From Chlamydiota bacterium (GTDB lineage: Bacteria > Actinomycetota > Thermoleophilia > Solirubrobacterales > Solirubrobacteraceae): a stretch of 45,958 nucleotides of DNA. Made by a program: the position numbers and the translations under genes. Below are positions 1 to 45,958 of the stretch, piece by piece. The notes beneath the pieces are model-generated. The model was given only the letters and a program-made list of their open reading frames with translations. It did not search any database and was not told the origin of the DNA. The stretch lies in the NCBI GenBank assembly GCA_903970125.1, contig CAJCHW010000167.1, positions 1 to 45,958 of the forward strand, given 5' to 3'. Positions within the stretch are counted from its first letter, which is position 1; each line of letters starts with the position of its first letter.

Positions 1-1405
1 TGCGGCGCGCGGCGATCGACCCTGAGTCCGGATCGGGCTCCGGCTCGGCGCTGCCGATGCGCACGGGACCAACCGCCAGCAGCACCGCGCCCGCGCAGGC
101 TGCGGCGATGATCATGAATGTCCAGCCGCCGCCGAATGCGCTCACGGCGGTCGCCGGCGAGGGGGTGCCGAGGATTGCCACCAGCGCTGCGACGCCGAGC
201 ACCGATCCCAGCTGGCGCGACATGCCCAGCACGGCCGTGCCTGTTGCAAAGCGCGCCGCCGGCAGCGGACCGGTGGCGGCGGCCGAAAGCGTTGGCAGCA
301 CCAGGCCAACGCCCGCTCCCCCGAGCAGCTGCGCCGGAAGCATCGCGCCCGCGTAGTTCGGGGCCAGCGTCATGTGGGTGCGAAACCAGGCGCACCCACA
401 AGCGAACAGGATCGCCCCGATGGCGCCCACGTACCGCTGGCCAAAGCGTTGGCCAAGCACTCCGCCGGGGAAAGCAAACGCCGCGGCCATTGCCGGCCCT
501 GGGGCGATCTGCAGTCCGGCGCGCACGATCGAGTCGTGCCAGACAGATGTCTGAAACAGCACGCTTCCCAACAGCAGCGCGGCAAAGGCGCAGAAGAACA
601 GAAGCGCTCCCAGGTTCGCCAGCGCGATCGCGCGGGTGCGCACGATGATGGGCTCCACGAGCGGCGCGGGGTGAGTTGCGCAGCGCCGGGCCACCAGTGC
701 AACGAGCACTGCGGTTGTGCCAAACAAAGCGAGCACGCGTGCGCCACCCCAGCCCCACTGCGGCGCCTTGATGATCGCGAGCGTGAGCGCTCCTATAGCC
801 GCCGTGAACAGGGCCGCTCCCAGCAGGTCCGGCCGCGCGCCGGCACGGTCGCGCACCTCACGCAGCAGGCCAAACGAGGCGGCCAGCGCGGCCAGCCCGA
901 TTGGCACGTTGACTATGAACACCCACCGCCATCCCACCTGGACCAGCAGTCCCCCTATCGGCGGCCCCGCCGCCGCGGCAACGCCGCCTACGGCCGCCCA
1001 GATTCCCACGGCCGCCCCGCGTTTGGCAGCGGGATACTCGGGCAGCAACAGACCCAGTGACGTCGGCAGCATCAGCGCGGCACCCAGCGCCTGCACGACC
1101 CGCGCGGCCGTAAGCGCGCCAACCGACGGCGCGGCGGCGCATGCCGCCGAGGCAAGGCTGAAGATCGCGAGTCCCGCCAGAAATCCCCGCTTGCGTCCTG
1201 CGCGGTCGGCCCAGCGGCCTGCCGGCACCAGCAGCGCGGCAAAGGTGATGGCGTAGGCATTCAGAACCCACGACAGCGTCCCCAGGCTAGCGCCGTGAAA
1301 GTTGCGCTGGATCGCCGGGAATGCGATGTTGACAATGAAAAGGTCCAGCGAGGCCATGAAGACCCCGACAGAGACCGTGAGCGTGACCTTGGTGCGCCTC
1401 GACAT
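1..1405 (-). CDS. MFS multidrug exporter, DHA2-like (3' end cut by window edge)
   Basis: Proton-driven efflux protein of the major facilitator superfamily, in the cytoplasmic membrane. The frame opens at the ATG at 1405 and stays open to the left edge (about 468 codons visible), so the C-terminus is missing; the tail already looks polar and acidic, so little is probably lost. Visible: first membrane helix with the D-x-x-I-V-N pattern (residues 21-26), motif A GRWADRAGRKRGF (63-75), the antiporter motif C as GPPIGG (147-152), and many hydrophobic segments consistent with the 14-helix DHA2 group. A GAGGG ribosome site lies 7 bases before the ATG. It is divergent from an HxlR regulator and its promoter is covered by two matching palindromes, so it is probably that regulator's target. 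The substrate cannot be read from sequence. Confidence 0.9.
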   Translation of the reverse strand, partial: MSRRTKVTLTVSVGVFMASLDLFIVNIAFPAIQRNFHGASLGTLSWVLNAYAITFAALLVPAGRWADRAGRKRGFLAGLAIFSLASAACAAAPSVGALTAARVVQALGAALMLPTSLGLLLPEYPAAKRGAAVGIWAAVGGVAAAAGPPIGGLLVQVGWRWVFIVNVPIGLAALAASFGLLREVRDRAGARPDLLGAALFTAAIGALTLAIIKAPQWGWGGARVLALFGTTAVLVALVARRCATHPAPLVEPIIVRTRAIALANLGALLFFCAFAALLLGSVLFQTSVWHDSIVRAGLQIAPGPAMAAAFAFPGGVLGQRFGQRYVGAIGAILFACGCAWFRTHMTLAPNYAGAMLPAQLLGGAGVGLVLPTLSAAATGPLPAARFATGTAVLGMSRQLGSVLGVAALVAILGTPSPATAVSAFGGGWTFMIIAAACAGAVLLAVGPVRIGSAEPEPDPDSGSIAARR

Positions 1406-1427
1406 GATGCCCTCTTTCGACGACAGA

Positions 1428-1442
1428 GTTGCTTGACGCAAC
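1428..1442. promoter_or_regulatory. Operator 1, GTTGC-N5-GCAAC palindrome
   Basis: A perfect 5-5-5 inverted repeat. It lies just downstream of the -10 element of the MFS promoter, where a bound regulator would block transcription. Its partner at 1460-1474 has the same arm sequence (GTTGY/GCAAC) and the same 15-bp length; the centres are 32 bp apart, close to three helical turns. Binding by the adjacent HxlR protein is inference. Confidence 0.6.
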
Positions 1443-1444
1443 GC

Positions 1445-1473
1445 ACTCTAGCGCAGAGCGTTGTGTGATGCAA
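1445..1473 (-). promoter_or_regulatory. Promoter of the MFS exporter
   Basis: On the minus strand, TTGCAT (1473-1468) and TAGAGT (1450-1445) are separated by exactly 17 bp, a good housekeeping-sigma promoter. The predicted start falls in operator 1, and the -35 element lies in operator 2. Confidence 0.55.
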
Positions 1474-1474
1474 C
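1460..1474. promoter_or_regulatory. Operator 2, GTTGT-N5-GCAAC palindrome
   Basis: Inverted repeat with one mismatch between arms, matching operator 1. It overlaps the -35 elements of both divergent promoters (minus-strand TTGCAT at 1473-1468 and plus-strand TTGTGT at 1461-1466), so one bound regulator could control both the exporter and its own gene. Confidence 0.6.
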
Positions 1475-1489
1475 GCAGTCCGCTAACCT
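1461..1489 (+). promoter_or_regulatory. Promoter of the HxlR regulator, probably leaderless
   Basis: TTGTGT (1461-1466) and TAACCT (1484-1489) are spaced by 17 bp. The -10 ends only 6 bases before the GTG start at 1496 and no ribosome site is present, so the transcript probably begins at or next to the start codon. Confidence 0.5.
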
Positions 1490-1495
1490 GAAACT

Positions 1496-2026
1496 GTGCT
1501 CGGCAGCGATTACGCAGAACAGAACTGTTCGGTCGCGCGCACCCTGGAGCTGGTAGGTGAGCGCTGGACGATCATGATCCTGCGCGAAGTCTTCCTGGGA
1601 GTGCGCCGGTTCGACGAGATGCAGCGCAATCTTGGCGTCGCGCGCAACGTGCTGAACGCGCGCCTGCAGCGCTTGGTCGATGCGGGAGTGCTCAAGCGTG
1701 TCCCCTACCAGGAGCGCCCCGCTCGCAGCGAGTACCGCCTGACCGCAAAGGGGGTCGACCTTTGGCCGGTGCTGATGGCGCTGCGGGAGTGGGGCGATCG
1801 TCACGCCGCGCCCGCGGGCCCCCCCGTCGTACTCCAGCACACAGGCTGCGGCGGCAGCGTCGACGACCGGCGTCGCTGCGAGCGCTGCGGCTCAGACCTC
1901 GAGGCCTGGGATGTGACTGCGCACGCCGGCCCCGGGATCAACGCTGCGCCAAGCCGCCGGCTGGCACCGGATGGTGACGGGGTGCTGGGCTCGGCAGCCC
2001 TGGTTGCGGCGCCAGCAGGCGGCTGA
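1496..2026 (+). CDS. HxlR-family winged-helix transcriptional regulator
   Basis: DNA-binding regulator, 176 residues from a GTG start. The N-terminal 100 residues are a typical HxlR winged helix: a Cys near the N-terminus (NCSVARTL), the GERWTIMILREVFLG helix, RRFDEMQRNLGVARNVLNARL as recognition region, and a wing around ERPARSEYRLT. The tail carries a compact C-G-G-...-C-E-R-C-G pattern (about residues 119-132) that could be a small zinc ribbon, as in some long HxlR members. It is divergent from an MFS exporter with two shared palindromes between the genes. Inference: autoregulated repressor of that exporter, released by a toxic ligand or by Cys modification. The last 30 residues are low-complexity and may be unstructured. 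Confidence 0.9.
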   Translation: MLGSDYAEQNCSVARTLELVGERWTIMILREVFLGVRRFDEMQRNLGVARNVLNARLQRLVDAGVLKRVPYQERPARSEYRLTAKGVDLWPVLMALREWGDRHAAPAGPPVVLQHTGCGGSVDDRRRCERCGSDLEAWDVTAHAGPGINAAPSRRLAPDGDGVLGSAALVAAPAGG

Positions 2027-2056
2027 TAGCGGGTAGCTGAGGCGCGGCCTGACTCC

Positions 2057-2950
2057 TCAACTCCCCTGCGCCCCGAGCGCAAGCCGCTTGGCGAGCCCGT
2101 TCATACCGAGCGCACGCGCGTACTCAGAGCCCCGTGGGTAGTCGGTGGCACCGTCGGGCGGGCGCCTCACAGGGATCTGCTGAAGCGTGGCGATCTCTTT
2201 GAAGCGCGTCAACAACTCCGAGCTCTCCGTCAGTGCAGCGGCTGTGCGGGGCCGCATCTGATCGGCAGAGCCGGAGCCGGCGGCGGCCTCGGCGGCGGCC
2301 AGCACCGCCTCAAGCGAGCCGTGCCGGCCAAGCAGCGCAGCGGCTGTCTTGGCTCCCACGCCTTGAGCCCCGGGCAGCCCGTCGGATGGGTCGCCGCGCA
2401 ACGCGATGAAGTCCGGCACGAGCTCGGGTCCGATCCCGTAGCGCTCGCGCACCTGCGCCGGTCCGATCTCCTCGGTGGCGCCACCACGGCCAAGCGCGAG
2501 TACGGCCACGTGCTGGCCAACGGCGCCAAAGAGGTCGCGGTCACCGGTTAAAAGCAGCGCCGTGCCACCCGCCTCGGACTCGACGCGGGCGTAGGAGAAC
2601 ATCACGTCGTCGGCCTCGAGCTCGTCACTGCCACTGACCTGCCAGCCGAGCGCCTCAAGCAGCGCGGGCGCAACGGCCCACTGCGCGGCCAGTGCCGCAG
2701 GCATCGGGTCACGGTGGGCGTGGTATGCGGGGTAAAGCGCGGTGCGGTAGCTCGCCTCCTCGGCGCCGGTGCACGCGGCGACAGCCCGCGGCGAGTGCGA
2801 GCCGACGATCGCCAGCAGTGTGTTGACTGTGCCAAGCAGCGCGTTGACGGGTCGGCCGTCTGCGCCCTTTATTGATTGCGGCAAGGCAAAGAAAGAGCGG
2901 TAGAGCAACCAGGGCACATCGGCGATCAGCAGCGGTCCGCGCGCGGGCAC
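2057..2950 (-). CDS. 5'-3' exonuclease (FEN/PolI-N-terminal-domain-like)
   Basis: Stand-alone structure-specific 5' nuclease of the kind fused to the N-terminus of DNA polymerase I; removes 5' flaps and RNA primers. 297 residues from GTG at 2950. Visible acidic metal-site residues: D11, the DELEADD cluster (109-115), GDRD (D137, D139) and GDPSD (D187, D190), followed by the helix-hairpin-helix segment GLPGAQGVGAKTAA (191-204). The aspartate usually found in the second motif (FD before the FR and YKxxR elements) is not seen: the segment reads ACTGAEEASYR. The gene lies 5 bp downstream of the dioxygenase on the same strand, so it is probably cotranscribed although the functions are unrelated. 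It converges with the HxlR gene. Confidence 0.88.
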   Translation of the reverse strand: MPARGPLLIADVPWLLYRSFFALPQSIKGADGRPVNALLGTVNTLLAIVGSHSPRAVAACTGAEEASYRTALYPAYHAHRDPMPAALAAQWAVAPALLEALGWQVSGSDELEADDVMFSYARVESEAGGTALLLTGDRDLFGAVGQHVAVLALGRGGATEEIGPAQVRERYGIGPELVPDFIALRGDPSDGLPGAQGVGAKTAAALLGRHGSLEAVLAAAEAAAGSGSADQMRPRTAAALTESSELLTRFKEIATLQQIPVRRPPDGATDYPRGSEYARALGMNGLAKRLALGAQGS

Positions 2951-2955
2951 GTCAG

Positions 2956-3873
2956 CTAGGCGCGCGCGCGTGGGTCCGGCAGTGGCGTCAGCAGCGGTTC
3001 GATCTCCCCACGACGGCGCTCCAGAAACGGTGGCAAAGACAGTCGCTCGCCAAGATGCTCGGGCGCCTCGTCGGTCGCAAATCCGGGCCCGATCGTGGCG
3101 ATCTCAAACAGCACGCCGCTCGGCTCACGAAAGTAGATTGAGCGAAAGTAGTAGCGATCGATCACGGGTGTGGGCCGGGCACCGTACGCGGCGGCACGTT
3201 CACGCCAGGCCTCGTGGTCGTCCATGGCTGCAGCGAAGGCCACGTGGTGCACCGTGCCCGCCCCCGGCTGCGGGGGTGCGTCGCCGGGTGGGTCATAGCG
3301 GTAGAAGCTGCCGCGGTGATCGCCGCGCAGCTGGAGCGCTCCGGTGAGCGAATCCACGAATCCCAGTCCGTCGCGCAGCAGGTGGTCGCTTGCCCCCGGA
3401 TTGACCGCATAAGCCCTCACCCCATCGAAGCCCTGGAGGGCGTGTTCGCGCGGAATCCCGGGAGCATCCGCGATCAGTGGCGAATCGGCCGCTGTGGAGA
3501 CCAGCAGCGCATGTTGCAGCCCCTCGGGATCGGCGAAGACGAGCTCATCGTCGCTGCGCGTGATCTCAACCCCGTGGTCGGCCAGCCGCGCGGTCCAAAA
3601 GTCCAGGGCCGCCTGGCTTTCGACGCGCCAATCGATGCGGTGCACCATTCCGGCCCCAGCTCGGCCACGCAAGGCGTGGGGGTACTCAAAGAACGTGAGG
3701 TCGGCGCCCGGGGAGCCCTCCTCGTCGCCGTAAAACAGGTGGTAGACGGTCGGGTCGTCCTGGTTGACGGACTTCTTGACCAGGCGCAGTCCAAGCACGC
3801 CGACATAGAAATCGACGTTGCGCGGTGCATCGCCGGTGATGGCGGTGACGTGATGGATCCCCTCGAGCTTCAT
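2956..3873 (-). CDS. Ring-cleaving dioxygenase, two-VOC-domain (MhqA/MhqO type)
   Basis: Metal-dependent extradiol-type dioxygenase of the glyoxalase (VOC) superfamily; relatives open hydroquinones or catechols and help resist quinone stress. I place the start at ATG 3873 because AGGA lies 8 bases upstream and the conserved beginning MKLEGIHHVT follows; an in-frame ATG at 3918 has no ribosome site. 305 residues. Domain 1 begins with GIHHVTAI, domain 2 with TVHHVAFA, and VLFEIATIGPGF supplies the usual glutamate ligand near the end. A -10-like TAATCT lies on the minus strand at 3898-3893. The next gene, the 5'-3' exonuclease, starts 5 bp past the stop. The aromatic substrate cannot be specified. 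Confidence 0.88.
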   Translation of the reverse strand: MKLEGIHHVTAITGDAPRNVDFYVGVLGLRLVKKSVNQDDPTVYHLFYGDEEGSPGADLTFFEYPHALRGRAGAGMVHRIDWRVESQAALDFWTARLADHGVEITRSDDELVFADPEGLQHALLVSTAADSPLIADAPGIPREHALQGFDGVRAYAVNPGASDHLLRDGLGFVDSLTGALQLRGDHRGSFYRYDPPGDAPPQPGAGTVHHVAFAAAMDDHEAWRERAAAYGARPTPVIDRYYFRSIYFREPSGVLFEIATIGPGFATDEAPEHLGERLSLPPFLERRRGEIEPLLTPLPDPRARA

Positions 3874-4071
3874 CGTGTTCCTAAAGCTCTTCAGATTAGC
3901 CTCACGGCCTGCTGACATCGCGATCTGGGTGTGATCGGCTATGGCCCGGTGTCGATCGCTCCCTTTGCGATCTTGGCTTGCGGTCCATACCGCAATCCCT
4001 GTAAAGCAGCCACCATGATTGGTGTTCGGCAGCTCAAGGAAGGCGGGCTGGCTGAGCTACCGAGCGAAACC

Positions 4072-4827
4072 ATGATGCGACTCGGCGACCCCCAAATCGT
4101 TGCACTTGGCGGCGGCGGCTTCTCAATGGAGAGCGAGAGCGCTCTGCTTGACGACTACGTGCTGTCGTTGACAGCGGCCGCGCGGCCGCGAGTGTGCTTT
4201 TTGCCCACCGCTTCCGGAGACGCTGATCACTACGTTGTGCGGTTCTATCGTCGCTTTGCCCCCACCTGCGATGCCAGTCACGTTTCGCTATTTCGGCGCG
4301 ATCAGGGTGCGGGCGCAGTCGAGAACGACCTTGAGCGCCATCTGCTCTCCCAGGATGTGATCTACGTGGGTGGCGGCAACATGGTGAGCATGCTCGGGGC
4401 GTGGCGTGCGCATGGCCTGGACGAGGTTCTGCGCAAGGCGTGGGAAAGGGGCATCGTGCTCTGTGGTCCCTCGGCCGGATCGTTGTGCTGGTTCAAGGAG
4501 GCACTGAGCGCGTTTCACGGCGCGCCGCGCAGCGTGCGCGGGCTCGGGCTGTTGCCGTACTCAAACTGTGTGCACTACGACGCTGAGCCGGCACGCCGTG
4601 CCGAGTATCGGCGGTTTGTGGCCGACGGGATGCTTCCGGGCTTTGCCGTCGAGGACGGGGTGGCGTTGCACTTCCGCGGTACGCACCTGGAGCGCGCTGT
4701 GAGCTCGCGCTTGGGTGGGTGCGCCTACCGCATCGATCCCGGCGATGGCGGCGTGGTTGAGACGTGTGTGGATGTCGTCTACCTCGGGGTGGAGCCACAA
4801 CCGCGAGGTGCGGCCGTGGCAGCGTGA
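4072..4827 (+). CDS. Peptidase E-like Ser hydrolase (S51 family), copy 1
   Basis: Cytoplasmic class I glutamine-amidotransferase-like fold with a Ser nucleophile; peptidase E cleaves Asp-X dipeptides, while other members are cyanophycinases. 251 residues from ATG 4072. The frame is open back to 3931, but the extra 47 residues look unlike the family, and the conserved protein begins at QIVALGGGGFSM. Visible: VCFLPTASGD, the glycine turn YVGGGN, the nucleophile elbow GPSAGS (S134) and a histidine in NCVHYD (H168). The second copy overlaps its stop by 4 bp (GTGA), so the two are translated as a coupled pair. No cyanophycin synthetase is in the window, so dipeptidase is the better guess. Confidence 0.85.
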   Translation: MMRLGDPQIVALGGGGFSMESESALLDDYVLSLTAAARPRVCFLPTASGDADHYVVRFYRRFAPTCDASHVSLFRRDQGAGAVENDLERHLLSQDVIYVGGGNMVSMLGAWRAHGLDEVLRKAWERGIVLCGPSAGSLCWFKEALSAFHGAPRSVRGLGLLPYSNCVHYDAEPARRAEYRRFVADGMLPGFAVEDGVALHFRGTHLERAVSSRLGGCAYRIDPGDGGVVETCVDVVYLGVEPQPRGAAVAA

Positions 4828-5636
4828 TCGCAAAAACGATCTTTGCGATGGGCGGTGGTGGCTTCACGATGGAGCCCGCGAACCCACTGCTGGACGATTT
4901 CGTCCTGAGTCTCTCGCCGGCAACACGCCCGCGGGTGCTCTTTCTGCCAACGGCCTCAGGCGACACGCTGGCGCAAATGAACGCGTTTCAAGCGCGTTTC
5001 GCGGGCCGTCGGTGCATCCCCGAACAGCTCTCGCTGTTTCGCCTACACGGTGCCAAGCGGCCGCTGGCCGAGACCGTGATGGCCCAGGACATCGTGTACG
5101 TCGGGGGCGGCTCGATGCGCAACATGCTCGCCATCTGGCGGGCACACGGACTCGACGCGTTGTTGACCGAGGCTTGGCGGCGCGGGACTGTGCTCGCGGG
5201 GCTCAGCGCCGGCGCGATGTGTTGGTTTGAGGGTGGGGTCACGTGCTCCAGCGGACCGCCTGAACCGATCACTGGTGTTGGGCTCTTGGAGGGCTCGCTG
5301 AGCGTGCACGCCGACGGCGAGCCGGCACGGCTGCCGGTTTGGCTTGCGAGCGTCCGCAGCGGCGCGTTGCCCGGAGGCTGGGCGGTCGATGACGGTGTGG
5401 GCCTGCTTTTCGAGGGCTCCAAGTTCGTGCGCGCTGTCAGCTCGCGCCCGGGAGCAGGCGCGCAGCGCGTCGATGCCGTTGAAGGCGAGCTCGTGCGCCA
5501 TCGCGTCGACGTTGAGCTGCTCGGCAGCCGCGATGGGCTGCCTCTGGGCGGTGAAGACGATGCCGTTCGTGAGCTTCGGGAGCTGCGGCGGATGCGTGAG
5601 GGGATCGGGGCAGAGCCCGATCTGGGCGAGCTGTAA
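4824..5636 (+). CDS. Peptidase E-like Ser hydrolase (S51 family), copy 2
   Basis: Paralogue of the preceding gene, 270 residues from a GTG that overlaps the upstream stop (GTGA, 4824-4827), the classic sign of translational coupling. Shared blocks: MGGGGFTME, LDDFVLSL, RVLFLPTASGD, DIVYVGGGSM, WRAHGLD, the elbow GLSAGAMCWF (S128), the histidine region SVHADGE (H162) and a valine-aspartate-D-G-V block. A charged C-terminal extension (about residues 240-270) is absent from copy 1. Both copies keep the nucleophile and histidine, so both should be active, perhaps with different substrates. It converges on the amidotransferase gene with a 4-bp gap. Confidence 0.85.
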   Translation: MIAKTIFAMGGGGFTMEPANPLLDDFVLSLSPATRPRVLFLPTASGDTLAQMNAFQARFAGRRCIPEQLSLFRLHGAKRPLAETVMAQDIVYVGGGSMRNMLAIWRAHGLDALLTEAWRRGTVLAGLSAGAMCWFEGGVTCSSGPPEPITGVGLLEGSLSVHADGEPARLPVWLASVRSGALPGGWAVDDGVGLLFEGSKFVRAVSSRPGAGAQRVDAVEGELVRHRVDVELLGSRDGLPLGGEDDAVRELRELRRMREGIGAEPDLGEL

Positions 5637-5640
5637 GGCG

Positions 5641-6495
5641 CTAGGTGGGCGTCTTGGCCTGCGAGGCGCGGCCCGCTGCGCCGAGGTCGCTCAGGGCCAG
5701 CGGGTGTGCGGGCGGGTCGGTCAGGATGGCGCGAGAGCTGAGTCCGAGCGTTGGGCTGACATGCAACAGCTCGCCACTGTTCAGCAGCCGCCACCCGGGG
5801 TCGTCGTCCATCTTCTCGCTGGCCACCACCACGAGCGGGTTGTGGGCGCCGTGGTCGGAGCTGACCAGCCCGCCAAAGCTTGAGCGATGCTCCAGTGGCG
5901 AGCCGGGTGCACGCGCGAGCACGTAGAGCTCGTGGGTGTCGGGGTAGCGCAGCGCCCACAGGCCTTCGGGCGTCTGGAGCACGAAGTTGATCGCGAACAG
6001 CGGCAGGTTCGCCGCTACCCACCGGCACGCCGCGGTCACTCCGTCCGCCACGTCACCGTGCGCCGAGATCTCCTTCGTGATCAGCGCGAAGAAGCGCTCG
6101 GAGTCGGTGTCGCCCTTGACGAGGCTCCACATCGCACCCAATTGCGCCTCCAGCTCGGCGAGATTCTCGATCACGCCGTTGTGCGCGAACAGCCGACCGT
6201 GCTGCTCGAAGGGGTGAGTGTTCTTTGCCTCCAGCGCACCCGTGGAGGCAAAGCGGATGTGTGCGACCACGGCGCTTGAGACGATCTCGTGTGCCTCGCG
6301 CGAGAACGTGCGGTCGCCGTAGGCCGCACGCGGCTGCTTGCTGATGTGCGGGTGGCCATCGCTGGAGAACCAGCCAAGTCCGGTGCCGTCGGGCTCGCGG
6401 TGGCTTTGCACAGCAAGGCTGTCGGGAGCGTCCAAGAGCCAAAACGTGGCCTTGGCGGGCTTTGATCCCGAACTCATGGCAAACAACCGGCACAT
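5641..6495 (-). CDS. Class II glutamine amidotransferase (YafJ-like)
   Basis: N-terminal-nucleophile amidotransferase domain protein. Start at ATG 6495 puts the catalytic cysteine at position 2 (MCRLFAMSS), as the family needs after Met removal; the frame extends upstream but that would bury the Cys. 284 residues. Visible: RAAYGDRTFSREAHEI, VVAHIRFASTGAL, NTHPFEQHGRLFAHNGVI (the glutamine-binding HNG) and GDTDSERFFALI. The ATG is 2 bp after the stop of the adenylate cyclase, so they form an operon. No synthase domain is attached; the acceptor of ammonia is unknown, and hydrolysis of a gamma-glutamyl compound (as in ergothioneine synthesis) is a possible role. Confidence 0.87.
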   Translation of the reverse strand: MCRLFAMSSGSKPAKATFWLLDAPDSLAVQSHREPDGTGLGWFSSDGHPHISKQPRAAYGDRTFSREAHEIVSSAVVAHIRFASTGALEAKNTHPFEQHGRLFAHNGVIENLAELEAQLGAMWSLVKGDTDSERFFALITKEISAHGDVADGVTAACRWVAANLPLFAINFVLQTPEGLWALRYPDTHELYVLARAPGSPLEHRSSFGGLVSSDHGAHNPLVVVASEKMDDDPGWRLLNSGELLHVSPTLGLSSRAILTDPPAHPLALSDLGAAGRASQAKTPT

Positions 6496-6497
6496 GG

Positions 6498-7616
6498 TCA
6501 GGCGGCAATCCTGCGCACGCGGTAGAGCCGCACTGGCTCGCGGATGCCCTTTAGCGTCCGCGGGCCCGCAAAAGACCACGCGAACGCGTGCTCACGCATG
6601 GCCTCACGCACCGTGTCGGCTGCAAGCACCGTCCGCGGGCGCGCAACGTCGCTGACGCGGCTTGCGAGGTTGACTGGCCGCCCGTACCAGTCGGCGGCAC
6701 GGCTGAGTGCCGGTCCGTAGGCGATTCCCGCGCGCAGGTCCGGCAGGCTGTCGTCGTGCGCAGCGGCCTCCACCAGCGCAAGCGCTGCATCGACCAGCTC
6801 CGGCAGCTCGGGGCTCACGAGCATCGCGCCGTCGCCGAGCGTCTTGACCATCTGCACGGGCGGTTTGACCGCGCGATCGAGCACCTCCTCCAGCCGCCGC
6901 GCGATCTCACTGACCTGATCAGGCCCCAGGGTCTCGCCGGCGCTGGTGAATCCGACGAGGTCTGCAAAGCAGACGCCCACATCACGAGCCCCCGGCAGCG
7001 CGCCGGCGCTCAGCTCGGCAGCCGTGACCGCCTCGGTGCGGGCCATATCACGGAGGCGCAAGCGCATCGACTCGCCGAGCAGCGGTTCGAGCATCGGCGT
7101 CAGTGCCCCGGCGACCCCGATGTAGCGTTCCGCAAGCTCGGCCTCGCTGGCGCCCGGTGTGATCGCCAGTCGCAGCGCGAGCGTACGCATTTGCTCAGCG
7201 ACCGGGCGCAGCCCGCGCGTCAGTGTGCGCGCCACGTCGAGCACGTCCTCGTCGGTCAGACCCGGGATGTCTCTGTATGTCCGCGCCACTTTGACCAGCG
7301 CCAGATCACCGGGGCCAAAGACGAGCTCGTCGGCGTCCGGAACCGCCTGACCGCTTGCTCGCAGGATCTCGGCGAGGAAAGAAACGTCCAGTCCGGACTC
7401 CTCGGCGAGTGTGCGCATGGTGTAAACGTTGCCGCCACCAACCAGTCGCTCGGCCCCGATGAAGATCAGCTGGTCTTCGGCAGCCGCGTCGCGGAGTTCG
7501 GCCAGCGTGACGCCGGCGGCCGTGAGATTGTCAAGCAGCGCCAACCGTTCTGCGCGCGCCTTGCCGTCAAGGCCATCGAGCAGCCCAGCCGCCGCATAGT
7601 CCGCTGCATCGGTCAT
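6498..7616 (-). CDS. Class III adenylate cyclase with N-terminal helical regulatory domain
   Basis: Makes cAMP from ATP; soluble, 372 residues, with no membrane segment visible. Residues 1-200 form a helix-rich domain resembling the autoinhibitory, pH-responsive domain of mycobacterial Rv1264 (recognised by overall pattern, not alignment). The C-terminal cyclase homology domain keeps the full canonical set: metal Asp in CFADLVGFTS (D219) and GDG (D262), adenine-selecting Lys (K258, MVKTLGDG) and Asp (D309, ADWYG), and transition-state Asn/Arg in VNLASR (N316, R320). It therefore looks like an active homodimeric adenylate cyclase. Upstream on the minus strand is TAACGT followed by GAGG before the ATG. 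It is operonic with the downstream amidotransferase. Confidence 0.9.
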   Translation of the reverse strand: MTDAADYAAAGLLDGLDGKARAERLALLDNLTAAGVTLAELRDAAAEDQLIFIGAERLVGGGNVYTMRTLAEESGLDVSFLAEILRASGQAVPDADELVFGPGDLALVKVARTYRDIPGLTDEDVLDVARTLTRGLRPVAEQMRTLALRLAITPGASEAELAERYIGVAGALTPMLEPLLGESMRLRLRDMARTEAVTAAELSAGALPGARDVGVCFADLVGFTSAGETLGPDQVSEIARRLEEVLDRAVKPPVQMVKTLGDGAMLVSPELPELVDAALALVEAAAHDDSLPDLRAGIAYGPALSRAADWYGRPVNLASRVSDVARPRTVLAADTVREAMREHAFAWSFAGPRTLKGIREPVRLYRVRRIAA

Positions 7617-7678
7617 TGCCTACCTCAGCCTACGTTAGCCGCCGCTCCCGCCGTCGATCAGCCGGCCGACACTCCGCC

Positions 7679-9478
7679 TCACTCGTGAATGCGAAACGGG
7701 AGCGTGGCGATGATCACGTCGGTACGCGACTTCAGCACGGCCTCAAGGATGCGCCCGCGCTGGTTGTGCAAGATCTCGTGGCGGCGCTTGGACGGAATCA
7801 CCTCGGGAATAAGCACGGTGACGATGGAGTCGGTTTGCCCGATCGACTCGATGTAAGCGAGCACGGTGCGTACGAGCGAACGGTGCGGATCGATCACCAC
7901 CTCCATGGGAGCGCTGCACTTCCACTGCTCCCACGCATGGCGAATTCCGTCGGCCTCCTGCTCGTCGCCTGCAACCGCCACCGCGATCACCGTGTCACCG
8001 AGTGAAAACGCTGCGCTCATCGCCTTCTCGGTGAGCACGCTCACGGTCGCGATCGGGACGATCACGATGCTCGGATGCTTTTGGGGCGGGTCTGGAGTCC
8101 GTCCCAGCTTCAGTTCTACGGCGACCCGCTTGTAGTAGGTCTCGGTATGGGAAAAGAGATACATCAATACGGGCACCGCGATCACAACCACCCACGCGCC
8201 CTCAAGGAACTTGCTGCCCAAGAACACCACCACGGCGATCGCTGTCATCGTCGCGCCCGCCCCGTTGAGGACAGCGCGCACTCCCCAGCGTGGTGGACGC
8301 GATCGGTGCCAGTGGCGGACCAAACCGAGCTGGCTGATGGTAAAGCCCACGAACACACCGATCGTAAAGAGAGGGATCAGCTCGTTTACCTGTGCGCGCG
8401 TGGCGACCAACAACAGGCCCGCGCCAACTGCCAGTGCCGTGATGCCCGTGCGGTACACGGGCCGCGCGGCCCGCAGGGCAAAGACGTGGGGCAGGCGGTT
8501 GTCCCCGGCCAGCAGACTCATCAGCACTGGCAGGCCGCCGAAACTCGTGTTCGCCGCCAGTCCCAGGACGAGTGCCACGGAGAGGTTTGTGACGTAGAAC
8601 GGCCACCCCGATCCAAGCGCGCTCGCGCTGACCTGCGCCAGGATCGTGACACCGGAACGTGGCACAACGTGGTGGTCGTGGATCAAAAGGGCCAGGCCCA
8701 GCAGCATTACCCCCAGCAGCGCACCGAGTGCCAGCTCGGTGCGCTGGGCATTGCGCACGCGCGGCTTGCGGAAGGCCGGTGTTCCGTTTGAGATCGCCTC
8801 GACGCCTGTGACCGCTGAACAGCCGGATGCGAACGCCTTGAGGATCAACACGATTCCGAGCGCAGCGGTCGTGCCGGCGGGGAAATTCAGCGGCTTTCCA
8901 AGCGTTGACACTGGGTGAAAGTGCACTGCGCCAACGATGATCACGGCAAAGATGCTCACGATAAAGACGGCAGTCGGAAACATCAGCACCCGTGCGGACT
9001 CGGCGAGCCCGAACATGTTGATCGCCGCAAGCACCACCAGTCCCACGAGTGAAACAAGCAACAGATGGTGTGCCAACGACGGGAAAATGCTGCCCAGGCT
9101 CGCGGCGCCCGCGGCGAGGCTGACGGCGACGGTGAGCACGTAATCGACCACGACCGCAGCTGCCGCCAGCAGGCTGGGCTGGCGACCGAGGTTCGCCTTG
9201 GCCACGGCGTAGGCGCCACCACCGTCCGGGTAGGCGCGGATCACCTGCGAGTAGGAGAGCACCAGCAGTCCCAGCATTCCGATGATCACGAGCGTGAGCG
9301 GGAGCGTGAAGCGCAGGGCGCCTACGCCGGCGCCGATCAGCACGAGCACCATCGCTTCCGGTCCGTAGGCCACGCTTGAAAGCGCATCCAGGCTGAGCGC
9401 GGACAGGCCGCCGATCACTCCCAGCTGGTGCCCGGAGTCGGCGTGCTTGCCTACGCGGCGCTCGTGGCGAGGGTTCAT
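7679..9478 (-). CDS. APC-superfamily permease, KimA-like (potassium or amino acid uptake)
   Basis: Integral membrane transporter with a soluble tail. I start it at ATG 9478 (MNPRHERR), giving 599 residues, close to the size of KimA-type K+ importers; a longer open frame reaches back into the divergent MFS gene and is spurious. The N-terminus has LSALSLDALSSVAYGPEA, the KimA/YdaO-type signature of the first membrane helix. About 12 hydrophobic segments follow (residues 20-470), then a roughly 130-residue cytoplasmic domain (HPSIVIVPIATVSVLTEKAM onward) with the look of a universal-stress-like fold. Relatives are controlled by c-di-AMP; only 63 bp separate it from the divergent gene, so a ydaO riboswitch does not fit. 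Substrate assignment is inference. Confidence 0.85.
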   Translation of the reverse strand: MNPRHERRVGKHADSGHQLGVIGGLSALSLDALSSVAYGPEAMVLVLIGAGVGALRFTLPLTLVIIGMLGLLVLSYSQVIRAYPDGGGAYAVAKANLGRQPSLLAAAAVVVDYVLTVAVSLAAGAASLGSIFPSLAHHLLLVSLVGLVVLAAINMFGLAESARVLMFPTAVFIVSIFAVIIVGAVHFHPVSTLGKPLNFPAGTTAALGIVLILKAFASGCSAVTGVEAISNGTPAFRKPRVRNAQRTELALGALLGVMLLGLALLIHDHHVVPRSGVTILAQVSASALGSGWPFYVTNLSVALVLGLAANTSFGGLPVLMSLLAGDNRLPHVFALRAARPVYRTGITALAVGAGLLLVATRAQVNELIPLFTIGVFVGFTISQLGLVRHWHRSRPPRWGVRAVLNGAGATMTAIAVVVFLGSKFLEGAWVVVIAVPVLMYLFSHTETYYKRVAVELKLGRTPDPPQKHPSIVIVPIATVSVLTEKAMSAAFSLGDTVIAVAVAGDEQEADGIRHAWEQWKCSAPMEVVIDPHRSLVRTVLAYIESIGQTDSIVTVLIPEVIPSKRRHEILHNQRGRILEAVLKSRTDVIIATLPFRIHE

Positions 9479-9525
9479 TGCGACCAACTCTGACAGGCTC
9501 GCGATGGTCGCTGAAGACGGGCGGC

Positions 9526-9531
9526 TAGCAT
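9526..9531 (+). promoter_or_regulatory. -10-like TAGCAT before the second MFS gene
   Basis: TAGCAT ends 10 bases before the ATG at 9542, with no ribosome site between. No convincing -35 is present. It is one of a series of such hexamers in this window that suggest leaderless transcripts. Confidence 0.3.
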
Positions 9532-9541
9532 CGACAGCGGT

Positions 9542-11062
9542 ATGACCGCTGACTCGCCCGGGGCACCGCAGGCCGCCCAGTTGGCGCAAGCAAACGGCGC
9601 CGGGCCCGCTCTCAACCGCGCGCGGCGGCTGGTCGTGCTGTTGATCTGCAGCATGAGCCTGCTGATCGTGGGGCTCGACGTGACGATCGTAAACGTCGCC
9701 TTGCCCGCCATCCACCGCTCCCTGCATGCCTCCCTGTCGGGCCTTCAATGGACGATCGACGCGTACACGCTTGTGCTCGCCAGCCTGCTGATGCTCGCTG
9801 GAGCGATGGCCGACCGCCTGGGCAGGCGGCGCGTATTTCAGGTTGGGCTCCTGCTGTTCTCAATCGGATCGCTGGCGTGCGCGCTGGCGCCGAACCTCGA
9901 ACTGCTGGTGGCGTTCCGCGTCGTGCAGGCGCTGGGCGGGTCGATGCTGAACCCAGTCGCGATGTCGATCATCCGCAACGTTTTTGAGGATCCACGCGAG
10001 CGCGCCCAGGCGATCGGAGTATGGGGCGCCGTGATTGGGGTCAGCATGGCCTTGGGACCGGTTGTGGGTGGTGCTCTGGTGGACTCCGTTGGCTGGAGGT
10101 CGGTGTTCTTGGTCAACGTCCCGATCGGGATCACTGCGGTCGTGCTGACAGCTGCGTTTGTGCCCGAATCGCGCGCGGCGCACGCACGCCGGCTGGATCC
10201 CGTCGGCCAGGTGTTGGTGGCCTCGGCTCTTGCCTCTTTGACCTACGGGATCATCGAGGGCCCCAGCGACGGTTGGATATCGGGCACGACTCTCGGCATA
10301 TTCGCATTCTCGCTGGCCTGCTTTGTAGCGTTGGTGCGGTACGAGTTGCGCCGCGATGAGCCCGTGCTGGAGATGGGGTTCTTTCGCAGCGCGCCATTCG
10401 CCGGCGCCAGCGTGATCGCGATTTCGGCCTTTGCCGCGCTTGGCGGGTTTCTCTTTCTCAACACGCTCTACCTGCAGGATGTGCGCCTGCTGTCACCCTT
10501 TCAGGCGGGGCTTTACACGCTGCCCATGGCTGCGATGACGGTGGTCTTTGCGCCACTGTCGGGACGGCTGGTCGGTCGTCGCGGGCCGCGCGTCCCACTG
10601 CTTGCCGGGGCGTGCGCGGTGATCGTGAGCGCGCTGCTGCTGACCGGCCTGACGCCGACCACGACCACCGCCCACCTGCTGGTTGCCTACCTGATCTTTG
10701 GGGTGGGCTTTGGCCTGATCAACCCGCCAATCACGAACACCGCCGTCGCCGGGATGCCGCCATCGCAGGCCGGCGTGGCCGCCAGCGTGGCGTCCACGAG
10801 CCGTCAGGTGGGGGCCACGCTGGGCGTGGCGATCCTCGGCGCCGTGGCCGGCGGCGCGATCTCGGCGCATATCGGCCCGGGCTTCGCGGCGGCCACCCAT
10901 CCAGGCTGGTGGATCATGGTCGCCTTGGGCGCGATCATGCTGGTCGTCGCCTTTCTGAGCACAAGTGCTTGGGCCATGGGCACAGCGCGCACCACAGCTG
11001 TGCGATTTGATGAGAGCGGGCGTGACGGTGCCTACAGAGTGGGGCAGCCGGCGTCTGCGTAG
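9542..11062 (+). CDS. MFS drug exporter, DHA2 (EmrB/QacA) family
   Basis: 14-helix proton antiporter of the DHA2 group, 506 residues. Visible: helix 1 with LDVTIVNVALP, motif A GAMADRLGRRRVF, the antiporter motif C GPVVGG, VNVPIG after helix 6, and repeated hydrophobic segments to about residue 480 before a short polar tail. It is divergent from the KimA-like permease with 63 bp between starts and converges with the isochorismatase-like gene. No dedicated regulator lies next to it. It resembles the exporter at the left edge in family only and is not a recent duplicate. Substrate unknown. Confidence 0.92.
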   Translation: MTADSPGAPQAAQLAQANGAGPALNRARRLVVLLICSMSLLIVGLDVTIVNVALPAIHRSLHASLSGLQWTIDAYTLVLASLLMLAGAMADRLGRRRVFQVGLLLFSIGSLACALAPNLELLVAFRVVQALGGSMLNPVAMSIIRNVFEDPRERAQAIGVWGAVIGVSMALGPVVGGALVDSVGWRSVFLVNVPIGITAVVLTAAFVPESRAAHARRLDPVGQVLVASALASLTYGIIEGPSDGWISGTTLGIFAFSLACFVALVRYELRRDEPVLEMGFFRSAPFAGASVIAISAFAALGGFLFLNTLYLQDVRLLSPFQAGLYTLPMAAMTVVFAPLSGRLVGRRGPRVPLLAGACAVIVSALLLTGLTPTTTTAHLLVAYLIFGVGFGLINPPITNTAVAGMPPSQAGVAASVASTSRQVGATLGVAILGAVAGGAISAHIGPGFAAATHPGWWIMVALGAIMLVVAFLSTSAWAMGTARTTAVRFDESGRDGAYRVGQPASA

Positions 11063-11072
11063 AGAGCGGCGT

Positions 11073-11645
11073 TCAGGTCTTTGCGCGAGCCTTGAGCGCG
11101 GCTCGCCAATCACCGACCGTGAGGATCTGCGCCTGGCGCGGAAAGACTTTCTCCATCAGCACGCGATGAAGTTCCTCGTCGGCGTCGGCGCACCCGTCCG
11201 CGAGCACAGCGAGCGCAAGGTCCATATCGGCGGCCTGGCGCAGGGTCGATAGAACCACGCCGCTGGTCGCGATCCCGCAGAGCACCAGTGCGTTGATGGA
11301 ACCGGCGCGTAGCACGACGTCGAGGTCACTGCCCGAGAACGCGCTGACACGGCGTTTGGTCACGACGATGTCGTCCTTGTCCGGCGCGATTGCATGGTGA
11401 ATGTCGCTGGAGATGCCCTCAACGAAGTTTTCGGTGTCGGCGACGTGCGCGAAGATCGGATTGGCACGGCTGACTTCGGGATAGTTCGGGCGAAAGCCGA
11501 GCTTGACGTAGATCACCCGCACACGCGCTTTGCGTGCCGCCGCGATCGCCTCCATCAGGCGAGCCAGCAGCGTTTCGCCGCCGACGCGCTCTGCGATCCC
11601 CTTCTGAATATCCATAACCAACAGCGCCGTGCGGGCGGGGTCCAT
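11073..11645 (-). CDS. Isochorismatase-fold hydrolase lacking the usual Cys
   Basis: 190-residue member of the isochorismatase/cysteine hydrolase fold. Seen: the catalytic Asp in LLVMDIQ (D12), the Lys in VTKRRVSAFSGSDLD (K97), and GIATSGVVLSTLR at the active-site turn. In the cysteine hydrolases (nicotinamidases, carbamoylases) the turn is ATNxC; here the Cys position is V130. True isochorismatases also lack Cys, so the protein may be active on a vinyl ether or be a variant of unknown chemistry. It is a single gene converging on the MFS gene. A TACGAT hexamer 6 bases before the ATG may be the -10 of a leaderless transcript. Confidence 0.8.
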   Translation of the reverse strand: MDPARTALLVMDIQKGIAERVGGETLLARLMEAIAAARKARVRVIYVKLGFRPNYPEVSRANPIFAHVADTENFVEGISSDIHHAIAPDKDDIVVTKRRVSAFSGSDLDVVLRAGSINALVLCGIATSGVVLSTLRQAADMDLALAVLADGCADADEELHRVLMEKVFPRQAQILTVGDWRAALKARAKT

Positions 11646-11693
11646 GCGCCCATCGTATTTAGTCCTCGCTCAGATTGGCGGGGACGGACGCGG

Positions 11694-13325
11694 TCAGGCG
11701 CCCGCCGCCCGTGTCTGAGCGTGGCACGCCGTGCCTGCGCCTCCAAGCATCTGCTCCAACGTTGGTCCGAAGCGGACCGTGATGGTGCCAGCGCGCGCAG
11801 CCACGATCTCGCTGAAGCCGTGCGCAGATTCGAAGATACATGCGCTGCCGGGCGGCGAGACTTCCCAGTACGGCGTGTAGTTGACCGCAAATCGGTACCT
11901 GCCGGGCACGCTCAGCCGCACCGCCACCGACGTGTGTCCGAAGTCCAGCACCGCGGCGCGGCGACCCCGAGGGGCCGTCACCAGTGGCGTCGCTTTAGGG
12001 AGCGCAAAGATTGTCACGTTGGGGTCGCGGTATACGACCTGCAGCCCCGAGCGCCCGGAAATGAGCACGTGCGCCTCGGCGACAGCGCTGTAGTCCAACG
12101 CGCCGCTCGGCAGCACGACGTAGTGCACGCCGTTGTTGCGCAGCCACCTGTCGTAGCGCGCCGACGAGAGCGCGTGGGCATAGAGCAACTCGTTGCCTGG
12201 GAAGTCGTCCTGGCGAAACCATCCACGCACGATCGGTATGCCCGCGGCGGGAAGGTAGTAGGCATCCCAATGACCGGCGCTGTCAACTGACTCGACGCGG
12301 AAGTTGGGGTTTGAGTGCGCGTGTAAAAACGCGATCGCGCCGGACCAGAAACGAGCCTGTGCCGACGGCGCGTTCAGAGCCAGCGAGGCGCTGACGACGT
12401 TCGGCGCCAGCTGCCCGCCCAACGCCACTGCGCCGATCATGATCGCAACAGCCCTCCGCATGCGGCGCTCGTGCAGCTGGCGTGCGAGCAGGATCCAGAT
12501 CAGTGGTCCCCCGACGTAGTCGATCAGGCGCGTGGCGTTTCCGCCCACGGGCGAAGGGATCACATAGGCGGCCACTGCGGCGATTGACATCGCCGCGAAC
12601 ATGCCGCGTATGACGCCGACCCCGCGCAGCTTCGCCGACGCCGCAAACGAGCAGGCGCTGAGCGCCAGCACCTGAAACAGCGCCCAAAAATTGAAGGGAA
12701 AGTCGCCGCCGGCGGGAAACGCCAGCTGCACGCCGACGCCCAGCAGGCCGCACAACGCCAGGCCGACGACCAGGCGCAGGTCAAGCAGACGCCGCCGGCT
12801 CCCCGCGCCCACCGCGATGCCCGCGAGACTCAGCATCAGCAGGAGGAATGCCAGCGGGCTTGCCAGCAGCGTCGCCAAGGTTGCGGCTGTTGCGAGCACG
12901 ACCCGCCTTTGGTCGCAAAGCACGAGTACCAGCAACCCCAGGGCCATCCCCAGCGCGAACGGGTACTCACCGGAGATCCAAACGCCGATTGACGCAGTCA
13001 CGGCGAACGCGCGTGCCGGCCAGGGAGAGCTCACACCGAAACGACCGAAGACCAAGCCCTCGAAGAGGTACCCGCTGGCCGCCGAAATCGCCAGGATCGT
13101 GGGCAGCTGGCCGGCGAAGCCCGCGATCGGGTAATACAGCAACGAGTAGTCGATCAGCGAGTAGCGGCCGTCGTACCAGTAGTTGTCCCAAAACTGAAAG
13201 CCACCGTGTAGCCAGCGGAGGGTCTCATACAGCTGGCCCGCGGTATCGACGCCGACGGGTACCAGTAGGCGCACGAGCGCAACGCTTGCCACGGCAAGGG
13301 CGGCGGCGACAACGGCCTCGTCCAC
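11694..13325 (-). CDS. Large polytopic membrane protein, GT-C/YfhO-like, paralogue 1
   Basis: 543 residues from GTG 13325, chosen because the preceding part of the open frame runs into the divergent gene at 13356 and is low-complexity. After the first membrane helix comes a large loop with VDTAGQLY and WDNYWYDGRYSL, then about 9-10 hydrophobic segments, PSPVGGNATRLIDYVGGP in the last third of the membrane part, and a C-terminal extracytoplasmic domain of about 200 residues that ends with PGRYRFAVNYTPYWEV. The same order of motifs is found in the gene at 39851-41524. The architecture (acidic loop after helix 1, many helices, exported C-terminal domain) resembles lipid-linked-sugar glycosyltransferases of the GT-C fold and YfhO-type proteins. 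The substrate is unknown and the assignment is by architecture only. Confidence 0.7.
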   Translation of the reverse strand: MDEAVVAAALAVASVALVRLLVPVGVDTAGQLYETLRWLHGGFQFWDNYWYDGRYSLIDYSLLYYPIAGFAGQLPTILAISAASGYLFEGLVFGRFGVSSPWPARAFAVTASIGVWISGEYPFALGMALGLLVLVLCDQRRVVLATAATLATLLASPLAFLLLMLSLAGIAVGAGSRRRLLDLRLVVGLALCGLLGVGVQLAFPAGGDFPFNFWALFQVLALSACSFAASAKLRGVGVIRGMFAAMSIAAVAAYVIPSPVGGNATRLIDYVGGPLIWILLARQLHERRMRRAVAIMIGAVALGGQLAPNVVSASLALNAPSAQARFWSGAIAFLHAHSNPNFRVESVDSAGHWDAYYLPAAGIPIVRGWFRQDDFPGNELLYAHALSSARYDRWLRNNGVHYVVLPSGALDYSAVAEAHVLISGRSGLQVVYRDPNVTIFALPKATPLVTAPRGRRAAVLDFGHTSVAVRLSVPGRYRFAVNYTPYWEVSPPGSACIFESAHGFSEIVAARAGTITVRFGPTLEQMLGGAGTACHAQTRAAGA

Positions 13326-13355
13326 TCTCAGCCAAGCCGCAGTAGTCTTGTTGCC

Positions 13356-13754
13356 ATGGCGACCGCGCGGGATGCCGGAGCGGACTTCGACCTCGCTGCT
13401 GCCGGAATTCGTGCCGACGGCAGCGACCTGAGGATCTCGTTGGAGGTGTTGGCTACCAAGCTCGAGCAGTCGTTGCCCGGCAGCACGCGGGTGCAACGCG
13501 GCGGCGGCGGTCTGTTGCGTCGCGGGCCGTCGCACGTGACCGAGCTTAAAGTCGAGCTGGGGGCGATGCGCTACCAGCTTTCGGTAGTCGGCGATCGGCT
13601 TGACTGCTCCCGCGAACGCCAGGTCGGCGGTATCGCGATCAAGCGCGAGCCCCTGGACCCCGCCGAATGGGTTGCCGCCCTGGCCGACGACCTGCGCAGC
13701 GAGGCCGAGCGCAGCTCCAGCGCCCGCGACGCGCTCGCGAGGCTCTTGGGCTAA
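13356..13754 (+). CDS. Conserved-looking small protein, first gene of the YbjQ operon
   Basis: 132 residues, not recognised. Predicted pattern: a short N-terminal segment, helix DLRISLEVLATKLEQSLP, a glycine-rich turn, a strand-rich middle (HVTELKVELGAMRYQLSVV, then GGIAIKREPL), and a C-terminal amphipathic helix (WVAALADDLRSEAERSSSARDALARLLG). No signal peptide or membrane segment. Its TAA stop abuts the ATG of the next gene with no gap, so it must be cotranscribed with the YbjQ-domain genes and probably acts with them. A TAGTCT hexamer 7 bases before the ATG could be the -10 of a leaderless operon transcript. Function unknown. Confidence 0.75.
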   Translation: MATARDAGADFDLAAAGIRADGSDLRISLEVLATKLEQSLPGSTRVQRGGGGLLRRGPSHVTELKVELGAMRYQLSVVGDRLDCSRERQVGGIAIKREPLDPAEWVAALADDLRSEAERSSSARDALARLLG

Positions 13755-14744
13755 ATGCCCTCGGCGGACGGCCCCGGCGCCGGTGGCGACGCTCAGGCGG
13801 AGTCGCTGGTTGCCATTGAAGCGGGGGACATCACGCCGGGCGCCAGGCGTCGCCTGCGCGAGCTGAGTGACTCACGCGCCTCGTTTACGTCCGATCTCTC
13901 CACTGCCGACTTCGCGCTCTGCCAGCAGCTTGGCCTGCGCCCGCTTGCCCAGGTCATGGGCAGCTCGATCTACCAGATGGGTTACCAGGGACTCGGGTGG
14001 GGCGCAGGATCGTACGCCGGCGCCTACCAAGCCGGCGGTGGTGTCGTTGCCGAGATGGACACCCTCAGTTATGCCTACAACGAGGCGCGCTCGCGCGCGC
14101 TCGTGCGCCTGAAACACGAGGCCACCGCGGTCGGAGCCGACGCGGTCGTGGGCGTGGACGTGCGGATTGGAGCCCGTGACTACGGGGAAGCGGCCGGTTC
14201 CAACGTGATCGAATACTCGGTCATCGGCACCGCGGTGGCGCGCAACTCCGATGCGGTCCGGGGAGCCGCGACGCAGCAACGCAGTCCTGTGCTCACAGAG
14301 CTGGGTGTGGCCGACTACGTCAAGCTCATCAGCGCCGGTATCGAGCCCGCCGGCATCGTCGGTGCCAGTTCCGCGTTTTACTCGAGGTACTCCTACGCCT
14401 TTTCGACGGACGGCGTCGGCAGCATGCTCGCCGGCTTGGGCATACCCGCGCCAGCCTCATCGACCATGGGCATGGCGCAGGCCAACTTCGAGCTGACACG
14501 ATTTACCCAGGCGATCTACTCCGCGCGCGCGCAGGCCACCGGCGCGATCCGGCAGCAGGCGCAGCAACTGGGCGCTTCGGGGATCGTGGGTGTCCGCATC
14601 GATCGCGACATGCGTCGCCAAGCCGTCGGTGGCTCCAACCAGTCCGGCCTGCTGGTCGTCCTGCACCTGATGGGCACCGCCATCCACGACTCACACGCAG
14701 CGCTGCCACCGGTGCCCGAGACCACGCTCAATCTCTCTTTGTAG
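13755..14744 (+). CDS. Protein with two YbjQ-like (heavy-metal-binding/UPF0145) domains
   Basis: 329 residues. Each half follows the YbjQ plan. Half 1: SFTSDLSTADFALCQQLG, VMGSSIYQMGYQ, a long helix SYAYNEARSRALVRLKHEA, then GADAVVGVDVRI and YSVIGTAV. Half 2: LTELGVADYVKLISAG, GASSAFYSRYSY, AIYSARAQATGAIRQQAQ, LGASGIVGVRIDRD, VLHLMGTAI. YbjQ proteins form pentamers with a central channel and are often called heavy-metal-binding on thin evidence. Half 1 has a glycine/tyrosine-rich insert (about residues 80-95). It starts directly at the previous stop and is followed 85 bp later by another two-domain protein. No membrane segment. Role unknown. Confidence 0.82.
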   Translation: MPSADGPGAGGDAQAESLVAIEAGDITPGARRRLRELSDSRASFTSDLSTADFALCQQLGLRPLAQVMGSSIYQMGYQGLGWGAGSYAGAYQAGGGVVAEMDTLSYAYNEARSRALVRLKHEATAVGADAVVGVDVRIGARDYGEAAGSNVIEYSVIGTAVARNSDAVRGAATQQRSPVLTELGVADYVKLISAGIEPAGIVGASSAFYSRYSYAFSTDGVGSMLAGLGIPAPASSTMGMAQANFELTRFTQAIYSARAQATGAIRQQAQQLGASGIVGVRIDRDMRRQAVGGSNQSGLLVVLHLMGTAIHDSHAALPPVPETTLNLSL

Positions 14745-14829
14745 GACAGGACCGATGCCAACGTGGCTCTGAGCCCCCAACCATCCGACAAGCGAACTTC
14801 AGCGATCACGCAAAGAAAGGAAGCTCAGC

Positions 14830-15696
14830 ATGAGTGACGGCGACTCCATCGACGACCAGATCACGGAAGCCGAACCCAAGGAGACAGAGGCTCCATATGA
14901 CCCGACTGCGCTTGAGGGTGTGCCCGAGGCTGGGCGTGCGCGCTTGCAACAGAACCGCGCCGGACTGTTCACCTCGGATCTGAGCGTCAACGAGTTTCTG
15001 CTGATCAAGCAGGCCGGCTTTGACCCGGTCGGGCTCGTCGTGGGCAGCTCGATCTACCACATCGGCATCCAGCTGGCCGGGTGGAAGCGCAGTCAGGAGC
15101 TGTCGGTGCTCTCAGAAGCCATGTACTCCGCGCGCCAGCTGGCGATGACCCGCATGGAGGAGGAGGCCGACCAGCTTGGCGCCGACGGCATCGTGGGCGT
15201 GCGGCTGGATGTGGGCCGTTACGAGTGGGGCCAGGACATGGCCGAGTTCATCGCGATCGGCACCGCGATCAAGCACCGCGAGGGCGTGTTGCATCGGGCC
15301 CCCAGCGGCCGTCCGTTTACAAGCGACCTCTCCGGGCAGGACTTCTGGACGTTGATGCGCACCGGTCACAGGCCTGTAGGCATGGTGATGGGCAGCTGCG
15401 TCTACCATGTCGCCCACCGTGGGATGCTGCAGTCGATGGCGCAAACCGGCAGAAACGTCGAGCTTGCGAACTACACCCAGGCGCTCTACGACGCCCGCGA
15501 GCTCGCGATGGAGCGCATGCAGAGCGAGGCCCAGGAAATCAAGGCCGAGGGGATCGTCGGCGTCCAGCTGCAGGAGAAAAGCCACGGCTGGGGCAGTCAC
15601 ACGATCGAGTTCTTCGCCATCGGCACAGGGATCATCCCCACTGAGAGCCCCGACGGTGGGATCGAGCCGCCCACGCCCGTGCTTGATCTCAGCTGA
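14830..15696 (+). CDS. Second protein with two YbjQ-like domains
   Basis: 288 residues with an AGGAAG ribosome site 7 bases before the ATG. The first 35 residues are acidic and probably disordered. Both halves are well preserved: FTSDLSVNEFLLIKQAGF / VVGSSIYHIG / AMYSARQLAMTRMEEEADQLGADGIVGVRLD / FIAIGTAI, then FTSDLSGQDFWTLMRTGH / VMGSCVYHVA / ALYDARELAMERMQSEAQEIKAEGIVGVQL / FFAIGTGI. The halves resemble each other more than either resembles the second half of the neighbouring protein, which suggests an internal duplication. Together the operon encodes four YbjQ units. The gene ends at a GC hairpin facing the convergent MMPL gene. Role unknown. Confidence 0.83.
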   Translation: MSDGDSIDDQITEAEPKETEAPYDPTALEGVPEAGRARLQQNRAGLFTSDLSVNEFLLIKQAGFDPVGLVVGSSIYHIGIQLAGWKRSQELSVLSEAMYSARQLAMTRMEEEADQLGADGIVGVRLDVGRYEWGQDMAEFIAIGTAIKHREGVLHRAPSGRPFTSDLSGQDFWTLMRTGHRPVGMVMGSCVYHVAHRGMLQSMAQTGRNVELANYTQALYDARELAMERMQSEAQEIKAEGIVGVQLQEKSHGWGSHTIEFFAIGTGIIPTESPDGGIEPPTPVLDLS

Positions 15697-15716
15697 GCGC
15701 CGTGAGGCCGCGGCGC
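15697..15716. terminator. GC hairpin between convergent genes
   Basis: Perfect 6-bp stem GCGCCG/CGGCGC with an 8-base loop, placed directly after the YbjQ stop codon and 16 bases before the end of the MMPL gene. There is no T-run on either strand. A bidirectional terminator is plausible in GC-rich DNA. Confidence 0.4.
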
Positions 15717-15732
15717 ACCTGCGCACCTGATC

Positions 15733-17868
15733 TCAGTGGCTTGCGCCGATGCGCTCGTGCACGGCACGCAGCCACCGCGGCGCCCACCAGTTCCAGTCGC
15801 CCAACAAAGCCATCAGTGACGGCACCAGCAGCGCACGCACAATAGCCGCGTCGATTGCCACGGCAACTGCCACTCCAAATCCGAGCTCCTTGATCGACAG
15901 GATGCTCGAGCTCACAAGCGCGCCCATCGCCACGCAGAAAAGGAGCGCCGCGGCTGTGACCAGGCGACCGGTGCGTTGCAGGCCCAATTCGACGGCGGCG
16001 CAGTTGGACAGCCCCGAGTCGTGCGCCTCCTTGATGCGCGCAAGCAGAAACACGCCGTAGTCGCTGGCCATGGCGAATGCAACCGTCAGTAACAGCACAA
16101 GGTTTGACGGCTCCAAGCCGCCGTTTGAGCGGAACTGAAAGAGACCGCCAAGGTGACCATCTTGAAAAGCGAGTACGAGCAGGCCCGTTGTCGCGGCGAG
16201 CGTGAGCAGGTTCATGATGAACGTCTTTATCGGCAACAGCGCCGACCCGGTCATGACAAAGATCGTCAGGAACATCGTCAGCGCCACGAGCAGTAGCGCG
16301 ACGGGCAAATGATCGGACAGGCTGCGCAGCTGGTCTGAGAACCACGCGGTAATGCCTCCTACAGCGGTTGGGAACGGCGCGCGTATCTGCCGAAGTCGCT
16401 TCACGAGCCTTTCGTTGGCGGCGCTGAAGGGGTCGCCGATGGGAGGCAATGTGATCGCCCAGGTTGAGGGCCCGACGTAATTGAGATGCACGCGCGACGG
16501 CTCGCCGCTGACGCTGGCAAGCTTGTCGGCGTACGCTTCGACGATCGTGTCGTCGCGCAAGGGCGCGTGGGCCACGGCGTCGATCGGGACCGCTGGGTCG
16601 GCGGCGAAGTTGCGGGTGAGCGTTTCCTCGACCTGACGCGCGCTCGACGAGGTCGGCAGGATGTTCGTTGAGGCCGGTGTCAGTCCCAAGCGCAAGGTCG
16701 GCGTCGCTACTGCCAGCAACAGCGCTGCGCTCGCGAGCGCGATCGGGCCCGGTCGGCGCATCACAGCACGTGCGAGGCGCGCCCAAAATGCCGCGCTGCG
16801 TTCCGGTGCCGTCGACTCGCGCCGCATCCAGCTCGGCGCGAGCGCATTGACACGCTCGCCGAGTACCACGAGCACCGCGGGCAGCACGGTCAGTGACACC
16901 GCGCCCGCGATCAGCGCCGTGAGCGCGCCAGCGATTCCCATTGAGTACAGAAAGCGCAGCGGGAACACGCACAAAGACGCCATCGCCAGCGCCACCGTGA
17001 GCGAGCTGTAGAGCACCGTGCGCCCCGCGGTCGAAAGCGTGCCGGCGACGGCCGTGCCGATGGCCGCCGTAGGCGTGGCTGCCTGCAACTGCGCGCGCGC
17101 GAGCTCCTCGCGGTAGCGCGAGACCACAAAAAGGCTGTAGTCAATGGCGAGGCCCAGGCCGAGCGCTGTGACAAGGTTCAGCGCGAACACCGACAGACCG
17201 ACGAAACTGTCTGCCACCCGCAGGCTCAAGAACGTTCCGAATACCGTGAACGCGCCCACCAGCAGTGGCAAAAGCGCTGCGACCAAGCCTCTGAAAACCC
17301 ACAACGAGAGCAACAGCAACAGCGGCAGCGCGTATAAGGCTGCCCGCTCCAGGTCAGTGCGCGACCGGTGTGTGAGTTCCTCAAAGACGATGTCCAAGCC
17401 GCTAAATAAGACGTGGTCTGGACGCAGCAGCGGTCGCAGCCGTGCAGCCGCTTGGTACGCGAGTTCGCGGGTTGCAAACGTTGCCATCACGAGCGCGTCG
17501 CGCCCGTTGCGGGACAACAGTTCCGCATTGCCTGAAGCCACAGCGTCGTACGCATGGCGAAAGCCCCTCTGTTCGACCAAAAGCCGCGCGACGCGTTCCT
17601 CGAGCGCATCGTCAGCATCGTTGCCTGCGACTCTCGAGTCCGTCTTGATCAGTGCCACCAGGCCGAGCTCATCTTCGGCGCCGGCGGCGTGTTGGAGCAT
17701 GCGAGTGGCCGCCGCAGTCTGCGAGGACTGGTCTTCGAAGTCCGAAAGCGAGGCCTGCAGCATGTTCACGATCGGTCCGCCCACCGCGATTGCGACCACG
17801 AACACAACGCCTGCAACGGTCAGGACGCGACGCGGGTGCCCGCACGCGAGTTCAGTCAGTCGTCTCAT
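15733..17868 (-). CDS. MMPL-family RND transporter
   Basis: 711 residues from ATG 17868 (MRRLTELACGHPRRVL), a typical MMPL beginning; the open frame upstream reads through the promoter region. Two similar halves: helix 1, a large exported loop (to about residue 175), a block of five helices containing GLGLAIDYSLFVVSRYREEL (the conserved D-Y of helix 4), then helix 7, a second loop, and AFAMASDYGVFLLARIKEAHDS in the matching place. This is the actinobacterial MmpL/HpnN-type plan for moving lipids or drugs across the membrane. Its neighbours, a desaturase and a cyclopropane synthase, make a lipid cargo attractive but do not prove it. A GATAAA hexamer 9 bases before the ATG suggests a leaderless mRNA. 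Confidence 0.9.
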   Translation of the reverse strand: MRRLTELACGHPRRVLTVAGVVFVVAIAVGGPIVNMLQASLSDFEDQSSQTAAATRMLQHAAGAEDELGLVALIKTDSRVAGNDADDALEERVARLLVEQRGFRHAYDAVASGNAELLSRNGRDALVMATFATRELAYQAAARLRPLLRPDHVLFSGLDIVFEELTHRSRTDLERAALYALPLLLLLSLWVFRGLVAALLPLLVGAFTVFGTFLSLRVADSFVGLSVFALNLVTALGLGLAIDYSLFVVSRYREELARAQLQAATPTAAIGTAVAGTLSTAGRTVLYSSLTVALAMASLCVFPLRFLYSMGIAGALTALIAGAVSLTVLPAVLVVLGERVNALAPSWMRRESTAPERSAAFWARLARAVMRRPGPIALASAALLLAVATPTLRLGLTPASTNILPTSSSARQVEETLTRNFAADPAVPIDAVAHAPLRDDTIVEAYADKLASVSGEPSRVHLNYVGPSTWAITLPPIGDPFSAANERLVKRLRQIRAPFPTAVGGITAWFSDQLRSLSDHLPVALLLVALTMFLTIFVMTGSALLPIKTFIMNLLTLAATTGLLVLAFQDGHLGGLFQFRSNGGLEPSNLVLLLTVAFAMASDYGVFLLARIKEAHDSGLSNCAAVELGLQRTGRLVTAAALLFCVAMGALVSSSILSIKELGFGVAVAVAIDAAIVRALLVPSLMALLGDWNWWAPRWLRAVHERIGASH

Positions 17869-17975
17869 AGCGGCACTTTTATCGCAACGCCGATCTTCGA
17901 CTCTCGCGCCCGGGGTGCTGCCCAAGGCAGGACGATCCGTCCCGTGGTAAGGCGGTTTTCGCCCCATGCCGGCTG

Positions 17976-17993
17976 TATACTTGGCTGGTCATC
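17976..17993 (+). promoter_or_regulatory. TATACTTGGCTGGTCATC element before the desaturase
   Basis: TATACT is a good -10 hexamer and overlaps a degenerate palindrome TTGGCTGGTCAT. The first 16 bases match the YceI-MarR intergenic region (35987-36002) at 15 positions. It lies 25 bp before the desaturase GTG. A shared regulator is inference. Confidence 0.4.
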
Positions 17994-18017
17994 AGGACGG
18001 CGCAGCGCGCGCAGCCT

Positions 18018-19067
18018 GTGGCTGATGATCAGCACGCGCCCGTCGACGCGGGCCCCCGCAACTGCCGCGCGCGTGCCCGGAGCAACTCCATTTCGACCAC
18101 GACACCCGTAAGAGTCAGCAGCCCGGCCGCGACAGAGCCGGTCGTAGCGCCTGTCGTGGCGCCGACGCAGGTTGAGGCCAGGCTGCCAGGCCGCTTCGAC
18201 CGAGTGGCGAACGTCCTCGTGATGACGGTTCCACTGCTGCTCGTTGGCTTCGCAGCTTGGCGTGCGTGGGGGGGTGCGCTGCATTGGACCGACCTGGTTG
18301 TGCTCGCGCTGCTCTATACAGCCAGCGGACTCGGAGTGACAGTCGGTTTTCATCGGCTTTTCACGCACCGCAGCTTTAAGACGGGCAAGGTGCTGCGGTT
18401 CGTGTTTGCAGTGCTGGGATCGATGGCGATCGAGGGCCCCCTGATCGAGTGGGTCACCAACCATCGCAAGCACCACCAGTTCTCGGATGCCAGTGGCGAC
18501 CCGCACAGCCCGCACGAGCACGGGCCTGGGCTGCGCGGCGCAGTGGAAGGCTTGACGCATGCCCACCTCGGCTGGATCCTTGTGGGCGACGCCGTGTGTG
18601 AGCCCGCCCGGTACTCCAAAGATCTGCTCGCCGATCCGATTGCACGTTTTGTCGATCGCACCTTTCTGGTCTGGGCGCTGGCAGGCCTCGCACTTGCGTT
18701 CGCGCTCGGCTTCGGCCTCACGGGCACCGTCGCCGGTGGCCTCACGGCGCTGCTGTGGGGTGGCGCGGTGCGCCTCTTCCTGTTGCACCACGCGACCTTC
18801 TCGATCAACTCGCTGTGTCACTATTTCGGTCGTCAGCCGTTTGCCACCGGCGACGAGTCCCGGAACTTAGCCTGGCTGGCAGTGCCGACGCTGGGTGAGG
18901 CTTGGCACAACAACCACCACGCGTTCCCCACGAGCGCGCGCCACGGTGAGCGACGCTGGCAGGTGGACCCGTCGTGGTGGGTGATCAGCCTGATGGCAAA
19001 GACGGGCTTGGCCTGGGATGTCGTGGGTGTCGCCCCCAGCCGCCGCGTCGCCAAGCTGGCGTCCTGA
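18018..19067 (+). CDS. Membrane fatty-acid (acyl-CoA/acyl-lipid) desaturase
   Basis: Di-iron desaturase that introduces a cis double bond, probably delta-9, into acyl chains in the membrane. The three histidine boxes are intact: HRLFTH (about 112-117), HRKHH (149-153) and HNNHH near the C-terminus, with an additional conserved HH in LLHHATFSINSLCH. Four hydrophobic segments lie between them. 349 residues from GTG 18018; the first 55 residues are low-complexity and the true start may be later. It faces the cyclopropane-fatty-acid synthase tail to tail with a 26-bp gap. That enzyme needs unsaturated chains as substrate, so the pair makes biochemical sense. Confidence 0.9.
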   Translation: MADDQHAPVDAGPRNCRARARSNSISTTTPVRVSSPAATEPVVAPVVAPTQVEARLPGRFDRVANVLVMTVPLLLVGFAAWRAWGGALHWTDLVVLALLYTASGLGVTVGFHRLFTHRSFKTGKVLRFVFAVLGSMAIEGPLIEWVTNHRKHHQFSDASGDPHSPHEHGPGLRGAVEGLTHAHLGWILVGDAVCEPARYSKDLLADPIARFVDRTFLVWALAGLALAFALGFGLTGTVAGGLTALLWGGAVRLFLLHHATFSINSLCHYFGRQPFATGDESRNLAWLAVPTLGEAWHNNHHAFPTSARHGERRWQVDPSWWVISLMAKTGLAWDVVGVAPSRRVAKLAS

Positions 19068-19093
19068 CGGCGCGCCAGGATGCTCACGACAGC

Positions 19094-20323
19094 TCATGCG
19101 CCCGAGGATTTCGGGCGGCGCGCACGCACCTGGTACACGGCCGTAAAGCCGGTTTCAAAGCCGAGCTGCGCAGCGCGCAGATAAAGCCGCCAAACGCGGG
19201 TGCGTTCAGCCCCGGCGAGCCGCCGCGCCTCGTCCAGATGTTCATCCAAACGCCGCGACCACTCTTTGAGGGTGAGCGCGTAGTCGGTTGTAAAGCCCTC
19301 AACGTGCTCGCTGACCAGGCCCGCGCGCTCGAGCGCAAGCTGGATCCGCGAGAGGTACAGGGGCTCACCGTCAGGGAAGACGTACCGTTCGGTGAAGGGG
19401 TCGTCGCTGCCGTCGTAGTCCGCCATCAGCGCGGCGATGCCGTGGTTGAGCAAAAGGCCGCCCGGCTCAAGCAGTGATGCCAGGATGCGCGCGTATTCGT
19501 CGATCCTGCTCTCACCCACGTGCTCGACCATGCCGATGCTTGAGATTGCGTCAAACGAGGTTCCGGAGAGCTCGCGGTAGTCGGCGACTGCAATCTCTAC
19601 GGAGTCCGCTACGCCGGCCTCCGCCACGCGCTTGCGCGCAAGCTCTGCTTGAGACTGCGACAGCGTGATGCCCAACACGCTCACGCCGTGGTTTTTGGCG
19701 GCGTGGATCGCGAAGCTGCCCCAGCCGCAGCCGACATCGAGCACGCGCTGGCCAGGTTTGAGTGCGAGCTTGGTTGCGATCAGCTCGAGCTTTGCTTGTT
19801 GCGCTTGCTCAAGCGTGTGCGCCCCGCGTGAGTAGACCGCGCAGCTGTATGTCATTGAGCTGTCCAAAAACAGCGCAAAGAAGTCGTTGCCGACCTCGTA
19901 GTGGTAGCGGACAGCCTCGGCGTCGCGCTGACGGCTGTGGCGCTCGCCCCGCAGTACGAGCTCCAGATCGGGCCGCTGTGGCACGCCGGCCGGCAGCGCC
20001 GCCACGCTCGCCGCAACGAGCAGCCGCATCCGGTCGGCGGTCCCAACCGGGGGCGGGTCAAACGAGTCGACCACGCCGAACGCGGCATCGAGGTCGTCGG
20101 CATCGAGCGAACCTTCGACGTAGGCGCGCCCCAGCCCAAGACGCCCGGGCGAGCGCAGCACCTGTGCCACGGCGAGCGGCGAGCGCAGCTCGAACACAGG
20201 CGCATCGGCGGCGGTTGTGGCTCGCAGCATCGAGCCGTCCCAGAAGCGCACGTGGAACGGGCGCACCGGCAACGATCGCCGCAGCGATCGTCGCAGAGGT
20301 GCGGTCAGAACCTGCTCATACAT
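19094..20323 (-). CDS. Cyclopropane-fatty-acyl-phospholipid synthase family methyltransferase
   Basis: SAM-dependent enzyme that methylenates or methylates double bonds of membrane phospholipid acyl chains. 409 residues, the usual size of the long form. N-terminal lipid-recognition domain (residues 1-120), then HYEVGNDFF (141-149), MTYSCAVY (157-164), SAM site VLDVGCGWGSFA (194-205), GITLSQSQ, DYRE, and MVEHVG, all CFA signatures. It converges on the desaturase. The product (cyclopropane or methyl-branched chain) cannot be told from sequence. The short region upstream of the ATG contains TTGACT 16 bases before the start but no clear -10. Confidence 0.9.
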   Translation of the reverse strand: MYEQVLTAPLRRSLRRSLPVRPFHVRFWDGSMLRATTAADAPVFELRSPLAVAQVLRSPGRLGLGRAYVEGSLDADDLDAAFGVVDSFDPPPVGTADRMRLLVAASVAALPAGVPQRPDLELVLRGERHSRQRDAEAVRYHYEVGNDFFALFLDSSMTYSCAVYSRGAHTLEQAQQAKLELIATKLALKPGQRVLDVGCGWGSFAIHAAKNHGVSVLGITLSQSQAELARKRVAEAGVADSVEIAVADYRELSGTSFDAISSIGMVEHVGESRIDEYARILASLLEPGGLLLNHGIAALMADYDGSDDPFTERYVFPDGEPLYLSRIQLALERAGLVSEHVEGFTTDYALTLKEWSRRLDEHLDEARRLAGAERTRVWRLYLRAAQLGFETGFTAVYQVRARRPKSSGA

Positions 20324-20378
20324 CGCAGGCAGTCAAGCATGTTGGCCGCGTATCGTGCGTGGCCGGCTGCCGTAGCGC

Positions 20379-20403
20379 GCCAGCCGAAGGGCTATCGGCT
20401 GGC
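20379..20403 (-). terminator. Hairpin with the stop codon of the histone-like gene in its loop
   Basis: Perfect 9-bp stem GCCAGCCGA/TCGGCTGGC with a 7-base loop; the TAG stop of the minus-strand gene (20394-20392) is in the loop. There is no T-run downstream. It is a candidate terminator or 3'-end stabiliser for the basic-protein mRNA. Confidence 0.45.
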
Positions 20404-20943
20404 AGTGCCCTTGCTCGCCTTGGCCTTGGGCGCGCTTGCACGGGTGCGTGCCGATGTGGTGCTCGCCTTGGCCTTGGTCGCGGTGGACGAGCTGCGCGGA
20501 GAGCTTGACTTACTCGTTGTCTTGGATGCCGGTTTGGCCGCTGCCTTGCCTGCAGGTTTGCGTGCCGGCTTGCCCGTCACCTTGGCGGCTGCCTTGCCGG
20601 CTGCCTTGCGCACCGGCTTGGCTTGAGGACGATTGGCGCTCAGCAGCTTCTGGGCCTGCTCGAAGTCGCTCTGGAGCGTGGTCGTTAGCTTGCCGGCGCT
20701 GCGACGCGCGCTCTCCAGGAACGTGCGTAGGTCCTTGTACAGCTCGCGGGCATCGCGGGTGTGGTTGGCCTTCGTGTTTGTGCGCAGGGCCGCAAGCGCG
20801 TCGGCCGCTGTGTCAATTGACTTGGCCAGGCGCTTTAGTGCGGCGGGCTCGGGGAACGCGGCGCTTGCGCGCGACGCGGCAGATGAACGACTGGGGCGGG
20901 CGGCGCGCGATGAGCGCGACGCAGGCTTCTTGGTTGGTGGCAT
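20392..20943 (-). CDS. Histone-H1-like basic protein with a Lys/Ala/Ser-rich tail
   Basis: 183 residues. ATG 20943 has AGGAG 7 bases upstream; an in-frame TTG lies one codon earlier. Three parts: a basic Ser/Arg-rich N-terminus (1-30), a helical middle (about 32-100) with heptad-like spacing, and a tail (about 105-183) of repeated K-P-A-G-K-A-A-A-K type units. Such tails bind DNA non-specifically, as in actinobacterial HupB tails, AlgP and histone-H1-like proteins. The middle is not the HU fold, so it is not a HupB orthologue. A nucleoid-associated role is likely; the helical part could also be phasin-like. It lies downstream of nadE on the same strand, 100 bp away. Confidence 0.75.
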   Translation of the reverse strand: MPPTKKPASRSSRAARPSRSSAASRASAAFPEPAALKRLAKSIDTAADALAALRTNTKANHTRDARELYKDLRTFLESARRSAGKLTTTLQSDFEQAQKLLSANRPQAKPVRKAAGKAAAKVTGKPARKPAGKAAAKPASKTTSKSSSPRSSSTATKAKASTTSARTRASAPKAKASKGTASR

Positions 20944-21043
20944 CAATGCTCCTGCAGTGCGAGGACGGGGACGCGGAACACTCTATCCGAGCGATCAACC
21001 CAGGCGTCGCCGCTGGCAGGGTGCCGGTGAGTGAGCGCGGGTG

Positions 21044-23065
<2,022 letters not shown>

Positions 23066-23173
23066 AAACCCCTGTCGGTGCAGCGCGCCGAACTGACCAG
23101 CCGGGTCGCGGGACGCGGCTAGTGTGGACGTCTCGAATGGTTCGGGGTGTGCTGGAGTGGCCGTGGTGGGCCA

Positions 23174-23932
23174 CTATAGGGGCTGATCTCGCGTGCGCCG
23201 ATGTTGCTTGAGGCCGTGCACCCGCTGGCGGCGGTGGGCCTCATCGGCCAGCGCGCATACCTCGGCAGCGCTCGAGGCGAAGCGCAGCCGCGCGAGGTCA
23301 TCGGAGTCGATGCGGCGATCGGCCAGCGCCGATGCACTCAGCCACTGAACCAGTCCCTGCCAGTCCTGCCTGTCGAGCAAGATCGCCGGGAAGTGGTGGA
23401 TCTTTTCGGTCTGGATCAAGGTGAGCGCTTCAAAGAGCTCGTCGAGGGTGCCGAAACCTCCCGGGCCGATCACGAAGGCGCACGCGTAGCGCACGAACAT
23501 GACCTTGCGCGCAAAGAAGTGGCGAAAGCGCAGGTCGATGTCCAGGTACTGGTTCGGCTTCTGCTCATGCGGCAGCTCAATGTTGCACCCCACCGACAGC
23601 GCGCCGGCGTCGCGTGCCCCCCGGTTGGCCGCCTCCATCAGGCCGGGGCCGCCGCCGGTGATGATCGCGTAACCGGCGCGACCCAGGTGCGCCGCGACCT
23701 CGCGCACCAGCTTGTAGTTCGGATGATCCGGCGGCGTCCTGGCCGAGCCAAAGACCGTGACCGAGCGCGTCAGTCCTGCGAGCGCGGCAAACCCGGAGGC
23801 GAACTCGGCCGCGATGTCGCGGATGCGCTCGGCGTCGGCGTTGCGGACGTCGGGCGGCTCATCGCCAAGCCACGTAAACAACTCCTCGTCAAAGGTTTGG
23901 GCGACTCCTCGTGGGTGGTCATGCGGCGCCAC
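23174..23932 (-). CDS. LOG-family nucleotide 5'-monophosphate phosphoribohydrolase
   Basis: Rossmann-fold LOG/TIGR00730-type protein, 252 residues from GTG 23932. Signatures: VTVFGSART, ITGGGPGLMEAANRGARDAG, GCNIELPHEQ and PGGFGTLDELFEALTLIQT (the PGGxGTxxE motif). Family enzymes split AMP-like nucleotides, or cytokinin precursors, into base and ribose-5-phosphate. This is the larger bacterial type, so nucleotide salvage is likelier than hormone making. It ends in TAG 108 bp before nadE and in the same reading frame. The TACTCT hexamer 6 bases before the GTG suggests a leaderless transcript; the pair is probably one operon. Confidence 0.88.
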   Translation of the reverse strand: MAPHDHPRGVAQTFDEELFTWLGDEPPDVRNADAERIRDIAAEFASGFAALAGLTRSVTVFGSARTPPDHPNYKLVREVAAHLGRAGYAIITGGGPGLMEAANRGARDAGALSVGCNIELPHEQKPNQYLDIDLRFRHFFARKVMFVRYACAFVIGPGGFGTLDELFEALTLIQTEKIHHFPAILLDRQDWQGLVQWLSASALADRRIDSDDLARLRFASSAAEVCALADEAHRRQRVHGLKQHRRTRDQPL

Positions 23933-24032
23933 CGGGCAAGAGTAATCGGCCGCGTACGCGGTCGGCGGCTCAGTCCTGCGGCCGGGCGACTAGCCTTTGT
24001 GACCGCGTGCGCGGCCCCAACGGAGAGCCCCA

Positions 24033-26228
24033 TTGAGTTCTGTGCCACCGGCACCCCCCGGGGGGCCGGGAGAATCGTCGGAGTCGACGACACCGTCAAA
24101 CTCAGAGGCCGAGCCCACCGCGACCCCTCAGGCACAACCGACAGTCGGATGGAAGAGTCCCTCGGAGTCCAAGCCCGATCCGACGCCTGAGCCCGAGCCC
24201 ACGCTGCCGGCGCCGCCACCGGCGGCGGCCGCGCCGCATCCGCCCGCCCGCCCCGCGCCGCCACAGCCGGCGCCGGCTGCTGACACACCGAAGCCAGCGG
24301 CGGATACACCGAAGCCAGCGGCGGACACACCGAAGCCAGCCGCCGAGACGCCGGTCACCGGTACGCCGGCTGCGCCGACGGCAGCGGCGCAACCCCAACC
24401 GCAACCGCCTGCAGCGCCGACACCGCGCGCGGGGACACCCCCGCCACCACGGGTGCCACCACCCCCGCCGGTGTTGCCCGCGCCGGAGCCACCTCACGAG
24501 GGTCGTGCGATGGTCGTGCGCTTTCTACTCGGGGCGCTCGTGGTCGTGCTGCTCGCCGGTGCGGGCACTGCGGTGCTCGCGCTAGGCGAGGTCAACAAGG
24601 TCGTTGAAGCGTTGCGCCAGAGCAAGCCGGTCGAGCTTCCCGCGGACACGCTTGCGCCGACCACGGCGGGTGGCCCGGAGACGCTGCTGTTCGTTGGCAA
24701 CGACGAACGCCCGCCGCCAAAGGACAATCCATACGGCGCGGTTGCGCCGCACTCCAACGAGATGCTGCTCGTGCGCATCGATCCCAGCCGGCCCACGATC
24801 TCGATGCTCTCGATCCCGCGCGAGCTTCAGGTCACCTTCACGTCCCCCGACGGCGAAGTGATCACAAATCGCTTCAACTCCGCCTACACGTTCGGTTACG
24901 AGGAGGGTGGCGGCACCTCTGGCGGAGTGAAGCTGATGCTCAACACGATCAAGCGCGTGCTCGGTGTCACGGTCAACCACGTCTTCATCACGAACTTCCC
25001 CAAGTTCAAGCGCGCGGTCAACGAAATGGGTTGTGTCTACATGATGGTCGACAGGCGCTACTACCACGTCAATGAACCGGGCGGGGAACAGTATTTTGAA
25101 ATCAACCTCCAGCCCGGCTACCAGCGGATGTGCGGCGAGCAAGCGTTGGAATTCGTGGCCAACCGCCATGAAGACACCTCGCTCACCCGCGACGCCCGCG
25201 ACCAGCGCTTCCTGTTTGCCGTCAAGGGCGAGTACGGGCCGTCGGCGCTGGAAAAGCGCGAAAAGTTCGAGCGTATTTTCGGCAAGGCGGTGCAGACCGA
25301 CAGCGCGCTGCATGGCTCCGATCAGGTGCTGCAGCTACTCGAGCTGCTGGCGGAATCGGCAGGCAAGCCCGTGCGCCAGGTGCCGTTCCACGTCAACCTG
25401 TTTCCCACCTACGACACGGCGTCCGAACAGCAGATCGAAGAAGCCGTGCACTCGTTTGAGACCGGCACCTCGGCGATCCCGCAGCGCGCGCTAAACCACG
25501 CGATCCACACCGCGGTCAGCCGCGGCCGACGCGGGCACAGGTCGACGGCGCCCGGAATGTCGCTCACGCCATCCTCAACCTGGCAACAGGCGCAGGCGAT
25601 CGCGCCGACGCTGCCAATCGCGGTGGAGGCGCCGCGCTACCAGTTCACCACCGCTGCATCCCCTGCGGATCTGGTGCACCGCTACGACATTCACGGGCCG
25701 CACGGGCGCCACCTTCCCTCCTACGTGATCGTTATCGCTCACGGCGGGCTGGGCGAATACTACGACGTCGAGGGCAGCACCTGGACGGATCCGCCGGCTC
25801 TTTCCGACCCCAACGCACAGATCCATTTCGGGTCGCGCACATACGGGCTCTTTTACGATGGAGAACACGTCAAGACGATCGCGTGGCACGAAGGCGAAGC
25901 GGTCTACTGGATCGAAAACACGCTCACCAACGGCGTCTCGCCGGAAGACATGGTGGCGCTGGCCAGCCAGACGGTGCCCGTAAGTCAGCACACTGGGCAC
26001 CTGGCTGCGACGCGCGCGGTCCACTTGAAGGGATTCGTACTTCCGCCCCGCTCGGCAGACGTCACAGGGCTCAGGGAAAAGATCGGCGCGGGCGCTGCGT
26101 TTGTGGTGATCATTGCGCTCGGATTCATGGCGCTACTGCTTTTTCGCAGGCGGCGTGAGCTTGCGCAACTGCGCGAGCAGGTGGGGGTTGCCTTGGCAGT
26201 GGACGCGCGCGCGCGGATCACTCGCTGA
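24033..26228 (+). CDS. LytR-CpsA-Psr (LCP) family protein with Pro-rich head and extra C-terminal domain
   Basis: Membrane enzyme family that attaches polymers such as teichoic acids or arabinogalactan to peptidoglycan. 731 residues from TTG 24033, with GGAGAG 7 bases upstream. Residues 1-160 are a cytoplasmic Pro/Ala-rich region containing three DTPKPAA repeats. One membrane helix (about 163-187) is followed by the LCP domain (about 215-400): LLFVGNDERP, MLLVRIDPSRPTISMLSIPRELQV, FITNFPKFKRAVNEMGCVYMMVD, and EFVANRHEDTSLTRDARDQR with the conserved Arg residues. A second exported domain (about 540-680) and a second membrane helix (about 690-710) follow, so both ends are cytoplasmic. This extra domain is not part of usual LCP proteins. 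Confidence 0.85.
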   Translation: MSSVPPAPPGGPGESSESTTPSNSEAEPTATPQAQPTVGWKSPSESKPDPTPEPEPTLPAPPPAAAAPHPPARPAPPQPAPAADTPKPAADTPKPAADTPKPAAETPVTGTPAAPTAAAQPQPQPPAAPTPRAGTPPPPRVPPPPPVLPAPEPPHEGRAMVVRFLLGALVVVLLAGAGTAVLALGEVNKVVEALRQSKPVELPADTLAPTTAGGPETLLFVGNDERPPPKDNPYGAVAPHSNEMLLVRIDPSRPTISMLSIPRELQVTFTSPDGEVITNRFNSAYTFGYEEGGGTSGGVKLMLNTIKRVLGVTVNHVFITNFPKFKRAVNEMGCVYMMVDRRYYHVNEPGGEQYFEINLQPGYQRMCGEQALEFVANRHEDTSLTRDARDQRFLFAVKGEYGPSALEKREKFERIFGKAVQTDSALHGSDQVLQLLELLAESAGKPVRQVPFHVNLFPTYDTASEQQIEEAVHSFETGTSAIPQRALNHAIHTAVSRGRRGHRSTAPGMSLTPSSTWQQAQAIAPTLPIAVEAPRYQFTTAASPADLVHRYDIHGPHGRHLPSYVIVIAHGGLGEYYDVEGSTWTDPPALSDPNAQIHFGSRTYGLFYDGEHVKTIAWHEGEAVYWIENTLTNGVSPEDMVALASQTVPVSQHTGHLAATRAVHLKGFVLPPRSADVTGLREKIGAGAAFVVIIALGFMALLLFRRRRELAQLREQVGVALAVDARARITR
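24282..24344 (+). repeat. Three 21-bp tandem repeats encoding DTPKPAA
   Basis: Units start at 24282, 24303 and 24324 and differ at only a few bases, encoding DTPKPAA each time. They lie in the Pro-rich cytoplasmic head of the LCP protein. Copy number could vary between strains by slippage. Confidence 0.85.
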
Positions 26229-26325
26229 CGACTGTCACCGTGAGGCCGTCGTCCCACGGGCCGCCCGTGATCTGGCCAGGCCGGCCAAACTGGTGTGGTC
26301 AGGCCGGTAGCATCAGCACGAGATC

Positions 26326-27533
26326 GTGGTAAGCGAGTCCCACAGCGGGCCCTCGGTGGACGTGTTGGTCGTGGGCGGCGGCATCATCGGCCTGGCCGTG
26401 GCCTGGCGCGCACGCCAGCGCGGCCTGTCTGTGTTGCTGCTTGAGCGCGATCGGTTTGGCGCGGGTGCTTCGAGTGTGGCCGCGGGGATGCTGGCTCCCG
26501 TGACCGAGGTGGAGTTTGACCAGGCGCGCCGCAGGACACTCGATCTGGGCCTGCGCTCGGCGGCGCTCTGGTCAGCGTTTGCTGCCGAGCTCGGAGAGCT
26601 CACGGGCGTTGGCATGGGTTACCGGCACGCCGGCACACTGATGGTTGCACGCGACGCCGATGACGCACGCGAGCTGGAGCGCCAGCTCGTCTTTCGCGAA
26701 TCGCTGGGGGTAAAGGCGCGGCGGTTGTTGCCGTCACAAGCACGCGAGCTCGAGCCCGCGCTCACGCCGACCGTCCGCCTTGCCCTGGAAGCGGCCGATG
26801 ACCACAGTGTCAATCCTCAACAGGCGCTGGGCGCGCTTGCGAGCGCGTGTGAGCGCGCAGGCGTGCTGATGGAGCAGCACACCGGCGATGTGGCCGTCGC
26901 GCTCGACGCAGCCGGTGATCGTGTCGAGGGCGTGCGCATGGCCAACGGGAGCATGCGCCGCGCCGGTCAGGTGGTACTCGCAACCGGCGCCTGGGGTGGC
27001 ATGATCGCCGGTCTCCGCGACAGTGCGAGCGTGCCCGTGCGACCCGTCAAGGGTCAGATTCTGCGCCTTCGCGATCCCGCAGGGCCTGGTCTGCTCACGC
27101 GCGCCGTGCGAGGCCGCGGCGTCTACATCGTGCCTCGCGACGACGGCCGCTACGTGCTTGGTGCCACCATGGAGGAGCGCGGCTTTGAGCTCAACGCCAC
27201 CGCCGGGGGTGTGTATGAGCTGTTGCGAGACGCACATGAGCTCGTGCCCGGGGTCGCCGAGTTTCACCTCGAGCACGTGTGCGTGGGGTTGCGTCCGGGC
27301 ACGCCTGACAATGCGCCGCTGATCGGGCGCTCTGCCCATGGGGGCCTGATCTGGGCCTGCGGCCACTTCCGCAACGGCATTCTGCTTGCGCCCCTCACGG
27401 CCGAACTCGTGTCGGGGGTGCTCACCGGGCAGCCCGTGGACCCGCTGCTGGAGGTGTGTGACCCCGCGCGCTTCGGCGTCAACACACCTACGGGGAGCGA
27501 GTCATCCGGCGCGCTGCTGACCGGGGTCGCACG

Positions 27534-27537
<4 letters not shown>
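26326..27537 (+). CDS. thiO: Glycine oxidase, thiamine thiazole synthesis
   Basis: FAD-dependent oxidase that turns glycine into iminoglycine (dehydroglycine) for thiazole assembly. 403 residues from GTG 26326. Dinucleotide fold VLVVGGGIIGLAVAWRA (about 13-29), GAGASSVAAGMLAP, VRPVKGQILRL and the C-terminal GLRPGTPDNAPLIG / GHFRNGILLAP, all typical of ThiO. Its stop overlaps the ATG of thiS (ATGA). TAGCAT ends 12 bases before the GTG and no ribosome site is seen. I looked for a TPP riboswitch in 26229-26325 and found only weak resemblance. thiS and thiG follow; thiF and thiC are not in the window. Confidence 0.92.
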
Positions 27538-28535
<998 letters not shown>

Positions 28536-28544
28536 GACCGCCTC

Positions 28545-29504
28545 GTGCCCACCCCCCACTTCCTCACCGGCGCCGAGCTGGACGCCGCCGCGCTTGCGCG
28601 GCTGCTCGACCGCGCGGACGCTCTCAAGCGAGCACCCCTCTCCTCCCGAGCGTTTGAGGGACGGACGGTCGCACTCATTTTCGAGCGGCCCTCGACGCGG
28701 ACGCGGCTGGCCTTTGAGGCAGGGGTTTTCGAGCTGGGCGGGCACCCGGCTGTGCTGCGCGCCGACGACCTCCAGCTCACACGCGGCGAGTCCGTACGAG
28801 ACACCGCGCTCGTGCTTTCCCGTCACATGGCCACGGTCGGCCTGCGCACCGGCTCGGAGGCTGCGCTTGCCGAGCTGGCAGCCCACGCAACCGTGCCCGT
28901 GGTCAACATGCTCAGTCCACTGCACCATCCCTGCCAGGCACTGGCCGATCTGATGACCCTGCGCGAGGCTTATGGTGAGCTTGCGGGGTTGCACCTCGCA
29001 TACATAGGCGACTCGACCAACGTCACGCGCTCGCTGGCGGTGCTTGCGGGCGTTGCGGGCATGCGCCTTAGCGTGGCCTCTCCACCCGGCTATTCGCTGG
29101 CAGATCAGGCCGGCTGGAAGCCAGACCAGCAGGCTTGGCATGGCGGGCAGGCACCGTGGCACGGGCCTGGGGCTGCCGACCGGCTGACGCTGTGCACCGA
29201 TCCCCACGATGCCGTGGCGGGCGCACACGCGGTCTACACCGATGTGTGGGTGAGCATGGGCGATGAGGCACACGCGTCCGAGCGCCGCTCCGCGCTGGCC
29301 GGATATCGCATAGACGACGCTATGCTCGACGCCGCGGCTCCAGGTGCCTTCGCCCTTCATTGTCTGCCCGCGCACCCCGGCGAGGAGATCACCGCCGAGG
29401 TGCTCTACGGGAGCCGCCAGCGCATCTGGGACCAGGCCGAGAACCGCCGCCACGCGCAGAAGGCCCTGCTTGAGCTGATGCTGGAGGAGATGCCAGGTGC
29501 CTGA
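28545..29504 (+). CDS. argF: Ornithine carbamoyltransferase
   Basis: Makes citrulline from ornithine and carbamoyl phosphate in arginine synthesis. 319 residues from GTG 28545. Carbamoyl-phosphate site STRTR (50-54), HPCQALAD (128-135), the ornithine loop VSMGDE and HCLPAHPGEEIT near the C-terminus identify ornithine rather than aspartate as acceptor. A tryptophan/glutamine/histidine-rich loop (about residues 188-207) is unusual in composition. No other arg gene is in the window. The downstream methyltransferase gene starts 8 bp inside its 3' end. Confidence 0.94.
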   Translation: MPTPHFLTGAELDAAALARLLDRADALKRAPLSSRAFEGRTVALIFERPSTRTRLAFEAGVFELGGHPAVLRADDLQLTRGESVRDTALVLSRHMATVGLRTGSEAALAELAAHATVPVVNMLSPLHHPCQALADLMTLREAYGELAGLHLAYIGDSTNVTRSLAVLAGVAGMRLSVASPPGYSLADQAGWKPDQQAWHGGQAPWHGPGAADRLTLCTDPHDAVAGAHAVYTDVWVSMGDEAHASERRSALAGYRIDDAMLDAAAPGAFALHCLPAHPGEEITAEVLYGSRQRIWDQAENRRHAQKALLELMLEEMPGA

Positions 29505-31071
29505 CGACGACCAGCCCGCCGTGGTCGCGGATGTGCCTGAGGCCATCGCCGACCCGAGCGTCGCGGATCCCAGCGTGGCCGACGCGGTGGTCGCTGACGG
29601 CAATGGACACTCGGCGGGCACACGGCCAAGGCGCGGCGAGGAGCTTGAGCTCGAGGTCGATTCGCTGGCATACGGGGGGGAGGGTGTCGCCAGGCTCGGT
29701 GATCAGGGGTACGTGGTCTTCGTCGCCGGCGCAGTACCCGGAGACCGTGTGCTTGCGCACGTGTACAAGACCAAGCGCACATACGCCCACGCTCGCACCA
29801 CCGAGATCTTGCGCCCCAGCAGCGAGCGCATCGCGCCCGTTGCGGCCCACCCGGGCGTGCCCTGGCAGGTGCTGCCCTACGCGCGCCAGCTCGAGGTCAA
29901 GCAGTCGCAGGTAAACGAGGCCCTGCGCCGCATCGGCAAGCTCGACGGCTTTGAGGTCCAGGAGATCATTCCGGCCGTCCAGCAGTGGCGTTATCGCAAC
30001 AAGCTCGAGTACTCCTTTGGCCATGATTCCGATGGCGAGCTTTTGTGCGGCTTCCACGCCCCCGCGCGCTGGAACCGCGTCGAGCACGTCGAGGATTGCA
30101 TGCTCGCGTCCGAGCCTTCCAACCTCGCCCGCGAGGTCGCCTACCGGTGGTGCAGCGAACAGGGGCTGGGTGCCTGGGAGCGCTCTTCGCGCCCGGGCGC
30201 GTGGCGTATGGGTGGCGACGATGCATCCAAGCGCCAGGGTCGGCCGACTCCGCAGGAGCGCACGGGACCCGGGCCAGACGGACGCGCGCTCCTGCGCAAC
30301 CTTGTCGTACGCGAGGGCCGGCGCACGGACAAGCTGCAGGTACGGCTGGTCACAACCGAGGGCACGATCGCGGCGCGCTCACTGGCCGATACTCTGGCGG
30401 GCGAACTCGGAGAGCAGCGGCTGAGCGGCCTCTTGTGGACCCGTTCCCACGCGCTCGGAGAGACCACGGCTGGGGGAGCGACAGAGCTCGTATGGGGCCA
30501 GGAGGAGTTGCCGGAGCGGATCTGCGATCTGGACGTGCGGATCCTACCGGAGGCTTTCTTTCAGACCAATACCGAGATGGCCGAGACGCTCTACGCCGTA
30601 GCCGGTGAGTACGCGGCGCTCGAGGGTTGGGAGCGCGTCTATGACCTCTACTGTGGTCTGGGCACGATCGGTTTGACACTCGCGCCACATGCCGGCGAGG
30701 TGTGGGGCCTTGAGCTCTTGGCCGATGCCGTGGTCGCAGCCACCGCCGGTGCCGCCCGCAACGGCATCGCAAATGCTCACTTTCGCGCCGGCGAGGTGCG
30801 CTTGGCGATGGCCGAGCTGGTCACCAGGGGCGGCCGGCCCGACGTCGTGGTGGTCGACCCACCCAGGGCGGGGCTTGGACGCAAGGTGGTCGAGCGGATC
30901 ATCCAGGCAAGTCCCAAGCGGATCGTCTACGTCTCGTGCAACCCCACCACGCTGGCTGCCGACGTGGCGCTTTTTGTCGAGTCCGGCTGGACGCTTGAGC
31001 GGGTGCGACCCGTGGACATGTTCCCCCAGACCCACCACATCGAGTGCGTCGCGGCGCTTGAGCGCGGATAG
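29497..31071 (+). CDS. TrmA/RlmD-type uracil-C5 RNA methyltransferase, no Fe-S cysteines
   Basis: SAM-dependent methylation of a uracil in rRNA or tRNA. 524 residues; GTG 29497 overlaps the end of argF and has GGAGGAG upstream. Order: acidic head (1-45), TRAM domain (ELEVDSLAYGGEGVARLGDQGYVVFV and on), a central insert, then the Rossmann part: FFQTNTEMAE, YDLYCGLGTIGLTL, VVVDPPRAGLG and the catalytic Cys in VYVSCNPTTLAADV. Where RlmD has the CGGC pair before QxxxYxxQLxxK, this protein has HPGVPWQVLPYARQLEVK, so the Fe-S cluster site is missing. A poorly conserved stretch (about 220-265) looks like a local insert. Target nucleotide not determinable. Confidence 0.9.
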   Translation: MPDDDQPAVVADVPEAIADPSVADPSVADAVVADGNGHSAGTRPRRGEELELEVDSLAYGGEGVARLGDQGYVVFVAGAVPGDRVLAHVYKTKRTYAHARTTEILRPSSERIAPVAAHPGVPWQVLPYARQLEVKQSQVNEALRRIGKLDGFEVQEIIPAVQQWRYRNKLEYSFGHDSDGELLCGFHAPARWNRVEHVEDCMLASEPSNLAREVAYRWCSEQGLGAWERSSRPGAWRMGGDDASKRQGRPTPQERTGPGPDGRALLRNLVVREGRRTDKLQVRLVTTEGTIAARSLADTLAGELGEQRLSGLLWTRSHALGETTAGGATELVWGQEELPERICDLDVRILPEAFFQTNTEMAETLYAVAGEYAALEGWERVYDLYCGLGTIGLTLAPHAGEVWGLELLADAVVAATAGAARNGIANAHFRAGEVRLAMAELVTRGGRPDVVVVDPPRAGLGRKVVERIIQASPKRIVYVSCNPTTLAADVALFVESGWTLERVRPVDMFPQTHHIECVAALERG

Positions 31072-31082
31072 GGTTTACGGCG

Positions 31083-32033
31083 ATGCGCGCAGTGACGATC
31101 AAAGACGAACAGCTGGCGGTCTCAGAGCACCCCGATCCCGTCCCGGGAACGGGCGAGGTGCTGGTGGCCGTGCGCGCCGCCGGGCTCAATGGCGCGGACA
31201 TGATGCAGCGGATCGGGCGCTACCCCGCGCCGCCGGGCTCACCACAGGACATTCCGGGCATGGAGTTCGCGGGGGAGGTCTCGGTGTGCGGACCGGGAGC
31301 GCAGCGCTTCAAGCTCGGTGATCGCGTGATGGGGATCGTTGGCGGCGGCGGCCAGGCAGAGCTTGTGGTCGTCCACGAGCGCCAGCTGATGCCCGTGCCC
31401 GAGAATCTCAGCTGGCCGCAGGCAGGCGGGGTGCCGGAGGTGTTCCTGACCGCTCACGACGCACTGCTCACCCAGGCGCAGCTGTGCCTGGGTGAGCGCC
31501 TGCTCGTGCACGGCGGCGCCGGCGGTGTCGGCACTGCGGCGATCCAGCTTGGGCGTCTGGCTGGAGCGCGAGTCGTTGCGACCGTGCGTGATACGTCGCT
31601 GCGCGAGCAGGTGACAGCACTCGGCGCCGAGGTGATCGATCCCGAGGATTTTGTCGAGCACGGCCCCTTCGATGTTGTGCTTGAGCTCGTGGGCGCTCCC
31701 AACCTAGCTGCCAACGTGCAGGCGCTCGCGGTCGGTGGGCGCATCGTGGTGATCGGGGTGGCCGCGGGCGCAAAGACCGAGCTGAACCTGTTGGGCCTGA
31801 TGGCCAAACGCGCGCGGATACACGGGTCGATGCTGCGGTCCCGGCCGCTTGAGGAGAAGGCGATCGCGTCGCGTCGCGTCGAGCACGAGGTGCTGCCTGC
31901 GTTGGCGAGTGGTGCTCTGACGGTGCCCGTGCACGAGACCTTCCCCTTGGAGCAGGCAGTCGCCGCCTACGACAGCTTTGCCGCCGGAGGGAAGCTCGGG
32001 AAGATCGTGCTTGTGATGTCCCACGCCGCTTGA
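31083..32033 (+). CDS. NADPH:quinone oxidoreductase, MDR superfamily
   Basis: 316-residue zinc-free medium-chain reductase of the quinone oxidoreductase group. GroES-like N-terminus (GEVLVAVRAAGLNGADMMQRIGRY), then PGMEFAGEV and GDRVMGIVGGGGQAELV, the nucleotide fold LLVHGGAGGVGTAAIQLGRLAGARVVAT, and the tail VHETFPLEQAVAAYDSFAAGGKLGKIVL. The Cys/His ligands of zinc alcohol dehydrogenases are absent. It starts 11 bp after the methyltransferase and probably shares its transcript. Reduces quinones or enones; the physiological substrate is unknown. Confidence 0.9.
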   Translation: MRAVTIKDEQLAVSEHPDPVPGTGEVLVAVRAAGLNGADMMQRIGRYPAPPGSPQDIPGMEFAGEVSVCGPGAQRFKLGDRVMGIVGGGGQAELVVVHERQLMPVPENLSWPQAGGVPEVFLTAHDALLTQAQLCLGERLLVHGGAGGVGTAAIQLGRLAGARVVATVRDTSLREQVTALGAEVIDPEDFVEHGPFDVVLELVGAPNLAANVQALAVGGRIVVIGVAAGAKTELNLLGLMAKRARIHGSMLRSRPLEEKAIASRRVEHEVLPALASGALTVPVHETFPLEQAVAAYDSFAAGGKLGKIVLVMSHAA

Positions 32034-32061
32034 CCGCGACGGTACTGAGCGGCTCGCGCTT

Positions 32062-32667
32062 TCAGTACGGGGGTTGGGATGCGTGCCACTCGCCGAGTGC
32101 TCGCAACGCGTCCCAGAAGACCTGCTTGGCGTCGCGCTCGTCCAGTGAGTCATCGATGTTCGGCACGTAGAGCGCCTCGATGGTGGGGGTGAACGTTTGC
32201 ACCTTCCCGAGCACCGGCTCAAGCGGTCGCGCGAGGGGTATCTCAAGGCCGCCAAGAATCGCCAGTGCCTCGGCGCCCATGACCACGATGATCTTGGGCG
32301 ACACGATCGCGATCTCTTCGACCACCCGCTCGATGCACGCCGGGTCCGCGAGTTCTGGATCGCCCACGGGGCATTTGACGCAGAGCGTGCCGTAGACGGT
32401 GAGGGGGTCGATCGACAGGCGCTTGAAGACCTTCATCAAGGCGCTCCCCGAACGGCCGTAAAACGCAACGCCCTCTTCGATCTCAGATGGTCGGGGGAAG
32501 TGCTTGAGCAGCATGATGTCGGCCTGCGGATGACCGGATCCGAGCACGGGCATGAGGTTGCCGCGCGGACAGTGCGTGCACGCCTGAAGCTCGTGCGTGA
32601 ACGTGCTCAGCTCGCGTATTGCCCGCTCGAGGTACTTCTCGCGGATCTCATCGTCTGTTACGGCCAT
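32062..32667 (-). CDS. Uracil-DNA-glycosylase-superfamily protein, Fe-S type, divergent motifs
   Basis: 201 residues from ATG 32667; the open frame upstream is low-complexity. Four cysteines fit the 4Fe-4S pattern of family 4/5 glycosylases: C30 and C33 (CTHC), C99 (KCPVGDPE) and C111 (ADPAC), followed by SPKIIVVMGAEALAILGG as in that family. However, the usual motif A (GEAPG with an acidic residue) is replaced by LLKHFPRPSEIEEG, only the later GRSG being kept, and no C-terminal H-P-S/H-P-A motif is visible. It may be a glycosylase with altered specificity or a non-catalytic DNA-binding relative. The gene lies 113 bp downstream of the glycosyltransferase-PHP gene on the same strand. Confidence 0.75.
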   Translation of the reverse strand: MAVTDDEIREKYLERAIRELSTFTHELQACTHCPRGNLMPVLGSGHPQADIMLLKHFPRPSEIEEGVAFYGRSGSALMKVFKRLSIDPLTVYGTLCVKCPVGDPELADPACIERVVEEIAIVSPKIIVVMGAEALAILGGLEIPLARPLEPVLGKVQTFTPTIEALYVPNIDDSLDERDAKQVFWDALRALGEWHASQPPY

Positions 32668-32780
32668 CGACGCATCGGGTTTTGACGAAGCGTCGCTGTG
32701 TCCTTGGCGGTGCACGGACAGTTGCGGCCCGCGCGGTTTTCGTTGCGGCGCACGCGGACCCCTCGCGGCGCCTGCCGCCA

Positions 32781-34754
32781 TCAACGTTGGGCGCCGACAC
32801 GGCGGGCGCGGCGGGTCGCGCGCGCGCGCCGTGCGGGGGCCGGGGTGGCCCTGGTCTGCAGGAACTTCAGCGCCTGCACGTACAGCAGGCTTGTCGGCCG
32901 GGTCACGATGTCGGCCTCGCGCAACGACTGCAGAAATTGCTCCGGTCCATCGAAGTCGTGCATGCGCAAGCGCACGGAGCCAAGACCCTGCGGAACGTGG
33001 GAGTCCGAACCCGCCCCCGCAGCGATGTTGTACTTCGCAGCGAAGCGCACGGCCTCTTCGTTGAACGTGTCGATAGCCACGCGTGGGTTGAATGTCTCGA
33101 TCGCGTCGACATCGGCGACGATGGGCAGCAGGTGCTCATAGTCCGGTACCGCATGCAAGCGGTCGAATGGATGGGGCACATAGACGATCCCGCCCTGCCG
33201 CTTGATCTCGGCCACGGTCTCGGCCAGGGTCATGCCACGCGCGATCTTGCGCTTGATGAACAGGCCGATCACCTCGCCCTGTTCGGCGGTTTTGATCTCC
33301 TCGCCCACGATCACCTTGACCCCTGCCGCGGCCGCCTGCTTGGCTGCCTCGAGCGCCCCCGAAATCTCATTGTGGTCGGTGACCGCGATGGCGCCCAGAC
33401 CGCGCTCGCGCGCGGTGGCCAGCAGCACCTCCACGGGCGTGGCGCAGTCGTAGGAGTGGTCGGTGTGCATGTGCAGGTCAACGTCGATCACCGGCTTGGC
33501 GGCAAGCGCGCGGCGGACCGCCGCGTTTACACGCGGCCGTTGCCGGCGGGCGGCGAGCTCCCGGTACACGGAGTCCAGTTCACGCGACGTCCGCTCCCAG
33601 GTGTGCTGCCTGGCGTAGGTGCGCCCCGCACTGCTCAGGCGAGACCGCAAAGACGCGTCTGCGATCAGGCGCTCGAGCTGGGCAGCGAGCGTGTGGGCGT
33701 CGCCGGACTCAAACAAAAGGCCGCGCTCACCCTCTCCGAGTATCTCCTCGTAGATGGGCAGCCGTGAGGCCACGCCCACCGCTCCATGAGCCATTGAACA
33801 CAGCAACAGTCGCGGCGCCGGTAGTGCCCCGTCGGACGCACACACGACAACGTCGGCCTCTGCCAGCAGCGCACTCTGATCGCACTCGGCAAAGCTGTGG
33901 AACTGGACCCGCGAGCGCAGCGCCTGGCCGAGCGATCCCCAGGCGGGACTGGCCTGCTCATGAGCGCTGAGCACGCTCGCAATCCAGGGCGCCGCGGAGG
34001 GGTCCCTGCTTTGGGACTGCAGGTGGCGCAAGGCTCGTATGAACACGCGCAACGCGGCTCGCTCCTCGCGCACCACGAACACGAGGTGCACCGGATCGCC
34101 GGCCGCGCGGCGCTTGGCCGCGCCCGCCGGCTGCTCGTCGCACCCCGGCGCGATCACGCGGTACTCGCTCGGGAAGCGCGTTGCCATCAGCTTCGCCGTT
34201 GCTTGGAAGCTTGCTGTGCGTGCATCCAGGCGTCCGAAGAAGCCCTCCATAAACCGGCGTGCCACCTGCGTGGACAGAAGCCGCTCGGTGGGCGCGTGAA
34301 AGGAGCCGACGTTCAAGGCGCGCGAGTGGCGCAGGGCGGCGGAGGAGAGGCTTGGGGCAAACGGCTCGTGCACGTGCACGAAGTCCAGGGGCAGCATCCC
34401 AAAGAGCTCGTCAAGAGTGCGTGCGGCGTCCACCGACAGAGCGCCAGTGCGCCTGCGCGAGCCCGCCGCTGGTCGCCGCGAGGCGCCCACGACATCCAGC
34501 ACCTCGCCCACTGCGAGTACCCGCGGTCCCTCCTCTGTAAGCCCCTCCAGCAGGCTCTCGGGGCGCTTGCGCGCAGCGCGTAGTGCCTGGCGGGTTTGGC
34601 GGACCTGCGCCGGCGAGTGCGAAGGGGCGAGCACGAGCACCGCGTGACCCCGCTTGGCCAGGCCGGAGGCAACCTCTTGCACGTACGTGTTGACCTCCTG
34701 GACGCCGTCCAAGGGGTGTGGGGTGACATGGGCGATCGTGAAGCGCGCAGCCAT
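32781..34754 (-). CDS. Fusion of a GT4-like glycosyltransferase domain with a PHP phosphoesterase domain
   Basis: 657 residues. Residues 1-425 have the GT-B plan: FTIAHVTPHPLDGVQEVNTYVQEVASGLAKRGHAVLVLAP, DFVHVHEPFAPSLSSAALRHS, FHAPTERLLS, and a C-terminal Rossmann half ending GERGLLFESGDAHTLAAQL. The donor-site E-x7-E motif is not kept (APRLLLCSMAHG where LLEAMA is expected). Residues 428-650 are a PHP domain with an intact metal set: DLHMHTDHS, AVTDHNEISG, IVGEEIKT, VPHPFDRL and GSDSH. A basic tail ends the protein. The PHP part is probably active on a phosphate ester; the glycosyltransferase part may be inactive or sugar-binding. GATAAT 8 bases before the ATG suggests a leaderless transcript. 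Confidence 0.82.
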   Translation of the reverse strand: MAARFTIAHVTPHPLDGVQEVNTYVQEVASGLAKRGHAVLVLAPSHSPAQVRQTRQALRAARKRPESLLEGLTEEGPRVLAVGEVLDVVGASRRPAAGSRRRTGALSVDAARTLDELFGMLPLDFVHVHEPFAPSLSSAALRHSRALNVGSFHAPTERLLSTQVARRFMEGFFGRLDARTASFQATAKLMATRFPSEYRVIAPGCDEQPAGAAKRRAAGDPVHLVFVVREERAALRVFIRALRHLQSQSRDPSAAPWIASVLSAHEQASPAWGSLGQALRSRVQFHSFAECDQSALLAEADVVVCASDGALPAPRLLLCSMAHGAVGVASRLPIYEEILGEGERGLLFESGDAHTLAAQLERLIADASLRSRLSSAGRTYARQHTWERTSRELDSVYRELAARRQRPRVNAAVRRALAAKPVIDVDLHMHTDHSYDCATPVEVLLATARERGLGAIAVTDHNEISGALEAAKQAAAAGVKVIVGEEIKTAEQGEVIGLFIKRKIARGMTLAETVAEIKRQGGIVYVPHPFDRLHAVPDYEHLLPIVADVDAIETFNPRVAIDTFNEEAVRFAAKYNIAAGAGSDSHVPQGLGSVRLRMHDFDGPEQFLQSLREADIVTRPTSLLYVQALKFLQTRATPAPARRARATRRARRVGAQR

Positions 34755-34770
34755 CTTCTGGGATTATCGT

Positions 34771-34805
34771 GCGATGCCGGCCGCCGGGCGTGCAGCCGGC
34801 ATCGC
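34771..34805 (-). terminator. Strong 11-bp-stem hairpin between FMN reductase and GT-PHP genes
   Basis: Perfect inverted repeat GCGATGCCGGC/GCCGGCATCGC with a 13-base loop. It follows the FMN reductase stop by 34 bases on the minus strand and ends 2 bases before the GATAAT -10-like hexamer of the next gene. No T-run. It could be a terminator or an operator-like palindrome overlapping the promoter spacer. Confidence 0.5.
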
Positions 34806-34839
34806 GGTGCCCTTCAGTTAGCGCCCATCGGCGCCGTTG

Positions 34840-35400
34840 TCAGCCGGCGCGTAGCAGCTCCGCTTCCCGCGTTGCGGTCACGAGTGCGGTGACGACCTCA
34901 TCCAACTGCTCGCTCGCCTCGGGGTCGGTGAGCTTGCCGTCGGCGTCAAAGCGCTCATGCGCATGGCCGACGGCCGTGTCGCCCTCGACCACCCGCGCGC
35001 CCGCCGCCGCTAGCGTCTTACGCAACTCCGCCTGGGCCCAAACGGCTCCGAAGGCGCCCTGGCTCGCACCCACAACTGCCGCCGGCTTGCTCTGGATCGC
35101 GCCTTCGCGTACGGGCCGCGACAGCCAGTCCACAGCGTTCTTGAGCTGTCCAGGGATCGACGAGTTGTACTCGGGCGTTGAAATCAAAACGGCGTCGGCG
35201 CCGGCGACCGCCGCTCGCAAACGCGCCGCGCCCGGGGGCGTGCTGTCGCCCTCGTCATCCTCGTCGTAGGGCTCCACGGCCTTGAGGTCTGTAAAGAGCT
35301 CGAAGTCCACCCCGTCTGGCAAAAGCGCAGCGGCGGCGCGCACGAGCATCAGGTTGTAGGAGCCGCTTCGGAGGCTCCCCGGGATTCCTAAAACGACCAT
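34840..35400 (-). CDS. NADPH-dependent FMN reductase / quinone reductase (flavodoxin fold)
   Basis: 186 residues. FMN-binding signatures of the family: GIPGSLRSGSYN at the N-terminus (phosphate loop) and STPEYNSSIPGQLKNAVDWLSRP in the middle, then AAVVGASQGAFG. Reduces FMN, quinones, chromate or azo compounds with NADPH. An acidic linker (DEDDEGD) sits between strand 2 and helix 3. It lies 19 bp downstream of the yceI-like gene on the same strand, so it is probably in that operon and under the same MarR-type control. A role in quinone stress would fit. Confidence 0.9.
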   Translation of the reverse strand: MVVLGIPGSLRSGSYNLMLVRAAAALLPDGVDFELFTDLKAVEPYDEDDEGDSTPPGAARLRAAVAGADAVLISTPEYNSSIPGQLKNAVDWLSRPVREGAIQSKPAAVVGASQGAFGAVWAQAELRKTLAAAGARVVEGDTAVGHAHERFDADGKLTDPEASEQLDEVVTALVTATREAELLRAG

Positions 35401-35419
35401 GGAGCCCTATTGCTCCTCT

Positions 35420-35965
35420 CTAGGCCTGTGTGAAGAAGAGCTCGGCGGTAACCGTGACCTCGTCGGCGAGTGCGGGGTCGCCGTTGGGGAGTGGGTTCTG
35501 CCAGTTGAGCCCGTACTGTGTGCGGTCCAGCGAGGCCGACAGCTTGAGTCCGAAGTACGGGCGCTCCATGTACTCCTTTTGCGGACCCACGGTGCCCTTG
35601 ACCGTGATCGGGAGGGTGGTGCCCTTGATCGTGAGGTCGCCCGTCACGTCGATCTCGTCGCCATTGGTGGTTACCGCAGTCGAGCTGAAACTCACCTCGG
35701 GCGTGCGCTCGGCATCGAAGAAGTCGGGAGCCTGCAGGTGGCCTGCAAGGTCCTCGTTTTGGACCGCAACGCCCGCAACCGGTACCGAGCCACTCAGAGT
35801 CGTCGTGCCGTCGGGGTTGGTCTCGAGCTTTGCCGACACTGGCGAAAAGCTCCCACGAAAGGTGCCGACGTGGTAGTCCACGGCGAATCCGACCTGTGAG
35901 TGGACTGGGTCGACCACCCAGGTGCCGGTTGGCAGGGCAGTTGGCGCATCAACACTTGTGCTCAT
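35420..35965 (-). CDS. YceI-family lipid-binding protein
   Basis: 181-residue lipocalin-like protein of the YceI family, whose members bind polyisoprenoid or fatty-acyl chains. Begins PTGTWVVDPVHSQVGFAVDYHVGTFRGSF, the standard YceI start, and continues AGHLQAPDFFDAERTPEVSFSST, GDLTIKGTTLPITVKGT and FGLKLSASLDRTQYGLNW, all family blocks. There is no signal peptide, so it is cytoplasmic, as in most actinobacterial members. ATG 35965 has a GGAGGT ribosome site 7 bases upstream. Divergent from a MarR regulator with palindromes over its promoter. Confidence 0.93.
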   Translation of the reverse strand: MSTSVDAPTALPTGTWVVDPVHSQVGFAVDYHVGTFRGSFSPVSAKLETNPDGTTTLSGSVPVAGVAVQNEDLAGHLQAPDFFDAERTPEVSFSSTAVTTNGDEIDVTGDLTIKGTTLPITVKGTVGPQKEYMERPYFGLKLSASLDRTQYGLNWQNPLPNGDPALADEVTVTAELFFTQA

Positions 35966-35991
35966 CTGAAACCTCCGAAAGTAGGGTATAC

Positions 35992-36003
35992 TTGACTGGT
36001 CAA
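35992..36003. promoter_or_regulatory. MarR-type operator box 1, TTGACTGGTCAA
   Basis: Perfect palindrome (TTGAC-TG-GTCAA) between the divergent yceI-like and marR-like genes. It lies just downstream of the -10 element of the yceI promoter on the minus strand, an ideal repressor position. Box 2 at 36036-36047 matches at 10 of 12 positions. Confidence 0.6.
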
Positions 36004-36004
36004 C

Positions 36005-36032
36005 AATATAGCATGCAATCGTGACTCCTCAA
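36005..36032 (-). promoter_or_regulatory. Promoter of the yceI-like gene
   Basis: Minus strand TTGAGG (36032-36027), 16-bp spacer, TATATT (36010-36005). Transcription would begin inside operator box 1 and give a leader of about 30 bases containing the GGAGGT site. Confidence 0.5.
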
Positions 36033-36605
36033 TTATTGACTAATCAAGTGTCTTCGGAAAGGCCGCATGAACCCGCGGCCCCGTCGGCCCCGGCGGCTTG
36101 TGAGAGCGTGGACCATGCCGTCGCCTCGTGGGTGCGTCTGCTGCGTGGCCACGCAGCTCTGCGCCGCTTGGTGAGTACCCAGTTGCAAGCCAATCACGGT
36201 CTGACTGTGAGCGAGTACGAGGCGCTGTTGTTGCTGGAGGAAGCCGATGGTCACAGGCTTAGGGGGGTCGATCTGGTGGCGGGGCTTGCGCTGACGCCGT
36301 CGGGTGTCACGCGCCTGCTGGATCGGCTGCGCAAGCTTGGCTTGGTCGAGCGGGCCACGTGTGAGGGAGACGCGCGCGTGGCCTACGCGGTGCTGTTGGA
36401 CGCTGGGCATGCCCGCGTGCGCCAGGCAGCATGCGGGCACGTGGCCGCAATCCGGGCGGTCTTCGCCGAGCGCTACACAGACATCGAGCTCGGGCAGCTG
36501 GCCGAGCTGCTGGGACGGCTTCCTGGCGCGTCCGGCAGCGTTTGCCCTGCCGAGTCAACCGCCTCGATTGCCGGCGCAGCGCCGCCGGTCCCTTGTTCGG
36601 ACTGA
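36021..36605 (+). CDS. MarR-family transcriptional regulator
   Basis: Dimeric winged-helix regulator, 194 residues from GTG 36021; GTG 36048 is an alternative that would place both palindromes outside the gene. Core (about 30-150): SWVRLLRGHAALRRLV, LTVSEYEALLLLEEADGHRLRGVDLV, the recognition helix LTPSGVTRLLDRLRKLGLVER, and the wing CEGDARVAYAVLLDAG. The last 30 residues are unstructured. It is divergent from the yceI-like/FMN-reductase operon with two TTGACTRRTCAA palindromes, so it most likely represses that operon and itself. No clear ribosome site precedes either start. Confidence 0.9.
   Translation: MTPQLLTNQVSSERPHEPAAPSAPAACESVDHAVASWVRLLRGHAALRRLVSTQLQANHGLTVSEYEALLLLEEADGHRLRGVDLVAGLALTPSGVTRLLDRLRKLGLVERATCEGDARVAYAVLLDAGHARVRQAACGHVAAIRAVFAERYTDIELGQLAELLGRLPGASGSVCPAESTASIAGAAPPVPCSD
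36036..36047. promoter_or_regulatory. MarR-type operator box 2, TTGACTAATCAA
   Basis: Palindrome with 4-bp arms, similar to box 1 and centred 44 bp from it (about four helical turns). It falls in codons 6-9 of the regulator gene if GTG 36021 is the start, or directly before the alternative GTG 36048. It also touches the -35 side of the yceI promoter. Confidence 0.5.
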
Positions 36606-36794
36606 CGCTCAGTCGCCATCGGCCCAGTGTCCAACTGCGACCGTGCGATCTCGGGCCCGCTGGCCCTACGGCGTGGCCGCCGCCATTGGCAGCCTTAGCC
36701 CGCAAGAGGTGGGAGGTCGCCTTGGAGGTCCGTGGGAGCGGGGATCACCAGTGCAAGCCACCGTCAATCCAGGATCACGATCGTAGGAGTCTCG
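36606..36794. other. Non-coding gap between marR and a small ORF
   Basis: No gene, RNA or repeat is recognised here. The stretch has less regular codon-position GC than its neighbours. The following 36795-36968 holds a possible small gene, and 36969-37031 contains AGCGGCACC twice, 20 bp apart, with no clear terminator. Confidence 0.4.
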
Positions 36795-36968
36795 ATGTCA
36801 GTACGCGACAAGCTTGTAGAGCTCGCTTACGTCCGGTGGGAGCTGCGCCAACGGGCCGACGCGCGTGAGCAAGCTGACGCCCTCGAGGGCGCCACCAACC
36901 CCGGGCGCAAGGTGTATCCGGCCCAGCGGGGTCGGCAGACACAGCGACAGCCGGTAACCAGCAGCTGA
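36795..36968 (+). CDS. Possible small protein, 57 residues
   Basis: ATG 36795 with TAGGAG 7 bases upstream, the best ribosome site in this gap. The product starts MSVRDKLVELAYVRWELRQR, which would form an amphipathic charged helix, and ends in a polar basic tail. No homologue is recognised. It stands alone between the marR gene and the convergent ino1 gene. Its support is the ribosome site and a plausible helix only. Confidence 0.4.
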   Translation: MSVRDKLVELAYVRWELRQRADAREQADALEGATNPGRKVYPAQRGRQTQRQPVTSS

Positions 36969-37031
36969 CCCGTCTGGCATAGCGGCACCGCGGGGCCACA
37001 GCGGCACCCGCGCGTGAGCGCGTAGAACTCG

Positions 37032-38273
37032 CTAGCCGCTGCCGGCAGCCGTGCCGGTGCGCTTCTTGGTGCGCGTGCGCCGCGAGGCTTTCGGCGGGCC
37101 CGAGTACTTGGCGATGAATTTCTCGGTCTCCTCGCGGGCCAGATTGTCTGGGCGCTGTGTGTGGGGAGACTTCATCAGGTAGGACGACGGCCCATCGAGC
37201 TGGCCGCCGATGCCATGGTTGAGCGCGAGCTTGCAACAGCGAACGGCGTCAATCACGATGCCGGCGGAATTCGGTGAGTCCCAGACCTCGAGCTTGAGCT
37301 CGATGTTCAATGGCACATCGCCAAAGGCCTGGCCCTCGACGCGAATGTGTGCCCACTTGCGGTCGGTCAGCCATGGCACGTAGTCCGAGGGGCCGATGTA
37401 GATGTCCTGCGGATCGAGCTCGTGGTCCATGATCGAGGTCACGGCGCGCGTCTTTGAGATCTTCTTGGACTCCAGGCGCTCGCGCTCGAGCATGTTGTAG
37501 AAGTCCATGTTGCCGCCCACGTTCAGCTGCGATGTGCGCACCATCTTGACGCCACGGTCGGCCATCAGGCGGGCGAGGGTACGGTGCAGAATCGTGGCGC
37601 CGACCTGCGACTTGATGTCGTCGCCGATGATCGGCAGTCCGGCCTGGGCAAAGCGCCGGTCCCAGTAGTCCTCACGGGCGATGAACACGGGAATGCAGTT
37701 GACGAAGGCGCACCCGGCGTCGAGGATGTGCTCGACGTACCACTTGGTCGCCTGCTCGGAGCCGACGGGCAGATAGGAGACCACGACGTCGGTGTGCGTA
37801 TCGCGCAGAACCGCAGCGATGTCGGCCGTCTCACCGGGAGCCTTCACGATCTTCTCCTTGAGGTACTTGCCGAGCCCGTCGTGAGTCATCCCGCGGTGCA
37901 CGGGCACGCCCAAGCGCTTGGGCACCTTGGCGAAGCGCATCGTGTTGTTCTGGCCGGCCCAGATGGCCTGGCCAAGGTCCTTGCCGACCTTCTCGCGGTC
38001 GATGTCAAACGCCGCGGAGATTTCGATATCACGCACGTGGTAGCCGCCGAGGTCCACGTGCATCAGGCCCGGGACCTGTTCGCCGACCTTGGCGTCGGCG
38101 TAGTAGTGCAGGCCCTGCACGAACGCCGAAGCGCAGTTGCCCACGCCAATGATTGCCACTCGCACCTTGTCTGACTGGTAGCGGGCGCGGCCGTTGCTCG
38201 CGGCTGAGGCTCCCGTGGCGGCCGATCCATTAGCGGAAGCCGCGCCGTTGCGGCTGCTCGTCGCTCGCGTCAT
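37032..38273 (-). CDS. ino1: Inositol-3-phosphate synthase (actinobacterial type)
   Basis: Converts glucose-6-phosphate to myo-inositol-3-phosphate with bound NAD. 413 residues. An Ala/Ser/Asn-rich head (1-33) precedes [22 protein letters not shown] (the NAD fold). Then [79 protein letters not shown] (substrate/Lys-Asn region) and the basic C-terminal tail [11 protein letters not shown]. The class matches mycobacterial Ino1. TAATCT ends 8 bases before the ATG. It is third in a minus-strand run with a PAP2 enzyme and a CDP-alcohol phosphatidyltransferase, pointing to phosphatidylinositol synthesis. Confidence 0.95.
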
Positions 38274-38281
38274 CTGCTGGC

Positions 38282-38287
38282 AGATTA
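38282..38287 (-). promoter_or_regulatory. -10-like TAATCT before ino1
   Basis: On the minus strand TAATCT ends 8 bases before the ATG, with TTAGCC 17 bp further upstream as a weak -35. This may give ino1 its own leaderless transcript besides readthrough from the upstream genes. Confidence 0.35.
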
Positions 38288-38306
38288 CTCGACAGATGCC
38301 CTGCGG

Positions 38307-38915
38307 CTAAGCGTCCCGCGCCGAAAGCTCGCTGCGCACGTGCCAGACACGCTGGATGACGGTGACCACGCTGAGCGCCGCCAGCACGTATACGGCAGGT
38401 GCGAGCAGCCGGAAATGCCCAAGCGATGCCCCTCGCGCAAAGATCAGGCCGACCGACAGAATCACGACCCGCACGGGCCTGGTGGCGAGGCCTACCTTGC
38501 ACGCCACCCCGAGCGCCTCGGCGCGTGCACGCGTGTAGGAAACCATCAGCGATGCAAGCACGGCCACGACCACGGCGGCGGTCGCGCCGGACGCTGCTTC
38601 GGCGGCGAAAACGGCCGCGACCGCGGTCAGGACTATGCCCTCCTCGATGCGGTCAAGCGTGGAGTCAAGAAACGCTCCAAAGGGCGTGCCCTTCCCCGAC
38701 ATGCGCGAGTACCGGCCATCGAGGGTGTCCATGATCGAGCCCACCACGAACGCCACCCCGCCAATGAAAAACAGGTGTTCGTAGACGAGTCCCGCAGCAA
38801 CCAGGTTCAGGGCCAGGCCGGTAAGTGAGATCGCATTGGGCGTCAGGCGCGATTCGATCAGGCGACCGCGCACGACCTCTCTGCGCTCGCTTATGCGCGT
38901 GCGCTCGCCGCTCAC
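38307..38915 (-). CDS. CDP-alcohol phosphatidyltransferase, probably phosphatidylinositol-phosphate synthase
   Basis: Joins CDP-diacylglycerol to an alcohol phosphate, here most likely inositol-3-phosphate from the adjacent ino1 product. GTG 38915 (AAGGAG 9 bases upstream) gives 202 residues starting just before the conserved RLTPNAISLTGL; an ATG at 38984 would overlap the PAP2 gene by 29 bp. The signature reads DTLDGRYSR...GAFLDSTLD (D-x2-D-G-x2-A-R-x8-G-x3-D-x3-D with Ser for the Ala). About six hydrophobic segments. PgsA (glycerol-3-phosphate) is the alternative, made less likely by the ino1 neighbour. Confidence 0.87.
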   Translation of the reverse strand: MSGERTRISERREVVRGRLIESRLTPNAISLTGLALNLVAAGLVYEHLFFIGGVAFVVGSIMDTLDGRYSRMSGKGTPFGAFLDSTLDRIEEGIVLTAVAAVFAAEAASGATAAVVVAVLASLMVSYTRARAEALGVACKVGLATRPVRVVILSVGLIFARGASLGHFRLLAPAVYVLAALSVVTVIQRVWHVRSELSARDA

Positions 38916-38955
38916 GCGCCGACGCTCCTTGGAGCGGGTTGCGATCTGCTCGCCC

Positions 38956-39738
38956 CTAGCCGCCGGCCCCCGTGGTGACCGCATGGAACGACCACGCCGA
39001 GGAGCGCATCCGTGCCAGCCACGTAGCGAGCCACGCAGAGATGCCGGCCGCGCATGCGCCGAGCATGGCGTCCACGATGAAGTGGTTTGCGGTCGCGATG
39101 ATCACAAACGCGATCACGAAGGGATAGATCAGCCACAGGGCACGCACCAACCGTGGGCCCACCAAGCGGGCCATCGGCCAGCCGATGACCAGCGCAAACG
39201 CGACGTGCATCGATGGCATGGCCGCATAGGGGTTTACAAAGCTTTCAAACAGGGAGCTGGAATGAGATACGTGCACGCCCGTGACGTTGGACACGGTATC
39301 GATGAAGCCCCACTCGGGCAAAAAGCGCGGCGGCGCTGTCGGGAAGGCGGCGTAGCCCACCAGCGCCAGCGCCATCGCGATCAAGAGCATGTTGCGCACG
39401 AAATAGAAGGAGTTGTTGTGGCGGATGTACATGTACAAAAGCGCGCCCACGGTGACACTGAACTGAGCGTTGAGGTAGATCCAGCTGGCCAGCGCCATCA
39501 ACACGTGGCTGCCCGACGCCCAGGCCTGGATCGAGGGCTCGACGAAGACGTGCAAGGTGCGCTCGAGCTGGATCACTTCCCGGGCGTGCTGGAACGCCTC
39601 GGTGCCGTCGCTTGAGACTACCCCGCGCACAGCGCGGTAGGCCCCGAAGGCGAGCGCGAACAGACCGAGCTGGCGCGCGACGTCAACCCACCCGTTAGGC
39701 ATGATCCGCGGTTGCATGCCACGCAAACGAGCAAGCAT
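38956..39738 (-). CDS. PAP2-superfamily membrane enzyme (inositolphosphotransferase-like)
   Basis: 260 residues with about six membrane helices. PAP2 phosphatase/transferase motifs in the Aur1/PAP2_3 arrangement: SHSSSLFESFVNPYAAMPSMHVAFAL (His in PSMH) and ATANHFIVDAMLG (the second catalytic His and Asp). The upstream FPTAPPRFLPEWGFIDTV is also typical of that subgroup. Such proteins either dephosphorylate lipid phosphates or move inositol phosphate between lipids. It is first of three minus-strand genes with a phosphatidylinositol-type synthase and ino1. TAGGCT ends 6 bases before the ATG (leaderless candidate). Confidence 0.85.
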   Translation of the reverse strand: MLARLRGMQPRIMPNGWVDVARQLGLFALAFGAYRAVRGVVSSDGTEAFQHAREVIQLERTLHVFVEPSIQAWASGSHVLMALASWIYLNAQFSVTVGALLYMYIRHNNSFYFVRNMLLIAMALALVGYAAFPTAPPRFLPEWGFIDTVSNVTGVHVSHSSSLFESFVNPYAAMPSMHVAFALVIGWPMARLVGPRLVRALWLIYPFVIAFVIIATANHFIVDAMLGACAAGISAWLATWLARMRSSAWSFHAVTTGAGG

Positions 39739-39850
39739 CGCGCCAGCCTATCGCAGCATGTAAACGACGGCCGCCGTCTCGGCATCTGGACGCTTCCAAG
39801 CGCTCCCGCGCCCAAGGTTGCAGCTGCCTAAGGGTTGCGGCGGGCGGCTG

Positions 39851-41524
39851 TCAGCGGCAGCGGGCGCCGTGATCAAAGACCCGTGTCAGCGAAAACGCCA
39901 TCTTCACGCGCGCTACGCCTGCAAAAACAGCGTCGACAGCGGTCCAACCGCCGGGCGTCGATGCTACGCAGCCGTGACCGGCCTCCAGCTCCCAGTAGGG
40001 CGAATAGTGCACGCGCACCAGATAAGTCCCGGGGTGCGGCACAGCGAGCGAGAAGCTGTCTGCGCCCCATCCGATCACCTTCGCCCCCGCGCTCGCAAGC
40101 CCGGGCGAGCCCGAGACAGCGAACAGCCGCCAGTGTGCCGAGCGCCAGACTTCGCGCAGATATGGCAAGCCGGCGACGATCAAGGATGCCTCGTCATGGC
40201 CTGCATCGTCCAGGCTCGCGTCGGGCAGAGCGACGTAAGTGACGCCGTTTGCGTCGAGCCACCCGCGATAGGCGGACGCTTGGAGCTTGCGTCCGTAGAA
40301 CAGTGCTGCGTACCGCGTATCAAGCTGACGATCCCACCCCCGGGCCAGTGCGACCCCGCCACTGTCATGCCGGCTGCCAACCTGCGCCAGAAACTCCGCC
40401 TCGGAGTGAGTTTTGGTCATGGGCACCTCAACGCGCGCCGGCGCGCCTCCGGTGAGTTGGTGCAACTCGTCGGCGAGCGGGGTGTAGTAGTCGGCGCTCA
40501 GCGACGGCTGGCCGGAGATCGCTACGAGGTCACGCAGCGGCGTGACGAGAGCCCAGTACAGAAGCACCGGTGTGGCCACCATCAGCAGTTTGGGACGCGA
40601 GTCCCAAAGCACGCCGGCAATGACGGGTCCTGCGAGCAAGGCACCGAGGCGCGCGGCATTGCCTCCCACGGGAGTGTGCAGGGCATATGCGAAGCAGAGC
40701 GCCATCGCATAAAGCCCGATTCCCAGGCGCAGCGTTCGCCACCTGGGAGCAGTGATGAGACCGACGATCACTACGCCGGCAAGCTCGGGCCAGAAAGCCG
40801 ATGGGGCAAACGGCTCGTAGCCACCTTCCGGGAAGGCCACAGCAAACGCCAACGGGGCGATCACTGCGCAGGCCGCCAAGGCAACGCCATTGAAGACCGT
40901 GGGGGTGCGCCGATGGTGCCCCCCCCGGGCCCACAGGGCCGCGAGCGCGTTCGCCAGGGCCGCCAGCGCCAAAAATGCGGCGGCGACGGGGCTGGCTAGG
41001 CCGGTGCAGAAAGCGAGCAGGAATGCGGGCAGCAGGCGCCGTCGCTGGAACGCCAGCAGCGCGCCCAGTGCGATCACCAGGCCGAGCTCATAGGGGACGC
41101 GCCCGGAGAGCATCTCGCCGCTCAGGCTGAGGGCAAACCAGACGGCAGCGGCCGTGCCCGCGCGCCCGCCGAACGCGCTTCGGGCAATGCCGGCAAACAG
41201 CACGGTGGCGAGCACCGTGGACAGCGCCAAGAGGGTGCGCACGCCCAAGACGGCGCTCAGCACAGGTGAGAGCAGCGAGTAGCCCAGCAGGTAGTGGCCG
41301 CCGTACCAGCCGTTGTCCCAGAGGGTGAAGCCGGCGCGGGAGAATAGCTGGGCGCGATACGCGGCGGTGGCGAGGTCGCCAGCCGGGGGCGCCACGATCA
41401 GGTAGGCGATGGCGAGCACCGCAGCGAAGCCGCCGGCGATGCCTACGGTCGGCATCCACGAGGGGCCGGGATCGTGCTCCGCCGGCGCCTGCCCACCGTG
41501 AGCGCGAACTGGCAGTCGAGCCAT
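39851..41524 (-). CDS. Large polytopic membrane protein, GT-C/YfhO-like, paralogue 2
   Basis: 557 residues from ATG 41524 (an internal ATG at 41455 is possible). Same plan as the gene at 11694-13325: helix 1, loop with PPAGDLATAAYRAQLF and WDNGWYGGHYLLGYSLLSP, about 10 hydrophobic segments, HTPVGGNAARLGALLAGP, then a C-terminal exported domain of about 190 residues containing PGTYLVRVHYSPYWEL. The two proteins are clearly homologous but diverged, and lie 27 kb apart. It is divergent from endonuclease III with a 33-bp gap that holds a palindrome. Function unknown; a lipid-linked-sugar transferase is a reasonable guess from architecture. Confidence 0.7.
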   Translation of the reverse strand: MARLPVRAHGGQAPAEHDPGPSWMPTVGIAGGFAAVLAIAYLIVAPPAGDLATAAYRAQLFSRAGFTLWDNGWYGGHYLLGYSLLSPVLSAVLGVRTLLALSTVLATVLFAGIARSAFGGRAGTAAAVWFALSLSGEMLSGRVPYELGLVIALGALLAFQRRRLLPAFLLAFCTGLASPVAAAFLALAALANALAALWARGGHHRRTPTVFNGVALAACAVIAPLAFAVAFPEGGYEPFAPSAFWPELAGVVIVGLITAPRWRTLRLGIGLYAMALCFAYALHTPVGGNAARLGALLAGPVIAGVLWDSRPKLLMVATPVLLYWALVTPLRDLVAISGQPSLSADYYTPLADELHQLTGGAPARVEVPMTKTHSEAEFLAQVGSRHDSGGVALARGWDRQLDTRYAALFYGRKLQASAYRGWLDANGVTYVALPDASLDDAGHDEASLIVAGLPYLREVWRSAHWRLFAVSGSPGLASAGAKVIGWGADSFSLAVPHPGTYLVRVHYSPYWELEAGHGCVASTPGGWTAVDAVFAGVARVKMAFSLTRVFDHGARCR

Positions 41525-41530
41525 TGGCAG

Positions 41531-41549
41531 CACAGAATGCCACTCTGTG
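41531..41549. promoter_or_regulatory. Palindrome CACAGA-N7-TCTGTG in a 33-bp divergent gap
   Basis: Perfect 6-bp arms filling most of the space between the membrane-protein gene and endonuclease III. It could be an operator; no regulator is nearby to assign. Confidence 0.3.
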
Positions 41550-41557
41550 TAGTGGCG

Positions 41558-42277
41558 ATGCCCACGACCGCGCCAGGATCTCGCCACAGCGGCTCTTTCA
41601 AACCGCCCACGAGCGCGCGGGTGGCGCGTATACGCGCGCGTCTTCGCGAGGTCTATGGCATCCCGCGCATGGCCCCGCACGGCGATCCGTTGGCCGAGCT
41701 GGTCCTGACGGTGCTGTCGCAGTCGACCAACGACCGCAACCGCGATGTGGCGTACGCGGCCTTGCGTCAACGCTTCAGTTCCTGGAAGGACGTCCGCGAC
41801 GCGCCCGTGGCGCAGGTTGAGCTGGCGATTCGCCCGGGAGGGATCTCGAAGGTCAAGTCAGCGCGCATCCAGGCGATCCTGCGCGCGATCAGCGCCGATC
41901 CCCGCGAGCCGCAACGCGCGCTCTCGCTGGACTGGATGCGTTGCGCGCCAATCGCCGAAAGCAGGGCGTACCTGACTGCCTTGCCGGGCGTCGGCCGCAA
42001 GACCGCGGCCTGTGTGTTGCTCTTTGCCTACGGTCTGCGCGACGTGCCCGTGGACACCCACGTCGGCCGGGTCGGCCACCGCCTCGGCCTGCTACCCCAT
42101 CGCGCCTCATCGGACCAGCTCCACGACGCGATGCTCGCGCTCACGCCCCCGGGTGCTGAGCTTGAGTTCCACGTCAACCTGCTGCGCCACGGGCGCCGTA
42201 CCTGCCACGCCCGCACCCCCGACTGCGCCCATTGCGCGCTTGCGCGGATGTGCCCCGCGCGACGGCTGAGCGCCTAG
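41558..42277 (+). CDS. nth: Endonuclease III-like DNA glycosylase/AP lyase
   Basis: Base-excision repair enzyme for oxidised pyrimidines. 239 residues from ATG 41558. Visible: LVLTVLSQSTNDRNRDVAY (start of the fold), LPGVGRKTAACVLL (helix-hairpin-helix with the catalytic Lys, K148), VPVDTHVGRVGHRLGL (catalytic Asp, D166) and the C-terminal iron-sulfur cluster C-x6-C-x2-C-x5-C (CHARTPDCAHCALARMC). The Q-S-T-N-D segment has the usual position of Q-x-T-D in Nth. All active-site residues are present. The TAG stop lies in the first copy of the 37-bp-period repeat before dnaK. Confidence 0.9.
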   Translation: MPTTAPGSRHSGSFKPPTSARVARIRARLREVYGIPRMAPHGDPLAELVLTVLSQSTNDRNRDVAYAALRQRFSSWKDVRDAPVAQVELAIRPGGISKVKSARIQAILRAISADPREPQRALSLDWMRCAPIAESRAYLTALPGVGRKTAACVLLFAYGLRDVPVDTHVGRVGHRLGLLPHRASSDQLHDAMLALTPPGAELEFHVNLLRHGRRTCHARTPDCAHCALARMCPARRLSA

Positions 42278-42326
42278 CCCCTGATGGGGTTCGGCGCACA
42301 GGCTGAGCAATTAGCCCTTGATGGGG
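42264..42326 (+). repeat. Two direct repeats, 37-bp period, before dnaK
   Basis: GGCTGAGC-N3-TAGCCC(C/T)TGATGGGG occurs at 42264-42289 and 42301-42326 with 22 of 26 bases identical. The first copy carries the nth stop codon and a perfect hairpin CCCC-TGAT-GGGG (42278-42289). The TTGATG of the second copy is the -35 of the dnaK promoter. Either a duplicated regulator site or a duplicated terminator segment. Confidence 0.6.
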
Positions 42327-42346
42327 CATAGATAATCTGCTAGAAC
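42318..42346 (+). promoter_or_regulatory. Promoter of the dnaK operon
   Basis: TTGATG (42318-42323), 17-bp spacer, TAGAAC (42341-42346) preceded by TGC (extended -10). The leader would be about 35 bases and contains AAGGAG before the ATG at 42387. I see no HAIR or CIRCE element, although HspR control is usual in actinobacteria. Confidence 0.5.
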
Positions 42347-42386
42347 CTCACTTAGATTTATTCCGAGTAGAAGGAGCAGCAATCTG

Positions 42387-44306
42387 ATGGCAAAAACCAT
42401 AGGTATCGATTTGGGGACCACGAACTCGTGCATGGCGATACTCGAGGGTGGCGAGCCCACCGTGATCGAGAACGCCGAGGGTGGACGCACAACGCCTTCG
42501 GTGGTGGCCTTTACGGCTTCCGGCGAGCGGCTCGTGGGCACCGTGGCCAAGCGCCAGGCAGTGACCAACCCCCAAAACACGGTCTTTTCGATCAAGCGTT
42601 TCATGGGGCGCAAGGAGGGCGAGGTAAAGGCCGAGGAGGCCATCGTCCCGTACAAAGTCGTCTCCGGACCCGGTGGTGACGCACGCGTGGAAGCGGCCGG
42701 CAAGCAGTACTCCCCGCCGGAGATCTCCGCGATGATCCTGCAGAAGCTCAAGGCCGACGCGGAAGCGTATTTGGGCGACACGGTGGATTCCGCGGTGATC
42801 ACGGTGCCCGCGTACTTCAACGACGACCAGCGCCAGGCGACCAAGGATGCGGGCACGGTCGCAGGCCTGGATGTCAAGCGCATCATCAACGAGCCCACCG
42901 CGGCATCGCTCGCATACGGCCTCGACAAGGAGAGCGACCAGACCATCCTCGTCTTCGATCTCGGCGGCGGGACCTTCGATGTCTCGGTGCTTGAGATCGG
43001 CGACGGTGTCTTCGAGGTCAAGTCGACGGCGGGTGACAATCACCTCGGCGGCGACAACTTCGACAAGGCGATCGTGGACTGGCTGGTGGCGGACTTCAAG
43101 CGCGACCAGGCGATAGACCTTTCCGCCGACCCGATGGCCCTGCAACGTCTGTACGAGGCCGCCGAGAAGGCCAAGATCGAGCTCTCAACCACGCAGGAGA
43201 CCCAGATCAACCTGCCGTTCGTCACTGCTGACGCGTCCGGACCCAAGCACCTGGACACGCGCTTGACACGTGCCAAGCTCAGCGAGCTGACTGCGGACCT
43301 TTTGGACCGGGTCGTGGTACCCGTGCGCCAGGCGATGGACGACGCAAAGGACAAGGGCGTCAAGGAGATCGACCACGTCGTGCTCGTCGGCGGTATGACC
43401 CGCATGCCGGCAGTGCAGGAGAAGGTCAAGGAGCTCACTGGCTCTGAGCCTCACCGTGGCGTCAACCCCGACGAGGTCGTGGCGGTCGGTGCCGCGATCC
43501 AGGCGGGCGTGCTCGCAGGCGATGTCAAGGACGTGCTTTTGCTCGATGTGACCCCGCTCACGCTGGGCATCGAGACCAAGGGCGGCGTGATGACACGCTT
43601 GATCGAGCGCAACACCACGATCCCCACGCGCAAATCGGAGGTCTTCTCAACGGCCGAGGACAACCAGCCGTCGGTGGAGATCCACGTGCTCCAGGGCGAG
43701 CGCGAGATGGCCACCTACAACAAGTCGCTGGGCAAGTTCCAGCTGACGGGCATCCCGCCGGCTCCACGGGGCATCCCGCAGATCGAGGTCGGCTTTGACA
43801 TCGATGCCAACGGCATCCTCAATGTCTCTGCGAAGGATCTCGGCACCGGCAAGGAGCAGAAGATCGAGATCAAAGCCGGGTCGGGGCTGTCCGGCGATGA
43901 GATCAAGCGCATGGTTTCAGACGCCGAGTCTCACGCCGAGGACGACCGCAAGGCGCGCGAACTGGCCGAGGCTCGTAACGGCGCCGAGAACGCCGCCTAC
44001 CAGGCTGAGCGCCAGCTCGCCGACCTCGGCGACCAGGTCGACGAGGCCAGCAAGTCGCAGATCGAACAGGCGATCAAGGACGTGCGCGAGGTGCTCGACA
44101 GCGAGGACGCAGCCGCGATCAACGCCAGGACCGAGGCGCTACAGGTTGCGTTCCATGCGGTCTCCGAGGCCATGTACCAGCGTGCCGGTGAAGCTGCAAG
44201 CGCAGCCGGCGCAGATGGTGCGCAGGCAAACGGTGCCTCTTCAGACGGCGAGTCCGCCGAGGAAGAGGTCATCGATGCCGAGGTCGTCGAAGATCCCAAG
44301 GGGTGA
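42387..44306 (+). CDS. dnaK: Chaperone DnaK (Hsp70)
   Basis: ATP-driven chaperone, 639 residues. Nucleotide-binding domain (1-370): [61 protein letters not shown] and [14 protein letters not shown]; linker [19 protein letters not shown]; then the substrate-binding beta domain and helical lid, ending in an acidic tail rich in Ala, Gly and Glu ([14 protein letters not shown]). AAGGAG lies 9 bases before the ATG. grpE follows after 6 bp. Confidence 0.98.
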
Positions 44307-44312
44307 GCGTGA

Positions 44313-44954
44313 GTGTCAGACACCGAGCAGGCATTGGGACAGCCGCCTGCCGGCGACCCGCCGCAGGGCGAGGCGCCGGCAGGCAACGGTTCGCCACAGC
44401 AGGCAGCGCCGGCGTCGCCGGGCACTGAGGCCGGCGACGGCCCGGATGGCAACGCTGCGGCTACGCCGGCAGCGGCAGGGCAGGCGGCTGACGAGCGCGC
44501 GCTGCAGGGCGACGTCGTCGAGCTGATGGCGGCTGCGGCGCAGCGCGACGAGTACCTGGCGCTGGCGCAACGCACCCAGGCGGACTTCGAGAACTACCGC
44601 AAGCGCGTGGCGCGCGAGTCACTCGTCGCCGTCGAGAAGGGGATCGCGAAGCTGGCCAAGGAGATCTTTCCGGCGCTGGACAGCCTGGGCAGAGCGCTGG
44701 ACGGCGCCGCCCAGGACGACCCGCTGCTTGAGGGGGTGCGCCTGGTGCGCTCCGATCTCAACGCCGCCCTGACACGCGTGGGGATCGCAAGCTTCTCGCC
44801 TGAGGGTGAGCGCTTTGACCCCTCCCAACACGAGGCCGTGGCGCAGATCGAGCGGCCGGACGCCGAAAGCGGCAGCGTGGTCGAGGTCTACCAGTCCGGC
44901 TATCGCATGGGCGAGAGCATCCTGCGGCCAGCCCGCGTGGTCGTGGCGGCGTGA
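44313..44954 (+). CDS. grpE: GrpE nucleotide-exchange factor
   Basis: Releases ADP from DnaK. 213 residues from GTG 44313, 6 bp after the dnaK stop. The first 65 residues are Pro/Gly/Ala-rich and disordered. Then the long coiled coil (about 65-130) with QRTQADFENYRKRVARE, and the beta-domain with LEGVRLVRSDLNAALTRVGI, FDPSQHEAVAQIE and VVEVYQSGYRMGESILRPARVVVA, which carries the usual GrpE signature. Confidence 0.96.
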   Translation: MSDTEQALGQPPAGDPPQGEAPAGNGSPQQAAPASPGTEAGDGPDGNAAATPAAAGQAADERALQGDVVELMAAAAQRDEYLALAQRTQADFENYRKRVARESLVAVEKGIAKLAKEIFPALDSLGRALDGAAQDDPLLEGVRLVRSDLNAALTRVGIASFSPEGERFDPSQHEAVAQIERPDAESGSVVEVYQSGYRMGESILRPARVVVAA

Positions 44955-44971
44955 GCGTGACGGAGTAGAGC

Positions 44972-45958
44972 GTGGCGTCCCGAACCGACTTCTACAAGAC
45001 CCTGGGAGTCGAGCGCAAGGCCTCGGCTCAGGAGATCAAGAAGGCCTACCGCAAGCTGGCGGCCCAGTATCACCCGGACCACAACCCGGGCAACAAGGAC
45101 GCCGAAGCACGCTTCAAGGACATCTCGCAGGCCTACGATGTGCTCTCGGACGCAAAGAAACGCGCGGAGTACGACGCTGGCACAGGCCCGTTTCGCGCGA
45201 CTGGTCCCGGAGGTCCGGGCGCGGGTGGATTTCAAGGATTTGACTTCGGCGCCGGCGGGATGGGCGACATCCTCTCGAACCTCTTCGGCGGAGCGGCGAG
45301 ACGCGGACCCGGGGGCGGCCAGACACGTCCTGCTTCCGAGCGCGGAGCAGACCTGGAAGCGCAGGTCCAGCTTTCCTTCGACCAAGCTCTGCAGGGTGCA
45401 CAGATGCCACTGTCGGTGCCCACGCATCAGCGCTGCCCCACCTGCCACGGTTCCGGCGCCAAGCCGGGCACGACTCCGAAGGTGTGCCCGCGGTGCAAGG
45501 GAAGGGGCATCGAGACCGAGGGTCAGGGCCCCTTCTCGCTGTCGCGCCCCTGCTCGCTATGCCACGGCTCGGGGACGATCATCGAGGATCCATGCCCAAC
45601 GTGCGAGGGCTCGGGCGCGGTGCGCACCGTGCGCAACCTTCGCGTCAACATCCCGGCAGGGGTCAAGGATGGCAGCCGCATCCGCCTCGCGGGCAAGGGC
45701 GAGGCGGGCCGCAACGGCGGTCCCCACGGTGATCTCTTCCTGGTCACGCACGTGACGCCGTCGCCGGTGTTCGCGCGCAAAGGCGACGACGTCCAGGTCG
45801 ATGTCCCCTTGAGCATTCCCGAGGCGTTGCGGGGCGCAGAGATCAAGGTGCCCACGCTCACGGGCATGAAGACCTTACGCGTACGTCCGGGCACTCGGCA
45901 CGGGACCGTGCAACGGCTGCGCGGTGAGGGGCCGCCGAAGGTTGGCGGCGACTCGCCG
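44972..45958 (+). CDS. dnaJ: Co-chaperone DnaJ (3' end cut by window edge)
   Basis: Stimulates DnaK ATPase and delivers substrates. GTG 44972 has GGAG 7 bases upstream; 329 codons are visible, so roughly 40-60 residues are missing. J-domain: [25 protein letters not shown] with the HPD motif, and [14 protein letters not shown]; Gly/Phe-rich linker; four zinc repeats [24 protein letters not shown] and CPTCEGSG; then the C-terminal beta domains with [19 protein letters not shown]. It is third in the dnaK-grpE-dnaJ operon; hspR would be expected next. Confidence 0.96.

Follow-up and report, generated by a model that had tools for sequence, protein, structure and literature searches.

HxlR of Bacillus subtilis protects two boxes upstream of hxlAB. 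To our knowledge the HxlR regulators are mostly unstudied, and they are widespread, with homologues in all 61 genomes compared here (the source genome and 60 relatives). Published accounts describe B. subtilis HxlR as a positive regulator that binds DNA more strongly when formaldehyde acts at Cys11, with a helix-to-helix distance of 34.8 Å in the DNA-bound protein. YodB of B. subtilis and QsrR of Staphylococcus aureus are MarR/DUF24 repressors that sense quinones, and a review gives the YodB operator as TACT-N7-AGTA, a 15-bp palindrome.

Here a divergent pair of genes, encoding an HxlR regulator and an MFS exporter, was analysed within a DNA stretch of 45,958 bases, which as a whole is called the window. 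The two palindromes that lie between these genes are very probably binding sites of the adjacent HxlR protein, because the same layout was found beside many related regulators and the letters of the palindromes co-vary with one residue of the recognition helix.

The divergent genes and their interlocked predicted promoters

The intergenic stretch is 90 bp long (1406-1495) and separates the MFS gene on the minus strand from the HxlR gene on the plus strand. The contig ends at window base 1 and truncates the MFS gene (1..1405, start codon 1405-1403). Its product scored 136.6 bits against PF07690 (MFS_1; gathering cut-off 33.4) and the best NCBIfam model was of the DHA2/EmrB type; the score against TIGR00711 was 211.6 bits, below the curated cut-off of 230.2, a weak failure given the truncation of the gene. 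The HxlR/DUF24-type regulator (1496..2026, plus strand) has a GTG start at 1496, encodes 176 amino acids and scored 84.8 bits against PF01638 (gathering cut-off 20.8).

The AlphaFold2 model of HxlR (mean pLDDT 86.3) contains a winged helix-turn-helix with a recognition helix at residues 50-62, at the start of which lies the recognition segment A49-R50-N51. The model matched the HxlR-DNA complex 7bzg with a TM score of 0.80 by target length and the QsrR-DNA complex 4hqe with TM scores of 0.78-0.80. Cys11 was invariant across 47 aligned HxlR homologues, as expected of a conserved N-terminal sensing cysteine, and is absent from some wider homologues, for example those of L137 and L005. The protein also has a C-terminal extension (window 1847-1888) in which C128 is invariant and C118 and C131 are nearly so; this extension is possibly a zinc ribbon.

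Two genes from the HxlR gene, the minus strand encodes a protein of the glyoxalase/dioxygenase superfamily with two PF00903 stretches (2956-3918). Ring-cleaving dioxygenases are described as members of the YodB/QsrR quinone regulons, and by this analogy the neighbouring gene hints at a quinone-type inducer for the window HxlR. The only site-like match near this gene, at 3817-3831 with one mismatch, lies inside the glyoxalase-domain reading frame and was taken as coding sequence.

Operator 1, the distal palindrome GTTGCTTGACGCAAC (1428..1442, centre 1435), has perfect 5-bp arms and matches the motif exactly. Operator 2, the proximal palindrome GTTGTGTGATGCAAC (1460..1474, centre 1467), deviates from perfect arms by one letter. 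The coordinates and the distance of 32 bp between the centres were as originally predicted; the arms had been described as GTTGY, and this part was revised, the consensus arm being GTTGC with Y reflecting the one substitution in operator 2. GTTGYN5RCAAC matched only these two places in the window. When the letters of the intergenic stretch were shuffled 20,000 times, one or more matches arose in 4 cases. With up to two mismatches permitted, the pattern was common (134 matches in the window against a shuffle mean of 94), so that the information is carried by the exact pair only.

Both predicted promoters interlock with these palindromes in the way that had been proposed. The exporter promoter on the minus strand consists of a predicted -35 TTGCAT (1468..1473) and a predicted -10 TAGAGT (1445..1450), and the HxlR promoter on the plus strand of a predicted -35 TTGTGT (1461..1466) and a predicted -10 TAACCT (1484..1489), each with a spacer of 17 bp. 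When the stretch 1406-1495 was searched for TTGNNN-N16/17/18-TANNNT, these were the only two pairs found. Both -35 hexamers lie inside operator 2, which thus supplies this element to the two promoters, and operator 1 is separated by 2 bp from the exporter -10, on its downstream side, and therefore covers the predicted exporter start site. The HxlR -10 ends 6 nt before the GTG at 1496 and no Shine-Dalgarno sequence was seen ahead of this codon, from which a leaderless HxlR transcript is predicted. On the MFS side GAAAGAGGG precedes the ATG.

Conservation of the palindromes and of the promoter geometry

HxlR promoters were collected from the 61 genomes, from named genomes that were scanned in addition, from a search of 232 genomes belonging to the order and from further stretches. 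This gave 157 loci, corresponding to 123 promoters after removal of repeats, of which 120 had an ATG, GTG or TTG start and enough upstream sequence; the set also takes in remote paralogues of HxlR and records that belong to other orders. The original prediction had staked its case on the palindromes being conserved in related HxlR loci, and a proximal site with at most three mismatches was found in 74 of the 120 promoters (at most one mismatch in 45). The palindrome was seen in four families of the order and in other parts of the phylum. In 61 of the 74 the proximal palindrome starts at -43 to -36 from the HxlR start. A proximal site within three mismatches was missing from the other 46 rows, several of which are homologues with other motifs, and others show no palindrome.

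A distal copy within 75 bp accompanied the proximal site in 49 of the 74 promoters, compared with a mean of 1.03 and a maximum of 5 in shuffles. The site corresponding to operator 1 is often weaker in relatives, as in GTTGCATGATGAAAC. The layout, which had been thought rare, proved common among related HxlR loci, and it is the regulator that the sites accompany, not the MFS gene: among 62 rows that reach 55% identity and have 400 or more bases of upstream sequence, 27 have a homologue of the window MFS in divergent orientation. The distal copy occurred in 24 of 28 rows with such a homologue and in 24 of 44 rows where none was found (Fisher p 0.0096, uncorrected for kinship). An analysis that assumed no motif gave a perfect 15-mer palindrome with 5-bp arms at -55..-28 in 71 of 188 pooled promoters, against 16 of 186 at the control position of -130..-103 and a shuffle mean of 6.9 (maximum 13).

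The strict palindrome GTTGCNTSANGCAAC was present at 18 places in 16 of the 61 genomes, and its reversed control at none in the same genomes. Sixteen of the places are directly upstream of an HxlR homologue. The remaining two, both in genome G035, have no HxlR-like match beside them; one (L067) overlaps the start of a gene for a 4HBT-domain thioesterase and the other (L274) stands ahead of a gene for a short-chain dehydrogenase. In other genomes, homologues of the two genes are found upstream of HxlR in reverse orientation, the thioesterase in 25 of 189 loci (matches starting 15-396 bp away) and the dehydrogenase in 3 of 189 (106-116 bp away), which makes a small HxlR regulon with these two unlinked members plausible. 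The search for additional sites in the source genome that had been suggested at the outset was less productive. The 2.66-Mb draft, which is 87% complete, yielded no further exact site. One mismatch gave five further places, against one forward and one reverse match of the reversed pattern; four of the five are inside open reading frames of at least 100 codons and the fifth overlaps the start of the gene for the 30-kDa subunit of NADH dehydrogenase, and none was taken as a target.

The geometry was examined in 58 two-site promoters of the pooled set. In 40 of the 58, the opposite arm of the proximal palindrome has its TTG 17-18 bp from a divergent -10 (TANNNT); after shuffling of the sequence that separates the two sites, this was the case in 1.14 promoters on average and in 4 at most. 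Four promoters have the -10 at 27-28 bp, one has it only at distances outside these two classes, and the remaining 13 showed none. This indicates that in most two-site promoters one palindrome supplies the predicted -35 elements of both divergent genes. On the HxlR side, a TANNNT at a spacer of 16-19 from the proximal TTG was present in 47 of 94 proximal-site promoters (shuffle mean 3.6, maximum 9) and was not found in the other 47; in 34 of the former the gap from -10 to start codon was 6-8 nt.

The spacing of the two operators was 32-35 in 35 of the 58 promoters, 36-39 in 2 and 40-45 in 18, with 23, 49 and 55 observed once each. Such a distribution is expected if the two sites prefer one face of the helix, an argument weakened by kinship among the promoters. 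The distal site may instead be an independent operator of the exporter, the 32-bp spacing merely mirroring the promoter geometry with no contact between dimers. In favour of independence, a spacing of 32-33 follows from the positions of the -35, the -10 and the start site. In 14 of the 18 promoters with a spacing of 40-45, moreover, the distance between -10 and proximal site is still 17 bp, which places the distal operator further downstream; in the other four the -10 stays beside the distal site. Genus g45 alone spans spacings of 37 and 40-45, and for this reason strict helical phasing of the operator pair is suggestive only. We hold independence of the distal site to be quite possible, a little short of even, and it is compatible with the rest of the explanation that follows.

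From the sequence anatomy, its conservation, the promoter geometry and the covariation with residue 51 described below, we infer DNA binding, repression, response to an inducer and possible cooperation between dimers. It is highly likely, in our judgement, that the palindromes are HxlR operators, that a dimer at operator 2 represses both genes with a second dimer at operator 1 adding to the effect, and that an inducer releases them. Each palindrome would bind one HxlR dimer with its two recognition helices in successive major grooves, and the helix spacing of the DNA-bound B. subtilis protein fits arms that are one turn apart. Because the palindrome carries TTG on each strand, a dimer at operator 2 would hide the -35 hexamers of both promoters and so turn off the leaderless hxlR gene and the exporter together. 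At operator 1 the second dimer, sitting on almost the same helical face, would cover the exporter start and add to the repression. An inducer that acts on the conserved Cys11, probably an electrophile or an aromatic compound, would then release HxlR and turn efflux on; an inducer of this kind is likely by analogy, since Cys11 is placed where B. subtilis HxlR senses formaldehyde.

The same analogy means that repression is not given by the family, B. subtilis HxlR being an activator. With an invariant Cys11 in the 47-sequence alignment, the window HxlR could bind its sites and, when modified, activate the exporter as the B. subtilis protein does hxlAB, while repressing itself. This is unlikely, since the operators are in a blocking position, operator 2 covering the exporter -35 and operator 1 being located past the -10 on its downstream side, and at spacings of 40-45 the distal site is even further downstream in 14 of 18 promoters. 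Joint repression of regulator and exporter is the preferred reading.

Recognition residues and operator letters

Rules relating the protein to its operator were derived from the helix residues listed beside the operators of the first promoter set and were written down before a wider search. This search covered 396 genomes across the phylum and gave 116 new loci, 48 of which were dropped as repeats of earlier proteins, leaving 68 promoters (all classed as 'same phylum') from 17 families and 31 genera. Within the 110 bases ahead of each gene, a site was scored at any position, one arm mismatch being allowed. The predictions largely held, with the failure of one sub-rule, that for residue 49.

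Proteins with the segment ARN were accompanied by a GTTGC site in 13 of 19 cases, against a shuffle expectation of 0.15, and the site was missing in the other six. Among the 49 non-ARN rows GTTGC was found twice, once in two ASN rows and once with SRN. SRK proteins had GTTCC in 3 of 3 cases and SRS proteins GTTCG in 1 of 2, and the six PRA/PKA proteins had GTTCA in five cases and GTTCG equally in five, so that base 5 was not told apart. The five SRN rows were mixed, with GTTGC, GTTCC and GTTCA once each. The sub-rule that residue 49 sets base 4 was rejected, as six ARP proteins had no GTTGC site and carried GTTCG in three cases and GTTCA in one; these GTTC-type sites make residue 51 a better predictor of base 4 than residue 49.

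Covariation was measured in the 71 of 188 promoters with a perfect palindrome, the other 117 being left out, as the mutual information that each of the first 130 protein columns shares with each of the five half-site positions. With no motif assumed, the highest value was obtained for residue 51 and base 4 (0.770), followed by residue 51 and base 5 (0.458), and the best column outside residues 49-51 reached 0.414. All 49 rows with Asn51 have G at base 4, and 20 of the 22 rows with another residue at 51 have another base. A quick tree, calculated with residues 47-57 left out, shows 8 and 7 changes of the two traits, with only one independent pair on well-supported branches, and common descent may accordingly be part of the cause of the covariation.

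Considered jointly, these data favour, with some reserve, a reading in which residues 49-51 of actinobacterial HxlR proteins set the operator half-site, residue 51 governing base 4, within a shared promoter design where one palindrome forms both -35 elements and is separated from a second copy by a preferred number of turns. The pairs within this reading would be ARN/ASN with GTTGC, SRS with GTTCG, SRK with GTTCC, and PRA/PKA/PRP with GTTCA or GTTCG; the pairs TRS with GTCGC and PRD with GTTGG are drawn from thin evidence. If the code is true, the operators of unstudied HxlR genes could be predicted from the protein sequence.

Several other site types were observed. The loci L039-L043 (Lentzea), L136 and L126 have a second operator class resembling GTTCG-N5-CGAAC together with SRS-type recognition segments. 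TRS-type HxlR proteins of genus g40 (L117, L119, L120 and L139) have sites resembling GTCGC-N5-GCGAC, perfect only in L119, and no TRS protein was present among the 68 promoters of the wider set. SEA/SES-type HxlR proteins (L203, L210, L242, L244 and L266) are preceded by longer repeats of a form other than the 15-bp one.

Since HxlR binding is deduced from sequence, the palindromes could in principle belong to a different regulator, an unrelated factor sharing this class of promoter, or be due to chance. That the sites accompany HxlR genes, and not the MFS gene as such, and that their letters change with HxlR residue 51, makes this very improbable and argues for HxlR as the protein that binds them.

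Comparison with described regulators

Correlation of protein and operator letters has reportedly also been carried out for the IclR family. Searches of the open full-text literature, which mostly lacks subscription journals, found neither an HxlR operator of the GTTGCNTSANGCAAC type nor an HxlR recognition code. A conserved operator with a matching helix residue offers a direct way to predict HxlR binding sites, build reporters and find inducers, and the shared -35 palindrome shows how a regulator and an exporter can be co-switched within 90 bp. An analysis of the same kind is the comparative study of Suvorova et al. (2015; PMC4494728), which reports correlations between protein and DNA letters as well as divergons whose sites are single or double; it concerns the GntR family, and its abstract names no HxlR regulator.

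The window HxlR resembles YodB and QsrR in its modelled fold (5hs7, 4hqe) and in the conserved N-terminal cysteine. The YodB operator is likewise a 15-bp palindrome but differs in its letters, with TACT-N7-AGTA in place of GTTG-N7-CAAC. Unlike YodB and QsrR, the window HxlR has a C-terminal CxxC extension, a gene predicted to be leaderless and a divergent MFS exporter. With B. subtilis HxlR it has in common the Pfam family, the fold (7bzg, with DNA) and a cysteine at the same number, Cys11; that protein activates hxlAB in response to formaldehyde, whereas the window HxlR would act as a repressor. Palindromic operators and cysteine-based sensing are already known for the HxlR/DUF24 family, of which this locus is a further case, and the proposed recognition code is the newest part.
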